From positions 1 to 64,000 of the forward strand of contig JALSSV010000021.1 of assembly GCA_026984045.1 (NCBI GenBank): a DNA stretch of 64,000 bases, in the 5' to 3' direction. This document shows, piece by piece, positions 1 to 64,000 of this stretch (the stretch's first letter is position 1; the number at the start of each line of letters is the position of its first letter). Both the position numbers and the translations under genes were made by a program. The DNA is from Chromatiales bacterium (GTDB lineage: Bacteria; Pseudomonadota; Gammaproteobacteria; UBA6429; Thiohalophilaceae). The notes beneath the pieces were generated by a model, which saw only the letters and a list, made by a program, of their open reading frames with translations, was not told where the DNA came from and searched no databases.

Positions 1-4
1 AAAA

Positions 5-56
5 CTCTGCGCCCTCTGCGATCTCTGCGTCTCTGCGCCCTCTGCGTTCCTTCCAC
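5..56. repeat. CTCTGCG dispersed repeat, copy A
   Basis: Iterated CTCTGCG units (CTCTGCGCCCTCTGCG...) ending in CGTTCCTTCCAC. The same string recurs at 1290-1332, and its complement at 1143-1168 and 49633-49678. It lies just upstream of the aldo-keto reductase gene. Similar CTCTGCG/CGCAGAG strings are known as intergenic repeats in many bacterial genomes; no function can be read from it. Confidence 0.75.
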
Positions 57-89
57 CACACCCGCTACAGACATAATGCAGGAGTCCGC

Positions 90-1133
90 ATGAAATATCG
101 CAAGCTGGGTCACACAGACATCGACGTCTCCGTCATCGGTCTGGGCACCATGACCTTCGGCGAGCAGAACACCGAGGCCGAGGCCTTCGCGCAGATGGAT
201 TATGCGCTGGCCCAGGGGGTGAACCTGTTCGATACGGCGGAGCTGTACGCCATTCCGCCGCGCCCGGAGACCTGCGGCGCCACCGAACGCATCATCGGCC
301 GCTGGCTGAAGGCGCGGGGCGCGCGGGAGAAAATCGTGCTGGCCAGCAAGATCGCCGGGCCGGGCGAAGGCTGGGTGGATCACATCCGCGGCGGACGCAC
401 CCGCTACGGACGGGCGCACATCCGCGCGGCCCTGGAAGGCAGCCTGCGCCGCCTGCAGACCGACCGCATCGATCTCTACCAGCTGCACTGGCCGGAGCGG
501 AAGACCAACTTCTTCGGCAAGCTCGGTTACACGCCGGAGGCCGACGCGGACTTCACACCCTTCGCCGAGACCCTGGCGGCCCTGGCCGAACAGGTGCAGG
601 CCGGCAAGATCCGCTTCATCGGCCTGTCCAACGAGACCCCGTGGGGGGTGATGCGGTTTCTCGCCGCGGCCGAGCAGCTCGACCTGCCGCGGGTGGTGAG
701 CGTGCAGAATCCCTACAGCCTGCTCAACCGCACTTACGAGATCGGCCTGGCCGAAGTGTCCGTGCGCGAACGCTGCGGCCTGCTGGCCTACTCGCCGCTG
801 GGCTTCGGCGTGCTCTCCGGCAAATACCTGCACGGCGCCCGGCCCAAAGGCGCCCGGATCACCCGCTGGCCCGACTACACCCGCTATTCCAGCCCCCAGG
901 CCGAGGCCGCCACCGAAGCCTATGTGCAACTGGCCCGCGACCACGGCCTCGAGCCGGCGCAGATGGCCCTGGCCTTCGTCCACGACCGCCCCTTCCTCAC
1001 CAGCACCCTGATCGGCGCCACCACCCTGGACCAGTTGCGGGCCAACATCGCCAGCATCGATCTGGAATTGCCCGAAAGCGTGCTCGAAGGGATCGAACGG
1101 ATCCATCAGGCACATCCGAATCCCAGTCCGTAA
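90..1133 (+). CDS. Aldo/keto reductase, Tas-like
   Basis: A 347-residue NADPH-dependent aldo-keto reductase, the length expected for the Tas branch. It starts MKYRKLGHTDIDVSVIGLG, and the ATG follows an AGGAG eight bases upstream. The catalytic tetrad is visible: Asp and Tyr in FDTAELY, Lys in LASKIAG and His in QLHWPE. The C-terminal GATTLDQLRANI is the usual nicotinamide-phosphate-binding stretch. It would reduce carbonyls in the cytoplasm; the substrate cannot be deduced. It stands alone, bounded on both sides by CTCTGCG repeats, so no pathway is suggested by neighbours. Confidence 0.93.
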   Translation: MKYRKLGHTDIDVSVIGLGTMTFGEQNTEAEAFAQMDYALAQGVNLFDTAELYAIPPRPETCGATERIIGRWLKARGAREKIVLASKIAGPGEGWVDHIRGGRTRYGRAHIRAALEGSLRRLQTDRIDLYQLHWPERKTNFFGKLGYTPEADADFTPFAETLAALAEQVQAGKIRFIGLSNETPWGVMRFLAAAEQLDLPRVVSVQNPYSLLNRTYEIGLAEVSVRERCGLLAYSPLGFGVLSGKYLHGARPKGARITRWPDYTRYSSPQAEAATEAYVQLARDHGLEPAQMALAFVHDRPFLTSTLIGATTLDQLRANIASIDLELPESVLEGIERIHQAHPNPSP

Positions 1134-1142
1134 GCGGGTGGG

Positions 1143-1332
1143 GTGGAAGGAACGCGGAGGGCGCAGAGGGTGTTGACTGACCCAGGAACAAAGCCCTGAC
1201 ACAGAACGAATCATCGTTTGCACCCTGCCGGTCCGTGGCACGTGTCTGCAGGTATTGCAGCTTGCCCATGCACCAACACAAAAATCATCCTCTGCGATCT
1301 CTGCGTCTCTGCGCCCTCCGCGTTCCTTCCAC
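1143..1332. repeat. MITE-like element with 26-bp perfect inverted ends
   Basis: The 26-base arm at 1143-1168 (GTGGAAGGAACGCGGAGGGC...) is the exact reverse complement of 1307-1332. The arms enclose 138 bases without a convincing gene. Both arms belong to the CTCTGCG repeat family, and the right arm extends as further CTCTGCG units back to about 1290. It fills the gap between the aldo-keto reductase and HIT genes. It could be a non-autonomous mobile element or a hairpin formed by two head-to-head repeat copies. Confidence 0.7.
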
Positions 1333-1412
1333 TACCCCCTCACAGCCCCTTGGCCCGCCCGGCCATTCCCGCTACGCTAGCGGACATGATCCATTGAATG
1401 GAGGAACGGCGC

Positions 1413-1754
1413 ATGCCCTGCCTGTTCTGCAAGATCGCGAACAAGGAAATCGATGCGGAGATCGTCTACGAGGATACCCACGTGGTGGCCTTCCGGGACA
1501 TCCATCCGCAGGCGACGCATCACCTGCTGGTGATTCCGCGCCGGCACATCGCCACCCTCAACGACGCGGAGGACGACGACACCGAGGTGCTCGGCCGGCT
1601 GCTGCTGACGGCCCGGCACCTGGCGAAGGAGCTGGGCGTGGCCAAGGACGGCTACCGGGTGGTGATGAACTGCAACCGCGACGGGGGGCAGACGGTGTTC
1701 CACATCCATCTGCACCTGCTGGCGGGGCGGCAGATGCACTGGCCGCCAGGATAA
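1413..1754 (+). CDS. HIT family (histidine triad) nucleotide-binding protein
   Basis: A 113-residue HIT protein, likely a nucleoside phosphoramidase/hydrolase of the HinT type. The N-terminus is MPCLFCKIANKEIDAEIVYE, and the histidine triad is HIHLHLL near the C-terminus. An in-frame ATG lies 15 bases earlier (1398), but GGAGG sits eight bases before the 1413 ATG and inside the longer version, so 1413 is preferred. A cytoplasmic single-domain enzyme of typical length. Its 3' end runs into a GGGTAGC-type inverted repeat shared with the convergent gene. Confidence 0.93.
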   Translation: MPCLFCKIANKEIDAEIVYEDTHVVAFRDIHPQATHHLLVIPRRHIATLNDAEDDDTEVLGRLLLTARHLAKELGVAKDGYRVVMNCNRDGGQTVFHIHLHLLAGRQMHWPPG

Positions 1755-1775
1755 GTGGGTGGCTGGGGCGGGTGG

Positions 1776-1813
1776 CGGGTAGCGGGGAAAGGCGGGGATT
1801 TCCCCGCTACCCG
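1776..1813. repeat. GGGTAGC inverted repeat between convergent genes
   Basis: CGGGTAGCGGGGAAA at 1776-1790 is the exact reverse complement of 1799-1813, giving a 15-bp stem with an 8-base loop. It lies between the convergent HIT and rhodanese-fusion genes, and could act as a bidirectional transcript end although there is no T-run. The TAG stop codon of the minus-strand gene (1807-1809) lies inside the right arm. Related GGGTAGC strings recur near 14970, 18440 and 48940-49015. Confidence 0.75.
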
Positions 1814-3000
1814 TCCCCCGCAACCAGTTCCTGCGCAATGACGCGCACGCCGCCGTTGAGCACGCTGGCGCGGTAGCCCTTCTGGGCCAGGAGGAAGGCA
1901 GCGGCGGAGCTGCGGCGGCCGGTGCCGCAATAGCAGATCCAGGCGGTGTCGCGGTCCAGTTCGTCGAGGCGCAGGCGCAACTCGTGCAGGGGGATGTTGA
2001 CGGCCTTCGGCAGGTGGGCGTGGTGATATTCGCGGGCATGGCGCACGTCCAGCCAGCGGGCGCCGCCGGCCACCGCCACCCTGGCCTCTTCCGGGGACAG
2101 CCGCTGCAGCATGGGTTCGCGCAGCAGTTCGTCGAAATCCGCCTTGGAGAGGCGCATCACCACCCCGTCGGTGAGCATGGTCACCGAGGCGTTGCGCTGC
2201 CCCCCGGCGATCAGGGCTTCCTCGCCGAAGCCGATGCCGGGTTGCAGGGTGGCCAGTTCCACGGTGCGCGTGACCTTCGCCTCGCCCTCGGTGAGCACGT
2301 AGTAATAGTCCCCTTCTTCGCCCTGTTCGATGATCCGCTCGCCGGCCTTCACTTCCACGCTCTCCATGCGCTGCAGCAGGCGCCGGATGTTTGCCGGTGG
2401 CATGGACTTGAAGGCCATGATGTGGCGCATCTTGCGGATCCAGCTCCCGTCTCCCGCCGCTGACTGCGCCGCTGGCGGGACGGCCTCTGTCTGCCCCGAA
2501 TCCGCGCCCGGTTCGGCGGATTCTCCCGACGGCGCCTCTGCCGCCTCGGCGGTGGCGGCCTGCGCTTGCGTTGCTGCGGTTTCCGCGCCGGCCACTTCCG
2601 TGGATTCCGCGGGTGAGGGCGCGGCGCTGGCGAGCTGATCCCAGGTCATCATGTAGTCGAGTACGTTGTTGTCGATGCGCATCACCTCGACCCGGGTCAG
2701 GGCCACGGCCGTGGCCTGGCGGGGTTGGCTATCGTCGAGCGGAAACCGGGCTTCCGGATCGCGGGCGGTCACGATCCGATCGATGCGGCCATTGGACGAA
2801 CTCAGTTGCACGTCGCCAGCCAGCAGGTAAAGCGTCTGGTTGTCGAGATCCCCTTCCCGGAACAGACTGCCGCCCAGGGGCACCTGCTCCACGTCGGTCA
2901 ACGGCAACAGTTCCTGCAGGCGTTCCTCCGACAGCGTGGAGACCGGTTCGAGATTTCGCAACCGCTCGAGGTCGATATGAGTCTTTCGGCGTTGGGGCAT
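1807..3000 (-). CDS. Tandem cyclic-nucleotide-binding protein fused to rhodanese
   Basis: A 397-residue cytoplasmic protein. There is a Crp/cNMP-binding beta-roll at about residues 20-130. A low-complexity Ala/Glu/Gln linker at about 135-185 follows (AGAETAATQAQAATAEAAEA). A second cNMP-binding domain covers about 195-300 (GERIIEQGEEGDYYYVLTEG). A rhodanese domain at about 305-395 carries the active-site loop CYCGTGRRS (Cys plus the arginine-rich cradle). There is no helix-turn-helix, so it is not a Crp-type regulator. A cNMP-gated sulfurtransferase or sulfur-signalling role is plausible but inferred. The last codons and the stop come from the GGGTAGC repeat. Confidence 0.88.
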   Translation of the reverse strand: MPQRRKTHIDLERLRNLEPVSTLSEERLQELLPLTDVEQVPLGGSLFREGDLDNQTLYLLAGDVQLSSSNGRIDRIVTARDPEARFPLDDSQPRQATAVALTRVEVMRIDNNVLDYMMTWDQLASAAPSPAESTEVAGAETAATQAQAATAEAAEAPSGESAEPGADSGQTEAVPPAAQSAAGDGSWIRKMRHIMAFKSMPPANIRRLLQRMESVEVKAGERIIEQGEEGDYYYVLTEGEAKVTRTVELATLQPGIGFGEEALIAGGQRNASVTMLTDGVVMRLSKADFDELLREPMLQRLSPEEARVAVAGGARWLDVRHAREYHHAHLPKAVNIPLHELRLRLDELDRDTAWICYCGTGRRSSAAAFLLAQKGYRASVLNGGVRVIAQELVAGDG

Positions 3001-3173
3001 GGCGACCGTTCGATGGAAAAATGTCTACCGGGTGGCTTTTCTCACCACTATAGCTAAAGTTGAAGGCAGAAGGGACGATTTGAATGGTGTCGAACATCAC
3101 GTCAGTGAAACTGTTAACCGGTTCTCACTTTGACGGCGATGCCATGGAATCACTTACTCGTCAGGGAACAGTC

Positions 3174-4064
3174 ATGCCCCAAACGGAACCACTGGACGAC
3201 AGCACCCCGCGCCTGGACATTCGCGCTCGGGTTGCCGAACTCGATGCCCTCCCGGTCATTCCGCAACTGGCCCGCCGCCTGCTGGATCTGCGCGACGATC
3301 CCGATGCCACCGTCGAACAACTGGTGGACGTGGTACGCCTCGATCCCGGCCTGGCGGCGCTGATCATCCGCTACGCCAACTCGCCGCTCTACGGCCAGCA
3401 CGACGTGGACAGCCTGGACGATGCCATCTTCCGCGTGCTGGGTTTCGAGAACGTGCTCAACCTGGCCCTGGGCAAGGCCCTGAGCCGGGCCTTCCGCCTG
3501 CCCGGCGTCGGCCCCCTGAGCCTGGCCGGGTTCTGGCACAACGCCCTGTTCAGCGCCGCGCTGATGCAGAAGCTGGCCAGCCGCCATGGCCGCCCCTGGG
3601 GCCTGCAGCCGGGCAATGCCTGGCTGTGCGGCCTCCTGCACAACATCGGCCAGCTGGTGCTGGCCTCCCTGTTCGAGACCGAATACTTCTGGCTCAACAA
3701 GGCCCTGCTGGCCAAGCCCGAAGTGCCGCCCGTGGAACTGGAAAACCGGCTGCTGGGCCTCACCCACGCCGAACTCGGCGCCCGCCTCATGCAGGCCTGG
3801 CAGATGCCCCCCATCCTGCACGCGGTGACGGGCGAACACCACAACCCCGACTACCGGGGCGATTACCCGGCGGCGGTCTGGCTGGTGCAGGTCACCGATC
3901 AGCTCCTGCGCTCGCACAACATGTCGGACGCCGCCAGCGACGAACCGGATCCGCAACTGCTCGACAAACTGGAACTGCCCGAGGAGGAACTCTACCTGGC
4001 CATGGACGACGTGCTCGAGGCCGGCGACGTGCTGGAGGCGATGGTCAAGGGCTTTGGCGAATGA
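3174..4064 (+). CDS. HDOD domain protein
   Basis: A 296-residue protein consisting almost entirely of an HDOD domain (LPVIPQLARRLLDLRDDPDATVEQLVDVVRLDPGLAALIIRYANSPLYG), the HD-GYP-related fold found in signalling proteins and usually catalytically dead. Later WLCGLLHNIGQLVLASLF retains the HN-type core. In-frame ATGs exist at 3084, 3144 and 3174. AGGGA lies eight bases before 3174, and similarity to the family begins just after it, so that start is preferred. It is divergent from the cNMP-rhodanese gene and is followed by a large palindrome. Confidence 0.85.
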   Translation: MPQTEPLDDSTPRLDIRARVAELDALPVIPQLARRLLDLRDDPDATVEQLVDVVRLDPGLAALIIRYANSPLYGQHDVDSLDDAIFRVLGFENVLNLALGKALSRAFRLPGVGPLSLAGFWHNALFSAALMQKLASRHGRPWGLQPGNAWLCGLLHNIGQLVLASLFETEYFWLNKALLAKPEVPPVELENRLLGLTHAELGARLMQAWQMPPILHAVTGEHHNPDYRGDYPAAVWLVQVTDQLLRSHNMSDAASDEPDPQLLDKLELPEEELYLAMDDVLEAGDVLEAMVKGFGE

Positions 4065-4068
4065 AACC

Positions 4069-4298
4069 GCAGGCCGGCTCAGGCGCAGCGGATCCGGATA
4101 CACGACCGATGTATTTGTTCAGCGCAAGTACTGAGCCCTTGAGGCCGGGTGTGCCTTTCGTGACCGTCGGCCGCAGGGATGCGGCCGTCGAGCCTACAGG
4201 GATGTATCCACGGCGTGTCACGAAAGGCACACCCGGCCTCAAGGGCGGATCCGATGCAGACTAAATTGCCGGCTCCGCTGCGCCTGAGCCGGCCTGCG
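4069..4298. repeat. Nested giant palindrome, copy 1
   Basis: An outer 24-bp perfect stem (4069-4092 with 4274-4297) encloses an inner 30-bp perfect stem (4135-4164 with 4217-4246). The inner arm begins GCCCTTGAGG and ends TTTCGTGAC. The 52-base apical core contains its own hairpin CGGCCGC-agggat-GCGGCCG, then GAGCCTACAGGGATGTATCC. It lies between the convergent HDOD and SH3-protein genes. The core is nearly identical to copies at about 6062, 16700 and 41170, while the stems differ. Confidence 0.9.
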
Positions 4299-4315
4299 TC
4301 AGAAAACAGACATGC

Positions 4316-4903
4316 TCAGACCCGCAAACCGCCCAGGCGACGCATCACCGACTGGCGGTACCAGCTGATCCCGGTGAAGAAGCCGGCCGTGGCCACGGCC
4401 GCGATGCCGAGCAGCCACCACATCCAGGTGGCGCTGAAGGGGCGCGGTTCGGGCACGGCGGCCTGCAGGCGAGCCTGTTCGCGGATCAGCCGCGAGCATT
4501 CGGCGGTGAGATCGTCGACGCGGCGCACGAGCTGCCGGTTGGCCTTCTCCAGCGCCTGCGCCGCGGCCTCGGCCTCGGCCAGGCGCCGGGCCAGCGCGGC
4601 CTTTTCGGCCTGCAGGGTCTGCAGGCGCACGGTGGCCGGCGGCGAGGCGACCACGTAGGCCTCGCGCACCCAGCCCGTGGTGCCCTTTTCGGTGCGCACT
4701 CGCAGGTAGCCCTCGCGGCGCTCGAGCACCTCCAGGCGCATGCCGCTGAGCACCACGTCCACCGGCGCGGTGCGGTTGCCGGGTTCGGGACGCACGCCCA
4801 CGCGCAACGTATCGGAGACATAGACCTGCTCGGCCATCACGGCCTCGGCGCCGGCCAGCGACGCCAGCAGGCACAGGCCGGCGAGAATCGGTTTGCGGGA
4901 CAT
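4316..4903 (-). CDS. SH3-domain, coiled-coil, C-terminally anchored protein (YgiM-like)
   Basis: A 195-residue envelope protein of the TIGR04211/YgiM type. Its signal peptide is MSRKPILAGLCLLASLAGAEA. A bacterial SH3 domain at about residues 27-85 (VYVSDTLRVGVRPEPGN...GTTGWVREAYV) is followed by a long coiled coil at about 92-145 (LQTLQAEKAALARRLAEAEA). A single membrane segment, WMWWLLGIAAVATAGFFTGI, lies near the C-terminus. It is predicted periplasmic with an inner-membrane tail. The family is linked to envelope and polyphosphate biology, but its exact role is unknown. Convergent with the HDOD gene across palindrome copy 1. Confidence 0.9.
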   Translation of the reverse strand: MSRKPILAGLCLLASLAGAEAVMAEQVYVSDTLRVGVRPEPGNRTAPVDVVLSGMRLEVLERREGYLRVRTEKGTTGWVREAYVVASPPATVRLQTLQAEKAALARRLAEAEAAAQALEKANRQLVRRVDDLTAECSRLIREQARLQAAVPEPRPFSATWMWWLLGIAAVATAGFFTGISWYRQSVMRRLGGLRV

Positions 4904-4979
4904 GGGCCACCTCGACAGGCTCGGGTACTGGAAACCGTATCGGCCCGTGGCGCCCGGACTTTAGCCGGGAGAGGGAACC

Positions 4980-5339
4980 TCACCGCCCCGCCGGGCAGGC
5001 CACCTCGATCCGACCGGCCCGGACCCGCACCGGCAGGGGCTCGAGGCGCTGCCCCAGACAGGGACCGTGCACGCACAGGCCGTCTTCCGGCCGGAACAGC
5101 GCGCCGTGCATGCTGCACAGCACGAAACGCTGCGAGAGGTCGAGGAAGGCGTCACCGCCCCAGTTCAGCTCCACGCCGGTATGGGGACAGCGATTGCGAA
5201 AGGCCCGCAGTTCGCCGTGCCGGCGGACCAGGAAACCGGCCAGTTCCGCGTCCCCGCAGGTCAGCGAAAAGGCCCGGGTCCCGGGGTCGGACAGGTCGGC
5301 GGCGGGGCCGGCATCGTGCCAGCAGAGGGGATTCGACAC
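4980..5339 (-). CDS. Rieske [2Fe-2S] domain protein
   Basis: A 119-residue single-domain Rieske ferredoxin-like protein. The cluster ligands are in CPHTGVELNW and CSMHGALF, spaced as in Rieske boxes 1 and 2. It ends with a short Pro/Ala tail and has no signal peptide or membrane anchor, so it is cytoplasmic. The frame stays open upstream to an ATG at 5456, but that extension would run through the HU promoter and does not resemble the family. The GTG at 5339, with CGGAG ten bases upstream, is the better start. Divergent from the HU gene; the partner oxygenase or reductase is not nearby. Confidence 0.8.
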   Translation of the reverse strand: MSNPLCWHDAGPAADLSDPGTRAFSLTCGDAELAGFLVRRHGELRAFRNRCPHTGVELNWGGDAFLDLSQRFVLCSMHGALFRPEDGLCVHGPCLGQRLEPLPVRVRAGRIEVACPAGR

Positions 5340-5473
5340 GCGAGCGATCTCCGGAAACGGAACGGGCCTCGAAGGCAAAATGGACGGGAAATGCCTGTAT
5401 AGCAGCTTCAAATCCGTTTGGATTGTGCTATTGTATCGGAAATTCTTGTCCGACAATCAACGCAGGAGACATC

Positions 5474-5875
5474 ATGGCCGTTCGCAAAAAAGCCAAAAAG
5501 AAGGTTGCCAAGAAGAAAACCGCCGCACGCAAGAAGGCGGCCGTAAGGAAGACCACCGTGCGGGCCATCAAGGAGCCCTACACCAAGACCATGCTCTTCA
5601 ACGCCATCGCCGAGAAGACGGAGCTCAAGAAGAAGGACGTGGCCGCCGTGTTCGACGCCCTGGCCGAAATCATCCATGGTCACGTGCGCAAGAACGCCGC
5701 CGGCGTGTTCACCATTCCCGGCCTCATGAAGATCAAGACCGTGCGCAAGCCCGCCACCCGGGCCCGCAAGGGCATCAACCCCTTCACCGGGGAAGAGACC
5801 ATCTTCAAGGCCAAGCCGGCCCGCACCGTGGTCAAGGTGCAGCCGCTCAAGGCCCTCAAGGACATGGCGAACTGA
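5474..5875 (+). CDS. HU/IHF-family DNA-binding protein with lysine/alanine-rich N-terminal tail
   Basis: A 133-residue nucleoid protein. Residues 1-35 are a histone-H1-like basic tail (MAVRKKAKKKVAKKKTAARK), followed by a complete HU domain of about 90 residues (TKTMLFNAIAEKTELKKKDVAAVFDALAEII ... RKGINPFTGEET). The usual HU DNA-intercalating RNPxTGE is present as GINPFTGEE. The ATG at 5474 follows AGGAG and is preferred over an in-frame ATG at 5423. A strong terminator follows. Lysine-rich tails normally add non-specific DNA compaction; that is inferred here. Confidence 0.92.
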   Translation: MAVRKKAKKKVAKKKTAARKKAAVRKTTVRAIKEPYTKTMLFNAIAEKTELKKKDVAAVFDALAEIIHGHVRKNAAGVFTIPGLMKIKTVRKPATRARKGINPFTGEETIFKAKPARTVVKVQPLKALKDMAN

Positions 5876-5894
5876 TCCGGTTCGCCATCTTGTC

Positions 5895-5930
5895 CATGAA
5901 AAAGGCCGGCATTGCCGGCCTTTTTCATGC
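5895..5930 (+). terminator. Rho-independent terminator of the HU gene
   Basis: CATGAAAAAGGCCGGC pairs with GCCGGCCTTTTTCATG around a short ATT loop, and the GC stem is followed by TTTTT. It starts 19 bases after the HU stop codon. The A-tract on the left could also let it work on the opposite strand. Confidence 0.9.
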
Positions 5931-5988
5931 CCGCGCGGTTTGCTGCCGCAGGGGAGGATTCCACCCCATTGACGGGGTCATGCCGTAT

Positions 5989-6282
5989 CGCAGTCCGGTT
6001 CAAGCACAGCGGCGCCGGCTTGTTATGCTGTGGGCTTTATCGTGTTCCGGGTGAGCACTGAGCCCTTGAGGCTGGGGAAACCTTTCGTGACCGTCGGCCG
6101 CAGGGACGATGTCCAGGACGGACAAGTGTCGCGTGAGGGCAGGATGCCCGAAGCGACTGCGGCCGTCGAGCCTACAGGGATGTATCCACGGCGTGTCACG
6201 AAAGGTTTCCCCAGCCTCAAGGGCGGATCCGATGCAGGTGCAGTGAGTTATACCGGCGCCGCTGTGCTTGAACCGGACTGCG
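5989..6282. repeat. Nested giant palindrome, copy 2 (longest)
   Basis: An outer 30-bp perfect stem (5989-6018 with 6253-6282) encloses an inner 30-bp perfect stem (6062-6091 with 6195-6224). Outer and inner arms differ in sequence from copy 1, yet each is exactly self-complementary. The core carries about 50 extra bases inserted at the tip of the CGGCCGC hairpin (about 6107-6158), while the hairpin arms and the GAGCCTACAGGGATGTATCC segment are preserved. It lies between the convergent HU and HAD genes. Confidence 0.9.
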
Positions 6283-6341
6283 TCATTTTCACCCGTGGCA
6301 AGCGCGAAAACCGGGAGTGCTCGTGAATTCGGTGCGGCCAT

Positions 6342-7043
6342 TCAGCCGGCATACGCCGAGAGCCACGCCGGCAAGTCCCCGAGCCGTTCGATGCGGCCCC
6401 GAATCCAGGGGGCCAACTCCGCGGCCAGCCGCGCCTGCCGCGCCGGCGTCACGTGTTCCGTGAGCCACAGGGGATGCAGGCCCGCTTCATGGGCGCCCCG
6501 GTGTTCCTGGCTGCCGCCATCGCCCACGAACAGACAGGCCGGGGCCTCCAGCGCCAGCGCCGCGAGTGCCTGCCGGTAGATGCCGGGCTCGGGCTTGGCC
6601 GCGCCGCATTCGCAACTGAAGACCACCGCATCGAACAGCGGCGCCAGGGGCGAATCCGCCCAGGCCCGCACCTCCGCGGTGGAAGCGTTGGACACCAGCG
6701 CCAGGCGCCGGCCTTCGCGGCGCAACGCGTCCAGGACCGTCAGCACCGTCTCCGGCACGTGGCGCAGGGCATGATCGAAGCGCCGCTGCCGGTGTTCCAC
6801 CGCCTGCCGGATCCGGTTTTCCGGGATTGTCGGGTCCAGGGCATGAGCCATGCGGCGCAGGTTCTCGAAGGCATCTGAGGGCCGGCGGATCTCGTGCTGT
6901 TCGCCGAAACAGGCGGCCCGCCAGCGTTCGCGATCCACCCCCAGGATGTCGGCCGTGTAACCGCCCACCTCGAGGGGCACCCGCCCGACATTGACCAGGG
7001 TATTGAAAAGATCGAAACAGATGCCGTGTATGGATGGGGGCAT
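6342..7043 (-). CDS. HAD-superfamily hydrolase
   Basis: A 233-residue cytoplasmic HAD hydrolase. Motif I is CFDLFNTLV: the nucleophile Asp is present, but the second Asp of DxD is Phe, as in dehalogenase-like members. Motif II is LALVSNAS, motif III Lys is in GAAKPEPGIY, and motif IV is LFVGDGGS. The helical cap lies at about residues 15-85. The substrate is unknown; the missing general-acid Asp argues against a plain phosphatase. Start at the first ATG, with the opposite-strand CBS gene beginning 75 bases away, so a divergent promoter lies in 7044-7117. Confidence 0.87.
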   Translation of the reverse strand: MPPSIHGICFDLFNTLVNVGRVPLEVGGYTADILGVDRERWRAACFGEQHEIRRPSDAFENLRRMAHALDPTIPENRIRQAVEHRQRRFDHALRHVPETVLTVLDALRREGRRLALVSNASTAEVRAWADSPLAPLFDAVVFSCECGAAKPEPGIYRQALAALALEAPACLFVGDGGSQEHRGAHEAGLHPLWLTEHVTPARQARLAAELAPWIRGRIERLGDLPAWLSAYAG

Positions 7044-7117
7044 TGAGGCTTTTTATTTGTCGGGGTGCTGGAATTGGTTTAATACTGGGTCGAAACCGCC
7101 GTAGAGGAGACGATGTC

Positions 7118-7714
7118 ATGAGCCCGAACTATTCCCCCCTGCCCAGCCTGGCCCTCGAACCGGGCAGCGGCTACCAGCGCCCCGATGCCGATCTGCCCGA
7201 ACTGGTTCAGCTCGATTCGCCGGCCCTGTCGGTCATGACCGATCTGACCAAGGTTCCGGCCGTGACCATCAGCCCCTCGGCCAGCCTCGCCGAGGCCAAC
7301 CAGACCATGATCACCGCCCGGGTCCGCCTGCTGCTGGTGGTGGACGATGGCCGGCAGGTGGTGGGCATCATCACCTCGACCGATCTGCTGGGCGAGAAAC
7401 CGATGCTGCACGCCCGCAAGCTCAACATGCCCGTCCAGGAGCTCTCCGTGGCGGACATCATGATCGCCCAGCCGGATCTGGACGTGCTGGATCTGCGTGA
7501 CGTGGAACGGGCTCGGGTGGGCGATGTGGCCGAGACCCTCAAGAGCCAGGGCCGGCGTCACGCCCTGGTGGTCGAGCGCATCGAGACGGGCATGACCATT
7601 CGCGGCATCTTCTCCTGCACCCAGATCAGCAAGCAGCTGGGCATGCCGCTCGAAGACAGCAACGGCCGCGCGGAAACCTTCACCGAACTGAAGGAAGTGT
7701 TGATCGCCTCCTGA
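7118..7714 (+). CDS. Tandem CBS-domain protein
   Basis: A 198-residue protein with two CBS motifs. The first is at about residues 45-105 (VPAVTISPSASLAEANQTMI ... GIITSTDLLG) and the second at about 118-180 (VADIMIAQPDLDVLDL ... IRGIFSCTQISKQLG). CBS pairs bind adenosine nucleotides and act as energy sensors; the partner is not evident. The ATG at 7118 follows GAGGAG, while the open frame upstream lacks a better start. Convergent with the YfaZ-like gene. Confidence 0.9.
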   Translation: MSPNYSPLPSLALEPGSGYQRPDADLPELVQLDSPALSVMTDLTKVPAVTISPSASLAEANQTMITARVRLLLVVDDGRQVVGIITSTDLLGEKPMLHARKLNMPVQELSVADIMIAQPDLDVLDLRDVERARVGDVAETLKSQGRRHALVVERIETGMTIRGIFSCTQISKQLGMPLEDSNGRAETFTELKEVLIAS

Positions 7715-7724
7715 ACCGGCAATC

Positions 7725-7748
7725 GCCGCCCGCCCTGCCGCGGGCGGC
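7725..7748. terminator. GC hairpin between convergent genes
   Basis: GCCGCCCGC (7725-7733) pairs exactly with GCGGGCGGC (7740-7748) around a 6-base loop, directly between the stops of the CBS and YfaZ-like genes. There is no T-run on either strand, so it may be a weak or Rho-assisted bidirectional end. Confidence 0.5.
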
Positions 7749-7752
7749 TCGC

Positions 7753-8328
7753 TCAGAACAGCATGTTCAGGCCGATGTAGATCCCGTCGTCCACCGTGTA
7801 GCTGCCGAGGTTGTTGCGCGACACGTCCACGGCCACCCGCTGGATGCCCACCTGGACCATGGCCTGTTCGGTGATCTGGAAATTGAAGGTCGCCCCCAGT
7901 TCACTGAGGCCGTCCGCATCGGCAAAGGAAACCACCTGGGGCACGAAATAGCCATAGACGCCGAACCCGAAACCGTTCCAGGATTCGGGCATCATCTCCG
8001 CGCCCGCCCCGATCCCGAAGCCGCCGACCGTCGAGTCGGCCGCCTGGCCATAGTACAGGCGCATCCCCACCGAAACGATGATCGGCGCATCCAGGCTTTC
8101 GCCCCGCACCTGCGCGCCCACGTGCAGCAGATAGTCCGAGGTGGTGTTGCGGGTGGAGTAGAGATAGCCCATGTCCAGCTCCATGCGGCCTACGCTCTGG
8201 GCCAGGGTTTCGTTGACGTAGCGGATCCGCGCATAATCGCCACCCAGCTGGATATTGAGGATGTCGGCCCGGGCGGGCCCTGCGAGCAGTCCCAGCGCCG
8301 TGAACACCAATGCCAGTTTGCGTGCCAT
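7753..8328 (-). CDS. YfaZ-family outer-membrane beta-barrel protein
   Basis: A 191-residue protein with signal peptide MARKLALVFTALGLLAGPARA. It continues with alternating amphipathic strands (IQLGGDYARIRYV, VGRMELDMGYLYS, DGIYIGLNMLF) and a C-terminal Phe, the recognition signal for barrel insertion. It matches the YfaZ family of predicted small porins. Outer-membrane location; the solute is unknown. Convergent with the CBS gene. Confidence 0.85.
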   Translation of the reverse strand: MARKLALVFTALGLLAGPARADILNIQLGGDYARIRYVNETLAQSVGRMELDMGYLYSTRNTTSDYLLHVGAQVRGESLDAPIIVSVGMRLYYGQAADSTVGGFGIGAGAEMMPESWNGFGFGVYGYFVPQVVSFADADGLSELGATFNFQITEQAMVQVGIQRVAVDVSRNNLGSYTVDDGIYIGLNMLF

Positions 8329-8468
8329 GATTCCGTCTCTCCCGTGCTAGCGGATCCCGTGTGAGTGGGGGATCGTGAATGGGGTGCGTCGGAAATCCGA
8401 CGCCCCCGATCGTCAGTGGGGGAATATTGCCAGAATCGTGCCAGCGAGAAAACCGGCTTGGCCGGGAC

Positions 8469-9296
8469 TCAGGGGGCGGCCTGTGCCACCCGGTTGTGGG
8501 CGATCAGATCGAGCCGCTCGCGGATCTCGGGATGGGCCTGGATGAAGGCCAGAAAGTCCTGGCATTCGATGCGCAAGGTCTCCACCCGGGTCACCGCCTC
8601 GACGGTGGCGGCCCGCGGCGCGCCGGTCATCAGCGACCATTCGCCGAAATAGTCCCCGCCCTGCAGCAGGGCCACGTTCAGCCGTTCGCCGGTGAGCTGA
8701 TGGCTGACCCGGGCGCTGCCGTAGATCAGCACATAGAGGGCATCTCCGGGCTCCCGCTCGTGGACGATCACCGTGCCGGCCGGGAAGCTCACGAGCGAAG
8801 TCACGTCCACCAAGGCGCGCAGGGCCGTCTCGGGGAGGGCCTGGAAGGGCGGCACGCTGCGGATGGACGTCTCGCCGAGACGCTGGCGATAGCGGGCAAT
8901 CAGGGCATGGCGCAGGGGCGCACGGGCATTCACCACCCGTTCGAAAATCTCGCCCGGCAATTCCAGCAGCACCGCCTGACGGCTGACCACGATCCGCGAG
9001 ATCCGCGGCAGGCGGTAGAGGGCGGCGATTTCGCCGAAGATCTCGCCGGGTCCGAGGCGGGCGAGCAGGCGATCCCGGGCATGCCCTTCGCGCACCTCCA
9101 CCTCCCCCATCACCAGGATGTAGACCCGGCTGTCCACCTGATGGCGGGCACAGATCTCCTCGCCCGCGGCCGCACTGCGCACCCGGCCGTGGTCGAGCAG
9201 ATACTGCTTCTCCTCGGCGCTGAGGAGCTGGCCGAAGGTGTGATGGGCGTCGATGGCCTCGCGGGCGGCATCGAGCATGTCGCGATTCCCTGGCAT
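8469..9296 (-). CDS. Tandem cyclic-nucleotide-binding domain protein
   Basis: A 275-residue soluble protein made of two cNMP-binding beta-rolls, at about residues 20-125 (GEEICARHQVDSRVYILVMGEVEV ... GEIFGEIAALYRLPRISR) and about 145-255 (GDYFGEWSLMTGAPRAATVEAVTRVE). The second has the FGE...RAA phosphate-binding cassette. There is no HTH or kinase domain. It resembles the first two domains of the rhodanese fusion at 1807-3000. Start at 9296 after GGGAGG; an ATG at 9395 gives a non-conserved extension. Divergent from the rhomboid gene. Confidence 0.85.
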   Translation of the reverse strand: MPGNRDMLDAAREAIDAHHTFGQLLSAEEKQYLLDHGRVRSAAAGEEICARHQVDSRVYILVMGEVEVREGHARDRLLARLGPGEIFGEIAALYRLPRISRIVVSRQAVLLELPGEIFERVVNARAPLRHALIARYRQRLGETSIRSVPPFQALPETALRALVDVTSLVSFPAGTVIVHEREPGDALYVLIYGSARVSHQLTGERLNVALLQGGDYFGEWSLMTGAPRAATVEAVTRVETLRIECQDFLAFIQAHPEIRERLDLIAHNRVAQAAP

Positions 9297-9466
9297 GGCA
9301 CCCTCCCGGGCGGTGGTTCGAGCGATGAAGGATCCACATCTTCCGTCGCCATCTGCCCGGCGCACAGGAAATCCTTCACAGTTTGCCGAATGCATTTCGC
9401 GATCCGCCCTTGTCCGGGGGGGTGGCGGCCGCTACCATTGCCCTGTTCCACGACACCGGCCCAACC

Positions 9467-10960
9467 ATGATCGTCCCGCTCGCCCGCCGTCCCGACTGGC
9501 GTCGCCCCCCCGTCGTCACCCTGGCGTTGATCCTGATCAACGTGCTGGTCTATTTCGGCGCCCAGCTCGACGACGCCCAGGTGGAGCACGAGGCGTTCGA
9601 CTACTACTTCAGCACCGCTCTGCCCGAGATCGAGCTGCCGGCCTACCGCCACTACCTCGACGATCCCGACAACCCGACCCAGTATCCTGCCCTGCGGCTC
9701 TACCTGGACGAGCAGGGCAGCGACTTCGAGCGCGCCCTGGCCGAGACCATGATCCACGACGGGCCCTTCATGCAGCGCCTTTCCGCCGGCAGGATCATCA
9801 CGCCCGGCTCGCCCCACTACGCACGCTGGCGCCGCCTGCGCGCCGACTTCGAGGCGCGGCTGAATGCCTCCACCACCTACCGCTTCGCCCAGGTGAACAT
9901 CCGCCCCTCGCTGCTGACGGCCTTCACCTCCATGTTCCTGCACGGCGGCTTCGACCACCTGCTGGGCAACATGATCTTCCTGTTCCTGTTCGGTTACGTG
10001 GTGGAAGCGGTACTCGGGCGCGGGCTCTACCTGGCGGGCTATCTGCTCTCGGGCCTGTTCGCCAGCGGGCTCTACCTGCTGGCCGAACCCGATTCGGGAC
10101 AGTTGGCGCTGGGCGCCTCCGGCGCCATCTTCGGTCTGTCGGGAATGTACGTGGTGCTGTTCGGGTTGCGCAAGATCCGTTTCTTCTACACCCTGCTGTT
10201 CTACTTCGGCTATTTCCGGGCGCCGGCCATCATCCTGCTGCCGGTGTGGCTGATCTATCAGCTCTACGAATACCTGTTCGCGCCCAGCAACGTGAACAAC
10301 CTGGCCCACATCGGCGGTCTTCTCGGCGGTACCCTGTTTGCCCTGGCCCTGCGCCGCTGGGGCGCACCGGTGATCGATCTCGACTACCTGGACGAGGAAG
10401 ACCGGCAGCGCCGTTTCGATGAACGATACGCGGAAGGGCTGGCCGCGCTGTCGCGCATGGATGCCGCCCGCGCCCGCCACATCTTCCGCGAACTGGCGGC
10501 GGAACAGCCGGACAACGTGAACCTGATGATCCAGCGTTACAACGTGGCCAAACTTCAGCCGGACGATGACGAAATCCATGCGGCCGCCCGGCGCCTGCTC
10601 ACCCTGCCCGCGGCCGATCCGGTCACGGTGAAACTGCAGCACGAAACCTTCGTGGACTATGTGCGGCGAGTCCAGCCCCGGGTGCGCCTGAGCCCCGAGG
10701 AGATGATGAACCTGGCCCTGCGCTTCGCCGCCCGCGGCTTTCTCGAGGAGGCCGAGAAGATCATCGTGCATCTGACCCGTCGCCTCGGCGACTTCCGCCG
10801 TAACCCGGAAGGCCTGATGGCCCTGGTCACCCACTTCCGCCGCGCCAACCAGCGGCAGAAGGCCGAACACTATCTGCGACTGTTGCGCCAGAAATACCCC
10901 GACAGCCCCGAGGCGCGGCTGGGTGAGGCCGCCATGGAAGGCGGCTCGAAAGCGGGGTAA
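9467..10960 (+). CDS. Rhomboid-family intramembrane serine protease with long first loop and TPR-like tail
   Basis: A 497-residue inner-membrane protein. TM1 lies at about 20-37 (VTLALILINVLVYFG). It is followed by an unusually long loop of about 110 residues, then the rhomboid core: FLHGGFDHLLGNMIFLFLFGY, ALGASGAIFGLSGM with the nucleophile Ser in GASG, and NNLAHIGGLLGG with the catalytic His. Residues from about 310 form a soluble helical repeat region (DAARARHIFRELAAEQPDNV, AEHYLRLLRQKYPD). Family members cleave membrane proteins; the tail probably recruits substrates or partners (inferred). The ATG at 9467 precedes conserved sequence. Confidence 0.92.
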   Translation: MIVPLARRPDWRRPPVVTLALILINVLVYFGAQLDDAQVEHEAFDYYFSTALPEIELPAYRHYLDDPDNPTQYPALRLYLDEQGSDFERALAETMIHDGPFMQRLSAGRIITPGSPHYARWRRLRADFEARLNASTTYRFAQVNIRPSLLTAFTSMFLHGGFDHLLGNMIFLFLFGYVVEAVLGRGLYLAGYLLSGLFASGLYLLAEPDSGQLALGASGAIFGLSGMYVVLFGLRKIRFFYTLLFYFGYFRAPAIILLPVWLIYQLYEYLFAPSNVNNLAHIGGLLGGTLFALALRRWGAPVIDLDYLDEEDRQRRFDERYAEGLAALSRMDAARARHIFRELAAEQPDNVNLMIQRYNVAKLQPDDDEIHAAARRLLTLPAADPVTVKLQHETFVDYVRRVQPRVRLSPEEMMNLALRFAARGFLEEAEKIIVHLTRRLGDFRRNPEGLMALVTHFRRANQRQKAEHYLRLLRQKYPDSPEARLGEAAMEGGSKAG

Positions 10961-10993
10961 TCCCTGTCGCGGCTCACCCGGCGCCCGTGGGTG

Positions 10994-12430
10994 TCACTTT
11001 CCCTGGGCGGCGACCTGTTCGATCACCTGCCGGTAGGCACGCACTTCGTCGAGGTGGGGATAGTCGGGATAGCGCTGCTCGATGAAGTCGAGCACCTGGC
11101 GGGCCCGTTCGTCCTGGTTGAACTTCTCGGACAGCAGGCGGGCCACCAGCCGGTAGGCGTCGGGCACGCCGGCATACTGGGGAAAATCCCGGTGCAGGTT
11201 GTTGAGCAGGGCCAGGGCGGCCCGATCCTGACCGTTGTTGGCCAGCAGTTCGGCCATGCGATGGCGCTGTTTGGCATCTCCGAACTTGAATTCCCGATCC
11301 ACCCGGTAGGCTTCGGTGAACACGCGCAGCGCCTCCGAGGGCTTGCCGTGCAGCAGCAGGCGCGAAACATATTCCGCGCTGTGCTGGCGCAGGCCGGGAA
11401 TGTCCTGCTGGTTGAGCAACAGGCGGTGCAGCCGCTCCCGGCAGGCCATGTTGCCCGGCGCCTGCTCAATGAGCGCCTGCAGGCGGGCCCGGGCTTCCTC
11501 CAGCCTGCCTTCGTGAAACAGGATCTCCACCTCGCGCAGCGGTTCGTCGGCCGCCTCGGCCGCGGCAGACGCGGCCGGTGCCGTCTCCTCGGCCGTGACG
11601 GGGAATCCCAGCGCCTCGTGATACTGGTAGAGGGTATAGCCCAGAAGCTGGAACACCACCAGGGTCACGTAGTTGCCCAGCAGGCCGTCCAGGGGCATGG
11701 CGAAGGCCACCGGCAGATAGTGATAGAGATAGGCGCTCGTCTCGTTGAGGCCGCTGATCAGCAGGAACAGGAACAGCCAGAGCAGCAGATAGGGCATGCC
11801 GATCCGGCGCATCACGTCGATCAGGATGATCGGATTGATGGCCGCCAGCAGGCGGCGCTCGATGGCCAGCACCATGATGCTGGCCGGCAACAACAGGGCG
11901 GTGAGAAACATCCCTGCCAGCATCAGGCCCCCGCCACCGGTCCGATACAGGCTGTTGTTGATGGCGCCGATCAGGAACAGGATGAACAACTGCTTGAAGG
12001 GCAGTTCCAGTTCCTCGGCAATGGTGTTCCAGGTGATCGGCTCCGGATCCAGGTGCCCCTGGGCGGTGTTCTCGAGCACCACGTAGGCATACTTGAGAAA
12101 CACGGCATAGAGCACCACGTTGCCGAGCAGCCAGCCGAACAGGGAGTCGCCCAGGAGAAAGGCCACCAGCAGGCCCAGGCCACTGAGGGCCAGCATGAAC
12201 AGCAGCGGGATCCGTTGCAGCGGCCAGGCGAAGATGGCGGGCAGGCGTTGCCAGAACGGTTCGATGACGTTCCCCGCGCCGAGGGACTCCACGGCCTGGT
12301 GGCAGACCGGACAGGCGGGCGGGCCCTCTCCGGCCTGCGGGATGCACCGGCTGCAGAAGGGGATCTGGCAGGCCCGGCAAATCCAGCGGGCCGGTACGTC
12401 GGGATGGTACTTGCAGAAGATGCGGGCCAT
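10994..12430 (-). CDS. B-box-like zinc-ribbon, multi-TM, TPR-tailed membrane protein
   Basis: A 478-residue protein. The N-terminal metal site lies at about residues 6-45 (CKYHPDVPARWICRACQIPF, CSRCIPQAG, CPVCHQ). About five or six hydrophobic segments follow at about 65-275. An Ala/Glu linker then leads to a helical repeat region at about 300-470 (EVEILFHEGRLEEARARLQALIEQAPG). No enzymatic motif is seen. The arrangement (cytosolic zinc ribbon, membrane, TPR) mirrors the tail of the convergent rhomboid. Function unknown; a scaffold in membrane protein quality control is speculation. Confidence 0.85.
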   Translation of the reverse strand: MARIFCKYHPDVPARWICRACQIPFCSRCIPQAGEGPPACPVCHQAVESLGAGNVIEPFWQRLPAIFAWPLQRIPLLFMLALSGLGLLVAFLLGDSLFGWLLGNVVLYAVFLKYAYVVLENTAQGHLDPEPITWNTIAEELELPFKQLFILFLIGAINNSLYRTGGGGLMLAGMFLTALLLPASIMVLAIERRLLAAINPIILIDVMRRIGMPYLLLWLFLFLLISGLNETSAYLYHYLPVAFAMPLDGLLGNYVTLVVFQLLGYTLYQYHEALGFPVTAEETAPAASAAAEAADEPLREVEILFHEGRLEEARARLQALIEQAPGNMACRERLHRLLLNQQDIPGLRQHSAEYVSRLLLHGKPSEALRVFTEAYRVDREFKFGDAKQRHRMAELLANNGQDRAALALLNNLHRDFPQYAGVPDAYRLVARLLSEKFNQDERARQVLDFIEQRYPDYPHLDEVRAYRQVIEQVAAQGK

Positions 12431-12534
12431 GGACTGCGCGGGTACCTTCCTGGTCGTGGGACTGGACCGATATTAGCACAGCGGGTGCGGATTCCCGTCT
12501 CTCTGCCGCCGGATCCGCCGGGCAGGGGCGGCGG

Positions 12535-14004
12535 TCAATCCACCGCCACCGTGCGCTCGCGGGCCCATTCGCGCAGGGCCGCGACCTTCTCGGCCATCAC
12601 CACCGACAGGGGACGGGTACGGGCGATCTCTGCGCGCAAATCGGCATCGCGCAGCGGCGCCTGGCGGGCATGGGCGGCATACAGGGCCGACACCACCAGC
12701 TGTTCGATCTCGGCGCCGGAAAAGCCTTCCGTTTCCCGCGCCAGTTCGCCGGTGCTGAAGTGCAGGGGATCGGCCCCCCGTTTGCGCAGGTGGATGTCGA
12801 AGATGTGCTTGCGTGCTGCCCGGTCGGGCAGATCGACGAAGAAGATCTCGTCGAGGCGTCCCTTGCGGATCAGCTCCGGCGGCAGCGCCTGAATGTCGTT
12901 GGCGGTGGCCACCAGAAACACCCCTTTCGCCTGCTCCGCCATCCAGGTCAGCAGGGTGCCCAGGATCCGCCGCGAGGTGCCGGCATCGTTGTCGGACGTG
13001 GACAGGCCCTTTTCGATCTCGTCGATCCACAGCACGCAGGGCGCCATGGCCTCGGCGGCCCGGAGCGCCTTGCGCAGGTTGCGTTCGGTCTCGCCGTGAT
13101 ACTTGTTGTAGAGGGTGGCGAAATCGAGCCGCAGCAGGGGAATGCCCCAGATCCCCGCCACGGCGCGCGCCGCCAGGCTCTTGCCGCAGCCCTGCACGCC
13201 CAGCAGCAGGATCCCCCGGGGCACGTCGAGTTCCGGGCGCGGATCGTGGAAGGCGCTGCGCCGGCGCTCCAGCCATTCGCGCAAGCGGGAAAAGCCGCCG
13301 ATGTCGGCGAAGCGCTCCGTTGCGTATTCGAAGTGCAGCACCCCATCCTGGTTGATCAGCTCGTACTTGGCCTGCATCAGGCGGGGCAGGTCGTGGGCGT
13401 CGATCACCCCGTCGTCGAAGATGGCCTTGTGGGCCAGGCGCCGCACCTCGGCGGCGGTGAGTCCCGAGAGGTTGTCGATCAGCCGCTCCAGGGCCTCCCG
13501 ATCGGCGCCCACCTTGCGGCCCTTCTCGGCCTTCCAGCGGCGAGCCTCGTCGAGGACGATGCGCCGGCGGGTCTGCCGATCCGGCAACTGCAGGTGGAAG
13601 AGCGTGGCGTGGTTGTCCAGCTCGGCCGGCAGGGCCAGCGCGTGGCTGAGCAGCACCACGGTGCGGGGGTTGGTGTCGTAACGCAGGGCGATGTCCTTGA
13701 GCAGGCGCACGTTGACCGGATCGTCGAGGAAGGGATGGAAGTCCACCAGCACGTAGACGCCGGGCCGGGCCGCGTCACGGATGTGGCGCAGGATGGCGAC
13801 CGGATCCGTGTGCCGGCCCTCGAGGGCGAAATCGAAGGCCAGCGAGGTCAGACCCTCGGTGACGGTCCACTTGTACACCGGCCAGGGCAGGCGGTTGGCG
13901 AGCTGGCGCAACAAATCCAGGGCACGGCGTTCCTCGCGGGTCTCAAGGGCGACGATGGGCGTCCGGGAGCGCAACACCGCTTCCAGATCCGGCTGATCGC
14001 TCAT
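12535..14004 (-). CDS. AAA-family ATPase, Ycf46-like
   Basis: A 489-residue cytoplasmic ATPase of the Ycf46 type. The N-terminal half (about 1-240) is a degenerate ATPase-like domain (IVALETREERRALDLLRQLA). The C-terminal AAA module has Walker A GVQGCGKS, Walker B CVLWIDEIEKGL, sensor FLVATANDIQ and the arginine region RKGRLDEIFFVDLP, then the SRH/lid helices (GFSGAEIEQLVVSALYAAHA). Family members are found in cyanobacteria, plastids and various proteobacteria, and are associated with redox or CO2-related regulation; a role here is inferred. Single-gene unit. Confidence 0.9.
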   Translation of the reverse strand: MSDQPDLEAVLRSRTPIVALETREERRALDLLRQLANRLPWPVYKWTVTEGLTSLAFDFALEGRHTDPVAILRHIRDAARPGVYVLVDFHPFLDDPVNVRLLKDIALRYDTNPRTVVLLSHALALPAELDNHATLFHLQLPDRQTRRRIVLDEARRWKAEKGRKVGADREALERLIDNLSGLTAAEVRRLAHKAIFDDGVIDAHDLPRLMQAKYELINQDGVLHFEYATERFADIGGFSRLREWLERRRSAFHDPRPELDVPRGILLLGVQGCGKSLAARAVAGIWGIPLLRLDFATLYNKYHGETERNLRKALRAAEAMAPCVLWIDEIEKGLSTSDNDAGTSRRILGTLLTWMAEQAKGVFLVATANDIQALPPELIRKGRLDEIFFVDLPDRAARKHIFDIHLRKRGADPLHFSTGELARETEGFSGAEIEQLVVSALYAAHARQAPLRDADLRAEIARTRPLSVVMAEKVAALREWARERTVAVD

Positions 14005-14048
14005 GGGCGGGGCGGATTTTCCTGACGGGACATCGGGAAATCATACCA

Positions 14049-14091
14049 AAAAGAACCCCCTCCCGACGCAGTGCTCAACCGGAGGAGAGAG
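14049..14091 (-). terminator. Rho-independent terminator of yajQ (minus strand)
   Basis: Reading the minus strand, CCCTCTCTCCTCC pairs with GGGAGGGGG around a loop, followed by TTCTTTTT. It lies about 220 bases after the yajQ stop. The 250 bases between hold GC-rich short stems and a solitary half-arm of the palindrome family, but no gene. Confidence 0.65.
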
Positions 14092-14271
14092 GGTGTGCCG
14101 GGCAGGCCGCCCGGAAACGGGATTGCCGGCAGAATCCGGCTCAGGGGTTATCCAAACATAGCAGGCCACGCGGCCTTTGCAAGCCGGGCCGCGATACCGG
14201 CCGGCCGCAGGCGATCCACTCGCTGTTCCAGATTTCCGAACAGCCATGGCTATTGCCACAACATTGCACAC

Positions 14272-14289
14272 GCCCTTGAGGCTGGCGAG
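14272..14289. repeat. Solitary half-arm of the giant palindrome family
   Basis: GCCCTTGAGGCTGGCGAG matches the first 14 bases of the copy 2 arm (GCCCTTGAGGCTGG), but no complementary partner is found within 300 bases on either side. It abuts the yajQ stop. It may be a relic or a chance resemblance. Confidence 0.4.
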
Positions 14290-14305
14290 GTGGCGCAAGC
14301 GCCGC

Positions 14306-14788
14306 TCAATCCCGGAAGTTGTTGAATTGCAGCGGCATTTCCAGATCGTCCTCCTTGAGCAGGGCGATCACCTTCTGCAGATCGTCGCGTTTCTTGCCGC
14401 TCACCCGGACCTTTTCGCCCTGGATGGCGGCCTGGACCTTGAGCTTGCTGTCCTTGATCCGCTTGACGATCTTCTTCGCCAGGGGGGAGTCGAGCCCCTG
14501 GCGCACGGTGACGATCTGGCGCACTTCCTTGCCGGAGGCCTGGGGCTCGCCGATTTCCAGGCAGGCGATGTCCACCCCGCGCCGGCTGAGCCGGGTCTGG
14601 AGGATGTCGAGCATCTGCTGCAGCTGGAACTCGGAGGGCGCGATCATCAGGATCTCGTCGTCGTTGCGCTCGTAGCGCGCGCCGCTGCCCTTGAAATCGA
14701 AGCGAGTACTTACTTCGCGATTGGCCTGGTCCACGGCATTGGTCACTTCGTGCATCTCGACTTCCGAGACCACATCGAAACTGGGCAT
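14306..14788 (-). CDS. yajQ: YajQ family cyclic-di-GMP-binding protein
   Basis: A 160-residue UPF0234/YajQ protein of exactly the usual length. It starts MPSFDVVSEVEMHEVTNAVDQ, contains VSTRFDFKGSGARYERNDDEI, and ends PLQFNNFRD, all family hallmarks. YajQ proteins bind nucleotides, with c-di-GMP reported in Xanthomonas/Pseudomonas homologues, and modulate regulators. The surrounding region also encodes PilZ proteins, so c-di-GMP signalling is a consistent theme. A minus-strand terminator follows. Confidence 0.95.
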   Translation of the reverse strand: MPSFDVVSEVEMHEVTNAVDQANREVSTRFDFKGSGARYERNDDEILMIAPSEFQLQQMLDILQTRLSRRGVDIACLEIGEPQASGKEVRQIVTVRQGLDSPLAKKIVKRIKDSKLKVQAAIQGEKVRVSGKKRDDLQKVIALLKEDDLEMPLQFNNFRD

Positions 14789-14914
14789 GGGTAACTCCTC
14801 GTGCGGGGCTGCCTGGGTGCCGGTTTTTTACCACATTTTCAGGAGCGCGGGACGAGGTTTTCGATGTCAACCGAACCCGCTTGTACTCGGCCCTCGCCAC
14901 TCGGCCCTGCAGTG

Positions 14915-14939
14915 GTCGCGGCGAGGGCGCCGCTCCTAC
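14915..14939. repeat. TAGGAGCGGCGCC repeat, single copy
   Basis: GTCGCGGCGAGGGCGCCGCT followed by CCTAC, the same string that forms the right arm of the nested repeat at 49020-49043. It lies between yajQ and cbiX, followed at 14963-14990 by a GGGTAGC-family string. Confidence 0.7.
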
Positions 14940-14962
14940 GGAGAGAGGGACATGTTTTCCGC

Positions 14963-14990
14963 GCTACCCGCCACCAGCTACCCGCTACCG
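14963..14990. repeat. GGGTAGC repeat providing the cbiX stop codon
   Basis: On the minus strand GGCGGTAGCGGGTAGCTGG overlaps the end of cbiX. The codons for the terminal Gly-Gly-Ser-Gly and the TAG stop (14978-14980) are repeat sequence. The same string occurs at about 48936-49016. Confidence 0.65.
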
Positions 14991-15355
14991 CCATCGGCGG
15001 CGGCGAGCAGCAGATCGGCCATGCCCGGCAAGGCGCCGGCGTGGCCAAGCAGATGGATGGGAACCCGGGGATGGCGGGCACGGGCCTCGGCCACCTGTTC
15101 GGGGATGTCCTCGACGACATGGCGGCCGGCGGAGAGAAACCAGGGGAGCACCCGCACCTCGGAGGCGCCGGCGGCGATGGCCGCGGCGATGGCTTCGGGG
15201 ATCGCCGGCTCGGCCAGTTCCAGGAAGCCGGCGCGCACGCAGCAGAAACGCGCGCCGGCGCGGGCCGCCAGGTCCGCCGCCAGGGCACGCACCTCGGCAT
15301 TGGAGGCATCACGCCGGCTGCCGTGGGCCACCAGGACCAGGGCCACGTCGCTCAT
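14978..15355 (-). CDS. cbiX: Small CbiX-type sirohydrochlorin chelatase
   Basis: A 125-residue single-domain class II chelatase (CbiXS/SirB length). The N-terminal metal/tetrapyrrole site is LVLVAHGSRRDASN with the catalytic His, and a second conserved stretch is VRVLPWFLSAGRHVVEDIP. It inserts Co2+ or Fe2+ into sirohydrochlorin, towards cobalamin or siroheme; the choice cannot be made from sequence. Its ATG overlaps the ycgN stop (ATGA), so the two are co-translated. No other corrin-ring genes are in the window, although CbiZ and the B12-dependent NrdJ are. Confidence 0.88.
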   Translation of the reverse strand: MSDVALVLVAHGSRRDASNAEVRALAADLAARAGARFCCVRAGFLELAEPAIPEAIAAAIAAGASEVRVLPWFLSAGRHVVEDIPEQVAEARARHPRVPIHLLGHAGALPGMADLLLAAADGGSG

Positions 15356-15825
15356 GTGCCGGTCCTGCGCCGGGGCGCAGGTCGTACCCAGGTGACGATC
15401 TGCTCGGGAAGCTGCTCGGGATGCACCCATTCTTCGGAAACGGTCCGCCCGGCTACGCTCATGCCGGCGGCCCGCACCGAATCGGGATCGCCGCTGATCA
15501 GGGGGTGCCAGTCGGGCAGCGGTTTGCCTTCGGCCCGCAGGCGGTAGGCACAGGTGTCTGGCAGCTGGTCGAACACGTCCGGATCCTCCGGTCGGATCAT
15601 CAGGCAGTCGGCAATCCGTTCCGCCCGCCGGGCGTAGTCGCGGCAGCGGCAGCGATCGGGATCCAGCAGGCGGCAGGCCACATTGGTGTAGTGGATCTCG
15701 CCGGTATCGGCATCCTCGAGCTTGAGCAGGCAACAGCGGCCGCAGCCATCGCACAGGGCTTCCCACTCCTCGGCATCGAGTTCATGCAGGGGCTTGTCCT
15801 GCCAGAAACGGCGGAAAGGGGGCAT
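15352..15825 (-). CDS. YcgN/UPF0260 cysteine-cluster protein
   Basis: A 157-residue protein of the YkgJ/UPF0260 cysteine-cluster family (YcgN type). It has CDGCGRCCLLKLED, then CRLLDPDRCRCRDY and CLMIRPEDPDVFDQLPDTCAYRL. The cysteines probably bind zinc or an Fe-S cluster; biochemical function is unknown. Cytoplasmic. It overlaps cbiX by four bases and follows a PilZ gene with a 16-base gap. Confidence 0.9.
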   Translation of the reverse strand: MPPFRRFWQDKPLHELDAEEWEALCDGCGRCCLLKLEDADTGEIHYTNVACRLLDPDRCRCRDYARRAERIADCLMIRPEDPDVFDQLPDTCAYRLRAEGKPLPDWHPLISGDPDSVRAAGMSVAGRTVSEEWVHPEQLPEQIVTWVRPAPRRRTGT

Positions 15826-15841
15826 GGCGCAGCGTCCGACT

Positions 15842-16123
15842 TCAGGCCTGATCGAGAAAGCCCACGCCCAGGCTGTAACCCTCGTGGGCGGCCTCCACGT
15901 GGCGCACCTGACCCTGCATGTTCAGAGCATGGGCCTCGCCCCGGGGGACGACGAAGAAGCGCAGATTGAGAACCTCCCCTACCGGCACGGGTCGATCACT
16001 GTACAGACGGATGCCGGCCAGAGAGAGATCCTCGGCTTCGAGCAGACAGGTTTCCCCACCGCTGTCGGTCACGGTGACGGCACGCGCGAAGGGAATCCGG
16101 CGGTGTTTGCGGCGTTCGTGCAT
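15842..16123 (-). CDS. PilZ domain protein
   Basis: A 93-residue single PilZ domain. The c-di-GMP switch is MHERRKHRRIPFA (RxxxR) and the second motif is EDLSLAGIRL (D/NxSxxG). Translation should start at ATG 16123 (MHERRKHRR), with AGGAG about 12 bases upstream; the in-frame extension to 16189 is not family-like. A cytoplasmic c-di-GMP receptor with no output domain. Followed by ycgN-cbiX on the same strand. Confidence 0.88.
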   Translation of the reverse strand: MHERRKHRRIPFARAVTVTDSGGETCLLEAEDLSLAGIRLYSDRPVPVGEVLNLRFFVVPRGEAHALNMQGQVRHVEAAHEGYSLGVGFLDQA

Positions 16124-16203
16124 GATGCGTGCAACTCCTGTCCAACAAGCATAGACCAGACTGCAGGCCGGGGCCAAACGCCAGGGCACGCAGCGCCGGC
16201 GGT

Positions 16204-16590
16204 TCAGGACGACAGGCTGGCCTGCCGGTGCCAGACCTGGCGCAGCGATTCCATGGAATGGCGTTCGCCGCGGATCTCGTAATCCACGAAACTCAGGGAA
16301 ATCCCTTCCGCGTCGGTGCGCTCCACCTTCATGTTGAAGGCGATCTCGGGCATCGCCGAATCGAGCATCTGCAGCTTGATGTGGGCGCCCACGGGAAGAT
16401 GGGGCTTGTCGCGCAATTCCACGTACACGCCCCGGTCGGAGATGTTGCGGGTCCAGGCGCGGATCACGCCGAAGGTGGAATGGGTGATCCGCACCCGAGC
16501 CCGAACCTCCTTGCGCACACTCGAACGCTTCTCGCGCATGTGACGTTGCAACCCCAGGTCGACGAACATGGAATGATTTCCCGTATGCAT
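16204..16590 (-). CDS. PilZ domain protein
   Basis: A 128-residue protein with REKRSSVRKEVRARVRI (RxxxR), WTRNISDRGVYVELRD (NxSxxG) and a beta-barrel ending ISLSFVDYE. An N-terminal MHTGNHSMFVDLGLQRHM precedes the domain; ATGs at 16590 and 16569 are both possible, and CAGGAG upstream of 16590 mirrors the neighbour PilZ gene. The second of three small PilZ proteins between 15.8 and 21.7 kb. Output target unknown. Confidence 0.85.
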   Translation of the reverse strand: MHTGNHSMFVDLGLQRHMREKRSSVRKEVRARVRITHSTFGVIRAWTRNISDRGVYVELRDKPHLPVGAHIKLQMLDSAMPEIAFNMKVERTDAEGISLSFVDYEIRGERHSMESLRQVWHRQASLSS

Positions 16591-16699
16591 GATTCTAGCG
16601 ACACTCCTGACGGCCATTCCCGTAACTGGAACACACTTTGTGCATGGAACCCGGTCGGTATTTCGGAGTTCGGGTTCTCCGTTTCCTTGTTGTCATGGA

Positions 16700-16811
16700 G
16701 CCCTTGAGGCCGGGGAGGCGATTCGTGACCGTCGGCCGCAGGGATGCGGCCGTCGAGCCTACAGGGATGTATTCACGGCGTGTCACGAATCGCCTCCCCG
16801 GCCTCAAGGGC
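16700..16811. repeat. Giant palindrome, copy 3 (no outer stem)
   Basis: Perfect 30-bp stem: 16700-16729 pairs with 16782-16811. The arm begins GCCCTTGAGGCCGGGGAGGC and ends TTCGTGAC. The 52-base core matches copy 1 with only two or three changes (GATGTATTCAC instead of GATGTATCCAC). Lies in the 380-base gap between the PilZ gene at 16204-16590 and the YkgJ-type gene at 16971; the rest of that gap shows no gene. Confidence 0.9.
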
Positions 16812-16970
16812 GATGCCGATTGCCGGTAACACACCAGGCAACGCAACGACCTTGCAAAGCCGCATTTCGGCAGCCCGCCGGAAAGCTTGAATTATGCGGA
16901 TTTCGCCGGCCTTCGGCAGTAGCCTGAAGGTCATACGCAAAAGCGCTTGACCAGCGGAATGACAGGCCTG

Positions 16971-17411
16971 TCAGACTTTCCCTGGAAAACCTGCGGGCCA
17001 GACTTCGCGGTCACCACGGCAATCGTAACGGCGGCAGCGCAGCGGGCGGTGTTCCCAGACCGTGCAGCGGAAGGTGGCGCGATCCAGGTGAGGGCAGTAG
17101 CCGTCGCGGGCATCGCGGGCGATGAAGAAGGGCTTCTCCCGGTTCCAGGCGATGCGGCCCTCGGCCACCTCCTCCCGGGTGAGGGCGAAGATGAAGGTGC
17201 AGCAGCGGGCCCGGCACTGGCCGATCACCGCCTGGCAGGGGACATCGGCATCGGGTTCATCGGGCGCCTCGTCGCCGTAGATCCCGGCCATGCCCATGGC
17301 GAGCATCTTTTCCATCACCGCCAGCAGGCGGTGGCGTTCCGCGGGCGACAGGGCCTGCCAGTCGGGATCGTCGGCCAGTTCCGCTTCCCAGTCGATGTCG
17401 TCAGGAACCAT
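16971..17411 (-). CDS. YkgJ-family cysteine-cluster protein
   Basis: A 146-residue cytoplasmic protein with CQAVIGQCRARCCTFIFALT, YCPHLDRATFRCTVWEHRPL and RCRRYDCRGD, a putative zinc or iron-sulfur binding cysteine cluster (PF03692). Starting at ATG 17411 it overlaps the PA2778-like gene by 11 bases. Function unknown. It closes the PA2779-PA2778-YkgJ run, so the three are probably co-transcribed. Confidence 0.87.
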   Translation of the reverse strand: MVPDDIDWEAELADDPDWQALSPAERHRLLAVMEKMLAMGMAGIYGDEAPDEPDADVPCQAVIGQCRARCCTFIFALTREEVAEGRIAWNREKPFFIARDARDGYCPHLDRATFRCTVWEHRPLRCRRYDCRGDREVWPAGFPGKV

Positions 17412-18426
17412 GGGGCTTTTCCCGCGGAGGGCAGTGCAGCACCGGGCAGTGGCGGCGATCCCGTCCCGTGGCCCGGGCGCCGATCTCCCGTCGCGAATCC
17501 TGCAGGTTGGGATCGGCCGGTGCACGTTGCAGGGCGCAGTCGATGGCGCGCACGGCCTGTACCGGACAGCCATCGCCGAGCAGGGCATAGGCCAGGTTGT
17601 TCCAGGCGCTGGCCGCGGCCGGCTGCAGGCGCGTGGCGCGCAGAAAGGCCTGCAAGGCATCAGGCACGTCGCCCTGATCGTAGAGGGCATTGCCAAAGGT
17701 CAGCCAGGCGCGGAACGACGCCGGCCAGCGTTGCACGGCAGCCTGCCAGGCCGCAAAGGCTGCCTGACGGCGGCCCGTGCGCTCCAGATCGGCGGCCGCT
17801 TCGAGATAGGGCACCTCCCGGGCCGTGGCCGGCATCTGCCCGGGTGGCAGAATCACCCAGGCCCGGTGGCCGGCCCGTGCCCAGGTGCGTTCGAAGGTGG
17901 CCAGCGGGGTGTCCCAGCGGCGAACGGTGCCGGAGCGCAGCACGACTTCCCCCCCTTCGAGGTCATAGCCGATGAGCACCGCATAGTGCCAGTGCGGCGC
18001 CCAGTCGAGCCCCAGGTTCTGCAGCACCAGCAGCGGGTGGCCGGCCGCCACTTCGCGCAGGGCGTCGGTCAGGGAGGGGGCCAGCGGATAGACCAGCATG
18101 CCGCTTTGCCGCGCGGCGGCGACCATTTCCACCGGCACACTGCCCTTGCGCGCCGGCAGATAAACCTGGGAAACCAGTTCCGCGGGTTCGACGGCCTGGC
18201 CGTAATGCTTCAGGATCGTGGCCAGGGCCGCCGGCCCGCACTGGTGACGTTCCTGGGGAAAGAAGGGCGTGGCGCGGATTTCCGCCCGCGGAGGCAGATC
18301 CGCCGGCGGCGCTTCCCGCAGGGCGGTGGTCTGCGGCGGCGCCGCGCAGCCGGCGAGCCCCGCCACCAGCCACAACAGCCGCCAGCCTGGCCACCGCCAC
18401 CCTGAGCGGTGAAAACGGACCCTCAT
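17401..18426 (-). CDS. PA2778-family C39-like cysteine peptidase lipoprotein with TPR
   Basis: A 341-residue lipoprotein with lipobox LVAGLAGC. A C39-like papain-fold domain covers about 45-195, with the catalytic Cys in ERHQCGPAALATILKHYG and the His in HWHYAVLIGYD. A TPR region follows at about 205-300 (WAAFAAWQAAVQRWP..., AWLTFGNALYDQGDVPDALQ). It is homologous to Pseudomonas PA2778. Substrate unknown; C39 domains often cleave double-glycine leaders, but there is no ABC partner here. Start at ATG 18426; the first bases upstream consist of the GGGTAGC repeat. Confidence 0.87.
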   Translation of the reverse strand: MRVRFHRSGWRWPGWRLLWLVAGLAGCAAPPQTTALREAPPADLPPRAEIRATPFFPQERHQCGPAALATILKHYGQAVEPAELVSQVYLPARKGSVPVEMVAAARQSGMLVYPLAPSLTDALREVAAGHPLLVLQNLGLDWAPHWHYAVLIGYDLEGGEVVLRSGTVRRWDTPLATFERTWARAGHRAWVILPPGQMPATAREVPYLEAAADLERTGRRQAAFAAWQAAVQRWPASFRAWLTFGNALYDQGDVPDALQAFLRATRLQPAAASAWNNLAYALLGDGCPVQAVRAIDCALQRAPADPNLQDSRREIGARATGRDRRHCPVLHCPPREKPHGS

Positions 18427-18460
18427 CCCCGCTACCCGTCCCCCGCCACCCGTCACCTAT
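18424..18460. repeat. GGGTAGC/GGGTGGC repeat between two genes
   Basis: On the minus strand, GTGACGGGTGGCGGGGGACG followed by GGTAGCGGGG spans the 30 bases between the PA2779-like stop (18457) and the PA2778-like ATG (18426). Same family as 1776-1813, 14963-14990 and 48936-49016. It occupies the ribosome-binding region of the downstream gene. Confidence 0.6.
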
Positions 18461-18846
18461 TTGTTGATGGGATGCACGAAGGGGAAGATGTCGGTCGCGC
18501 CCAGCATGTCGGTGATGATGAAGACGATGAACAGAATCAGCAGCAGGCCGAGGATGTCGCCCCCCGCCGGCATCTGCGAAAGGTGCTGGTTGACCTGGGC
18601 CACTTCGGCATCGGTCATGGCCGCGACCCGGGCATCCACCTCCTCGGGCGAGACGCCGAGGGCCTGAAGCTGCGCCCGGGCGACGTCCCGGGAAAGCACC
18701 TCGCGCAGGGCAGCCCGATCCAGTTCGGCGCGGGCCTGCTGGACGATGGCCCCGTTGCCGACCATGGCGGCCTGCACCGGCGCCGTGGAGGAAAGAAACA
18801 GGTTGAGCGCCAGCATGGCGCTGAGCACTTTCTGCCAGGTTTTCAT
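18457..18846 (-). CDS. PA2779-family small membrane protein
   Basis: A 129-residue protein with signal/TM MKTWQKVLSAMLALNLFLSS. An acidic helical middle (VQQARAELDRAALREVLSRDVARAQLQALG, EEVDARVAAM) precedes a C-terminal membrane segment, GGDILGLLLILFIVFIITDM. It matches the PA2779 family, which is always found next to PA2778. ATG at 18846 after GGAGGG. Function unknown; possibly the substrate or partner of the downstream cysteine peptidase (inferred from conserved pairing). Confidence 0.87.
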   Translation of the reverse strand: MKTWQKVLSAMLALNLFLSSTAPVQAAMVGNGAIVQQARAELDRAALREVLSRDVARAQLQALGVSPEEVDARVAAMTDAEVAQVNQHLSQMPAGGDILGLLLILFIVFIITDMLGATDIFPFVHPINK

Positions 18847-18910
18847 GGGCGCAATCCCTCCGTCGTGGCCACTTGTCAAATGCCTCGAGATTGTTTTGAC
18901 ACGACTTTTT

Positions 18911-18966
18911 GCAGGAGCGACGCAGGCCGCGATGCGTTGCGTTATCGCGGCTCACGCCACTCCTGC
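18911..18966. repeat. REP-like CAGGAGCG imperfect palindrome
   Basis: GCAGGAGCGACGCAGGCCGC, a GATGCG turn, and TCGCGGCTCACGCCACTCCT form an imperfect hairpin with inner GCCGCGA/TCGCGGC arms. Similar to the element at 56686-56741 and to the GTAGGAGCGG-type REP sequences of Pseudomonas relatives. Sits in the 180-base gap upstream of the PA2779-like gene. Confidence 0.65.
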
Positions 18967-19029
18967 CAGGCTGTTGAAAAACGCCTTTGCTTGCATGGAT
19001 TATCCACCGGCGGGTCTCCGCCGGCAAGC

Positions 19030-19368
19030 TCACTCCCCGCGCTTTTCGGCATCGGTTGCGCAGACCTCGCAGACATCCGTGTAGGGCAGCGCCGCCAGCC
19101 GTTGCGGCGAGATTTTCGCACCGCACAGGCGGCAGACGTCGTAGAGGCCCTGGTCCATGCGCTCCAGGGCCCGGTCGATCCGGTTCAGTTCCTCCATGCC
19201 TTCCTTGTCGAGGGCGGCCAGCACTTCCTCGTTTTCGAGTTCCTGGGCCTGCTCCTCTAGGTCCACGTCCACCGGCCGATGCCAGGTTTCCTGGATTTCA
19301 TTGAGTCGCTGCAGGATCTCCTCGCGTTTGCGTTCCAGCTGTTTGCGTAATGCCGTGTAATCGGCCAT
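19030..19368 (-). CDS. TraR/DksA-family zinc-finger protein
   Basis: A 112-residue DksA-like protein, shorter than DksA (about 150). A coiled coil at about 1-70 (YTALRKQLERKREEILQRLN ... LNRIDRALERMDQG) ends in the zinc finger C-x2-C-x17-C-x2-C (CRLCGAKI ... CEVCATDAEKRGE). The coiled-coil tip lacks the DxxDxA motif that DksA uses in the RNA polymerase secondary channel, so a different effect is likely. Followed on the same strand by the gap and the PA2779 cluster. Confidence 0.88.
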   Translation of the reverse strand: MADYTALRKQLERKREEILQRLNEIQETWHRPVDVDLEEQAQELENEEVLAALDKEGMEELNRIDRALERMDQGLYDVCRLCGAKISPQRLAALPYTDVCEVCATDAEKRGE

Positions 19369-19385
19369 GAACGGTCTCCTTCAGA

Positions 19386-20321
19386 TCAGGGTTGTTGGTG
19401 TTGGCGGGCGAGCGCCTCGAGCATCCTCTCCAGTTTATCGAGCCGCTGATCGATACTTTCAAGACGCTGTTGCAACTGTCTTTGACCCGGCTCAATGCGC
19501 CGCGCGATCTGGTGGTCCAGCGTATCCACTTCCGCTTCCATCTGACCGAGTTCCCGTTGCATCTCGTGGCGGACATCACCCACCCGGCGCTCCACGCGAT
19601 CGAGTTCCTTCTCCACGTCGGCGGTGATCTCCCGCCGGCTGCGGGAAATGAGATACACCGAGAAGTTGGCGGTGAGGATCGAGAACAGGCCGACCCCCAG
19701 CAGGATCAGCAGCGAGCCCAGGATCCGTCCGGCAGGGGTGGTGGGCACCACGTCACCATAGCCCACGGTGGTCACCGTGACCCAGGCCCACCACAGGCCC
19801 TCGAAGGGATTGGCGATGCCCGGATCGATGCCAGCCGCCAGCAGTCCCGCGACGGCCGTCACCAGCAGGCTCACCAGCAACGTGATACCGAGATTGTTGC
19901 GCCGCAACAGCTCCTGCATGGTGCGCGAAAGATTGAGCAGCAATTCCAGGGCGATGAGCAGGCGCAGGCTGCGCAACAGCGCCTGGTAGGGCGTGGTGCC
20001 AAGCCACAGGACCACCACACCACCGAGCACGATCAGCAGGTTCAGCCAGTTGCCGCGCACGAAGCGCCACCGGTCGTCCACTGCCGCCAGCAGAATCAGG
20101 AATTCCCCGGCGAAGGCCAGCCACACCAGCCAGTTGGTGAAGATTTCGAGCCTTGGCGTGGAGAGGCCCTTGGCCCCCAGATACCATTCCACCAGGATCC
20201 ACAGTGCCACGCCCAGCATGGGCCATTCGAGGCTGCGTCCCAGGCGCCTTGCGCGGGGGTTCTCGGCCGGATCCACGCCAGCCAGGCCCAGGAAGCGCAA
20301 CACGTCCTCTCTCGGGATCAT
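19386..20321 (-). CDS. Voltage-gated-type K+ channel (ion_trans/Ion_trans_2)
   Basis: A 311-residue six-TM channel subunit. The selectivity filter TVTTVGYGDVVP sits between pore helices at about residues 185-200. An S4-like segment with Arg residues precedes it (LLRSLRLLIALELLLNLSRTM). A C-terminal cytoplasmic coiled coil at about 230-305 (VEKELDRVERRVGDVRHEMQ) replaces the RCK domain. Inner membrane. The ATG overlaps the patatin gene stop by four bases, and the DksA-like gene lies 17 bases downstream, so patatin, channel and DksA-like gene may be one operon. Confidence 0.92.
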   Translation of the reverse strand: MIPREDVLRFLGLAGVDPAENPRARRLGRSLEWPMLGVALWILVEWYLGAKGLSTPRLEIFTNWLVWLAFAGEFLILLAAVDDRWRFVRGNWLNLLIVLGGVVVLWLGTTPYQALLRSLRLLIALELLLNLSRTMQELLRRNNLGITLLVSLLVTAVAGLLAAGIDPGIANPFEGLWWAWVTVTTVGYGDVVPTTPAGRILGSLLILLGVGLFSILTANFSVYLISRSRREITADVEKELDRVERRVGDVRHEMQRELGQMEAEVDTLDHQIARRIEPGQRQLQQRLESIDQRLDKLERMLEALARQHQQP

Positions 20322-21229
20322 GGCCCCGACCTCCTTGCCACCAACGGCCCAAGCACCCGCTGGGCCTCGGCGTAACCCAGTGCGATCATCTCGTCGGCGC
20401 GATGGAACTCCAGCAGGCGCGCGGCATTGGCCGGAATGTCGATGACGTGATCGGGCGTATAGGCCGCCTGCTTGAAGCGGGCGATGGTCACCTGCATGGC
20501 ATCGATGGAACGGATGATCACGTTGTACATGTTGATGGATTCCTCGTCCCGCTCGGTGAATCGCTCGAGCAATTCATCGAGAAAGGCCTTGATCCGATCC
20601 TCGTAGCCGTTGTTCCTGACCTTGTTCGCCTCCGGCGGCGCCGCCGAGGTCTCCCGCGACACGTCGCGGGGTTCGCCGCTGAGATTGACGGCGATGGTCA
20701 GATCCGTGTGCGCCGACATGGTCGGCGCAATGGGAATCGGATTGAGCAGACCGCCATCCACCAGCACCCGTCCCCGCCAGGTGACCGGCGCGAAGAAGGC
20801 TGGCACGGAGATGGAGGCCCGGATGGCGTGAAACAGGGAACCCCGCTGCAGCCAGATTTCCTTCTGATTCTCGAGATCGGTGGCCACCGCCGTGTAACGG
20901 ATGGGCAGATCCTCGATGTTGGCATCGCCCAGCAGGCGCTCCAGGGTCTGCATGACCCGATCGCCGCCGATCAGCCCTCCGCGACTGAAGGCGAAGTCGA
21001 GGAGCCGCAGCACGTCGGCCTGGCGCAGGGCGCGCACCCAGCGGGTGTAGATGTCGAGGGTGCCGGCCGCGTAGAACCCGCCGATGAGGGCGCCGATGGA
21101 GGAACCGGCGATGACCCGGATGTCGAAGCCGTGCTCGTCGAGCCAGCGCAGGATGCCAATATGCGCCAGTCCCCGCGCGCCGCCGCTGCCGAGAACCAGC
21201 GCCACCGTGGGTCGGGATTGTCCGCTCAT
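20318..21229 (-). CDS. Patatin-like phospholipase (RssA-type)
   Basis: A 303-residue serine lipase-like protein. The oxyanion hole is VLGSGGARGLAHIG, the nucleophile elbow is VIAGSSIGALIGG, and the catalytic Asp is in VDGGLLNPIP, so the Ser/Asp dyad is intact. It has no signal peptide and is probably a cytoplasmic acyl hydrolase acting at membranes. The ATG at 21229 is preferred over 21361 because MSGQSRPTVALVLGSGG is the family N-terminus. Its stop overlaps the channel start. Confidence 0.9.
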   Translation of the reverse strand: MSGQSRPTVALVLGSGGARGLAHIGILRWLDEHGFDIRVIAGSSIGALIGGFYAAGTLDIYTRWVRALRQADVLRLLDFAFSRGGLIGGDRVMQTLERLLGDANIEDLPIRYTAVATDLENQKEIWLQRGSLFHAIRASISVPAFFAPVTWRGRVLVDGGLLNPIPIAPTMSAHTDLTIAVNLSGEPRDVSRETSAAPPEANKVRNNGYEDRIKAFLDELLERFTERDEESINMYNVIIRSIDAMQVTIARFKQAAYTPDHVIDIPANAARLLEFHRADEMIALGYAEAQRVLGPLVARRSGP

Positions 21230-21372
21230 GTCGGGTGTTCCTTGGGGCAGCAGGCCGGGTGATCGGATGGGAAAAAGTCTATCAGGAAAGCGCAGCCGAT
21301 ACCCGGCTTCATGGCCGGACCAGCCGCCGGTGGACGAAGCCCCTCCCTGGACTTTTTCCACCGGGAAACGGA

Positions 21373-21660
21373 TCAGTGCAGGGTAGCGGAGGAGTCGAGC
21401 TGTTCGAGAAACGCCAGGGCCAGGCCATCCTCGGTGAGACGGATGCAGGCCATGTCGAAGAGGGCATCCATGTTCATGGGCTTGCAGAGAAAACGGCCGT
21501 CGCCGTTGCCGGGATGGATGTCCGGCACCCGCTCGAGCGTGACGAACATCCCGCCACCGGAGAGATCGCGTATCCGGCCATCCAGAGTGCCATGAACGGG
21601 ATGATAGAGCCGAACCCGCGCATCCAGTCGCTGGCGTGGGTGCAAACGTCGCTCATGCAT
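21373..21660 (-). CDS. PilZ domain protein
   Basis: A 95-residue PilZ domain: MHERRLHPRQRLDARVRLYH (RxxxR) and IRDLSGGGMFVTLE (DxSxxG). The ATG at 21660 follows GGAGGTG. The N-terminus MHERR is shared with the PilZ protein at 15842-16123, so the two look like paralogues. A stand-alone c-di-GMP receptor; output unknown. Confidence 0.88.
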   Translation of the reverse strand: MHERRLHPRQRLDARVRLYHPVHGTLDGRIRDLSGGGMFVTLERVPDIHPGNGDGRFLCKPMNMDALFDMACIRLTEDGLALAFLEQLDSSATLH

Positions 21661-21801
21661 GGGACACCTCCGCAATCGGAACGGTATCTTTAAATCTAGC
21701 ACTCGCCCCCGCCGCGCGCATCCAGGATGGCTAGCGCCAAGCCATTGATTTTCAAGGCCGATAAAATATTTGTATGTGGAATGGGTCCAGATGAGGGCGT
21801 T

Positions 21802-23022
21802 TCAGCCGGTCAGGCACGCCGGCGACCGCTCGGCGAGGCGCCGGCGGGTGTATTCAGGCTCGCGGTCATGATAGACCAGCACGTGATTGGCGATACGCAC
21901 GTGATCCCCGTGGGCGAGCCGATGCCAGGTGACCACCCGCCGATTGACCAGGGTGCCGTTCTTGCTGTCCAGATCCTGCAGATACCAGGCGCCGTCGATC
22001 CGGACGATCTGTGCATGGGTGCGACTGGCCTGGGGCGAGCGCAGCACGATGTCCAGATCCGGATGCCGGCCGATGAGCAGGCGCGGGCGATCCAGCAGAT
22101 AGCCCTTCACCGCCCGCCCGTGGCGGTAGACGATCAGGCGGGGCTGGAAGGTCGGCGGCTCGGCCTGGGGTGCGGGCAGCAGCGCCGTTTCGGGCGCGGC
22201 CGGCAATCCATGAAGCGGTGCCCAGCCGAGCTTGGCCACGGCGGCATCCAGACAGGCTTCATCCACATGCCGGGTGTTGCGGACACAGGCCGCCGTCAGC
22301 AGCATGTCGCACAGGGTATTGAGGCGGCGCGGCACCCCCCCGGTACAGGCCTGGATGGCCGGCAACAGGGATTCGGCGAACTCCACACAGGCCCGGCAAC
22401 CGGCAATCCGCAATCGATGGTCGATGTAGCGCGGAACTTCCTCGTCGCCGAGTGGTGGAATGTGGGCATGCAGGCGGATACGCTGGGCCAGGGCCGAAGA
22501 CTCGGGGCGTTCCAGGGCCGAGACCAGTTCCGGCTGACCGCAAAGCACGATCTGCAGGAGCTTGCGTCCGTGACATTCCAGGCCGGCAAGCTGCCGGATC
22601 TCCTCCAGCACGGCAGGACACAGGGCCTGGGCCTCGTCCACCACCAGCACCGTCCGCCGGCCGGCATAGTGTTCCGATTCGAAGAACTGTCGCAGCGCCG
22701 CATGCAGCCGGGCCTTGTTGCCGGCCGCCGCCTCGATGCCGAACTGCAGGCAAACGGCGAGCAGGAACTCGGCATCGTCGAGCTGGGTCTGCTGCAAACG
22801 GGCGACCTGAAACGCCTCGGGCTGCTCGGCCAACACGTGCTCGAGCACCATGGTCTTGCCCACGCCGGGCGCACCGGTGATGACACCGATGCCGTCGGCG
22901 GTCTGCAACAGGTAGTGGAGATAGGCCGAGGCGCGGGCATGCCCGTCGCCCATGAAGAAATAACGCGCATCGGCGGTGAGCCGAAAGGGGTGATCGTCGA
23001 GCTGGAAGAATTCGCGGTACAT
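21802..23022 (-). CDS. ExeA/GspA-type AAA ATPase fused to FHA domain
   Basis: A 406-residue protein. The AAA domain lies at about 1-265: MYREFFQLDDHPFRLTADAR is the ExeA signature, Walker A is TGAPGVGKTMVLE, and Walker B is VLVVDEAQAL. A linker of about 45 residues leads to an FHA domain at about 310-395 (RPRLLIGRHPDLDIVLRSPQ, SRTHAQIV, DLDSKNGTLVNRR). It has no membrane segment and no peptidoglycan-binding domain, unlike true ExeA. FHA binds phosphothreonine, so this is probably a phospho-regulated ATPase; no secretion genes are adjacent. Confidence 0.9.
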   Translation of the reverse strand: MYREFFQLDDHPFRLTADARYFFMGDGHARASAYLHYLLQTADGIGVITGAPGVGKTMVLEHVLAEQPEAFQVARLQQTQLDDAEFLLAVCLQFGIEAAAGNKARLHAALRQFFESEHYAGRRTVLVVDEAQALCPAVLEEIRQLAGLECHGRKLLQIVLCGQPELVSALERPESSALAQRIRLHAHIPPLGDEEVPRYIDHRLRIAGCRACVEFAESLLPAIQACTGGVPRRLNTLCDMLLTAACVRNTRHVDEACLDAAVAKLGWAPLHGLPAAPETALLPAPQAEPPTFQPRLIVYRHGRAVKGYLLDRPRLLIGRHPDLDIVLRSPQASRTHAQIVRIDGAWYLQDLDSKNGTLVNRRVVTWHRLAHGDHVRIANHVLVYHDREPEYTRRRLAERSPACLTG

Positions 23023-23088
23023 CCGGCCATTGCACGTGGCAGCCTGCCAGGCTCAAGAGCATGCCCCCCGGGCGGGAGAATGTCCAGA

Positions 23089-24024
23089 TCAGGCCGTTTG
23101 CCCGGGGCCCGCGCTCTGGCGCCGCCAGGCCTCGGCCTCGATGAAGATCCGCTTCACCCTGGGAAAGCGCTGGCGAATCCGGTCATCGATGTCGGCGATG
23201 GTCCGTTCGATGTCGCCCACCGGCAGATCGTCGCGGAAGTCGACACTGATGTTCACCAGAATGTAGTCCGGCCCCATGTGCATGGTCAGCACCTCGTTGA
23301 CATGCTCGATCTCCGGACAGCTTTCGAGAATCGCCCGAATGCCCTCGACCACCGGCCGGTTGGCGCTCTCGCCGATGAGCAGGCCCTTGGTCTCCCAGGC
23401 CAGCCAGATGGCGGTGCCCACCAGGATCAGACCGATGAGCACGGAGGCGATGCCATCGAAGATCAGGACACCGGTCCCCTGGCTGAGACCGATTCCGGCC
23501 AGGGCGACCAGCAAACCAAGCAGGGCCGCACTGTCTTCGAACAACACCACGAACAGGGAAGGATCCTTGCCCCGATGCACCGCTTCGAGATAGCTCCAGC
23601 GGCCCTTGCTGCGGCGGAAGGTGCGAAAGGCGAACAGCCAGGCCGAACCCTCGAACAGGATCGCCAGCCCCAGGACCCCATAGTTGATCAACGGGTTCTC
23701 GATGTGACGTGGATGGCGCAGATGCTGGATGCCTTCGTAGATGGAAATGCCGCCACCGAGCGCGAAGATCAGAATGGCCACCACGAAACTCCAGAAATAG
23801 ATTTCCTTGCCGTGGCCAAAGGGAAAGCGTTCGTCCGGCGGCTTGCGGGCCTGACGCAGGCCGTGCAGCATCAGGATCTGATTGCCCGTGTCCACCAGCG
23901 AATGGATGCCTTCCGAGAGCATGGCGGAACTGCCGGTGAGAAAGGCCGCCACGAACTTGGTGATGGCGATCAGGGTGTTGCCCAGCAGGGCGGCGATGAT
24001 GACGCGCAGGGATTCAGCGGCCAT
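23089..24024 (-). CDS. Cation diffusion facilitator transporter (ZnT9/SLC30A9-like)
   Basis: A 311-residue CDF antiporter, inner membrane, with six TM segments. TM2 carries EGIHSLVDTGNQ (HxxxD). TM5 has LFEDSAALLG, where the canonical HxxxD is ExxxA-like, as in the SLC30A9 branch. Metal preference is therefore uncertain. The C-terminal ferredoxin-like domain lies at about 225-300 (EHVNEVLTMHMGPDYILVNI). Probably exports Zn2+ or another divalent cation. Downstream of the CbiZ operon on the same strand, with a 75-base gap. Confidence 0.9.
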   Translation of the reverse strand: MAAESLRVIIAALLGNTLIAITKFVAAFLTGSSAMLSEGIHSLVDTGNQILMLHGLRQARKPPDERFPFGHGKEIYFWSFVVAILIFALGGGISIYEGIQHLRHPRHIENPLINYGVLGLAILFEGSAWLFAFRTFRRSKGRWSYLEAVHRGKDPSLFVVLFEDSAALLGLLVALAGIGLSQGTGVLIFDGIASVLIGLILVGTAIWLAWETKGLLIGESANRPVVEGIRAILESCPEIEHVNEVLTMHMGPDYILVNISVDFRDDLPVGDIERTIADIDDRIRQRFPRVKRIFIEAEAWRRQSAGPGQTA

Positions 24025-24099
24025 GGACTCGCCTCCCTCCCCTGAACCGCAGAGGGGCCCGACCGCCGCCGGGGCGGAGGTGGCGGAAACAGGCTTTCT

Positions 24100-24645
24100 T
24101 CACGGAATCCTGCCCCCGGGAAAAGCGGTTTGTCGCCAGACAGGCCACAGCCTGGCCACGTCCCGACCATCGATGGCCAGCGCCACGATCCGCCAGCCCT
24201 TGGGTTCCCGTTGCAGGGCGAAAGCGAGTTCCCGCCGTTCGCCGTCGGGAAATCCGGCCCGCATCAGCAGCAGTGCCCGGTTGCCGAGACGGGCCTGCAG
24301 GCGTCCCTGCCAGGTCACCGGCGCCCTGGTGAGCCAGGATCGGGCCAGGGCCTCCAGCACGAAAGCCTGCAGTTCGGCCTCCCGCCGGGCCCGCAGCGGC
24401 GCAGGCCATTGGGCCAGGGCCGGACCGGCCGCCCAGGCGAGCATGGCGGAAAAATCGAACAGCGGTGCAATGTGGCGCTCGACATAGTCCCGCTGGTGCC
24501 CCGGCTCGGCAAGCGCGCCGGACAGTTGCGCCGCCTGCCAGGCCTGCAGTCGGGCCTGCAATCCATCCGTCGGCCCGGCCAGGGCCGAGCCACAGATCAG
24601 CCACAGGCCCAGCAGACCGGCGCGCCAGCTCACAGAGCCGTTCAT
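24100..24645 (-). CDS. MlaC/Ttg2D-like periplasmic protein
   Basis: A 181-residue protein with signal peptide MNGSVSWRAGLLGLWLICGS (cleavage near ALAGP). The domain resembles MlaC (HQRDYVERHIAPLFDFSAML ... LEALARSWLTRAP ... WRIVALAIDGRDVARLW), the phospholipid-carrying protein of the Mla/Ttg2 system. No MlaDEFB genes are in the window. The ATG overlaps the preceding gene (ATGA), placing it last in the five-gene CbiZ operon. Its link to corrinoid metabolism is unclear. Confidence 0.82.
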   Translation of the reverse strand: MNGSVSWRAGLLGLWLICGSALAGPTDGLQARLQAWQAAQLSGALAEPGHQRDYVERHIAPLFDFSAMLAWAAGPALAQWPAPLRARREAELQAFVLEALARSWLTRAPVTWQGRLQARLGNRALLLMRAGFPDGERRELAFALQREPKGWRIVALAIDGRDVARLWPVWRQTAFPGGRIP

Positions 24646-24923
24646 GGCACGAACTCCACCTGCCCGCCGGCGGGCAGCCACAACTGGAAGCTGTCGTCGA
24701 AGGCATTCCCCTTGCCGAGGTAAAAGGCGCTCCAGTCCCCGCTCACGTAATCGTAACGCAGACTCTGCAGAACATAATGCGCCACGTCCAGGTGCCGTTC
24801 CCGCAGGTAGGCTGCGAAACGGGCCCGGATCGCCGCCGCGGTCTCCTGGGGTGGCTGCAGTTCGACCGCCGGCAACGGCGCCGCAAGGACACAGCACAAC
24901 AGCAGCCAGGTCGCGCGTCTCAT
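24642..24923 (-). CDS. Small secreted protein of unknown function
   Basis: A 93-residue exported protein. The signal peptide is MRRATWLLLCCVLAAPLPAV. The mature part contains AAAIRARFAAYLRERHLDVA and DYVSGDWSAFYLGKGNAFDD with no recognised domain. It overlaps both neighbours by four bases (ATGA on each side), so it is tightly co-translated between CbiZ and the MlaC-like protein. Function unknown; periplasmic location is inferred from the signal peptide. Confidence 0.78.
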   Translation of the reverse strand: MRRATWLLLCCVLAAPLPAVELQPPQETAAAIRARFAAYLRERHLDVAHYVLQSLRYDYVSGDWSAFYLGKGNAFDDSFQLWLPAGGQVEFVP

Positions 24924-25618
24924 TGCCGGTCCACCGCACGTCCCAATGCCTCCATCACCAATGCCCCGATCGCCTCACCGAACAGCACGTGCTTGCCGCA
25001 GTAGCGGATCTCCGGACCATGGGGATCGCTGGCCACGGCCAGGGCATCGGTGCCGGTGCCGGTGGCCGGCAAACCCGAGACGGGACTGCGCAGATCCCGC
25101 TGGTGCAGCGAGGCGGTCTTGGCTTCGGTGATCATCATCAGGGCCTCGGCCATGGCCGCCGGGGTCAGACTGGCGGTGGTGAGCAGCTGGATGTTGATGG
25201 TGCCGGCTGGCCCCGCCCTGGACAGCAGGCGGAAGTCGGCCCGATCCCCGCTGCGGCGCAGATTGGACAGGCCGCAGGTGACCAGCACGGCCAGTTCCAC
25301 CCCCTGGACTTGCGTACAGGCCAGGCGCAGGGAATCGAGGGACGCGGCGGTCATCATCCCCACTACGGTGCCCCTCCAGCCCTGGGCACGGGCATGGCGC
25401 TGCAGGGTGGCCTCCGGCGCCTCATGCGCCGGCTGGCCGGAAACCCGCAGGTTGAGCAGATGCCGCGCCTGCACCAGGCCGCCATTGAGTACCGCCGAAC
25501 TCAGCACGTTCCAGTCTCGCTCCAGTGCCACGTGCACATGCCGCCCGCCGACCGCAAGCCGGGCGCCGGTCAGCGACATCCCGGCAAGATGATCGCGCCG
25601 ACAAGACGAGACGTTCAC
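24920..25618 (-). CDS. cbiZ: Adenosylcobinamide amidohydrolase CbiZ
   Basis: A 232-residue CbiZ. Conserved stretches are HLLNLRVSG, GTVVGMMTAASLDSLRLA, VTCGLSNLRRSGD, GTINIQLLTTASL, ITEAKTASLHQ and LPATGTGTDALAVASD followed by RYCGKHVLFGEAIG. The enzyme removes the aminopropanol arm from (pseudo)cobinamides to give cobyric acid, allowing salvage of incomplete corrinoids. The GTG at 25618 overlaps the TGA of the preceding gene (GTGA), which fixes the start by coupling; an internal ATG at 25579 is also possible. NrdJ, 8 kb away, needs the cofactor. Confidence 0.92.
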   Translation of the reverse strand: MNVSSCRRDHLAGMSLTGARLAVGGRHVHVALERDWNVLSSAVLNGGLVQARHLLNLRVSGQPAHEAPEATLQRHARAQGWRGTVVGMMTAASLDSLRLACTQVQGVELAVLVTCGLSNLRRSGDRADFRLLSRAGPAGTINIQLLTTASLTPAAMAEALMMITEAKTASLHQRDLRSPVSGLPATGTGTDALAVASDPHGPEIRYCGKHVLFGEAIGALVMEALGRAVDRQ

Positions 25619-25845
25619 GGGGACCGCAGGCGGCGGAGCCGCGCGTCGTGTTGCCGATGATTGAAGAGACTGCGCAATTCGCGCAGGCAACGGCTGCACA
25701 GGCAGTCGTCGTAACGCTCGGCGATCCAGGCCAGTTGCGTTTCGTCGAGCGCCACGGTCTGGCACTGGCAGAGCAGGATGGAGCCCGTCTTGCACTCGAA
25801 TTCCTGCCGGCATCGGGGGCAGATCCTTTCTTCATGCAACGGCAC
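25615..25845 (-). CDS. Cysteine-rich CWC-family protein
   Basis: A 76-residue protein matching the Cys_rich_CWC family: CPRCRQEFECKTGSILLCQC, then LAWIAERYDDCLCSRCLREL. Eight cysteines in CxxC-like pairs suggest zinc binding. GTG start at 25845; its stop overlaps the cbiZ GTG. Function unknown. Its coupling to CbiZ and a GlcG-like protein is the main clue. Confidence 0.82.
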   Translation of the reverse strand: MPLHEERICPRCRQEFECKTGSILLCQCQTVALDETQLAWIAERYDDCLCSRCLRELRSLFNHRQHDARLRRLRSP

Positions 25846-25860
25846 GACGCGGCCCCGGCT

Positions 25861-26355
25861 TCATTCGGCAAATTCCAATCGTTCTTCGAGCTTGTCGAGT
25901 GCCGCCCGGGCACAGGCCTCGTCGAGATCCCCGCCGGGCGCGCCGCTGACGCCCACCGCGCCGATGCGATAGCCGCCGGTCTCGACAGGGACCCCGCCGC
26001 GCAGGATCATGATGCCATCCACTTCGTTGAGCTGGGGCACGATGGCCTTGCGGTTCCTGGCGAAGGTGCCGGTATCGGTGCCGGAGAGGATCGCGGCATT
26101 GGCCTTCTCCTCGGCAATCTGCAGCGTGAAACGGGCCGCCAGATCGTCACGCAGGGCCGCGCGCACCGTGGCGCTGCGATCCACCACCACGGCACTGACC
26201 TGATATCCCTTCCTGCGGCAGGCCAGCACCGCCTCCGAAGCGATGTCCCGCGCCAGCTCCATGCCGATGTTGCGCTGGGTGAGCACGTCCGCCGCCTGTA
26301 GCGGCAGGCATACCACCAGCCACAGCACCAGACCGAATCCGCTCTTTCTCCACAT
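25861..26355 (-). CDS. Exported GlcG/HbpS-family protein
   Basis: A 164-residue protein with signal peptide MWRKSGFGLVLWLVVCLPLQ (cleavage near QAADV). A GlcG/HbpS domain follows (VLACRRKGYQVSAVVVDRSA ... GIMILRGGVPVETGGYRIGA followed by VGVSGAPGGDLDEACARAAL). HbpS binds heme or iron and some relatives bind cobalamin, so a periplasmic tetrapyrrole- or corrinoid-binding role fits the downstream CbiZ. This is inferred. First gene of the operon, 15 bases before the CWC gene. Confidence 0.88.
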   Translation of the reverse strand: MWRKSGFGLVLWLVVCLPLQAADVLTQRNIGMELARDIASEAVLACRRKGYQVSAVVVDRSATVRAALRDDLAARFTLQIAEEKANAAILSGTDTGTFARNRKAIVPQLNEVDGIMILRGGVPVETGGYRIGAVGVSGAPGGDLDEACARAALDKLEERLEFAE

Positions 26356-26579
26356 CGCACACCTCCACGCCTTTCGGCATCATGGACTGTGCGTGGTATA
26401 GCAGAGCCCGGGAGAGGCGGCAAGCGACCATGAACCCCTTTTCAGACTGTTTTCAGCTTGTGTCACTATGTTGTCATCCGGGCATTGCCGAAACCGACGA
26501 TGCATCCATTCATCGAACATAGGCTGTCGCAAAACGTCATTTTCAGCAGCAACCCCAATCCTCCTGCAGGAGCATCGCG

Positions 26580-27155
26580 ATGATGAATGAAGTCAAGGTC
26601 TGGGATCTTTTCGTGCGCCTGTTCCACTGGACGCTGGTCCTGGCCTTCTTCATTGCCTGGCTGACCGGGGACGAGCTGCTCACCCTGCACGTGTGGACCG
26701 GGTACACCGTGCTGGGGCTGGTGCTGGCGCGCATCGTCTGGGGCTTCGTCGGCCCCCGTCATGCCCGCTTCCGCGATTTCGTGCGGCCCTGGCCGGAAGT
26801 GCGCAGCTTCCTGAAACAGACCCTGGCCCGGCGGGCGCCCCGCCATCTTGGCCACAACCCCGCCGGTGGGGCGATGATCGTGCTCATGCTGGTCCTGCTG
26901 CTCCTGATCAGCCTCACCGGCCTGGCCGTGTACGGCATCGAAGAGGCCGCCGGCCCGATGGCCGGGCTTGCCGGCAGCCCCGAATGGCTGGAAGATGGGC
27001 TGGAGGAAGTTCACGAGTTCCTGGCCAATTTCATGCTGCTGATGGTCATCCTTCACGTGACGGGAGTGCTGGTCGAAAGCCGCCTGCATCACGAAAACCT
27101 GGTGCGGGCCATGTTCACCGGCCGCAAGCGGGCCGACGGTGAAACGGCCCGGTGA
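26580..27155 (+). CDS. Cytochrome b561-type di-heme membrane protein
   Basis: A 191-residue four-helix cytochrome b (PF01292). Heme-ligand His residues are visible in FVRLFHWTLVLAFF, LLTLHVWTGYTVLG, WLEDGLEEVHEFLANFMLL and MVILHVTGVL. Inner membrane; it transfers electrons between quinol or cytochrome c partners. GGAG precedes ATG 26580. First gene of an operon with PepSY, response regulator and kinase genes (overlaps of 17 and 10 bases and a 1-base gap). Confidence 0.92.
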   Translation: MMNEVKVWDLFVRLFHWTLVLAFFIAWLTGDELLTLHVWTGYTVLGLVLARIVWGFVGPRHARFRDFVRPWPEVRSFLKQTLARRAPRHLGHNPAGGAMIVLMLVLLLLISLTGLAVYGIEEAAGPMAGLAGSPEWLEDGLEEVHEFLANFMLLMVILHVTGVLVESRLHHENLVRAMFTGRKRADGETAR

Positions 27156-27474
27156 AAAGCGCGCGCGAAGGCGCGGCTTCCGGGGCAAGGCGGCGCTGGC
27201 CATGCTGGGCGGCCTGCTGCTGACCGGACCCGCGACGGCAGACGACCATGAGGCCATCCGCGGCCTGGTCGAGCGCGGCCGCATCCTGCCGCTGGAGCAA
27301 ATTATCGAACGGGCCCGCCAGCGGCGACCCGGCCGGGTGCTGGAAACGGAACTGGAACACGAGGACGGCCAGCTGGTCTACGAGATCGAGCTGCTCGACC
27401 CGCAGGGCTTCGTGCGGGAGCTGTACTTCGACGCCGCCACCGGCGCCTTCCTGAAGGAAGAAGAGGACGACTGA
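27139..27474 (+). CDS. PepSY-domain exported protein
   Basis: A 111-residue protein with a basic N-terminus then LAMLGGLLLTGPATA (signal peptide). A PepSY domain follows (LPLEQIIERARQRRPGRVLE ... GQLVYEIELLDPQGFVRELY followed by FDAATGAFL). GTG start at 27139 overlaps the cytochrome gene. PepSY proteins commonly pair with b-type cytochromes and OmpR/PhoQ-like systems and are thought to modulate signalling. Periplasmic. Confidence 0.9.
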   Translation: MKRPGEKRARRRGFRGKAALAMLGGLLLTGPATADDHEAIRGLVERGRILPLEQIIERARQRRPGRVLETELEHEDGQLVYEIELLDPQGFVRELYFDAATGAFLKEEEDD

Positions 27475-27475
27475 C

Positions 27476-28144
27476 ATGCGTCTGCTGATCGTGGAAGACG
27501 ACACGGATCTGGCCACGCGCCTGCAGGGGGTGCTGCGCCAGCACGGTTTCGCCGTGGACGTCTGCCACAACGGCGTGGACGGCGAGTTCCAGGGGCAGGA
27601 GTTTCCCTATGACGCCATCGTGCTCGATCTGGGCCTGCCCGACTCGCCCGGACTCGAGGTGCTGGGCCGCTGGCGCGCCGGTGGCCTGCGCACCCCGGTC
27701 CTGATCCTCACCGCCCGCGACACCTGGCAGCAGAAGGTGGAGGGCCTGCAAGGGGGCGCCGACGACTATCTCACCAAGCCATTTCACGAAGCCGAGCTGG
27801 TGGCCCGCCTGCAGGCCCTGATCCGCCGCAGTCGCGATCAGGCCGATCCCGTGCTGCGGGTACAGGGCCTGGAGCTGGACGAGGACACCCAGTCGGTGCG
27901 CCGCGGCGCCCGGCGCTGGGATCTCACCGCCACCGAATTCCGTCTGCTGCGTTATTTCATGCACCATCCCGGCCGCATCCTCTCCAAGAGCCGCCTGACC
28001 GACCACGTCTACGAAATGGACGCCGACAAGGACAGCAACGTCATCGAGGTCTACGTCAACCGCCTGCGCCGCAAGCTCGGCAACGACATCATCACCACCC
28101 GCCGCGGCCAAGGCTACGTGTTTGGAGAGTCGGGGTGCGACTGA
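27476..28144 (+). CDS. OmpR/PhoP-family response regulator
   Basis: A 222-residue two-domain regulator. The receiver (about 1-115) has acidic pocket EDDTD, phospho-acceptor Asp in AIVLDLGLPDSPG, and KP in DDYLTKPF. The winged-helix output (about 130-220) ends in NVIEVYVNRLRRKLG and RGQGYVFGE. QseB/PhoP-like. Starts one base after the PepSY stop and overlaps the kinase start, so it is translationally coupled. Confidence 0.95.
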   Translation: MRLLIVEDDTDLATRLQGVLRQHGFAVDVCHNGVDGEFQGQEFPYDAIVLDLGLPDSPGLEVLGRWRAGGLRTPVLILTARDTWQQKVEGLQGGADDYLTKPFHEAELVARLQALIRRSRDQADPVLRVQGLELDEDTQSVRRGARRWDLTATEFRLLRYFMHHPGRILSKSRLTDHVYEMDADKDSNVIEVYVNRLRRKLGNDIITTRRGQGYVFGESGCD

Positions 28145-29490
28145 CCTCGCTGCGCGCCCGCCTGGGCGTGGGCCTGCTGTTGAGCCTGGTTGCCCTGTTC
28201 GCCGGCCTGTGGTTCATCGTCGACGTCTCCGTCCATCGACTCCTCGAGGCCCAGCTCGCCGACCGCCTGGCCCACGACGGTGAAAACCTGCTCGGCGGTC
28301 TGCAGTTCGACCACCACGGCCACCCCGTCCTGGATCGCAAGCGCATCCAAGGCATCTACCAGCAGCCGCTTTCCGGCCACTACTTCGTCGTGGCCAGCGC
28401 CGGGGCGCGGCTGCGCTCCCGCTCGCTGTGGGATGCGGATCTGCCTCTGCCTCTGCTGGCCACCGGCGAAACCCGTCTGCTGCACGTGACCGGCCCGAAG
28501 CGCCAGCCGCTGCTGCTGTGGGTGAGGGCCTTTCACAAGCAGGGCCATGAGATACGAATCGGCGTGGCCGAAGAGCTGGTCAACCTCGAGGCCGGAGTGC
28601 AGGCCTTCCACTTCCGCCTGCTGGGCTGGGCGCTGGGCGTGATCGGCCTGCTGCTGCTCCTGCAGCAATACCTCGTGTGGCGGTCGCTGCGCAGCGTGGC
28701 GCTGGCCGCCGCGGACGTGAAACGGCTGGAAGAAGGCGACATCACGCAACTGCGCGAAGACGTTCCCGACGAAATCCGCCCGCTCGTGGCGGCCATCAAC
28801 ACCCTGCTCGCCCGGCAGGACCGGCGCCTGCATCACTCCCGCGAAGCGCTGGGCAATCTCGCCCATGCCCTCAAGACGCCCCTGACCTTGCTCCTCCAGC
28901 TCGGGCACGAAAGGATCCCGGATAGCGAAGACCGCCGCCAGCTCGACGAATACGGCCGGCGGATCCGCGAACAGCTGGACACCGCCCTGCGCCGCGCCCG
29001 GCTCGCCGGCGAGAGCCTCGGCAGTCGCCGTTTCCGGCTGGACACGGATCTGCCGGATCTCCTCGACACGCTGCAACGCCTGCACCATGAACGGCACGTC
29101 ACCCTGGAGCAGGCGATCACGCCACCCGACGGCCTGCTGCCCCTGGAACAGCAGGACGGCATGGAACTGCTAGGCAACCTGCTGGACAATGCCTGGAAAT
29201 GGGCCCGCAGCCGCATCCGCCTGCGCATCCAGGCCGCGACCGACGAAGTACGGATCCGGATCGAGGACGACGGCCCTGGCATCCCGCCCGACCAGCGCCA
29301 CCAACTGCTGCGCCGCGGACACCGTCAGGACGAGAACGTGCCCGGGCATGGCCTCGGCCTGGCCGTCATCCAGGCCCTGGTGAGCGATCTGGGCGGCCGC
29401 CTGGAACTGGGCGAATCGGAAACCCTGGGGGGCCTGCAGGTGGAGGTGAGGCTGCGCAGGAACGGGGCGCCGAGTTCCCGCATTCAGTGA
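28135..29490 (+). CDS. Sensor histidine kinase (PhoQ/QseC-like)
   Basis: A 451-residue membrane kinase. TM1 is at about 10-30, the periplasmic sensor at about 31-155, TM2 at about 160-182, then HAMP. The H-box is LGNLAHALKTPLTLLLQL, and the ATP domain has N-box LLGNLLDNAWKWA, G1 EDDGPGIPP and G2 VPGHGLGLAV. GTG start overlaps the response-regulator stop by 10 bases. The signal is unknown; neighbours suggest respiration or envelope redox state. Its 3' end overlaps the convergent cytochrome gene by 7 bases. Confidence 0.93.
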   Translation: MRLTSLRARLGVGLLLSLVALFAGLWFIVDVSVHRLLEAQLADRLAHDGENLLGGLQFDHHGHPVLDRKRIQGIYQQPLSGHYFVVASAGARLRSRSLWDADLPLPLLATGETRLLHVTGPKRQPLLLWVRAFHKQGHEIRIGVAEELVNLEAGVQAFHFRLLGWALGVIGLLLLLQQYLVWRSLRSVALAAADVKRLEEGDITQLREDVPDEIRPLVAAINTLLARQDRRLHHSREALGNLAHALKTPLTLLLQLGHERIPDSEDRRQLDEYGRRIREQLDTALRRARLAGESLGSRRFRLDTDLPDLLDTLQRLHHERHVTLEQAITPPDGLLPLEQQDGMELLGNLLDNAWKWARSRIRLRIQAATDEVRIRIEDDGPGIPPDQRHQLLRRGHRQDENVPGHGLGLAVIQALVSDLGGRLELGESETLGGLQVEVRLRRNGAPSSRIQ

Positions 29491-29921
29491 ATCCGGTACG
29501 CCGAGTGGCAGGCCACACAGGCGGCCATGACCCTGGAAAGCGCCCCAAAGGCCCTTGCCAGACCGCCTTCCACCTCGGCATTCCGGGCGGTGATGGCGAA
29601 ACGGCTTGCGGCCTGGTGCATGGCGGTGCCGGCGGCCTGCATGCCCCGGGGCATGTAGCTCGCCATGTGTGCCGCATCATGACGCTGCAGGGAGGTCATT
29701 CCCAGGCGGGCTTCGGCAGTGTCGGCGGCCGCATCATATTGACCCGCGGCAAGTTGCCGGGTGATGGTCTGGATCGCCAGCAGGTGATCACGCATGTTGT
29801 GCAGCATGTGATCACGCATCCTGTCCGGCAGGGGAACGAACTGGCGTTCGTCGGCGGCATGCGCCGCCGTCATGAACAGCAGCACCACGGTGGCAAGTAC
29901 ACGGGCGATTTGCATTGGCAT
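29484..29921 (-). CDS. Small exported c-type cytochrome (c556/c'-like)
   Basis: A 145-residue periplasmic protein with signal peptide MPMQIARVLATVVLLFMTAA. A four-helix-like body (DRMRDHMLHNMRDHLLAIQT, DAAADTAEARLGMTSLQRHD) precedes the single heme c site ACVACHSAYRIH at the C-terminus, the position expected for cytochrome c'/c556. Start at 29921; upstream in-frame ATG adds a non-signal extension. Possibly an electron carrier for the opposite-strand b-type cytochrome operon (inferred). Confidence 0.87.
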   Translation of the reverse strand: MPMQIARVLATVVLLFMTAAHAADERQFVPLPDRMRDHMLHNMRDHLLAIQTITRQLAAGQYDAAADTAEARLGMTSLQRHDAAHMASYMPRGMQAAGTAMHQAASRFAITARNAEVEGGLARAFGALSRVMAACVACHSAYRIH

Positions 29922-29994
29922 GGTCCCGGGGTTGCGAATTTTCCGTCGCGGGCGAAGGCGGTATCCGACACAAGGATAGTCGAGGAAGGCGCTT

Positions 29995-30279
29995 TCAGCA
30001 GCAGCCACTACCGCCATCCTCCTCGCCGTAGCACTGCCCGGGTTCGTCGCTCAGCCAGCGGTCGATGGCTTCCCGGCTGGGGATCCCGCCGGCATGGACC
30101 ACCTGGCCATCGACGACGACACCGGGCGTCGCCATGACACCATAGCCCAGGATCTGCGCCGGATCCTCGACCTTCTCCACTTCGATGGCGATGCCCCGGG
30201 CCTTCGCGGCCGCTTCGATTTGCTTGAGGGTGGTCTTGCAATTGGCACAGCCCGTGCCCAGGACCTTGATGTTCTTCAT
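29995..30279 (-). CDS. Thioredoxin-like small redox protein (MTH895/TM0996 type)
   Basis: A 94-residue thioredoxin-fold protein. It starts MKNIKVLGTGCANCKTTLKQ, so the active site is CANC; the cis-Pro region is VMATPGVVVDGQVV. An acidic Cys-rich tail ends GSGCC. ATG 30279 follows CGGAGAAC. Such proteins accompany ArsP-type permeases in ars clusters. Third gene of the arsR-permease-thioredoxin operon. Confidence 0.88.
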   Translation of the reverse strand: MKNIKVLGTGCANCKTTLKQIEAAAKARGIAIEVEKVEDPAQILGYGVMATPGVVVDGQVVHAGGIPSREAIDRWLSDEPGQCYGEEDGGSGCC

Positions 30280-30340
30280 TTTCGTTCTCCGGTGTTGCTC
30301 GGCAACGGCATCGTCCGCCGGGATGGCATGCAACGATCCG

Positions 30341-31396
30341 TTACAGGATAAGGTTGAACAGATAGCCGACCAGCAGGATGCCGATGCCTACCACCCCCAC
30401 GAAGGTGGCGATCAGGGGCAGCTTGAGCACCTTGCGCAGAATCAGCATCTCGGGCAACGACAGGGCGATCACGCTCATCATGAAGGCCAGGGTGGTGCCC
30501 AGAGCCGCCCCCTTGCCGATCAAGGCCTCCACGACGGGAATGATCCCGGCGGCATTGGTGTACATGGGAATGCCAAGCGCCACGGCCCCCGGGACCGACC
30601 ACCAGACATCCTTGCCCAGGATCGCGGCCATGACATCTTGGGGCACGTAACCATGGATCGCCGCACCCACGGCAATACCGCCGAGAAGGTACGGCCAGAC
30701 CCTGGCGACGATCGTCCGCACATGGTGCAGACCGGCACGCAGCCGCGCATCCCAGCGCATCCTCTCCAGGGTGACGGGAGCGGCATGACCGGCATGGATC
30801 TCGCGCACCCAGTCCTGCAGATGACGTTCCATGCCCAGGCGGCCGATCACCAGACCGGCCACGATGGCCACGCTCAGGCCGGTGACGAGGTACAGGGCCG
30901 CAATCGACCAGCCGAACAGACCGAGCAGCAACGCCAGGGCGATCTCGTTGACCATGGGCGCCGCGATCAGGAAGGAAAAGGTCACGCCCAGCGGCACGCC
31001 GGCGGAGAGAAAACCGATGAACAGCGGCACCGCCGAACAGGAACAGAACGGGGTGACGATCCCCAGCAACGCGGCCAGCGTAGTGCCCAGCCCCGCACGC
31101 CGGCCCGCCAGCAGCGCCCGGGTTCGCTCCGGGGAAAAGAACGTCTGGATCACCCCGATCACATAAACCACCCCGACCAGCAACAACAACACCTTGGGCG
31201 TGTCGTAGGCGAAGAAGTGCAGCGCCTCGCCCAGCGGGGTGTCGCGGGACAGCCCCAACAGACCAATCACTTTACCGGCGAAGTCTTCCAGGTGCAGATA
31301 TGCCAGGATCCAGAGGGACGCGGCCAGCGTCAGACCGAACACCCAGGGCGCCGGACGGGATGCCCCATGTTCAAGGGTTTCCGTCGAGGTGCTCAT
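30341..31396 (-). CDS. ArsP_1/DUF318-family permease
   Basis: A 351-residue inner-membrane permease of PF03773, with eight to ten TM segments. It has the conserved TPFCSCSAVPLFIGFLSAGV and the second half-repeat GALGIPMYTNAAGIIPVVEA. Family members export organoarsenicals or other toxic metals. ATG 31396 overlaps the arsR stop (ATGA), so it is coupled to arsR. The exact substrate is not decidable; the ArsR-type regulator argues for arsenic or antimony. Confidence 0.88.
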   Translation of the reverse strand: MSTSTETLEHGASRPAPWVFGLTLAASLWILAYLHLEDFAGKVIGLLGLSRDTPLGEALHFFAYDTPKVLLLLVGVVYVIGVIQTFFSPERTRALLAGRRAGLGTTLAALLGIVTPFCSCSAVPLFIGFLSAGVPLGVTFSFLIAAPMVNEIALALLLGLFGWSIAALYLVTGLSVAIVAGLVIGRLGMERHLQDWVREIHAGHAAPVTLERMRWDARLRAGLHHVRTIVARVWPYLLGGIAVGAAIHGYVPQDVMAAILGKDVWWSVPGAVALGIPMYTNAAGIIPVVEALIGKGAALGTTLAFMMSVIALSLPEMLILRKVLKLPLIATFVGVVGIGILLVGYLFNLIL

Positions 31397-31791
31397 CTCG
31401 CCGCTTCCCGACGGGGTCGCCCATGCGCGGCGTCGGGGAACAGGGCATCGCCCTCGTCTGTCGCGACGTGGCAGATCTGTTCCTGCAGACGCGCCATATC
31501 CTGGGCGAACGGGACCTGGTCGGCGTTGCCCTCGCTGACGGCCTCGATCACCGCCCGCGCCCAGCCGGGCAGTGCCGGGTGCAGACGATAGAAGGTCCAC
31601 TGGCCCTGCTTGCGATCCTGCACCAGCCCGGCCTGGCGCAGGTTGCCAAGGTGATGTGAGACCCGAGGTTGCGGCAAGCCCAGTATGCGCCTCAGATCAC
31701 ATACGCACAGCTCGTCCCGGCTCGCCAGCAGCACGAGACAACGCAGGCGCGTGGAATCGGACAGTGCCTTGAACAGATTGGTCGGCTCCAT
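31393..31791 (-). CDS. ArsR/SmtB-family repressor
   Basis: A 132-residue winged-helix regulator. It has FKALSDSTRLRCLVLLASRD, then the metal site ELCVCDL (the As(III)-binding motif of E. coli-type ArsR) and recognition helix LPQPRVSHHLGNLRQAGLV. It would bind the perfect dyad at 31798-31825 just upstream and derepress on As(III)/Sb(III). First gene of the operon. Confidence 0.93.
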   Translation of the reverse strand: MEPTNLFKALSDSTRLRCLVLLASRDELCVCDLRRILGLPQPRVSHHLGNLRQAGLVQDRKQGQWTFYRLHPALPGWARAVIEAVSEGNADQVPFAQDMARLQEQICHVATDEGDALFPDAAHGRPRREAAR

Positions 31792-31797
31792 ATCGAT

Positions 31798-31825
31798 ATA
31801 TCCACATATTGAGATATGTGGATAT
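31798..31825 (-). promoter_or_regulatory. ArsR operator dyad
   Basis: ATATCCACATAT, a 4-base spacer TGAG, and ATATGTGGATAT: a perfect 12-bp inverted repeat whose nearest edge is six bases before the arsR ATG. An AT-rich palindrome in a GC-rich background at the expected place for autorepression. Confidence 0.75.
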
Positions 31826-32209
31826 CATACCCATCGGATTGGCGTTCCGCAAGCGTACCCCTTTTCCCGTCCGGCCAGGACGAACGCTGGCGCGTGGCGA
31901 AGGCGCCGTCCCTCGCCCGGATATGGCACCAGGGATTCGATGCTCAGGGCGAATCAGGTTGGAGGATCGCCAGATGCGTCCCGAAATCGTCCAGGCGCAA
32001 AACGTGACGCGCCAGTCAGGGTTCGGGGTGGATTGGGTTCGGAAAATCGCGATTCGGGTTCATCGAAGTCAGCCGCCTTGGCGCCATATCCAGGCTAAAC
32101 AAGTGTTCCGAATCCTCGGACACCTTAAGCTGAAGCAACAAGAACCAGACACGCCCTCAAGGGGGGCTTCATGCTTGTCACTGAGTGCAGGGGGATTCGG
32201 AACAGCTAT
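31826..32209. other. Intergenic region with one 12-bp inverted repeat
   Basis: About 380 bases without a supported gene. TGTTCCGAATCC (32104-32115) is exactly complementary to 32193-32204. Between them are weaker pairings (CTTAAGCTGAAGCAAC... with ...CTTCATGCTTGTCACTGAG) and the string CCCTCAAGGGG. It could form a 100-base structured transcript end for the convergent-side genes, or be a decayed member of the palindrome family. Confidence 0.5.
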
Positions 32210-32644
32210 TTAGCGGCGGGCGCGACCGACAGGGCGGATGCGGTACCAGATGGTCCAGATATAAAGCACGAAGGCCGCGGCCTGCGCCAGGCCGGCGGCG
32301 AGGATCAGCCAGCGCAGGGCGTCCAGGTTGGCGTAGCCGCGCAGCAATTCTCCGATGAAGCGGGCCAGGGTGCCGGTCAGGAGCAGACCATAGACGAAAT
32401 CGATTCGGGCCGGGCGGAAACGCGGATCGTCCTCCCGCGCGCGGGGAAAGATCCACAGGGCCACCCCCAGGATCATGAACATCACGAAGCCGACGAAGAT
32501 CACGTGCTTGTGGGCCGAGATCACGTAGGGCGGCGGCCAGACCCCATACAGCTCCCGCTGTACCAGCATGCTGAGGCCCAGCAGCAGGCCGAGGATCAGA
32601 AAGGCGAAGGCGGTCTTGATGAAACGCCGGACCTGCGCGTTCAT
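32210..32644 (-). CDS. Four-TM protein resembling part of heme-copper oxidase subunit I
   Basis: A 144-residue membrane protein with four hydrophobic segments. The stretch VISAHKHVIFVGFVMFMILG followed by VALWIFPR resembles the His-bearing helix of COX1/NorB subunits, in a protein far too short (about 145 versus 450-500) to be an oxidase subunit. It may bind heme. It lies four bases after a second small membrane protein gene on the same strand. Function unknown; I infer a respiratory role only from the helix similarity. Confidence 0.7.
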   Translation of the reverse strand: MNAQVRRFIKTAFAFLILGLLLGLSMLVQRELYGVWPPPYVISAHKHVIFVGFVMFMILGVALWIFPRAREDDPRFRPARIDFVYGLLLTGTLARFIGELLRGYANLDALRWLILAAGLAQAAAFVLYIWTIWYRIRPVGRARR

Positions 32645-32648
32645 GGGC

Positions 32649-32885
32649 TCAACGCCTGATCCGCAGATCCGGCAGGCTGGCGTTGGCCAGCACGTGCAGC
32701 ACCAGGCCGACGCCGACGAAGAAGACGATACTGGCCATCAGCGCCCCGATCACGTCCTGGGACTGGACCGCACGCAGGCGCCAGGCCAGAAACGCCATGA
32801 CGCCGGCCAGCAAATAGGCCACGACCGCCAGGCCATACAGCAGTCGCCGCAAGGGGCCTCGCCTTGCAGGGGGCCGGGGAATCAT
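32649..32885 (-). CDS. Small two-TM membrane protein
   Basis: A 78-residue basic protein with two membrane segments (LLYGLAVVAYLLAGVMAFLA and ALMASIVFFVGVGLVLHVLA) and an Arg-rich N-terminus. Not recognised. It precedes the COX1-like four-TM gene by four bases and follows nrdJb by 28, so it forms a pair with the former and may be read through from nrdJ. Confidence 0.7.
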   Translation of the reverse strand: MIPRPPARRGPLRRLLYGLAVVAYLLAGVMAFLAWRLRAVQSQDVIGALMASIVFFVGVGLVLHVLANASLPDLRIRR

Positions 32886-32913
32886 GACCTGCGGCGCCCG
32901 CGTGTGGCCACCC

Positions 32914-33630
32914 TCAGCCGCACTTGGAATCCCCGCAGTTGAGGCAGGTCATGCAGCCGTCCATCTTCACCACGGCCTTGGTGCTGCACTTGGCGCAGAG
33001 CTGGGCCCCGGCGGGAAAGTCGCTGCCGCCGTCGGCCTCGGTGGCGGCCTTGGCCGCCTTCTCGAACTGGGCCTTCTTCTCGGCGATGAGTTTCTTCTGG
33101 TGTTCGTCGAGGCCCTCATCCTTGAGCAGGCCGATCATGCGCAGATGGCATTCGATGGCATCGCCGATCTCGGCCACCAGCGAGGGCATGTACTTGCCGC
33201 CCTTCTTGAAATAGCCGCCACGGGGGTCGAACACCGAACGCAGCTCGTCCACCAGGAAGGTGACGTCGCCGCCCTTGCGGAACACGGCAGAGATGATCCG
33301 CGTAAGGGCCACGATCCACTGGAAGTGATCCATGTTCTTGGAGTTGATGAAGATCTCGAAGGGCCGGCGCAGCTCGTTCTCGGTGCCCTCGTTGAGGATC
33401 ACGTCGTTGATGGTGATGTACAGGGCGTGTTCCGAGAGGGGCGTCTTCACCTTGTAGGTGGAGCCGAGCAGCATCTCGGGGCGCTCGATCTTCTCATGCA
33501 TCTGCACCACGTTGCTGTCGGCTTGGGCCTCTCCCTTGACGGCCGCCAGGGCCGCTTCGGCAGCCTGGTCGTCCTCGTCTTCCTTCACGACTTCGTAACC
33601 GACGATCTTGCTTTCGATCTTGATGGGCAT
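32914..33630 (-). CDS. nrdJb: Class II ribonucleotide reductase, NrdJb (C-terminal) subunit
   Basis: A 238-residue protein equivalent to the C-terminal part of single-chain NrdJ. The TSCPD domain lies at about 60-170 (TPLSEHALYITINDVILNEG ... PFEIFINSKNMDHFQWIVAL ... GGDVTFLVDELRSVFDPRGG). The C-terminal redox cysteines are in LCAKCSTKAVV and CMTCLNCGDSKCG, which re-reduce the active site. The split NrdJa/NrdJb arrangement is as in Pseudomonas. It follows nrdJa by 91 bases. Confidence 0.92.
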   Translation of the reverse strand: MPIKIESKIVGYEVVKEDEDDQAAEAALAAVKGEAQADSNVVQMHEKIERPEMLLGSTYKVKTPLSEHALYITINDVILNEGTENELRRPFEIFINSKNMDHFQWIVALTRIISAVFRKGGDVTFLVDELRSVFDPRGGYFKKGGKYMPSLVAEIGDAIECHLRMIGLLKDEGLDEHQKKLIAEKKAQFEKAAKAATEADGGSDFPAGAQLCAKCSTKAVVKMDGCMTCLNCGDSKCG

Positions 33631-33721
33631 GGGTGTGAACCTCCGGTTCAGGTATCAGTGGCGAGGGACGAGGGCCAAGAAGGTCGGCTCGGCCCGTCCC
33701 GGGCCGGTTGTTTGGTATTGC

Positions 33722-36700
33722 TCAGAACTTCCCGTAGTAACCTTCCTTGATGGCGTCGAAGAGATTGGCGGCGGTGTGGATTTCGCCGTCGTATTCGATC
33801 TCCTCGTTGCCCTTCACTTCAATCACCTCGCCGCTCTCGAGGGTGAAGCGGTAGGTGGTGTTCTCCAGATCCTCCTCCTTGACCAGCACGCCCTGGAACA
33901 CCTCCGGGTTGAAGCGGAAGGTGGTGCAGCCCTTGAGGCCCTTCTCGTAGGCGTACAGGTAGATGTCCTTGAAGTCGTCGAAGGGGTAGTCGGTGGGCAC
34001 GTTGGCGGTCTTGGAGATGGACGAGTCCACCCACTTCTGGGCCGCGGCCTGGATGTCCACATGCTGCTTCGGCGTCACGTCGTCGGCGGCGATGAAGTAG
34101 TCGGGCAGCTTCGCCTCGTCCTCCTCGGCGAAGGGCATGGCTTTCGGATTGACCAGCTCGCGGTAGGCCAGCAGCTCGAAGGAGTACACGTCCACCTTCT
34201 CCTTGGTCTTGCGCCCCTCGCGGATCACGTTGCGCGAATAGTGGTGGGCGAAGCTCGGCTCGATGCCGTTGCTGGCGTTGTTGGCCAGCGACAGGGAGAT
34301 GGTGCCGGTGGGGGCGATGGAGCTGTGATGGGTGAAGCGCGCCCCCACCTCGGCCAGTTCGGCCACCAGCTCCGGCTCCACCTCGGCCACCTGCTGCATG
34401 TAGCGGCTGTAACGGGCATGCAGCACCTTGCCCGGAATGGTGTCCCCCTCCTGGTAACCGTCGCGGCGCAGCTCCGGCCGCTTGCGCAGCATGTCGGCGG
34501 TGACGGTGAATTGCTCCTCCATGATGGGCGCCGGGCCCTTCTCCTTGGCCAGTGCCAGCGCCGCGCGCCAGCCTTCCAGCGCCAGTTCGCGGCTGACCTG
34601 CTCGGTGAAGGCCACCGAGTCGGCATCGCCGTAGCGCTTGCGCAGCATGGTCAGGGTGGAGCCGAGCCCCAGGAAGCCCATGCCGTGACGCCGCTTGTGC
34701 AGGATCTCGTGACGCTGCCCTTCCAGCGGCAGGCCGTTGATCTCCACCACGTTGTCGAGCATGCGGGTGAAGACGTTGACCACCTCGCGGAACTCCTCCC
34801 AGTCGAAGCGCGCCTGGTCGGTGAAGGGATCGCGCACGAACTTGGTCAGGTTCACCGAACCGAGCAGGCAGGAGCCGTAGGGCGGAAGGGGCTGTTCGCC
34901 ACAATTATGGGCATGGAAGCCGTTGGCATCGAATGTATTGATGCCCGGCACCTGAACATCGTACACATCCTCCACCCCATCGTCGGCAATCTCTGCGACG
35001 CGGGCAACAAACCGCTCGCGATTCAGCTTGCATTGATAGGCGGCGAGGAGGCGGTCGAGTTTGCCGGCCTTGTCCGTATCGGCGAACCCGATCGTTTCCC
35101 GGAACGACAGCAGATTCTCCCCGCTGATGACCAGTTCATGCTGGGGCCGGATGGCATAGGCCTTTTGCCCACCACGTCCGTCGGGCAACAGCGACTCCTG
35201 CTGTCCCCGGCGGCGATCCGTATAGATTCGGGAATTGATACCCAGCCGCAGCAGTATTCGCTGAACGGCGGACAGCATCTCGGAATCCGACTGCGCCAGG
35301 CGAACACTCACGCCCTTGTGCTGACTCCCTTGTACCGAGCCATCGGCATCAAACAGGCCGCGAAGCAGCCCCTGGCAGAAACGGCTGGATGCCTGTTCCA
35401 TCGCCTTCGTGATCGTCTTCCGTCCAGGCGCCAATCCCAACGAGCGTGCCAGATCACCGATCGCGGCCAGTGCAAGACGGTATTCGTTGCGGCCGGCTAC
35501 CGCATGCCAGCCCTGGAAATCCGCGCGGTGCGGGAGGCGGCGTGCGGCTCGCAGCGCCTCGGCCATCACGGCCTCTGTTCCGGCAGGCAACCGTGCATCG
35601 ACACCGTTGGCCACCGCCGGCATCTTCCACACCGAGAGGACCGCCTTGTCGGCCTTGAGCGTGCCATCGCCGAGCAACAGCCCCATCAAATAGCCTTCCT
35701 CGCGGGTATGTGCCCCTTCCCAGGAAACCGCGGCACGATGATCATTCAACAACACCCGATCGCCGGGTTGGAGATCGCCGGCTGCACACCATTCCGTTTC
35801 GGTCTGGTAACGGGTAAAACGGGTCACCCGACGAACACGATGGTCGGCCGTCAGCCGCAGGGAATGGCCTTCCGTGGTACGCAGCCGGACCACCGGCTTG
35901 CGTGCGGTACGGAAAAAGCCCTCAGACCCCGTTGCATGATGCCTGCCATCGATTCGCAGCACGGTCGGCGTACCCAACAAATCCTGAACCTGGCGTGGGC
36001 CGGCCGCCGTGTGCACCCAGGTGTCCCCGGTCACACAGGGGTTGGTCGCACGGATGTTTTCGCAGAACCAGTTGTTGTTCATCTCGTTGACCTTGTCGAT
36101 GAGGATGAAGCCCGGTTCGGCGAAGTCGTAGGTGGAGGACATGATCAGATCCCACAGGCGGCGGGCCTTGATGGTCTTGTAGACCCGGCAGGCCACCAGC
36201 CCCTGGGCGTTGCGCACGTAGCCTTCGCTGCTCGGCCATTCGCGCCAGATCACCTGCGCCGGATCGTCGAGATCGATGCCGGCCTCCTCCACTTCCTGTT
36301 CGTTGAGGGGGAAGGCCAGTTTCCATTCGCCGTCCTGCTTCACCGCCTGCATGAACTCGTCGGTGATGAGCAGCGAGAGGTTGAACTGGCGCAGGCGGCC
36401 GTCCTCGCGCTTGGCGCGGATGAAGTCCATCACGTCGGGGTGGCCCACGTCGAAGGTGGCCATCTGGGCGCCACGGCGGCCGCCGGCCGAGGAGACGGTG
36501 AAGCACATCTTGTCGTAGATGTCCATGAACGACAGGGGGCCGGAGGTGTAGGCCCCGGCACCGGAGACGTAGGCGCCCTTCGGCCGCAGGGTGGAGAACT
36601 CGTAGCCGATGCCGCAGCCGGCCTTGAGGGTCAGACCGGCCTCGTGGACCTTCTCCAGGATCCCGTTCATGGAGTCGTGGATGGTGCCGGAGACGGTGCA

Positions 36701-37003
36701 GTTGATGGTGGAGGTGGCCGGCTTGTGGGCCAGGGCACCGGCGTTGGAGGTGATGCGGCCGGCGGGGATGGCGCCGTGGCGCAGGGCCCACAGGAAGCGT
36801 TCATACCAGTGTTCGCGGACCTCCTCGGCCTCCACCTCGGCCAGGGCGCGGGCCACGCGCTGGTAGGTGTGATCGATGGTCTGGTCGATGATCTCGCCGG
36901 TCTTGCTCTTGAGACGGTATTTCTTGTCCCAGATGTCGAGCGAGGCTTCCTGGAAGGGGATGTCGGTGGGGTCGGTGTGAACGGCGTGCAGTCGGGCGCT
37001 CAT
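33722..37003 (-). CDS. nrdJa: Adenosylcobalamin-dependent class II ribonucleotide reductase NrdJa, intein-interrupted
   Basis: A 1093-residue precursor of which residues 323-700 are an intein; the mature enzyme would be about 715 residues, normal for NrdJa. It reduces ribonucleotides to deoxyribonucleotides with a thiyl radical generated from adenosylcobalamin, so it works with or without O2. Conserved stretches are [53 protein letters not shown], the finger-loop NP|CGEQPLPPYGSC (the bar marks the splice site), and SIAPTGTISLSLANNASNGIE. The N-terminus is after a TTGACA promoter at 37161-37189 with NrdR-like palindromes. Expression depends on B12, and CbiZ salvage is encoded nearby. Confidence 0.95.
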   Translation of the reverse strand: MSARLHAVHTDPTDIPFQEASLDIWDKKYRLKSKTGEIIDQTIDHTYQRVARALAEVEAEEVREHWYERFLWALRHGAIPAGRITSNAGALAHKPATSTINCTVSGTIHDSMNGILEKVHEAGLTLKAGCGIGYEFSTLRPKGAYVSGAGAYTSGPLSFMDIYDKMCFTVSSAGGRRGAQMATFDVGHPDVMDFIRAKREDGRLRQFNLSLLITDEFMQAVKQDGEWKLAFPLNEQEVEEAGIDLDDPAQVIWREWPSSEGYVRNAQGLVACRVYKTIKARRLWDLIMSSTYDFAEPGFILIDKVNEMNNNWFCENIRATNPCVTGDTWVHTAAGPRQVQDLLGTPTVLRIDGRHHATGSEGFFRTARKPVVRLRTTEGHSLRLTADHRVRRVTRFTRYQTETEWCAAGDLQPGDRVLLNDHRAAVSWEGAHTREEGYLMGLLLGDGTLKADKAVLSVWKMPAVANGVDARLPAGTEAVMAEALRAARRLPHRADFQGWHAVAGRNEYRLALAAIGDLARSLGLAPGRKTITKAMEQASSRFCQGLLRGLFDADGSVQGSQHKGVSVRLAQSDSEMLSAVQRILLRLGINSRIYTDRRRGQQESLLPDGRGGQKAYAIRPQHELVISGENLLSFRETIGFADTDKAGKLDRLLAAYQCKLNRERFVARVAEIADDGVEDVYDVQVPGINTFDANGFHAHNCGEQPLPPYGSCLLGSVNLTKFVRDPFTDQARFDWEEFREVVNVFTRMLDNVVEINGLPLEGQRHEILHKRRHGMGFLGLGSTLTMLRKRYGDADSVAFTEQVSRELALEGWRAALALAKEKGPAPIMEEQFTVTADMLRKRPELRRDGYQEGDTIPGKVLHARYSRYMQQVAEVEPELVAELAEVGARFTHHSSIAPTGTISLSLANNASNGIEPSFAHHYSRNVIREGRKTKEKVDVYSFELLAYRELVNPKAMPFAEEDEAKLPDYFIAADDVTPKQHVDIQAAAQKWVDSSISKTANVPTDYPFDDFKDIYLYAYEKGLKGCTTFRFNPEVFQGVLVKEEDLENTTYRFTLESGEVIEVKGNEEIEYDGEIHTAANLFDAIKEGYYGKF
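34904..36037 (-). mobile_element. Intein (LAGLIDADG type) within nrdJa
   Basis: A 378-residue in-frame insertion from Cys323 (CVTGDTWVHT, block A) to Asn700 (GFHAHN, blocks F/G), followed by extein Cys701. Block B is GHSLRLTADHRV. The homing endonuclease motifs are GYLMGLLLGDG and LLRGLFDADG, both with acidic catalytic residues. The terminal His-Asn and +1 Cys are intact, so splicing should be functional. Inserted directly before the NPCGE catalytic-loop cysteine, which serves as the +1 splicing nucleophile. Confidence 0.95.
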
Positions 37004-37135
37004 GATCGGGGTGTTCCTCCGTGACAGGGCTCAGGTTCGTCAAGACTTGCGGAGACGGGAAGGCGAGGCCGCCTCCCTGCCGGTCCTGGACGCTGGGGGA
37101 CATTGATGCGGGTCCGGACCGGTCGTTTTTCATCG

Positions 37136-37151
37136 GCACAACATGTTGTGC
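37136..37151 (-). promoter_or_regulatory. NrdR-box-like palindrome, proximal
   Basis: GCACAACATGTTGTGC is a perfect 16-bp palindrome close to the NrdR consensus acaCwAtATaTwGtgt. It lies about ten bases downstream of the -10 element and about 130 bases before the nrdJa ATG, a position where repressor binding would block initiation. Confidence 0.65.
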
Positions 37152-37160
37152 TGGTCGTGA

Positions 37161-37189
37161 AGCTTATGCCCTGCCGGCCAGCCTGTCAA
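37161..37189 (-). promoter_or_regulatory. Sigma-70 promoter of nrdJab
   Basis: On the minus strand TTGACA (37184-37189), a 17-base spacer, then TAAGCT (37161-37166). A consensus -35 and moderate -10 with ideal spacing, directly upstream of the proximal NrdR-like palindrome. Confidence 0.6.
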
Positions 37190-37300
37190 CAGGCTGAAAA
37201 CCCACCCCATGATTACAAAAATATATTATCAAACAAACTGTTATGATATTTTTCATCTCTGTCATACGCCTTTCGTGGTGTTTTTTTGCAGCCGGACAGA

Positions 37301-37314
37301 CACAATATATTGTG
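37301..37314. promoter_or_regulatory. NrdR-box-like palindrome, distal
   Basis: CACAATATATTGTG is a perfect 14-bp palindrome matching the NrdR consensus core better than the proximal one. It is centred 164 bases upstream of the proximal palindrome, far beyond the usual tandem spacing, and lies midway towards the divergent hsp20 gene. Confidence 0.6.
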
Positions 37315-37363
37315 CCTCTAATATTCCCTGTTTCACGCCTTTTCGGCTGTTAGGAGCCACTCA

Positions 37364-37403
37364 CGTCAAGGGAAAAACCGGGTTTTCCCTTCCCCACCGC
37401 CCG
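37364..37403 (+). promoter_or_regulatory. Motif shared by the hsp20 and sat upstream regions (copy 1)
   Basis: CGTCAAGGGAAAAACCGGGT continues TTTCCCTTCCCCACC. It contains the dyad AGGGAAAA / TTTTCCCT and aligns with 41385-41424 upstream of sat at roughly four of five positions, at a similar distance (about 145-150 bases) from the ATG. Probably a binding site; the regulator is unknown. Confidence 0.55.
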
Positions 37404-37405
37404 CC

Positions 37406-37433
37406 CTTGAAGATCCGGATTCGGCACCCATAT
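37406..37433 (+). promoter_or_regulatory. Sigma-32 (heat-shock) promoter
   Basis: CTTGAA (37406-37411) and ACCCATAT (37426-37433) match the RpoH consensus CTTGAA-N-CCCCATnT with one mismatch in the -10 and proper spacing, 80 bases before the hsp20 ATG. Heat induction of the hsp20 pair is thus expected. Confidence 0.75.
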
Positions 37434-37514
37434 CGCAGTCAACACTGCAGCGATGGTGCGAACGCACCGTCTGCTGCGACGAATTTTCCCTATTCCAGCA
37501 AGGAGGTGACGACC

Positions 37515-37949
37515 ATGGCACTGGTAACCTACGAACCGATGAACATTCTCAATCAGCTGCGGCGGGAGATGGACCGGCTGTTCGAAACCGAAACCCCCAG
37601 CGGGGGCATGGTGACGGCGGCCGACTGGGTCCCGGCCGTAGACATCAAGGAGACCGACAAGGCCTTCATCATCACCGCCGACGTCCCGGGGGTGGATCCC
37701 AAGGACATCGAGGTGAACATGGAAAACGGCGTGCTCACCATCCGTGGCGAGCGCAAAGAGGAAAAGGAAGAGGAGAAGGAAGGCTACAAGCGCATCGAGC
37801 GGGTGCGCGGCACCTTCTATCGCCGCTTCACCCTGCCCGACACGGCCGATGCCGAGAAGATCAGCGCCAAGAGCAAGAACGGGGTACTGGAAATCACCAT
37901 TCCCAAGCAGGAAAAGGTGCAGCCCCGCAAGATCACCGTCGAGGCCTGA
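37515..37949 (+). CDS. Hsp20/alpha-crystallin small heat-shock protein
   Basis: A 144-residue sHsp. The N-terminal arm is MALVTYEPMNILNQLRREMD, followed by the alpha-crystallin domain (AADWVPAVDIKETDKAFIIT, DVPGVDPKDIEVNMENGVLT) and the conserved NGVLEITIPKQ with the I-x-I-type C-terminal KITVEA. ATP-independent holdase. ATG 37515 follows a strong AAGGAGGTG. Driven by a sigma-32 promoter; followed by a terminator then a second hsp20. Confidence 0.95.
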   Translation: MALVTYEPMNILNQLRREMDRLFETETPSGGMVTAADWVPAVDIKETDKAFIITADVPGVDPKDIEVNMENGVLTIRGERKEEKEEEKEGYKRIERVRGTFYRRFTLPDTADAEKISAKSKNGVLEITIPKQEKVQPRKITVEA

Positions 37950-37962
37950 TTCCGGCAGTCCG

Positions 37963-37995
37963 ACCCCGTTCCCGATCCGGGAGCGGGGTTTTTTC
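37963..37995 (+). terminator. Rho-independent terminator between the hsp20 genes
   Basis: CCCCGTTCCCG pairs with CGGGAGCGGGG around a short ATC loop (one G-T wobble), then TTTTTTC. It starts about 14 bases after the first hsp20 stop. Partial read-through would set the ratio of the two small heat-shock proteins. Confidence 0.88.
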
Positions 37996-38019
37996 ATGTT
38001 CCGAACAAGGAGGCGCAGC

Positions 38020-38517
38020 ATGAATACCCTGGAACAGTTTCGCGAGAGCCTGCAGCAGATGCTCGAAAGCGTCGGCGAGGGCTGGCAACACCTGCGGGAG
38101 CGGGCCTCCCGGGCCCTGACCCGCTTCACGCCCGTGCGCCGCGGCGGGGTGGAGACGCCTGCCGATCAGGCCGCCCTGCAGGGGGCCCGGTGGAGCCTGC
38201 TGGCGGCGGAGATCGAAGAGCGCGGCGACGAGGTGGTGGTTCGGCTGGAGGTTCCCGGGATGGAGCCGGACGACTTCGACATCAGCGTGGTGGGCGACTA
38301 CCTGGTCATTCGCGGCGAAAAACGCGCCCAGCGCGAACAGCAACAGGGCCGGTTCTATATAATGGAATGCGCCTACGGCGCCTTCGAACGGGTGATTCCC
38401 CTCCCGGCCCCGGTGGACGACGCCCGGACCCGGGCCCGCTACCGCCGCGGCGTGCTGACCGTGACCCTGCCCAAGACCGCCAGCGCCCGCCGCCGCCGGA
38501 TCGAGGTGGCCGGCTGA
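38020..38517 (+). CDS. Divergent Hsp20-family protein
   Basis: A 165-residue sHsp paralogue of low similarity to its neighbour. It has a longer helical N-terminal arm (MNTLEQFRESLQQMLESVGE ... LRERASRALTRFTPVRRGG). The crystallin domain is WSLLAAEIEERGDEVVVRLE, VPGMEPDDFDISVVGDYLVI and RRGVLTVTLPK, with a basic C-terminus RRRRIEVAG. ATG 38020 after AAGGAGG. Probably a co-chaperone or partner subunit of the upstream Hsp20. Confidence 0.92.
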   Translation: MNTLEQFRESLQQMLESVGEGWQHLRERASRALTRFTPVRRGGVETPADQAALQGARWSLLAAEIEERGDEVVVRLEVPGMEPDDFDISVVGDYLVIRGEKRAQREQQQGRFYIMECAYGAFERVIPLPAPVDDARTRARYRRGVLTVTLPKTASARRRRIEVAG

Positions 38518-38612
38518 ACTTCCGCGCCCTCGCCAGTCAAAAACCCTGGCGGCCAGGTGCGCACCTGGCCGCCAGCGACATCCCGGACAACGCACCAGAC
38601 GGAGACCCTTTC

Positions 38613-39980
38613 ATGCCCCGAATTCTGACCACCACCCTCGCCGCCCTGCTGCTGCTCGGCTTCAGCACGGCCAGCCCCGCCGCCTTTCCCCTGTTCGACA
38701 GCCAGGGCGAGGAGGTGCCCACCATCGCGCCCATGCTCGAGAAGGTCACCCCGGGCGTGGTCAACATCGCCACCAGCGGCACCGTGCGCCTGCAGCAGAA
38801 TCCGCTGTTCAACGATCCCTTCTTCCGACATTTCTTCGATCTGCCCGACGTCCCCCGGGAACGGCAGACCCAGAGCCTCGGCTCCGGCGTGGTGGTGGAC
38901 GCCGAACACGGCTACATCCTGACCAACAACCACGTCATCGCCAATGCCGATGAGATCACCGTCACCCTGCGCAACGGCGAGACCCACAAGGCGAAGCTGA
39001 TCGGCACCGATCCGGAGACGGACGTGGCGGTGATCCAGATCAAGGCCAGAAAGCTGGTGGCCATCCCCCGCGCCGACTCGGACAAGGTGCGGGTGGGCGA
39101 CTTCGTGGTGGCCATCGGCAACCCCTTCGGCCTCGGCCAGACCGTCACCTCGGGCATCGTCTCGGCCAAGGGCCGGTCGGGCCTGGGCATCGAGGGCTAC
39201 GAGGACTTCATCCAGACCGACGCCTCCATCAACCCCGGCAACTCGGGGGGCGCGCTGGTGAACCTCAGGGGCCAGCTCATCGGCATCAACACCGCCATCC
39301 TCTCCCAGAGCGGCGGCAACATCGGCATCGGCTTCGCCATTCCCATCAACATGGCGTGGGGCGTGATGCAGCAACTGGTCAGGTTCGGCAAGGTGCAGCG
39401 CGGGCGGCTCGGCGCCAGCGCCCAGGATCTGACCCCGGAGCTGGCCCAGGCCTTCAACATCGCCTATCGCCGGGGCGCCATCATTACCACCGTGGAACCG
39501 GGCTCCGCCGCCCAGAAGGCCGGCCTGCGGCCCGGCGACATCGTCACCCGGGTCAACGGCAAGCCGATCCGCAACGCCACCGATCTGCGCAACGCCATCG
39601 GCCTGCTGCGGGTGGGCGAGAAGGTGCGTCTCACCGTGCTGCGCGACGGCAAGACCCTGCAGCTCACCGCCACCGTGGCCCGCCCCGCGCTCAGCCAGAT
39701 CGACGGCAAGGAACTGCATCCCTACCTGGCCGGCGCGGTGCTGGCCGAGATCCCGGAGAACAGCCCCCTGTACGGCAAAATCGAGGGCGTGATGGTCACC
39801 GAAGTGGCCCCGGGCAGCCCGGCCTGGCGCAGCGGCCTGCGCAAGGGCGACATCATCGTCTCGGCCAACCGCAAGCCGGTGGCCAACCTGGAACAGTTCC
39901 GCCAGGTGGTCGAAAACAGCCGCAGCCTGCTGCTCAACATCCAGCGCGGCAACGGCGCCCTGTTCCTGTTCCTGCGGTGA
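38613..39980 (+). CDS. degQ: DegQ/DegP-type periplasmic serine protease
   Basis: A 455-residue HtrA protease. Signal peptide about 1-23 (MPRILTTTLAALLLLGFSTA). The protease domain has the triad His107 (LTNNHVIANAD), Asp137 (ETDVAVIQIKA) and Ser211 (NPGNSGGAL). Two PDZ domains follow at about 255-345 (GSAAQKAGLRPGDIVTRVNG) and 365-450 (GSPAWRSGLRKGDIIVSANR). Length fits DegQ more than DegP. Periplasmic protein quality control, consistent with following the hsp20 pair. ATG 38613 after GGAG. Confidence 0.93.
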   Translation: MPRILTTTLAALLLLGFSTASPAAFPLFDSQGEEVPTIAPMLEKVTPGVVNIATSGTVRLQQNPLFNDPFFRHFFDLPDVPRERQTQSLGSGVVVDAEHGYILTNNHVIANADEITVTLRNGETHKAKLIGTDPETDVAVIQIKARKLVAIPRADSDKVRVGDFVVAIGNPFGLGQTVTSGIVSAKGRSGLGIEGYEDFIQTDASINPGNSGGALVNLRGQLIGINTAILSQSGGNIGIGFAIPINMAWGVMQQLVRFGKVQRGRLGASAQDLTPELAQAFNIAYRRGAIITTVEPGSAAQKAGLRPGDIVTRVNGKPIRNATDLRNAIGLLRVGEKVRLTVLRDGKTLQLTATVARPALSQIDGKELHPYLAGAVLAEIPENSPLYGKIEGVMVTEVAPGSPAWRSGLRKGDIIVSANRKPVANLEQFRQVVENSRSLLLNIQRGNGALFLFLR

Positions 39981-40044
39981 GCCGTGCCGGCGCCTGGCTG
40001 GCGCCGGCCTTCCCCTCTCCCACGATGGGATCTATGCTGGCCGC

Positions 40045-40434
40045 ATGGCCGATCCCGCCTCCCTCCAGCGCATTCTCTACGTGGAAGACGACCCGGACAT
40101 CCAGGCCGTGGCGCGCCTGGCACTGGAAGCGGTGGGCGGCTTCACCGTGGCCCTGTGCGGCAGCGGCCGCGAAGCCCTGGAGACGGCCGAGGCCTTCGCC
40201 CCCGATCTGCTGATCCTCGACGTGATGATGCCCGAACTCGACGGGCCGGCCACCCTGCAGGCCCTGCGCCGGCGCCCGGCCCTGGCCGGGGTGCCCGCCA
40301 TCTACATGACCGCCAAGACCCATCCCGGGGATCTCGCCCGCCTGCGCGCCCAGGGCGCCGTCGACATCATCACCAAGCCCTTCGACCCCATGCGCCTGCC
40401 GGACCAGATCCGGGAGATCTGGAACCGTCTTTGA
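40045..40434 (+). CDS. Single-domain CheY-like response regulator
   Basis: A 129-residue receiver domain. The acidic pocket is YVEDDPD, phospho-acceptor Asp is in DLLILDVMMPELDG, Thr switch is in YMTAKTHPG, and Lys in DIITKPFDP. No output domain, so it acts through protein interaction. Alone between degQ and the next gene; no kinase is nearby. Confidence 0.93.
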   Translation: MADPASLQRILYVEDDPDIQAVARLALEAVGGFTVALCGSGREALETAEAFAPDLLILDVMMPELDGPATLQALRRRPALAGVPAIYMTAKTHPGDLARLRAQGAVDIITKPFDPMRLPDQIREIWNRL

Positions 40435-40513
40435 GCCACAGCGGAAACGCCTGCCTTTTCAACAACCCGGCTCCCGACCCTCCCTATCGCCCAAAATATT
40501 ACTTATAGTGGTG

Positions 40514-40541
40514 TTGATTTATTCTATTAACCTACTATATT
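40514..40541 (+). promoter_or_regulatory. Sigma-70-like promoter in an AT-rich patch
   Basis: TTGATT, a 16-base spacer, then TATATT, inside an AT-rich stretch unlike the rest of the window, about 43 bases before the ATG at 40584. The gene behind it also has a good AGGAGG. Confidence 0.55.
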
Positions 40542-40583
40542 AGTCAAGTACCATATACTGATAAACGAGACAGGAGGTTTCCC

Positions 40584-41036
40584 ATGTCCAGCTTGATCAA
40601 GAACTTTCCCAGTGACGGCGTCGTCACCATCAACCGGGTGATCCTGAAGCCCGAATACACTCTCGACGATCTCCAGGAACGGGTCGCCTACCTGTGCGAG
40701 AACGTCAAGACCTACCATTCCGACACCGGCTTCATCGGCGGCTTCGTGGCCCTCAACAGCGGCATGATCTCCAACGAGGGATCCACGGTCGGCCAGGCGG
40801 TGGAAAGCCCGCTCAAGGGCCGTGAGGCGCTGATCATCACCTTCTGGCGCTCCTTCGAGGATCACGAGGAGTCCCACAAGAGCGAAACCTTCCAGCCGCT
40901 GTTCCGGAAGGTGCTGGAGCTGTGCGAGAACGGCAACGAAGAGATTGCCTACGAGATGCTCTGGCAGGGCGCCGCCTACAGCCCCGAGGAGGCCGAGGCC
41001 GCCCGCAAGGCCAAGGAACAGCACGCGGCCGCCTGA
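40584..41036 (+). CDS. Unrecognised soluble protein, possibly alpha-beta barrel (ABM-like)
   Basis: A 150-residue cytoplasmic protein. The strand-helix pattern (GVVTINRVILKPEYTLDDLQ, HSDTGFIGGFVALNSGMISN, LIITFWRSFEDHEESHKSET) suggests a dimeric alpha+beta barrel of the antibiotic-biosynthesis-monooxygenase kind, where HxxSHxSExFxxLF motifs sit on one helix. It has two cysteines and an acidic C-terminus. Strong RBS and promoter suggest good expression. It precedes sat by 490 bases; a role in sulfur metabolism would be a guess. Confidence 0.8.
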   Translation: MSSLIKNFPSDGVVTINRVILKPEYTLDDLQERVAYLCENVKTYHSDTGFIGGFVALNSGMISNEGSTVGQAVESPLKGREALIITFWRSFEDHEESHKSETFQPLFRKVLELCENGNEEIAYEMLWQGAAYSPEEAEAARKAKEQHAAA

Positions 41037-41169
41037 ACCGGGAACGATACTGCAGCCTCTCCCCCAGGAGACGCCGCAGTCATCGCATTTGCACGGATCG
41101 CGACCTGATTCCGGAGAGCGATCACTCCACCGTCTTTGGACAGTGGATCGCGGTTCAATGTGGCACCAA

Positions 41170-41283
41170 GCCCAGGGGGTGGGGGGAGCGGTTTCGTGAC
41201 CGTCGGCCGCAGGGATGCGGCCGTCGAGCCTACAGGGACGTATTCACGGCGTGTCACGAAACCGCTCCCCCCACCCCCTGGGC
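41170..41283. repeat. Giant palindrome, copy 4 (most diverged stem)
   Basis: Perfect 31-bp stem: 41170-41200 pairs with 41253-41283. The arm begins GCCCAGGGGGTGGGGGGAGC and ends GGTTTCGTGAC; only the ends match the other copies. The 52-base core is again nearly identical (CAGGGATGCGGCCGTCGAGC, then CTACAGGGACGTATTCACGG). It lies 3' of the gene at 40584-41036 and upstream of sat. No outer stem found. Confidence 0.9.
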
Positions 41284-41384
41284 GATCCCGAACAAAAGAA
41301 CAGGCTCGATGAACCCGTGATTCAGTGCGACAGACACCCGGGTAGGCGATCCGGCCTTCGTCCAGAATAAATCCCCTTTATACC
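41284..41384. other. Region between palindrome copy 4 and the sat promoter
   Basis: About 100 bases with no gene. It holds moderately AT-rich sequence (AATAAATCCCCTTTATACCC) that may contain a -10-like element; nothing stronger is visible. Confidence 0.4.
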
Positions 41385-41424
41385 CGTCAAGGTAAAACTA
41401 GGGTTTCCCTGCCCCTTCGCCCCT
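41385..41424 (+). promoter_or_regulatory. Motif shared by the hsp20 and sat upstream regions (copy 2)
   Basis: CGTCAAGGTAAAACTAGGGT continues TTCCCTGCCCCTTCGCCCC. It keeps an imperfect AGGTAAA / TTTCCCT dyad. About 31 of 39 positions agree with 37364-37403. It ends about 105 bases before the sat ATG. Confidence 0.55.
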
Positions 41425-41527
41425 TCCTTTTGCCGGGAAAAGTGGCTAAGTTAACGTCCCGCTCTCCGACGGAGGGCGCGTTCATCATTTCTCAGTCATT
41501 CACTCTCAGACCAGAAGGGACGGGCAC

Positions 41528-42745
41528 ATGTCCAAGCTAGTAAATCCACATGGCGGCGGCGAACTGAAGCCGTTGCTGCTCGAAGGGGAGGCGCTGGAGG
41601 CGGAAAAGGCCAAGGCCGCCACGCTGCCGAAAGTCACCATCAGTTCCCGTGAAGCCGGCGACATCATCATGATGGGCATCGGCGGGTTCACCCCGCTGGA
41701 AGGCTTCATGACCCGCGCCGACTGGGAAGGCGTGTGCGACGGCATGAAGATGGCCAACGGCCTGTTCTGGCCCATTCCCATCACCCTGTCCACCGACACC
41801 GACACGGCCAACGGCCTCAAGGAAGGCGACGAGATCGCGCTCTACGACCCGGAGCGTGACGAGATCCTCGCCACCATGAAGGTTACCGAGAAGTACACCA
41901 TCGACAAGGCCCACGAGTGCATGCAGGTCTACAAGACCACCGATCTGGAGCACCCGGGCGTGAAGATGGTCATGGCCCAGGGCGACGTGAACCTGGCCGG
42001 CCCCATCAAGGTGCTCTCCCAGGGCGGCTTCCCGGAAGAGTACGGCGATCAGTTCATGACCCCCGCCCAGACCCGCGCCGAGTTCGAAAAGCGCGGCTGG
42101 AGCACCATCGCCGCCTTCCAGACCCGCAACCCCATGCACCGCTCCCACGAGTACCTGGCCAAGATCGCCATCGAAACCCTCGACGGCGTGCTGATCCACT
42201 CCCTGCTGGGCAAGCTCAAGCCGGGCGACATCCCCGCCAGCGTGCGCAGCCGCGCCATCGGCACCCTGATCGACAAGTACTTCGCCCCCAACACCGTGAT
42301 CCAGGCCGGCTATCCGCTCGACATGCGCTATGCCGGTCCCCGCGAGGCCCTGCTGCACGCCCTGTTCCGCCAGAACTACGGCTGCTCGCACCAGATCGTG
42401 GGCCGTGACCATGCCGGCGTGGGCGACTACTACGGGCCCTTCGACGCCCACCACATCTTCGACGAGATCCCCAAGGACGCCCTGGAGACCCAGCCGCTGA
42501 AGATCGACTGGACCTTCTGGTGCTACAAGTGCGATGGCATGGCCTCCATGAAGACCTGCCCGCACGACGCCGAGGATCGCCTGCTGCTCTCCGGCACCAA
42601 GCTGCGCAAGGCCCTCTCGGAAGGCCAGGAAGTCTCGGACAAGTTCTCGCGGCCGGAAGTGCTGGAGATCCTGCGCGAATACTATGCGGGGCTCAAGGAC
42701 GACGAGAAGGTGGAAGTCAAGCTCAGCGGCCATTCGGCCAAGTAA
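41528..42745 (+). CDS. sat: Sulfate adenylyltransferase (dissimilatory-type ATP sulfurylase)
   Basis: A 405-residue homo-oligomeric ATP sulfurylase of the sulfur-oxidiser/sulfate-reducer type, not CysDN. The ATP/APS site is [20 protein letters not shown] (QxRNPxHxxHE), the [20 protein letters not shown] loop is present, and the zinc-ligand cysteines are in [15 protein letters not shown]. In a sulfur oxidiser it runs in reverse, making ATP and sulfate from APS and PPi. AprAB is not in the window. ATG 41528; a strong terminator follows. Confidence 0.95.
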
Positions 42746-42784
42746 GTGTGGCATCGTCCGGCACCGCCGGGACGCAAGGAAAAG

Positions 42785-42814
42785 CCGGGGCCAGCAGGCC
42801 CCGGTTTTTTTTTG
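42785..42814 (+). terminator. Rho-independent terminator of sat
   Basis: GCCGGGGCC, loop AGCA, GGCCCCGG then TTTTTTTTT, 40 bases after the sat stop. Textbook hairpin plus T-run. Confidence 0.95.
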
Positions 42815-42855
42815 CGTCCCTCACCGCGTCCCCCACGGCGCGGTCGATGCCGGTG

Positions 42856-43722
42856 TCAGGGCGAGTCGGTCCGGGTCTTCGGAAAACGGATCAGCACCAG
42901 ATAGGGCCGGGTGGGCTCATAGTCGGCATTGTCGGCGGCGCGAAAGCCCGGAAAGCCGATGGCCCGCAGCACGGACTGACCCGCCGGTTTGCGATCCATC
43001 TCCACCAGGATCTGCTGCAGCCGTTGGCCCAAATCGGGGGGCAGATCGCTGGCCACCAGCACGGCCATGTTCGGCAGGGGCGGCGTGCTGCCGATGCGGC
43101 GCAGGGGCAGGCCCTTCTTCAGCGCCTTGTTGACGGCATTCACCGAGACCACGGCGGCATCGGCATCCCCGCCGAGCACGCTCTGATAGGCCGCATTGTG
43201 GCTCTGGTAGGCGATGAACAGGGGCGGCCTGGAAAGCCGCTGCTGCAGATAGTCCATTCCCGACTGGGTGATGATGGCCGGTCGTGGCGGCGTGGCGATC
43301 CGTTTGCCGGCCAGATCGGCAATGCGGTGCAGCGGGCTGTCCTCGCGCACCACGATGTAGCCCACCAGATCCTTCCTGAGACTCGCCACCACCCGGTAGC
43401 GACCGGAATCGGCCGCCAGCAGGGCGAAATGGGGGGCCGTCACCACGATGTCGTAACGGCGATCCGCGGTACGCTGGACGAAGGTGGGAAAGTCGCGGGC
43501 CGTCACCATCACCACCTCGCGCCCCAGCTCCCTTTCGAGATAGCCGATCAGAGGCGCAAAGCGCTTGAACAGGGCAATGGTGCTGATGATGGGAAAGAAT
43601 CCCAGCATCAACGGCTTTGGCTTGTCGGCCGCTTCGGTGCCGGTGGGCGGAATGAGCAGCAACAGGGCAAGCAGCCATGAAAAATGACGGGCGAAACGGG
43701 ATCGGCAAGTCGGTTGAGGCAT
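42856..43722 (-). CDS. PhnD/TctC-like periplasmic substrate-binding protein
   Basis: A 288-residue PhnD-superfamily binding protein. The signal peptide spans about residues 8-31 (FSWLLALLLLIPPTGTEAA), followed by LGFFPIISTIALFKRFAPLI, YDIVVTAPHFALLAADSG, VVREDSPLHRIADLAGKRIA and a hinge region YQSHNAAYQSVLGGDADAAV. No permease or ATPase is nearby, so it is an orphan; ligand (phosphonate, phosphite or another small anion) unknown. Convergent with sat. Confidence 0.88.
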   Translation of the reverse strand: MPQPTCRSRFARHFSWLLALLLLIPPTGTEAADKPKPLMLGFFPIISTIALFKRFAPLIGYLERELGREVVMVTARDFPTFVQRTADRRYDIVVTAPHFALLAADSGRYRVVASLRKDLVGYIVVREDSPLHRIADLAGKRIATPPRPAIITQSGMDYLQQRLSRPPLFIAYQSHNAAYQSVLGGDADAAVVSVNAVNKALKKGLPLRRIGSTPPLPNMAVLVASDLPPDLGQRLQQILVEMDRKPAGQSVLRAIGFPGFRAADNADYEPTRPYLVLIRFPKTRTDSP

Positions 43723-44081
43723 GGTTCTCTTCCCTGGTTTCGGACCAACCGGTCACACCATAATCGACCTGCCCCGGCTTGCCAACATCCGGTCGTTTTG
43801 GCGCCGGGCATAAAGGCAATTTATCAAACCGATGACATGACATGCCGGAAAACCGCGGTCCCGAATACGGCCAGCCCATGGAAAACTGAAAAATACCGCC
43901 TAATATCAATGAAATGCGCCGCTCCAGCGGGCCAGAGTCGTTGCTCAGGCCACCTCCCCGGAAGGGATATGGCCGGACCTCATCTGTATAAGCATATAAT
44001 GATTTTATTAATTGCCTAATAATCCTGATTGGGCAGCTCGGATTTAGACCCCGTATAATCGCGCCCCCTTTTGCAAAGGTC
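43723..44081. other. Intergenic region upstream of soeA
   Basis: About 360 bases between divergent genes (PhnD-like and soeA). The right half is AT-rich (GCATATAATGATTTTATTAA), containing one TATAAT at about 43995 and another at 44054-44059 (CCCGTATAATCGC), the latter 23 bases before soeA and thus the likelier -10. No palindrome copy, no FNR box and no gene were recognised. Confidence 0.5.
44054..44059 (+). promoter_or_regulatory. -10 element of the soeABC operon
   Basis: TATAAT 23 bases before the soeA ATG. The best -35 candidate, TTGGGC, is 19 bases upstream, slightly long, so activator help is possible. Only the -10 is convincing. Confidence 0.45.
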
Positions 44082-46991
44082 ATGAGCATGTCGAACATCC
44101 ACGTCGCCGAGGCCGCCCCCGAGGGCAGCTACGAAGTCAAGAACACCACCTGCTACATGTGCGCCTGCCGCTGCGGGATCCGCGTGACCCTGCGCGACGG
44201 CGAAGTGCGCTACATCCAGGGCAACCCCGATCACCCCCTGAACAAGGGCGTGATCTGCGCCAAGGGGGCCTCGGGGATCATGAAGCAGTACTCCCCGGCC
44301 CGGCTCACCCGGCCCCTCCGGCGCAAGGAAGGGACCGAGCGCGGCGCTGCCGAGTTCGAGCCCATCTCCTGGGACGAGGCCTTCGAGATCATGGAAACGC
44401 GCCTGAAGAAGCTGCGCGCCACCGATCCGAAAAAGTTCGCCCTGTTCACCGGCCGCGACCAGATGCAGGCGCTGACCGGCCTGTTCGCCAAGCAGTTCGG
44501 CACCCCCAACTACGCCGCCCACGGCGGCTTCTGCTCGGTGAACATGGCCACCGGCATGATCTACACCATCGGCGGCTCCTTCTGGGAGTTCGGCGGCCCG
44601 GACCTGGACCGCGCCAAGCTGTTCGTGATGATCGGCACCGCCGAGGATCACCACTCCAACCCCATGAAGATCGCCATCTCCAGGTTCAAGCGCAACGGCG
44701 GCCGCTTCATCTCCGTGAACCCGGTGCGCAGCGGCTACTCGGCCATCGCCGACGAATGGGTGCCCATCAAGCCGGGCACCGACGGCGCCCTGCTGCTGGC
44801 CATCATCCACGAGCTGATCAAGCAGGGCCTCTACGACCGCGACTTCCTGGTCAAGTACACCAACGCCGCCGAGCTGGTGAACCGGGACGAGTCCAGCGAC
44901 GCCTTCGGCCTGTTCGTGCGCCGCGAGGACATGGACGTGGAGGAAGGCTGCTTCGATCCCCAGAACAAGCTGTGGTGGGACCGCCTCACCGACCAGCCGG
45001 TGAGCACCCTCACCGAGGACGCCGATCCCTTCCTGCTGGGCGAATACACCCTGGAAGACGGCACGCCGGTCAAGCCGGCCTTCCAGCTTCTCAAGGAGCG
45101 GGTGGAGCAGTACACCCCGGAATGGGCCGCCAGCATCACCGGCATCCCGGCCGAGACCATCCGCCGCCTGGCCCACGAGATGGGTATCGTGGCCCGCGAC
45201 GAGAAGATCGAACTGCCCATCGCCTGGACCGACGTGTGGGGCAAGGATCACGAGACCGTTACCGGCAACCCGGTGGCCTTCCATGCCATGCGTGGCCTGG
45301 CCGCCCACTCCAACGGCTTCCAGACCATCCGCGCCCTGTCGATCCTGATGACCCTCCTCGGCACCATCGACCGCCCCGGCGGCTTTCGCCACAAGGCGCC
45401 CTTCCCCCGGCCCATTCCGCCCTGCGCCAAGACCCCGAAGGGCCCCGAGGGCGTCAAGCCCGACACACCGCTGGCCGGCATGCCGCTGGGCTGGCCCGCC
45501 GATCCCAACGATCTGTTCGTGGACGACAAGGGCGAGCCGGTGCGCATCGACAAGGCCTTCTCCTGGGAGTATCCCCTCTCCGCCCACGGCCTGATGCACA
45601 ACGTGATCACCAACGCCTGGCGCCAGGATCCCTATCCGATCGACACCCTGTTCATCTTCATGGCCAACATGGCCTGGAACTCGACCATGAACACGGACGA
45701 AGTGCGCAAGATGCTCAACGACAAGGACGACAACGGCGAGTACCGGATTCCGTTCATCATCGTCGCCGACGCCTTCGAGTCGGAGATGACCGCCTTCGCC
45801 GATCTGATCCTGCCCGACACCACCTATCTCGAGCGGCACGACGTGATGTCCATGCTCGACCGCCCCATCTCCGAGTTCGACGGCCCGGTGGACTCGGTGC
45901 GCATCCCCGTGCTGCCGCCCACCGGCGAGTGCAGGCCCTTCCAGGAAGTGCTCATCGAGCTGGGCACGCGCCTCAAGCTGCCCGCCTTCGTCAAGGAAGA
46001 CGGCTCGCGCAAGTACCGCGACTATCCCGACTTCATCGTCAACTACGAAACCGAGCCGGGCTCGGGGATCGGCTTTCTGGCCGGCTGGCGCGGCAAGGGG
46101 GGCGAGAAGTTCATGAAGGGCGAACCCAACCCCAGCCAGTGGGAAATGTACGAGAAGAACAACTGCGTCTATCACTACGAGCTGCCCAAGTCGTACCAGT
46201 ACATGCGCAACTGGAACCAGGGCTACCTGCGCTGGGCCCAGGAACACCGCCTGACCCGTTACGACGAGCCCATCAACTGCCACATCTACTCGGAAGTGCT
46301 GCAGAAGTTCCGCCTCGCCGCCCAGGGCAAGCGCCCCGGCAAGCAGCCGCCGGCGCACCTGCGCCAGCGCATCGAGACCCACTTCGATCCGCTGCCCTTC
46401 TACTTCGAGCCGCTGGAGTCGTCGCTGACCGACAAGCACAAGTATCCGCTCAACGCCATCACCCAGCGACCCATGGCCATGTACCACTCCTGGGATTCGC
46501 AGAACGCCTGGCTGCGGCAGATCCACACCTACAACTATCTGTACGTGCATCCCTCCTTGGGCGCCAGGCACGGCTTCAACGACGGTGACTGGATCTGGGT
46601 GGAGTCCATGCACGGCAAGGTGCGCTGCATGTGCCGCTTCTCCGAAGCGGTGGAGCCCGGCACCGTGTGGACCTGGAACGCCATTGGCAAGTCCCGCGGC
46701 GCCTGGCGGCTGTCGCCCGACGCCGACGAGGCCAACAAGGGCTTCCTGCTCAACCACCTGATTTCCGAAGAACTGCCGGCCCACGACGCGGGCGAGCATG
46801 TCTCCAACTCGGACCCGGTGACCGGCCAGGCCGGCTGGTACGACGTGCGGGTGCGCGTGTACAAGGCCAGGCCCGACGAGCCGAAGGTCACCGCGCCGCA
46901 GTTCGCGCCCATGCCGGCCCTGCCCGGCACCGGCCGCACGCCGAAGTGGCTGGCCTTCTTCGCCGGCAGGTTCACGAAGAAATCGGCCTGA
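44082..46991 (+). CDS. soeA: Sulfite-oxidising molybdoenzyme catalytic subunit SoeA
   Basis: A 969-residue DMSO-reductase-family molybdopterin oxidoreductase. The N-terminal [4Fe-4S] site is CYMCACRCGIRV ... GVICAKG, then HGGFCSVNMATGMIYTIGGS near the Mo site and the C-terminal dinucleotide-binding domain from about 790. No Tat signal, so it faces the cytoplasm, as in SoeABC of Allochromatium, which oxidises sulfite to sulfate and feeds electrons to quinone. Operon soeA-soeB-soeC, with 52 and 105 bases between genes. ATG 44082 (or 44088). Confidence 0.9.
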   Translation: MSMSNIHVAEAAPEGSYEVKNTTCYMCACRCGIRVTLRDGEVRYIQGNPDHPLNKGVICAKGASGIMKQYSPARLTRPLRRKEGTERGAAEFEPISWDEAFEIMETRLKKLRATDPKKFALFTGRDQMQALTGLFAKQFGTPNYAAHGGFCSVNMATGMIYTIGGSFWEFGGPDLDRAKLFVMIGTAEDHHSNPMKIAISRFKRNGGRFISVNPVRSGYSAIADEWVPIKPGTDGALLLAIIHELIKQGLYDRDFLVKYTNAAELVNRDESSDAFGLFVRREDMDVEEGCFDPQNKLWWDRLTDQPVSTLTEDADPFLLGEYTLEDGTPVKPAFQLLKERVEQYTPEWAASITGIPAETIRRLAHEMGIVARDEKIELPIAWTDVWGKDHETVTGNPVAFHAMRGLAAHSNGFQTIRALSILMTLLGTIDRPGGFRHKAPFPRPIPPCAKTPKGPEGVKPDTPLAGMPLGWPADPNDLFVDDKGEPVRIDKAFSWEYPLSAHGLMHNVITNAWRQDPYPIDTLFIFMANMAWNSTMNTDEVRKMLNDKDDNGEYRIPFIIVADAFESEMTAFADLILPDTTYLERHDVMSMLDRPISEFDGPVDSVRIPVLPPTGECRPFQEVLIELGTRLKLPAFVKEDGSRKYRDYPDFIVNYETEPGSGIGFLAGWRGKGGEKFMKGEPNPSQWEMYEKNNCVYHYELPKSYQYMRNWNQGYLRWAQEHRLTRYDEPINCHIYSEVLQKFRLAAQGKRPGKQPPAHLRQRIETHFDPLPFYFEPLESSLTDKHKYPLNAITQRPMAMYHSWDSQNAWLRQIHTYNYLYVHPSLGARHGFNDGDWIWVESMHGKVRCMCRFSEAVEPGTVWTWNAIGKSRGAWRLSPDADEANKGFLLNHLISEELPAHDAGEHVSNSDPVTGQAGWYDVRVRVYKARPDEPKVTAPQFAPMPALPGTGRTPKWLAFFAGRFTKKSA

Positions 46992-47043
46992 ACCCCGCAA
47001 CCCGGCGGCGCCGCCCGCCTCCCGAACGAACGAGCGAACGGAC

Positions 47044-47775
47044 ATGACGCAACTGGCACTGGTAATCGATCTCAACGTCTGCGTGGGCTGCCACGCCTGC
47101 GTGACCTCCTGCAAGGAGTGGAACACTTCCGGCTCGGCCGGCCCCCTGTGCGACGACAATCCCTACGGCGCGGGCCCCACCGGCACCTTCTTCAACCGCG
47201 TGCAGACCTACGAGGTGGGCGAGTTCCCCAACACGGAAACCGTGCACTTCCCCAAGAGCTGCCTGCATTGTGAAGATCCGCCCTGCGTGCCGGTGTGCCC
47301 CACCGGCGCCAGCTACAAGCGCGACAAGGACGGCATCGTGCTGGTGGACTACGACAAGTGCATCGGCTGCCGCTACTGCTCCTGGGCCTGCCCCTACGGC
47401 GTGCGCGAGATCGACGAGCACCAGAAGGTGATGAAGAAGTGCACCCTGTGCGTGGATCGGATCTACGACGAATCGCTGCCCGAGTCGGAGCGCAAGCCGG
47501 CCTGCGTGCTGGCCTGTCCCACCAGCGCCCGCCTGTTCGGCGACGTGCACGATCCCCAGTCGGAGGTCTCCATCGCCATCCGCGAGGAAGGCGGCTACGC
47601 CCTGATGCCCGAATGGGGCACCAAGCCGTCCAACCACTACCTGCCGCGGCGCAAGACCCGCCTGCACATCCACGAGGACGAACTGGTGCGGGCCGACAAC
47701 CCGCTCAAGAAGGAGCAGCGCGAACACGCCGCGCCGGTGGACGCACCGACCCTGGACGATTCGACAAGCTGGTAA
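47044..47775 (+). CDS. soeB: Iron-sulfur subunit SoeB
   Basis: A 243-residue ferredoxin-like subunit with four cysteine motifs: CVGCHACVTSCKEW, CLHCEDPPCVPVCPTGAS, CIGCRYCSWACPYG and CTLCVDRIYDESLPESERKP followed by ACVLACPTSA, giving four [4Fe-4S] clusters. No signal peptide; it links cytoplasmic SoeA to the membrane SoeC. Part of the soeABC operon. Confidence 0.93.
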   Translation: MTQLALVIDLNVCVGCHACVTSCKEWNTSGSAGPLCDDNPYGAGPTGTFFNRVQTYEVGEFPNTETVHFPKSCLHCEDPPCVPVCPTGASYKRDKDGIVLVDYDKCIGCRYCSWACPYGVREIDEHQKVMKKCTLCVDRIYDESLPESERKPACVLACPTSARLFGDVHDPQSEVSIAIREEGGYALMPEWGTKPSNHYLPRRKTRLHIHEDELVRADNPLKKEQREHAAPVDAPTLDDSTSW

Positions 47776-47802
47776 TCAACAGCAGAGAAAAGAGCAAAGC
47801 GG

Positions 47803-47857
47803 AAAGATACAAGCGCGGGGAATCCCCCCGCCACATTCCCTTGTCTCTTGTATCTTT
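47803..47857 (+). other. Intercistronic hairpin between soeB and soeC
   Basis: AAAGATACAAG (47803-47813) is exactly complementary to CTTGTATCTTT (47847-47857), with a nested GCGGGG/CCCCCGC stem inside. It is followed by a third, direct CTTGTATC at 47861-47868. It occupies most of the 105 bases between soeB and soeC. Probably a structured mRNA element tuning soeC, or a small repeat. Confidence 0.6.
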
Positions 47858-47880
47858 ACACTTGTATCCGAGGTACAACC

Positions 47881-48858
47881 ATGCATCCGGCATTTTCCGT
47901 CATCTTTCTCACTACCCTGATCGGCGTGGGCCAGGGGCTGTTCCTGGCCATCTTCACCGGGCAGAGCTATTCGGCGGTGGAGCTGCTGCCTTCCGAGGAC
48001 AGCGTGGCCTTCTACGGCACCGGGGCGATGATCGCCCTGGGCTTCCTGGTGGCCGGGCTGATCGCCTCGGTGTTCCACCTGGGCCGGCCCGAGCGGGCCT
48101 GGCGGGCGGCCAGCCAGTGGCGCACCTCCTGGCTGTCGCGGGAGGTGATCGCCCTGCCGGTGCTGATGTTCCTGGTGTTCCTGTACGGCGTCATGCACTT
48201 CTTCGGCTGGGACACGGTGCTGTTCACCAGCCCCACCGGCGCGCGCCTGCAGGTGACCCTGGTGGTCGGCACCCTGGGCGCCATCGCCACCTTCGCCCTG
48301 TTCCTGTGCACCGGCATGATCTACGCGGCGGTGAAGTTCCTCCAGGAATGGGCCTCGCCGCTGACGGTGATCAACTACCTGCTGCTCGGCACCATGTCCG
48401 GCTTCACCCTGGCCACCGCCTTCGCCAGCCTCACCGCGCCCGATCTGGTGCACTTCTTCGGCGTGTGGACCACCCTCATCACCCTGGCCGCCTTCGTCAC
48501 CCGCTTCGCCTCGCTGGTGCGCAACGCCCGCATCAAGTACAAGTCCAGCATCCAGACCGCCATCGGCATCCGCCACAGCCAGATCCAGCAGAAGTCCATG
48601 GGCTTCATGGGCGGCTCGGTCAACACCCGCGACTTCTTCCACCACAAGAGCCCGCAGTTCCTCAGAACCGTCAAGCTGCTGTTCCTGCTGCTGGCCTTCT
48701 TCGCCCCGCTGATCCTGCTGTGGGTGGGCATGGAGCAGAACCACAGCGGCATCCTCCTGGCCGCCTTCGTCGTGCAATACCTCGGCCTCGTCGCCGAGCG
48801 CTGGTTCTTCTTCGCCCAGGCGAACCATCCGCAGAATCTGTATTACCAGACGGTGTGA
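47881..48858 (+). CDS. soeC: Membrane anchor subunit SoeC (DmsC/NrfD-like)
   Basis: A 325-residue inner-membrane subunit with eight TM segments (MHPAFSVIFLTTLIGVGQGL, IALGFLVAGLIASVFHLGRP, VTLVVGTLGAIATFALFLCT). DmsC-type anchor with quinone site near the HLGRPERAWRA loop. It lacks heme-ligating CxxCH. ATG 47881 after GAGGTAC; an earlier in-frame ATG overlaps the hairpin. Passes sulfite electrons to the quinone pool. Confidence 0.9.
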   Translation: MHPAFSVIFLTTLIGVGQGLFLAIFTGQSYSAVELLPSEDSVAFYGTGAMIALGFLVAGLIASVFHLGRPERAWRAASQWRTSWLSREVIALPVLMFLVFLYGVMHFFGWDTVLFTSPTGARLQVTLVVGTLGAIATFALFLCTGMIYAAVKFLQEWASPLTVINYLLLGTMSGFTLATAFASLTAPDLVHFFGVWTTLITLAAFVTRFASLVRNARIKYKSSIQTAIGIRHSQIQQKSMGFMGGSVNTRDFFHHKSPQFLRTVKLLFLLLAFFAPLILLWVGMEQNHSGILLAAFVVQYLGLVAERWFFFAQANHPQNLYYQTV

Positions 48859-48907
48859 AACCGTCTGACGATCCAACGCGAAGGCGCAACGAGACGGCAA
48901 CAACCTC

Positions 48908-49043
48908 GTAGGAGCGGCGCCCTCGCCGCGATGACGGGTAGCTGGGGCCGGGTGGCGGTGGCTGGAGAAACCCAACGCTTTTCCCAGCTACCCGGCCCCA
49001 GCTACCCGCTACCGCAAGGTCGCGGCGAGGGCGCCGCTCCTAC
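48908..49043. repeat. Nested REP element (TAGGAGCG outside, GGGTAGC inside)
   Basis: Outer arms 48908-48931 and 49020-49043 (GTAGGAGCGGCGCCCTCGCC + GCGA) are a perfect 24-bp inverted repeat. Inner arms 48936-48953 and 48990-49007 (GGGTAGCTGGGGCCGGGT) are a perfect 18-bp inverted repeat. Both are members of dispersed families found singly elsewhere in the window. Lies between soeC and the FNR box of ubiT. Confidence 0.85.
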
Positions 49044-49082
49044 AGGTCGCGCCATCTGGCTTCCTTCGCGTTGGCGCCCTGA

Positions 49083-49096
49083 TTGATCCTGATCAA
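49083..49096 (+). promoter_or_regulatory. FNR/ANR box of ubiT
   Basis: TTGATCCTGATCAA is a perfect match to the FNR/ANR consensus TTGATnnnnATCAA, 38 bases before the ubiT ATG. Implies anaerobic activation, as known for UbiTUV genes in other proteobacteria. Confidence 0.85.
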
Positions 49097-49133
49097 CATC
49101 CCGCGACAGGAAGCGGGTTACATTCCCCGGGCC

Positions 49134-49613
49134 ATGAAACCGCCCGTCCTGCCCCTGCAACTGTTGCTCAATGCGCTGCCGGCAAAGGTACACAGCCACG
49201 TCACGGCGCGGGTGTGCAACCACCTGCTCAGGGGGCTGCCCAGCGCCGGGCGGTTGCGGGAACTGGACGGCAAGCGCCTCTGGATCACCATCACCGACAC
49301 CGACACCCGCCTGGCCTGGCGCATCGAAGGCGGCCGCCTGCGGCCCGATGCCTCGGACACGCCGCCGGAGATCCACATCCGCGGCGATCTGCACAACCTC
49401 CTGCGCCTGGCCCGCCGCGAGGAGGACCCGGACACCCTGTTCTTCGCCCGCAGGCTCTCCCTGGAAGGCAACACCGAAGACGGCCTGCTGGTGAAGAACT
49501 TCCTCGACGCCCTGGAATTCGATCTCCCCGCCCACCTGCAGGCCGTCCTCGGCCCGCGCCTCGCCCGCCCGCTGCTGCCGATCGCGCGCCGCGCGCAGGC
49601 CCGGTTCTCCTGA
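49134..49613 (+). CDS. ubiT: SCP2-domain protein UbiT (O2-independent ubiquinone synthesis)
   Basis: A 159-residue SCP2 lipid-binding protein like E. coli YhbT/UbiT. It starts MKPPVLPLQLLLNALPAKVH, contains DGKRLWITITDTDTRLAWRI, EIHIRGDLHNLLRLARREED and FFARRLSLEGNTEDGLLVKN. It is thought to bind prenylated ubiquinone intermediates for the UbiU-UbiV hydroxylase. Convergent with the ubiUV operon and preceded by a perfect FNR box. No membrane segment. Confidence 0.92.
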   Translation: MKPPVLPLQLLLNALPAKVHSHVTARVCNHLLRGLPSAGRLRELDGKRLWITITDTDTRLAWRIEGGRLRPDASDTPPEIHIRGDLHNLLRLARREEDPDTLFFARRLSLEGNTEDGLLVKNFLDALEFDLPAHLQAVLGPRLARPLLPIARRAQARFS

Positions 49614-49632
49614 TCCCTTCTTTCGGATTTCA

Positions 49633-49678
49633 GTGGAAGCAACGCAGAGAACGCAGAGACGCAGAGATCGCAGAGTTT
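49633..49678. repeat. CTCTGCG dispersed repeat, copy D (reverse)
   Basis: GTGGAAGCAACGCAGAGAAC, then GCAGAGACGCAGAGATCGCA, the complement of the family at 5-56 and 1290-1332. Lies between the convergent ubiT and ubiV genes, followed at 49762-49785 by CTCGTCCCTCGTCCCTCGG, another simple repeat. Confidence 0.75.
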
Positions 49679-49803
49679 GGTTGGTGATTCTGTGCCAATC
49701 CGCGCAGTAGCCCGGATGAAGCGAAGCGAAATCCGGGGAAACGCCGTGACGTTTTTTTCCGAATCCTCGTCCCTCGTCCCTCGGCCCCGGCCCGGTCGCG
49801 GCG

Positions 49804-50673
49804 CTACCGCGCCGCGACCTTCATGCCGGCTTCGCCGTGCCAGTAGCCGTTGCACCAGGGTTCGTTCTGAAAGGAGGCGAGCTCGACGGGTTGGCCGTGG
49901 CGGGCGGCGTCGAAGGCGCGGACGATGGCTTCGGTGCCTTCGGCGCGGGGGGAGAGGCGCAGCACGTCCACACCCAGCTCGCGCATCTGCGGCACTTCGG
50001 CCAGCAGGTTCACGGGGTGGCCGGACTGCATCTGGATGCCGTTGATCACGAACAGGTCTTCGCTGTCCTGGGTCTTGAGCGGCATGCCCTCGGGGTAGTC
50101 CAGGCAGCGGAATTCGCATCGGTCCTTGGGCAGATCGTGGGCCCGGGCGGTGAAGCAACGGGCGGAGAAGGAGAGGGGCATATGACCGTAGACGAACACT
50201 TCGGTCTGCAGGCCCGCGGGGCGTTCGGCCTGCAGTTGCGCGAGGGTGGCGGCCGACAGCTCCAGGGGCATCACCCAGCGCACCGCGCCGAACTCGCGCC
50301 ACAGGGCCAGAGTGGCGGCGTTGTAGGTGTTGAGGTGCGGCCCGGCGACGAAGGGCCGACCGTTGATCAGGCGCACCGCGGCCATGTCGTTGGCTTCCAC
50401 CTTGAAGTCGCCGTTGTCGCAGATCCGGCGCAGGTGGGACAGCTCCGAGTCGGCCTCCATCAGGGCCAGGCTGGTGAGGATCACTTCCTTGCCGGCTTCT
50501 TCCAGTTCGTCGGCGATCACCAGCCAGTCCTGCAGGCGGAGCTGGCGGCGCTTGGCGCAGACCATCTCGCCCAGATAGACGATCTCCACCGGCCAGTCGG
50601 CCACCTCGGCATAGAATTCGCGCACCGTCTGGCCGGGCCAGAAATACTGGATGGGTCCCAGGGACAGTTTCAT
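49804..50673 (-). CDS. ubiV: UbiV, Fe-S subunit of O2-independent ubiquinone hydroxylase
   Basis: A 289-residue U32-peptidase-family protein. Cys39 (EMVCAKRRQ) and the cluster [19 protein letters not shown] reproduce the four [4Fe-4S] ligands of E. coli UbiV (C39, C180, C193, C197 spacing). With UbiU it hydroxylates the quinone ring without O2, with prephenate as the proposed oxygen donor. ATG 50673 with GGAGG eight bases upstream; an ATG at 50688 overlapping the ubiU stop is possible. Last gene of the four-gene operon. Confidence 0.94.
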
Positions 50674-50684
50674 GGCGGCCTCCG

Positions 50685-51698
50685 TCATTGCCAGGACCGG
50701 TGCAGGGCACCGAGGGTGTGGCTGTGGCCTTCCGCGTGGCGATTCAGATTCGCCAGCCATTCGGGGCTGGGCCGGTAGCCGTCGGGATCGGCGGCGCAGG
50801 CGTCGATGGCCGCGCGCATCACCTTCGTCACCTGGCCCACGTAGGCCGGCGAGCGCTGGCGCCCTTCCACCTTCACGGCGGCCACGCCGATCTTCATCAG
50901 CGCCGGCAGGATGTCGAGAATGTTCAGGGAGGTGGGTTCCTCCATGGCGTAGAAGACGTTGCCGGCCACCTCGAAGCGGCCCTTGCACAGGGTCGGATAA
51001 CCGGCCGCCTCGCCCTCGCGGTAGCGATCGATGAGCACGCCGCCGAGGCGGGACTGACGGCCGGCGGGCGTCTCCTCCCAGCGCACGGCTTTCGCCGGCG
51101 AACAGACGCCGCAGGTGTTGGGCGACTCGCCGGTGAGGTAGGAGGACAGGGCGCAGCGTCCCTCGACCATGATGCACAGGCTGCCAAAGCCGAACACCTC
51201 CACGTCCACCGGACTCGACTCCACCACCGCCCGCACCTGGTTCAGGGACAGCACCCGCGGCAGCACCACCTGGCGGATGCCGAACACCTCGTGACAGAAG
51301 GCGATGGCGTGGCGGTTGGTGGCCGAGCCCTGCACCGACAGGTGCAGACGAAGATCCGGATGATGTTTCGCCGCGTACCGCAGCAGGCCGGGATCGGCCA
51401 TGATCACCGCGTCCAGCTCCAGATCGGCGGCCCGATCCACGGCCGCCGTCCAGCGCGCCCAGCCCGTGGGCTGGGGATAGGTGTTCAGCGCCAGCAGCAC
51501 TTTCGCGCCGCGGGCATGGGCGTATTCCCGGGCCCGCACGATCTCCGCCTCGTCGAAGTTCAGGCCGGGGAAGTTGCGCGCGTTGGTGGCGTCGCGGAAA
51601 CCGAGGTAGACCGCATCGGCGCCGTTGTCCACGGCGGCCTTGAGAGCCGGCAGGCTGCCGGCGGGACACACCAGTTGCATTCGCTGTGTTTCAGGCAT
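50685..51698 (-). CDS. ubiU: UbiU, Fe-S subunit of O2-independent ubiquinone hydroxylase
   Basis: A 337-residue U32-family protein. The Cys ligands are seen as LCIMVEGRC (x6 between the pair), then CGVC with 16 residues to the third ligand, and [10 protein letters not shown], matching C169, C176, C193, C232 of E. coli UbiU. It forms a heterodimer with UbiV. ATG 51698 after AGGAG (an upstream ATG at 51719 overlaps yhcC). Overlaps yhcC by 8 bases. Confidence 0.94.
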
Positions 51699-52623
51699 GA
51701 ACCAGACTCCTGTAGTCATGTCCCTGACGGCTGCCGCGCCGAAACAGCTCGGCGGTGATGCCGTTGAGGACGCGCCACTTCTCGCGGCACCAGTCGGGCG
51801 CGAGCAGGACGGACTCGCCGGCGGTGCCGGTCAGACGATGAAAGACGATCTCGGGCGGGGTGCGCTCCACCAGATCGGCCACCTCGCGGATGTAGGCCTC
51901 CCGTTCGAGGGGGCGGTATCGGCCCCGCCGCCATTCATTGGCCAGGCGGGTGCCCTTGACCACGTGCAGGGGATGGAGCTTGAGGCCGTCCACCCCCTCG
52001 GCCAGCACCCGTTCGAGGGTGACCCGGTAGTGCCAGCGCTCTTCGCCGGGCAGGCCGAGGATCAGATGGGTGCACACGGGCAGGCCGAGACGCCGGGCGG
52101 CGCGCACCGCCTGGCGGTATTCGGCGAAGCCGTGGCCGCGGTTGACCCGCGCCAGGGTGGCATCGAAGGACGACTGCAGACCCAGCTCCAGCCACACCTC
52201 GTAGCCCCGATCCCGATAACCGGCCAGCAGTTCCAGCACCGCCGGCGGCACGCAGTCGGGACGGGTGCCCACCGACAGGCCGATGACGCCGGGGGTGGCC
52301 AGGGCCTGATCGTAGAGCGCCCGCAGGGTGGCCACGTCGGCATAGGTGTTGGTGTAGGCCTGGAAGTAGGCCAGGAACTTACGCGCGCCGGTGCGCCTGG
52401 CCAGCACCGCGCGGCCGGCCTCGAGCTGTTCGGCCACCGGCGCCGGCCGGCGGCCATGGGGGCTGAAGGAGACGTTGTTGCAGAAGGTGCAGCCGCCGCG
52501 GCCCTTGCTGCCATCGCGGTTGGGGCAGGTGAAGGCCGCGTCGATGGCCAGCTTGTGCACCCGCTCGCCGTGGCGGGCGATCAGATCCTGGCCGAAGGTG
52601 TGCACCACGTCCGACAGGCGCAT
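51691..52623 (-). CDS. yhcC: YhcC-family radical SAM protein
   Basis: A 310-residue radical SAM protein (TIGR01212/YhcC). The cluster motif is CPNRDGSKGRGGCTFCNN, an unusually spaced triad characteristic of the family, followed by KFLAYFQAYTNTYADVATLR and LILGLPGEERWHYRVT. Product unknown. Coupled to ubiUV here; first base shared with the preceding rSAM gene stop (overlap). Conserved linkage with anaerobic genes suggests a role in the same pathway (inferred). Confidence 0.92.
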   Translation of the reverse strand: MRLSDVVHTFGQDLIARHGERVHKLAIDAAFTCPNRDGSKGRGGCTFCNNVSFSPHGRRPAPVAEQLEAGRAVLARRTGARKFLAYFQAYTNTYADVATLRALYDQALATPGVIGLSVGTRPDCVPPAVLELLAGYRDRGYEVWLELGLQSSFDATLARVNRGHGFAEYRQAVRAARRLGLPVCTHLILGLPGEERWHYRVTLERVLAEGVDGLKLHPLHVVKGTRLANEWRRGRYRPLEREAYIREVADLVERTPPEIVFHRLTGTAGESVLLAPDWCREKWRVLNGITAELFRRGSRQGHDYRSLVHA

Positions 52624-53267
52624 CAGCCCACCTCGTCCAGCACCCGGCGCCGAAACTTCACGTTGAAGCGATTGGCCAGCTCGGCGCAGGCGGCGATGTC
52701 CACCCCCGGCAGGCCGTCGATGGCGGTGAGGGTGATGTCGGCGATCTGCTCGCGGGCGCAGAGGATGAACTCCAGCAACTCCGGCCAGGCGCCGGGCGCC
52801 GGCGGCCGGCAGTGTTCGTCGTAGAGGGCTTCGTTCTGGGCATTGAGGGAGATGGACAGGGCGTCCACGTGGCGGGCCAGCTCCGGGGTCACGTCGCGCC
52901 CTTCGCGCAGGTTGGCCAGGCCGTCGGTGTTGACCCGGATGCGCCGCGCGCCGCGGGCCTTGAGCGCCGCCGCCGACTCCAGCAGGGTGTCGAGCCGCAG
53001 GGTCGGCTCACCCAGGCCGCAGAACACCACCTCGTGATAGTCACGGGGATCGCCCAGCGCCGCCAGAATGGTGCCCACGTCCGGCTCCTGGTGCAGGCGC
53101 AGCAGGTAGCCCTGCACCGTCCACTGCCGGTTGAACTTGGGGCAGAACCGGCAGCGCAGGGTGCAGCGGCTGGTGAGGTTCAGATAGCCGTTGCCGTGCA
53201 GGCGGTAGGCGATGACCTCTTGTGCCGGATCTGTCATTTCGTGCAAGGACAGCCCCTGGCTCACCAC
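52623..53267 (-). CDS. Second radical SAM protein (TatD-linked type)
   Basis: A 214-residue protein with radical SAM motif CTLRCRFCPK (CxxxCxxC), followed by VVFCGLGEPTLRLDTLLESA and RVNTDGLANL, the fold of small TIM-barrel rSAM enzymes. It is shorter than most and may be the TatD-associated family. Product unknown. GTG 53267 after AGGGGG (or ATG 53237 in-frame). First gene of the rSAM-yhcC-ubiU-ubiV operon. Confidence 0.88.
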   Translation of the reverse strand: MVSQGLSLHEMTDPAQEVIAYRLHGNGYLNLTSRCTLRCRFCPKFNRQWTVQGYLLRLHQEPDVGTILAALGDPRDYHEVVFCGLGEPTLRLDTLLESAAALKARGARRIRVNTDGLANLREGRDVTPELARHVDALSISLNAQNEALYDEHCRPPAPGAWPELLEFILCAREQIADITLTAIDGLPGVDIAACAELANRFNVKFRRRVLDEVG

Positions 53268-53322
53268 AAAGCCCCCTCATTGTCCGAAAGACGTACTCTA
53301 TGCCGGCCGGCCGCAGCGGATG

Positions 53323-53336
53323 TTGACCTGGATCAG
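53323..53336 (-). promoter_or_regulatory. Imperfect FNR/ANR box of the rSAM-yhcC-ubiUV operon
   Basis: TTGACCTGGATCAG matches TTGATnnnnATCAA at 8 of 10 positions, about 55-70 bases before the rSAM start. With the perfect box upstream of ubiT it suggests one anaerobic regulon. Could also act on the divergent hydrolase gene. Confidence 0.5.
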
Positions 53337-53423
53337 GAACTGCACATCCGCCGCAGGCGTTCAAGCTGCCCTCATTCCCGCCGATAAGAAGGAAACCTCC
53401 CCAGCCGGAACGGAGATCCTCCC

Positions 53424-54281
53424 GTGTCAGTCCTGCTACGTCTTGCCGTGCTGTGGTGGCTCCTTGCCCCAAGCCTGCCCCTGTCTGCCGAAACGGTGCG
53501 CCTGGCCATGCCCGGCAACCTGACCGGCATCGCCGAATATCATCGTGGCGAACCCGACAAGGCCGCCGTGTTGATCCTCCATGGCTTCCTTGCGACCCAC
53601 AATTTCAATACCGTGCTGAACCTGGCCGAAGCCCTCCGGGACGAGGGCTACACGGTACTTACGCCCACCCTGACCCTGGGCATCAATGCCCGCCGGGAGA
53701 GCCTGCCCTGTGACGCCATTCATACACACACCTTGTATAGAGATATTGCGGAGATCGACCGCTGGGTCGTCTGGCTGACCCATCAGACCCGACAACCCAT
53801 CGTGCTCGTCGGACATTCCTACGGGAGTCTCGAGCTACTGGCCTGGCTGGCCAGGCACCATCGTCCGCAAGTCCGGCAGCTGATTACCATCAGCCTTTCC
53901 TATGCCGACAACTTCAATCCGCCGGCTGTTGCCAAACGGCAGATTCGAGAGGCCCGACAAGCCATGAACCGGGGCGAGGATTCTCCCCATCGCTTTACCC
54001 TCTCCTACTGTCGCAACAATTTCGTGGCACCGCCTCATGTGTACCTTTCGTACATGGCCTGGCCGGAACACAGGGTCATCGCGGCGCTGAAAGCGGCTTC
54101 CATTCCGGTAGAAGTGATCATGGGCGGCGCCGATCGGCGCTTCGACGGTCACTGGTTCAAGGCCCTCAAAGCCACCGGCGCACGTCTGAAAATCATTCCG
54201 GGCGCCAGCCATTTCTTCGATACAGGCCATGAATTCGACCTGCACGACACCATCCTCGAACGGCTGGAGCGGCTGCCGTGA
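53424..54281 (+). CDS. Exported alpha/beta hydrolase
   Basis: A 285-residue protein. Signal peptide MSVLLRLAVLWWLLAPSLPL. Nucleophile elbow LVGHSYGSLELLAW, oxyanion region LILHGFLATHNF, Asp in VIMGGADRRFDGHW and His in PGASHFFDTGHEF. Substrate unknown; periplasmic esterase/lipase-like. Its TGA overlaps the GTG of the GGDEF-EAL gene, so the pair is co-translated. Confidence 0.88.
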   Translation: MSVLLRLAVLWWLLAPSLPLSAETVRLAMPGNLTGIAEYHRGEPDKAAVLILHGFLATHNFNTVLNLAEALRDEGYTVLTPTLTLGINARRESLPCDAIHTHTLYRDIAEIDRWVVWLTHQTRQPIVLVGHSYGSLELLAWLARHHRPQVRQLITISLSYADNFNPPAVAKRQIREARQAMNRGEDSPHRFTLSYCRNNFVAPPHVYLSYMAWPEHRVIAALKAASIPVEVIMGGADRRFDGHWFKALKATGARLKIIPGASHFFDTGHEFDLHDTILERLERLP

Positions 54282-56599
54282 CCTCGCGAGGACGAACGCT
54301 TTCCCTGCGGAATCTGCTTTGGCGCTTCTTTGCCACCGGCATCGTTATCTTCGTGATCCTGGCGCTCAACCTGCTATATCAGGTAGACCGGATCAAATCG
54401 GCGGCCAGTGAAACCCGCTACGAACAGGCCCGCCAGGAACTGCAACAGGCCTTCGACCAGGTCGAACGTGACGGACACCATCTGCTGATGCGCCTGGCTG
54501 CGTGGGACGAGGTAGAGCAGCAGCTGCGAACCCCGGCGTATTACAGCTACTGGCGCAAGAACCGAATCGAAGGCAGTCAAAAGCTGCCACCTTATGTGCG
54601 AGACCTGGAACTCTACGACGCCGATGGCAAGCCGTTGCTACAGCGGGGTGACCGGCTTTTGCCGGCACAACGCCCCATACAAGCCGTCTACTACCGTTTC
54701 CATGGGGGGCAATTGATCGAGGTGCGCTTTCAGGCCGTGGCCGATCGCAGCGACCCGCGCCTGATTCTGGGCCATGTTGGTGTCGCCATTGATGTGCTTT
54801 CCGCCATGCTGGCACTCCAGCACTTCAACCACCTCCAGGTGGACAGCCTCGCCATCTTGCCTTTTCCCGGGCAGCTGGATGACCGTGATGCCGTCTTGCA
54901 GCGAATGCGTTTCCAGCCGATTGCCGAACTGGAGAGCAGCCCTCTGGAAAAGCTGCTCAAGTGGAACCTGCTGCAGTTCTCGCTGCTGCTTGGCGCGATG
55001 GTCTTCCTGCTTTATCAATTGCTGCGCCATTACATCACCCGCCCTTTGCATGAATTGGTGGCCTATCTGGATGGTTTGCGCGCCGGCGAAATAACCGTCA
55101 ACGACTCGACCCCCTTTGCCCCACCGCCAATCCGTGAATTTGCCACCCTGCAGGAATCCTTGCATCGGTATCAGCTCGAACTGGACCAGGTTCATATGCG
55201 CCTGGACACGCAGAACAACGAACTGCTCCGACTGGTCCAACATGATCACCTCACCGGCGTCTGGAACCGGCGCGCCTTCGACGACGATTGGCAACACCTT
55301 GTCAGCATCATGGAGAACCACCGACTCTCTGTGGCCTATCTGCTCTTCGACTGCAACCACTTCAAGGCCATCAACGATACCTACGGCCATGAAACCGGTG
55401 ATCGGGTCATTGCCGTGATCGCCGAAGTTCTGCAGCAAACCCTGCGTCGTGGCGACAAGCTGTACCGGATGGGCGGCGATGAATTCGCCTCGGTGCTGAT
55501 CAACATCGATTCCGATGCCGTGGAACAGGTTGCTTATCGATGTCAAAAGGCCATCAGTGTTTACCCGTTCAACGACCTGGGCATCCGGGAACCGGTCTCA
55601 ATCAGCATTGGCATCGCGCTTACCGAAGAGACGACACGAGAACGTCTCCAGAGCCTGCCTCGACAAGCCGATCTGGCGATGTACAATGCCAAGCGGCAAC
55701 GGCGAGCCGTTTGTTTCTATATGCCGGAAATGGGTGGTGATGCCGCCATCCTCTCGAGCAACAAGGTCAACACGGTCCTGCGCGCCATCAACCATGGCGA
55801 CAACATCGAAACACACTACCAGCCCATCTTCCGGAAAGATGAGGAAATCCCCGCCTACTATGAAGCACTGGTCCGGCTGCGAGACCGGCACGACGAGCTC
55901 ATGTTCCCTGGCGACATCTTTCCCATCATCGAACGCCATGCGCTGGACGCCGATCTGGATCGGGCCATGTTCCGCAGCATCGAAGCCGATCTGGCCTCAG
56001 GCCTCCTTCCCCGCCACTCCGGCGTTTCCATCAATCTCTCGGCCGCCAGTCTGTCAGACCGCCACCTGGAGCGACATCTCACCGCACTATTGCCCCATCT
56101 GCCGTACTACCGGATCGTTCTGGAAGTCACCGAAACTTCGCTCATCTCGCACCTGCAAGTCGCCAATGCCAATCTGGAAAAACTGCAGCGCCTCGGTTTC
56201 TACATCGCCCTCGACGACTTCGGCAGTGGCTACTCCTCCCTGCGCTACCTGGCCAACATGCCGGTGGACATCGTCAAGTTCGACATCACCATGATCCAGG
56301 CCTTGCACGAATCGCAGCGCAGCCGTCTCATCATCGAACACGTCGCCCGCCTGATCCGCGAAGCCGGTTACGACCTGGTGGCCGAGGGCATCGAGGACGA
56401 GGCCACTCTCGATCTGGTCTATCGGATGGGCGCCACCCATGCCCAGGGGTATTTCCTTGGCAAACCGCAGCGCGCCGCAGGCGCCAGTGCCGAAGGGCAA
56501 GGGACCGGGACTGCAGGGATGCAGGAGGCAGAGCGACGCAGGACGCCAAAGCCGAGCGGGGAGGAAACGCGCGCCACGAAATCCTCCTTCGGCGCCTGA
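54278..56599 (+). CDS. CHASE4-HAMP-GGDEF-EAL c-di-GMP enzyme
   Basis: A 773-residue membrane protein. TM1 at about 17-34, periplasmic CHASE4 at about 36-225, TM2 at about 231-248, HAMP. GGDEF at 399-403 (YRMGGDEFASVL) with intact I-site R390-D393, so a product-inhibited diguanylate cyclase. The EAL domain has EALVR at 529-533, ALDDFGSGYSS and VAEGIEDEATL, so phosphodiesterase activity is also possible. GTG start overlapping the hydrolase stop. Senses an envelope signal, perhaps linked to the hydrolase product. Confidence 0.95.
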   Translation: MTSRGRTLSLRNLLWRFFATGIVIFVILALNLLYQVDRIKSAASETRYEQARQELQQAFDQVERDGHHLLMRLAAWDEVEQQLRTPAYYSYWRKNRIEGSQKLPPYVRDLELYDADGKPLLQRGDRLLPAQRPIQAVYYRFHGGQLIEVRFQAVADRSDPRLILGHVGVAIDVLSAMLALQHFNHLQVDSLAILPFPGQLDDRDAVLQRMRFQPIAELESSPLEKLLKWNLLQFSLLLGAMVFLLYQLLRHYITRPLHELVAYLDGLRAGEITVNDSTPFAPPPIREFATLQESLHRYQLELDQVHMRLDTQNNELLRLVQHDHLTGVWNRRAFDDDWQHLVSIMENHRLSVAYLLFDCNHFKAINDTYGHETGDRVIAVIAEVLQQTLRRGDKLYRMGGDEFASVLINIDSDAVEQVAYRCQKAISVYPFNDLGIREPVSISIGIALTEETTRERLQSLPRQADLAMYNAKRQRRAVCFYMPEMGGDAAILSSNKVNTVLRAINHGDNIETHYQPIFRKDEEIPAYYEALVRLRDRHDELMFPGDIFPIIERHALDADLDRAMFRSIEADLASGLLPRHSGVSINLSAASLSDRHLERHLTALLPHLPYYRIVLEVTETSLISHLQVANANLEKLQRLGFYIALDDFGSGYSSLRYLANMPVDIVKFDITMIQALHESQRSRLIIEHVARLIREAGYDLVAEGIEDEATLDLVYRMGATHAQGYFLGKPQRAAGASAEGQGTGTAGMQEAERRRTPKPSGEETRATKSSFGA

Positions 56600-56685
56600 G
56601 CTTCTCGTCCTTGGTTCCCGGAAAAGGGGTATCGGCCACAACCCGGCACGTCACACCGTCGGGCGCGATGCAGGGATACCCCTGG

Positions 56686-56741
56686 CAGGAGTGGCGCAAG
56701 CCGCGATGGGATAGGTTTTCGCGGCTTTCGTTGCTCCTACA
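56686..56741. repeat. REP-like CAGGAGTGGCG hairpin
   Basis: CAGGAGTGGCGCAAGCCGCG and TCGCGGCTTTCGTTGCTCCT form an imperfect hairpin around GATGGGATAGGTTT, with GCCGCGA/TCGCGGC arms as at 18911-18966. Lies between the GGDEF-EAL gene and the nap terminator. Confidence 0.65.
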
Positions 56742-56769
56742 GTTCTCCTACCGTCTTTGCCCTGCCGTA

Positions 56770-56795
56770 CAAAAAAAGGGCCCCGTAGGGCCCAT
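56770..56795 (-). terminator. Terminator of the nap operon
   Basis: On the minus strand GGGCCC, loop TACG, GGGCCC then TTTTTTT, about 50 bases after the napC stop. Clear Rho-independent signal. Confidence 0.93.
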
Positions 56796-56841
56796 GCGGA
56801 GGAGACGCCGCCGGTCGGGTCGGCGGTGACGTGGAGGTCGG

Positions 56842-57465
56842 TCAATCCACCTTGAAGGCGGCGCTCGGGTCTTCCTCGTAGATGGCCGGCAGCGAGTGGG
56901 CGATGCCCTTGTGGCAGTCGATGCAGGTCTTGCCCGAGGTCAGGCCCTTCTCGTGGTTGCGCATGGCGCGCGGGGTCTGTTCCGTGTAGTCCATGGACTC
57001 GAAGTCGTGGCAGTTGCGACATTCCCGCGAGTCGGTCTCCTTCATGGTCTTCCACACGTGACGGGCCAGTTCCAGGCGCTTGGCCTCGAACTTCTCGGGG
57101 GTGTCGATGCTGCCGAGCACCTTGTGCAGCAGCTCGTTGGAGGCCTGGATCTTGCGGATCATCTTGTGGGTCCAGTCCTTGGGCACGTGACAGTCGGGGC
57201 AGGTGGCCCGCACGCCGGTCCGGTTGCTGTAGTGGATGGTGTCCTTGTATTCCTGGTACACGTTGTCGCGCATCTCGTGGCAACTGATGCAGAAGGTTTC
57301 CGTGTTGGTCAGTTCCAGCGCGGTGTTGAAACCGCCCCAGAACAGGATCCCGGCGACGAAACCGCCACCCAGCAGGGCCCCCATGGAGTATTTCACCGAG
57401 GGTTTCTTCAACGTCGCCCACAGGCGGCTTAACCCTCCCCGCGGTTCATTGTACTGATGGCTCAT
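56842..57465 (-). CDS. napC: NapC tetraheme quinol dehydrogenase
   Basis: A 207-residue NapC/NirT cytochrome. N-terminal TM anchor (YSMGALLGGGFVAGILFWGG) and four heme sites CISCH, CPDCH, CRNCH, CIDCH. Oxidises menaquinol or ubiquinol and passes electrons to NapB-NapA in the periplasm. Last gene of napFDAGHBC; terminator follows. Confidence 0.95.
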   Translation of the reverse strand: MSHQYNEPRGGLSRLWATLKKPSVKYSMGALLGGGFVAGILFWGGFNTALELTNTETFCISCHEMRDNVYQEYKDTIHYSNRTGVRATCPDCHVPKDWTHKMIRKIQASNELLHKVLGSIDTPEKFEAKRLELARHVWKTMKETDSRECRNCHDFESMDYTEQTPRAMRNHEKGLTSGKTCIDCHKGIAHSLPAIYEEDPSAAFKVD

Positions 57466-57509
57466 GACTCAGTCTCGCTCTTGGTTTGCGTTGCGGATGG
57501 GCGATTTGC

Positions 57510-57977
57510 CTAGTCTTCGGCCTTGAGCGCCTTCACCGGCTTGAAGGTGTTCTCCACCAGCGGCTTGGCATTGGCCTGGGGCACGTGGCACTGGGTGCAG
57601 AAATAGCGCCGTGGCGCCACGTTGGCCAGCACGTTGTTCTCGCGATCCTTGAAGTGGGTCTGGCTGATCTTGGTGGCCCCCGACTCGCGGTAGTTGGCCC
57701 AGCTGTGACAGGTGAGGCACTTGTTGAACTTCTTGTTGATCTTGTAGCCCTTGATGGAATGGGGAATCAGCGGCGGCTGCTGCACGTAGTCGCGCTCGAA
57801 GGGCACGTCATCCTTGATCCACTTCTTGGGCATCGTTTTGACCGACTCCTCCTCCAGCGGCACGTGACCGCGCAGGGACTTGACCTTCTCACCGGCATCG
57901 TGTTCTGCCAGCACCGGCGTGCCATGCAGCAGACCGAAGGCCAGCAGGCCGATACCAAACAGGCGTAACGTCTTCAT
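57510..57977 (-). CDS. napB: NapB diheme cytochrome c subunit
   Basis: A 155-residue periplasmic cytochrome. Signal peptide [20 protein letters not shown] (cleavage near VLAEHD), hemes at CLTCH and CTQCH, with axial His in PHSIKGYKI. Electron-accepting subunit of NapA. ATG overlaps the napH stop by four bases. Confidence 0.95.
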   Translation of the reverse strand: MKTLRLFGIGLLAFGLLHGTPVLAEHDAGEKVKSLRGHVPLEEESVKTMPKKWIKDDVPFERDYVQQPPLIPHSIKGYKINKKFNKCLTCHSWANYRESGATKISQTHFKDRENNVLANVAPRRYFCTQCHVPQANAKPLVENTFKPVKALKAED

Positions 57978-58873
57978 GATGAGACCTCCTTATTTTGGGC
58001 AACCCGAATGTGTGGTTTGGTGGCGGAATGGAACCGCGTGGCAAAGCGGAACACGTCGAGGGCGCAGACATCGATGCAGCGCCCGCAATTGGTACACTGG
58101 GGCGAACGAATCACCGGCCCGATCCCCTGCTCGGCGCCTTTCAATGCCGGGCGGATGACCTGCGGTTCGGGACACACCGCGAAGCAGTCCATGCAGTCGT
58201 CGCACTTCTCCCGCTGCGCGGCCGACACCCGCACGAGGCTTGGCACCGTCAGCAGGCCGTAGAAGGCCCCGACCGGACAGACGTGGCCGCACCAGCCCTG
58301 GCGCAGCACGAACAGGTCGAACAGGAACACGCCGAGAATGATGGCCCAGGCGAAGCCCAGACCGAAGATCAACCCGCGGTGGAACATGGACACGGGATTG
58401 ACCATCTCCCAGGCGAGGGTCCCGGTCAGCAGGGCCAGCAGGAAGGTCAGCCCCAGCACCCAGTAGCGGGTCTGGCGGCTCATGCGCGCGCTGCCCTTGA
58501 TGTTCAGACGCCGCCGCAGCCAGGCGGCCGCGTCGGTCACCAGGTTCAGGGGGCAGACCCAGGAACAGTACACCCGCCCGCCCACCAGCAGGTAGAAGAC
58601 CGTGACGATGGCCGCGCCGAGGATCGCCGTGGCGGCCACGGCGTGCCCGGCCAGAAAGGACTGCAGCAGCACGTAAGGATCGGTCAGGGGCAGCACGTCC
58701 AGGGTGAGGCTGGACGCCAGGTTGCCCTTGACGATCCACCAGCCGAACCAGGGCCCGGCCAGAAACAGGGCCAGAATGCCGAACTGGCTCGTGCGGCGCA
58801 GCAGCAGCCACTTGTGGGCCCGCCACCAGCCCTTGGCCAGCACCGCCTCACGGCCCGGATGCAGGGGACTCAT
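57974..58873 (-). CDS. napH: NapH membrane ferredoxin-type quinol dehydrogenase subunit
   Basis: A 299-residue inner-membrane protein with four to five TM segments, two CxxxCP motifs ([17 protein letters not shown]) and C-terminal [13 protein letters not shown] plus [14 protein letters not shown] for two [4Fe-4S] clusters. Works with NapG in ubiquinol oxidation. Start at ATG 58873, overlapping napG by four bases (ATGA); upstream extension is napG in another frame. Confidence 0.94.
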
Positions 58874-59721
58874 GGCCGGCCTCCCGACTTGCGGTTGAGA
58901 CTGTCGAGAGGATTGTCGGGAAACGGCGTGTCGGCGCCCTTGCGCTTCAGGCCCTGCCCTTCGTAGTCGTACTCCATGCCTTCGGGCAGGTTGTAGCGGT
59001 GTTCCACGTCGGGCGTGACCAGCGAACCGCCGGCGCGCTGCTTCTCCTTCCAGCCCACCCGGTAGTGGCGCCCCAGTTCGCCCTTGGCGAGCCGGTCCGG
59101 CAGCACCTTGATGGCGGCCTGATCCAGCACGCAGGCATGCTCGCACTTGCCGCACCCGGTGCAGGCCTCCGAATGCACCACCGGGATGAACAGGGCGTGC
59201 ATGCCACTGCGCACGTTGTGCCGCGGCTCGAGGGTGATGGCCTTGTCGATCAGCGGGCAGACCCGGTAGCACACGTCACAGCGCAGGCCCAGGAAGTTCA
59301 GGCAGTTCTCCTGATCGATGAGCACCGCCAGGCCCATGCGCGCCTGGTCGATGTCGGTGAGATTCTTGTCCAGCGCCCCGGTGGGACAGGCCTTGACGCA
59401 GGGGATGTCCTCGCACATCTCGCAGGGGATCTTGCGCGCCTCGAAGAACGGCGTGCCGGTGGCCACCGGCTCCTCGGGCAAGGCCAGCTTGAGCGTGTCG
59501 TAGGGGCAGTCCCGCACGCACAGGCCGCAGCGGATGCAGGCGCCGAGGAAGTCCCCCTCGGCGCCGGCGCCCGGCGGACGGATGGCCGTGGCCGGCAACG
59601 ACTCGCTGCGCTTCGCATACAGACCCACGCCCAGCCCGAACAGGGCCACGCCGCTCGCCGTCCTGGCCGTATCGACCAGGAAGCGGCGGCGGGACAGCTT
59701 GCGGGCGGAGGCGCGGGCCAC
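58870..59721 (-). CDS. napG: NapG periplasmic ferredoxin-type protein
   Basis: A 283-residue Tat-exported protein. Signal: [20 protein letters not shown] (SRRRFL). Four cysteine motifs: [55 protein letters not shown]. Pairs with NapH to relay quinol electrons. GTG start at 59721, 14 bases after napA. Confidence 0.94.
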
Positions 59722-59735
59722 GGCTCAGACGCTCC

Positions 59736-62243
59736 TCAGGCCTTGACGACCTTCACGGCGCACTTCTTGTAGTCCGTTTCCTTGGACAGGGGATCGGTGG
59801 CGTCGAGGGTCAGCTTGTTGACCAGGCGGCCGGCGTCGAACCAGGGAATGAACACCAATCCCCGGGGCGGCCGGTTGCGGCCGCGGGTTTCCACCTGCAC
59901 CTCGATCTCGCCGCGGCGGCTCATGACCTTGGCCATCATGCCCCGGCGCAGGCCCCTCGCCCGGGCGTCGTCGGGGTGCATGAAGACCACCGCATCGGGG
60001 AAGGCGCGATACAGCTCGGGCACCCGCCGGGTCATGGAGCCCGAATGCCAGTGCTCCAGTACCCGCCCGGTGGACAGCCACAGATCGTATTCGGCATCCG
60101 GGCTCTCGGCGGGCGGCTCGTAGGGGGCGAAGATGATGTTGGCGCGGCCGTCGGGCTTGCCGTAGAACTTTACGCCCTCGCCGGGCTTGACGAAGGGATC
60201 GTACCCCTCGCGATAGCGCCACAGCGTCTCCTTGCCGTTGACCACCGGCCAGCGCATGCCGCGCACCTTGTGATACTGGTCGAACTCGCCGAGGTTGTGG
60301 CCCTTCTTCGGCCCCTGGGTACCGAACAGGCGGTATTCCTCGAACAGCCCCTTCTGCACGTAGAAGCCGAAGTGCTCCATCTCGTCATTGTCGTAGACAT
60401 TGCCGCGATCGTCGGTGACCGGCTGCTTCGGATACTTGTCCACCTGGCCGTTGCGGAAGAGGATTTCATACAGCGTCTTGCCCCGGTATTCGGGTTTCTT
60501 GGCGATCAGCGCCTCGGGCCAGACCTCCTCGACCTTGAAGCGCTTGGAGAACTCCATGATCTGCCACAGATCCGACTTGGCCTCGCCCGGTGCCTTGACC
60601 TGCTGGCGCCAGAACTGGGTGCGCCGCTCGGCGTTGCCGTAGGCGCCTTCCTTCTCCGTCCACATGGCCGTGGGCAGGATCAGATCCGCCGCCTGGGCGG
60701 TGACCGTGGGATAGGGATCGGAAACCACGATGAAGTTCTCGGGATTGCGATAGCCCGGGTAGGTCTCCTCGTTCATGTTGGCCGCCGCCTGCATGTTGTT
60801 GTTGCACATCACCCAGTAGGCGTTGAGCTTGCCGTCCTTGAGCATGCGGTTCTGCAGCACGGCGTGGTAGCCGGGCTTGGCGGGAATGGTCCCCTCGGGC
60901 AGCTTCCAGATCTTCTCGGCGAAGTCGCGATGGGCCTTCTTCTTGACCACCAGATCCGCCGGCAGACGATGGGCGAAGGTGCCCACCTCGCGGGCCGTGC
61001 CGCAGGCCGAGGGCTGGCCGGTGAGCGAGAAGGGGCTGTTGCCCGGCTCGGAGATCTTGCCCATCAGCAGGTGCACGTTGTAGAGCAGGCCGTTGACCCA
61101 CACGCCGCGCGAGTGCTGGTTGAAGCCCATGGTCCAGTAGGAGGCGACCTTCTTCTTCGGATCCGCATAGACCTTGGCCAGCTTGAGCAGTTGCGCCTTG
61201 GGCACGCCCGACAGTTCCGAGACGTATTCCAGGGTGTAGGGCTCCACCGACTTCGCATACTCCTCGAAGCTGATCTTCGAGATCTTGCCCTTGCCGGGGT
61301 TCTTGGCCTTCTTCTCCAGCGGATGAGTGGGCCGCAGGCCGTAGCCGATGTCGGTGACCGTCTTGGTGAAGTTGACGTGCTTGCCGATGAAGTCCTTGTT
61401 GTAGGCCTTGTTCCGGATGATGTAGTTGGCGATGAAATTGAGGATCGCCAGATCCGTCTGCGGCTTGAAGACCATGCCGTTGTCGGCCAGATCGAAGCAG
61501 CGGTTGCGGTAGGTGGACAGCACGTGCACCTCGGAACCCGGCTTGGTCAGGCGCGTGTCGGACAGGCGCGACCAGAGAATGGGGTGCATCTCGGCCATGT
61601 TGGAGCCCCAGAGCACGAACACGTCGGCGTGCTCCAGATCGTCGTAGCAGCCCATGGGTTCGTCGGAACCGAAACCGCGGATGAAGGCACCCACCGCCGA
61701 GGCCATGCAGTGGCGGGCATTGGGATCGATGTTGTTGGAACGGAAGCCGGCCTTGTAGAGCTTGGAAGCCGCATAGCCTTCCCACACGGTCCACTGCCCG
61801 GAGCCGAACATGCCCACCGCCGTGGGCCCCTTCTTCTTCAGGGTCTCCTTCCACTTCTCGGCCATGATGTCGAAGGCCTGATCCCAGGTGATGGGCGTGA
61901 ACTCGCCGTTCTTGTCGTACTTGCCGTTCTTCATGCGCAGCAGGGGCTGGGTGAGCCGGTCCTTGCCGTACATGATCTTGGAAAGGAAGTAGCCCTTGAT
62001 GCAGTTGAGGCCCCGATTGACCGGTGCATCCGGATCCCCCTGGGTGGCCACCACCCGGCCGTTCTTGGTGCCCACCAGCACCGAACAGCCGGTGCCACAG
62101 AACCGGCACGGTGCCTTGTCCCAGCGGATCTTGATCTCCTCCCGGGTCAGTGCCTGGCTGACCCCCGGCATGCTCACCCCGGCCGCGGCCGCCGTGGCGG
62201 CGATGGCATTGGTCTTGATAAAGTCACGACGGTTCATTTTCAT
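59736..62243 (-). CDS. napA: NapA periplasmic nitrate reductase catalytic subunit
   Basis: An 835-residue Mo-bisMGD nitrate reductase. Tat signal [20 protein letters not shown]; [4Fe-4S] ligands [17 protein letters not shown] ... NCIKG; the Mo-ligating Cys in [13 protein letters not shown]. The full catalytic domains are present to the C-terminal [20 protein letters not shown]. Reduces nitrate to nitrite in the periplasm. ATGA overlap with napD. Confidence 0.97.
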
Positions 62244-62548
62244 TTTGAGGCCTCCTCATTTCCGGATTCCGTGCGCAACACCGCCGGCACCGGGTCCCAC
62301 GCCGATTCGGTGTTCTCGTCTGCTTCGTAATGGTGATAGATCATCGCCGCCGAGATGACGCCAGGCACGTCCTGCACCTGCGCCACCTTGTCGGCCAGCA
62401 TGCGGGTTTCGGCTTCTTCCACGGTCACCACCAGCCGTCCCTCCGCGGAGATCGCGTGCACTTCGACGCCGGGCAGGGCTTCCAGCCGGCGGGCGACTTC
62501 CTCGGCCTTTTCGGGGCGGGCGTGGACCAGTACGCCACTGATGTTCAT
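62240..62548 (-). CDS. napD: NapD chaperone
   Basis: A 102-residue NapD: ferredoxin-like fold starting [20 protein letters not shown], with [20 protein letters not shown]. Binds the NapA Tat signal and assists cofactor loading. ATGA overlaps with napF and napA on both sides. Somewhat longer C-terminus than E. coli NapD (about 87). Confidence 0.93.
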
Positions 62549-63072
62549 GCATGAACCTCCTCGCTGGGGGATGAAACGGGGATACGCCGGCGCAGGCCGA
62601 TGGCCTGGCCGGGACAGGGCCGCACGCAGGCGCCGCAGCCGGTGCAGGCCGCCGGCTCCACCACCGGGCGCATGACGCCGCCGGGCTGCGAGCGCAGCAC
62701 GATGGCCGCCGCCTCGCACTGTTCCTGGCAGGTGAGACAGACCACGCCCTGCCAGGCCAGGCAGGCCGCGGGATCGATGTACGGGGCCAGCGACCAGGCC
62801 TGGCGCTGGGCCTGATCGGCGATCACGCCGGGACGGCAGGCCTCGGCACAGGCATGACAGAAGGTGCATTCCCCGCGGCGGAAGTCCACTTCGGGATAAC
62901 CGCCGCGCCCGCGGATCAGGATGCCTTCTGGACAGGCCCGCAGGCAGTCTTCGCAACGGGAGCAATAGTCGACGAAGGCCGACTCCGCGATCGCCCACGG
63001 CGGGCGGATGACCGGATGCCGTCCGGTGGGATCACCGCGCAGGAACTGGGATCGGCTGACGTGTGCGTTCAT
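62545..63072 (-). CDS. napF: NapF ferredoxin-type protein
   Basis: A 175-residue cytoplasmic Fe-S protein with CSRCEDCLRACP, CTFCHACAEACRP, CLTCQEQC and CTGCGACVRPCP. Interacts with NapA during Fe-S assembly. First gene of the operon; the FNR-like palindrome is about 50 bases upstream. Confidence 0.93.
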   Translation of the reverse strand: MNAHVSRSQFLRGDPTGRHPVIRPPWAIAESAFVDYCSRCEDCLRACPEGILIRGRGGYPEVDFRRGECTFCHACAEACRPGVIADQAQRQAWSLAPYIDPAACLAWQGVVCLTCQEQCEAAAIVLRSQPGGVMRPVVEPAACTGCGACVRPCPGQAIGLRRRIPVSSPSEEVHA

Positions 63073-63120
63073 CGTGGCCCTCGTTTGCCGCCAGCTTGCG
63101 AAATAACCCTGTCGTCCGCA

Positions 63121-63134
63121 TTGACTTGAGTCAA
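63121..63134 (-). promoter_or_regulatory. FNR-like palindrome upstream of napF
   Basis: TTGACTTGAGTCAA has perfectly symmetric TTGAC/GTCAA arms around a 4-base spacer, one change per half-site from FNR (TTGAT/ATCAA). 49 bases before the napF ATG. Could bind ANR/FNR weakly or a DNR-type CRP-family regulator. Confidence 0.7.
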
Positions 63135-63548
63135 TTCGAATATTCGGATGGAATAAAATAACTGACTGTTTTACTTCTGATATTTCTGACAGACCGACAC
63201 TGGCAACAGGCCGGAGACAGCAAACGAAAAACCGGATGGGGTGACTCCTGGAGAGTGAAGACGCAACGAAAACAGCCGGTTTGCAATCGGCTTTTCACCA
63301 CGTGCGGCCGAGGGCAAGCGCGATATTGTGCGGACGCAAGATCCGTGAAAAACACAGGAAAACTGCAAATCGCTTTTGACGTTCGGAATGAATCGGATAC
63401 GGGCCGCGGCCCAAAGGGGAATTATCAAGCCGCGAATTTCCTGCAGAGGAGAGAACCTGCAAATTGCAGGTCTGGATAATTATGAGACGATGAGTATCGA
63501 GTCAGCGGCAGAATGGCCGCCTGTGTTTCGAAACGGACATCCCGCCGG
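63135..63548. other. Region between ccmI and the nap promoter
   Basis: About 410 bases without a supported gene. It contains a palindrome CCTGCAAATTGCAGG (63449-63463), stem AACCGG (63230-63235)/CCGGTT (63276-63281) with further pairing, and an AT-rich tract next to the nap operator. No terminator for ccmI and no riboswitch consensus was recognised. Confidence 0.45.
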
Positions 63549-64000
63549 TCAGGGCACGACCTGATCGATGTGCACGGTGATCGGCTCGCGCCGCTTGCTC
63601 TTGACGGGGGAAACCTCGCCCTTGAGATCGCCACTTTGCGGCAGGGCATTGCCCGACTTCGAGACCCGCGCCTCGATACGGACCTGGGGAAAATTCGACA
63701 GCTTCATCTGCGGCATCATGGCCAGGCTGTCGTCGAGCACCACGGTCAGCGGCAGATCCTTCACCTGCTTGCGCACCACCGCCAGGGGCATGGGCGGGCC
63801 GCTGAGGGCGCGGGCAAACACGAACACGGTGTCTTCTGGCGAAACCTTGTCCTTCAGGGCCGCAGCCAAATCCACCGTCACCGTCAGCCGGGCACCGCTC
63901 TTGGCAGCCGCCTTGGTCACGGCGCTGGCATCCACCTCCACGGCATGCCCCAGGGCCTTCTCCGCGCGGGCGATCAGGGCCGCCACTTCCTTGCGGGATT
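63549..64000 (-). CDS. ccmI: CcmI C-terminal part (cytochrome c maturation), cut by window edge
   Basis: About 150 residues of the C-terminal domain of CcmI: VTVDLAAALKDKVSPEDTVF, ARALSGPPMPLAVVRKQVKD, LPLTVVLDDSLAMMPQMKLS and SKSGNALPQSGDLKGEVSP. The frame is open to 64000, so the gene continues upstream. It presents apocytochrome to the heme lyase; neighbouring nap cytochromes need this system. A GTG near 63986 is internal, not the start. Confidence 0.9.
   Translation of the reverse strand, partial: SRKEVAALIARAEKALGHAVEVDASAVTKAAAKSGARLTVTVDLAAALKDKVSPEDTVFVFARALSGPPMPLAVVRKQVKDLPLTVVLDDSLAMMPQMKLSNFPQVRIEARVSKSGNALPQSGDLKGEVSPVKSKRREPITVHIDQVVP

Follow-up and report, generated by a model that had tools for sequence, protein, structure and literature searches.

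The segment at positions 5,989 to 6,282 of the window (the window being the whole 64,000-nt stretch of DNA analyzed here) is copy 2 of a dispersed element in which a variable inner stem surrounds a conserved core, and it raises the question of what the additional stem at its outer ends represents. The first-pass annotation had described outer inverted repeats in copies 1 and 2 that are absent from copies 3 and 4, had found their arms related yet different between copies, and had read the outer and inner stems as two independent stems obeying the same rule. The relevant features are listed below.

4068 to 4298, + strand: copy 1 with REP-type outer arms (4068-4097/4269-4298)
4135 to 4246, + strand: copy 1 inner 30-bp variable stem around the conserved core (arms 4135-4164/4217-4246, 30 nt, 100% complementary)
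5989 to 6018, + strand: copy 2 left outer arm, a degenerate GTAG-type REP unit
6253 to 6282, − strand: copy 2 right outer arm, the REP unit of the left arm inverted (30/30 complementary to the left arm)
6062 to 6224, + strand: copy 2 inner 30-bp variable stem around a long core with a 51-nt insert (arms 6062-6091/6195-6224, 30 nt, 100% complementary)
16700 to 16811, + strand: copy 3, inner stem and core without outer stem (arms 16700-16729/16782-16811; core at 16761)
41170 to 41283, + strand: copy 4, inner stem and core without outer stem (arms 41170-41200/41253-41283; core at 41232)
32096 to 32212, − strand: core-deleted derivative bounded by terminal inverted repeats (TIRs), with the hairpin collapsed to GCCCCCCTTGAGGGC

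The outer stem is real, but it consists merely of ordinary short repeats that face each other. In copy 2 the 30-nt arms are 100% complementary with no mismatch, and in copy 1 they are 97% complementary over 30 nt with one mismatch; the 24-25 bp reported earlier for copy 1 is the mismatch-free portion. Copies 3 and 4 contain the inner stem only. Between copies 1 and 2, the related outer arms differ by five changes made in both arms, which preserve pairing, and by one unpaired difference in copy 1. RNA folding gave z-scores of −14.8 for copy 1 and −13.8 for copy 2, with no shuffle folding equally well, and related outer stems occur elsewhere in the genome (for example, at L020), so chance pairing confined to copies 1 and 2 can be eliminated and the earlier argument that a mechanism is required is supported. 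Over 58 copies, the outer flanks fit their own partners better than the partners of other copies (0 of 2000 permutations), an outcome that TIRs held in common within subfamilies could produce on their own.

Copies 1 and 2 have outer arms that are variants of CGTAGGCCGGCTCAAGCGCAGCGGAGCCGG, each pair being two REP units in inverted orientation. A search of the genome with this pattern returned 19 sites within three mismatches, and the majority of the other REP sites lie outside any element, many of them as inverted pairs ∼53 bp apart. Taken together, the GTAG-type tag (which reads GCAG in copies 1 and 2), the palindromic unit, the dispersed occurrence, and the inverted pairing identify the arms as GTAG-REP dimers. 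Inverted pairs are the usual arrangement of REP dimers, and inserted DNA between the partners has been reported (PMC3733652). Locus L020 is arranged like copies 1 and 2, being REP-bounded with 20/26 positions paired; the same REP adjoins the element at L095, which lies at a contig end, and L021 and L038 carry inverted pairs of a second REP type. Copy 2 (L006) and L020 align over 276 bp at 83% identity, which indicates that the REP-bounded form itself has spread. We also considered a CGTC-tagged REP identity for hairpin 1 of the core, which begins CGTC, and rejected it on stem and tail features.

Most other copies have a terminal inverted repeat, CTAAATNNNNGTTCCRAAT, in the position of the outer arms. 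This TIR is of the type CTAAAT..GTTCCRAAT, its ends are nearly always C-TA...TA-G, and homology between TIR-bounded units stops at the TIRs. With a one-mismatch TIR pattern, which admits a few chance matches, the 58 copies divide into 26 with TIR-like ends on both sides, 14 with one such side, 5 with REPs on both sides, 1 with a REP on one side, and 12 with neither, the class to which copies 3 and 4 belong. Among the places that we read, the TIR pattern search of the genome led to element copies and core-less units. Three TIR pairs in the genome lack the core: the one at 32096-32212 in the window, where the collapse to GCCCCCCTTGAGGGC is as expected for deletion of a palindrome, and two further units at C43:51698-51819 and C72:14684-14798. 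REP pairs without a core exist as well. The outer stem can thus be separated from the inner one, and the two modules are not strictly inherited together.

The inner stem behaves differently. It is ∼30 bp long in nearly all copies in the genome, with a GAC/GTC start at the core, and its arms match within a copy while differing between copies (mean self score of 28.5 vs 12.8 for cross-copy arms). Mismatches in such arms are informative because a transition in a double helix yields G.T and A.C equally, whereas selection on one folded strand leaves G.T (G.U in RNA). We counted mismatches in elements retrieved through the core and not through the arms, so the search favors neither type. In 202 elements, the inner arms contain 196 G.U against 42 A.C mismatches (p = 6e-25) and 100 A.G against 13 C.T, and counted per element, 94 lean toward G.U and 16 toward A.C (p = 1e-14); related elements are not fully independent, which makes these p-values nominal. 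The host genome alone gives a weak signal from small numbers (G.U 15, A.C 7). In the 57 elements whose outer stem could be scored, the outer arms contain 51 G.U and 53 A.C mismatches, a spectrum that differs from that of the inner arms (Fisher p = 1.3e-9). The two stems do not, then, obey the same rule, contrary to the first-pass annotation. As the bias is confined to the inner arms, selection appears to have acted on the inner stem as a single folded + strand, presumably RNA, and the outer stems have the look of DNA ends, with no sign of single-strand selection. This contrast offers a simple means, needing sequence alone, of distinguishing RNA-selected stems from inverted repeats at the DNA level.

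An alignment of 46 sequences supports the inner stem and two hairpins in the core. Of its cells, 96.2% are paired, two-sided changes occur in 22/35 pairs, and the covariation score is 0.448 vs 0.109 in shuffles; RNAalifold yields the same structure unprompted. Both hairpins present a six-nt loop, ANGGAN, closed by C-G, giving the pattern C-A-N-G-G-A-N-G. Among 53 strong matches from a broad genome set, GGA is present in 53/53 in both loops and the closing C and G in 51-53 of 53, while variation over these 53 loci from many genomes falls at the two N positions. Hairpin 1, which the search pattern does not touch, is nearly invariant in 140 elements (A 139, G 138, G 139, A 140; GGA 98.6-100%). 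The SELEX consensus for CsrA is RUACARGGAUGU, with ACA and GGA fully conserved and mostly six-nt loops, and the repeats of CsrB are CAGGA(U/A/C)G (PMC7652899). The hairpin loops match the CsrA/RsmE rule CANGGANG, with (A/U)CANGGANG(U/A) or CAGGA(U/A/C)G found in the loops, and the candidate sites in the window are as follows.

4174 to 4181, + strand: copy 1 CsrA-like site 1, CAGGGATG, hexaloop of hairpin 1
4197 to 4204, + strand: copy 1 CsrA-like site 2, (CTA)CAGGGATG(T)
6101 to 6108, + strand: copy 2 CsrA-like site, CAGGGACG
6114 to 6120, + strand: copy 2 CsrB-type repeat CAGGACG in a GTCC/GGAC hairpin of the 51-nt insert
6140 to 6146, + strand: copy 2 CsrB-type repeat CAGGATG in a GGGC/GCCC hairpin of the 51-nt insert
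6175 to 6182, + strand: copy 2 CsrA-like site 2, (CTA)CAGGGATG(T)
16739 to 16746 and 16762 to 16769, + strand: copy 3 CsrA-like sites
41210 to 41217 and 41233 to 41240, + strand: copy 4 CsrA-like sites

The 51-nt insert is shared by copy 2 and seven other copies in the host genome, and its hairpins (GUCC-AGGAC-GGAC, or with GUGC/GCAC, and GGGC-AGGAU-GCCC) amount to two CsrB-type CAGGA(U/C)G loops. Counting against a CsrA reading, the predicted fold of copies 1 and 2 places the second site in an alternative hairpin, GGA-UGUA-UCC. Longer variants occur in the wider family. L195, from Microbulbifer halophilus, has several more GGA hairpin loops in its center (AGGGA, ATGGA, AGGA), like a small CsrB. 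In L186 and L253, inserts of 119-125 nt between arm and core replace hairpin 1 and have CGCCCCGCCCTTATTCACAGTA...GAATAAGGGCGGGG in common, and a hairpin-1-like stem-loop recurs in inverted orientation within the arm-core inserts of L230 and L252 (CATCCCTG / CGTCCATG sense).

The family is large and widely distributed. The conserved 24-mer ACAGGGAYGTATNNACGGCGTGTC occurs 59 times within three mismatches in the 2.98-Mb host genome, in which the reversed 24-mer has 0 matches. The covariance model detects the family in 70/369 sampled genomes of the class Gammaproteobacteria and in 31/398 genomes of a phylum-wide sample, every one of them from the same class; named carriers include Marinobacter, Microbulbifer, Stenotrophomonas, Halopseudomonas, Rheinheimera, and Lysobacter. 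A DNA similarity search of E. coli genomes, plasmids, and phages gave no match. The host genome has two csrA genes. We found csrA in 46/47 carriers tested, with no match in the draft genome of carrier G231, and in 28/33 non-carriers, a distribution that is consistent with a CsrA reading but barely separates carriers from non-carriers.

Copy positions differ between species. The intergenic region of G001, a congener, that is orthologous to the site of copy 1 lacks the element, while the flanking genes are kept at ∼76-82% identity. L054 is likewise without a counterpart in G001; its place there holds no element, but the intergenic DNA aligns uncleanly and offers no clean empty site. Among the G001 copies examined, none was found to be orthologous to a copy in the host genome. 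The C-TA...TA-G ends suggest duplication of a TA target, and we regard transposition with TA duplication as an evenly balanced possibility. A search of the genome did not find a transposase for the element, nor a cognate RAYT flanked by the REP of the outer arms. The only Y1 transposase in the genome, a RAYT-like protein (L106, G000:C98:16243-16563), is flanked by several GTAGGAGCGGCGCCCTCGCCGCGA REPs, a third REP type that differs from the outer arms.

Several explanations without a trans-acting RNA deserve consideration. The element could be a purely DNA-level mobile palindrome whose inner arms are kept complementary by template switching or arm-to-arm conversion at replication hairpins, with no function as RNA. 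Perfect arms of different sequence, outer arms kept without wobble bias, core deletions resembling those known for palindromes, and random orientation relative to genes all fit such a palindrome; however, double-strand homogenization predicts G.T equal to A.C, as in the outer arms (51:53), and not the 196:42 of the inner arms with their A.G excess (100 vs 13 C.T), and it would not lead one to expect invariant GGA loops on compensated stems. We consider it improbable. The chances of a second explanation are slim too, though a shade better: the + strand might act as single-stranded DNA, its hairpins recognized during lagging-strand replication by an HUH (RAYT/IS200-like) transposase, as REPs are. 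Folded single-stranded DNA of one strand would also tolerate G.T better than A.C, a caveat to the RNA reading, and copies 1 and 2 are flanked by REP units in a genome with one Y1 transposase. That transposase, however, is flanked by a different REP family, the TA-ended TIRs point to an enzyme of the classical DDE type and not HUH, and the loops fit the CsrA consensus position by position, the two N positions included.

The element might instead act in cis on neighboring mRNAs, as a 3′ UTR stabilizer, an attenuator, or a bidirectional terminator. Its copies are intergenic, copies 1 and 2 lie between convergent genes, and the hairpins are very stable. With genes called by a model trained on recognizable genes, the orientations around the copies are ++ 19, −− 17, +− 12, and −+ 6, with no sense bias. 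This sense-orientation test gives no support for a 3′ UTR role, as sense and antisense are equal in tandem neighborhoods (19:17); the lack of bias argues against a mainly cis-acting role and fits a sponge or a function at the level of the element. No U-tract follows the stem, inspection by eye revealed no obvious promoter or intrinsic terminator for the element, and the HU gene has its own terminator-like hairpin, behind which copy 2 sits. A cis-acting role is accordingly unlikely in our view. The first gene of the window is surrounded by copies of another dispersed repeat, CTCTGCGCCCTCTGCGTTCCTTCC, some of them direct and some inverted (13-63, 1133-1168, and 1289-1339).

The reading that we prefer is that the element is probably a mobile, MITE-like unit, bounded by TIRs or REPs, that spreads a CsrA-binding RNA module, and it seems to be kept because of its RNA. 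Binding of CsrA, as judged from sequence and structure, is the part that we hold to be quite likely. The payload would be the long variable stem and the pair of CANGGANG-looped hairpins that it presents, the GGA loops numbering as many as four in the long copies; transcribed from the + strand, the RNA would bind host CsrA/RsmA dimers. The inner arms would vary freely because only their pairing matters, and the likeness of the outer arms would come from their being two inverted copies of a single terminal repeat. The outer stem would be a separate DNA-level module that marks the ends of the unit. It takes one of two forms: TIRs ending in TA, or the inverted REP pair that encloses the core in copies 1 and 2 and a small number of relatives. 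The copies together may act as a distributed CsrA trap, although a net titration of CsrA falls somewhat short of an even chance. Still more tentative is the full picture of a transposable element with a CsrA-binding RNA as conserved cargo, which, at dozens of copies per genome in many Gammaproteobacteria, might serve as a sponge setting the level of free CsrA, the stem being a stable handle and the copy number a dial. If the + strand RNA binds CsrA, many Gammaproteobacteria would have the set-point of a global regulator tied to a mobile repeat.

The element resembles several known systems in part. It shares inverted GTAG-type REP units with REP dimers, BIMEs, and REPINs through the outer arms of copies 1 and 2, but its units enclose an element of 171 to 234 nt, where the free pairs in this genome usually have 20-25 nt. 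MITEs such as ERIC, Correia, and RUP are short, non-coding, TIR-bounded, and intergenic, occur in many copies with TA ends, and have insert-bearing and internally deleted forms. The element has all of these features, and it differs from these MITEs in its hypervariable self-complementary inner stem and its conserved, predicted RNA-binding core. Like the CsrB/CsrC and RsmX/Y/Z sRNAs, it bears several hairpins whose GGA loops follow CAGGA(U/A/C)G or ACANGGANGU; unlike them, it has from two to four sites, set on a long variable stem, and is present as dozens of scattered copies that end in TIRs or REPs, and it has no Rfam match to the CsrB/CsrC/RsmX/Y/Z families.

The closest relative that we identified is Ysr224 (RF02770), which is among the most prevalent bacterial sRNA families in annotations (PMC9029176) and is multi-copy in Yersinia ruckeri (PMC12112432). 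The window has no match in Rfam at the gathering threshold. The Ysr224 covariance model nevertheless gives 48 matches at E ≤ 1 in the host genome, located at element copies (best 6.6e-8), most of them spanning model positions 1-107, that is, homologous over the whole model on the opposite strand; all of these matches fall far short of the gathering score of 70 bits, the best in the host genome reaching 41.0 and copy 1 reaching 30.6. The element is thus a distant, opposite-strand relative of Ysr224, homologous to it but not a member by the curated threshold, as judged by this model. In the open-licence literature we found no link of CsrA to Ysr224 or to dispersed repeats and no report of Ysr224 mobility. 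The two have a conserved core sequence in common and are both multi-copy, but the annotated strand of Ysr224 is the other one, on which the GGA loops appear as UCC. This discrepancy in strand is the chief difficulty for the CsrA reading; in the sampled genomes, the wobble bias favors the strand that carries GGA. If the + strand RNA does bind CsrA, Ysr224 and its relatives, a highly abundant sRNA-like annotation, would gain a testable function.
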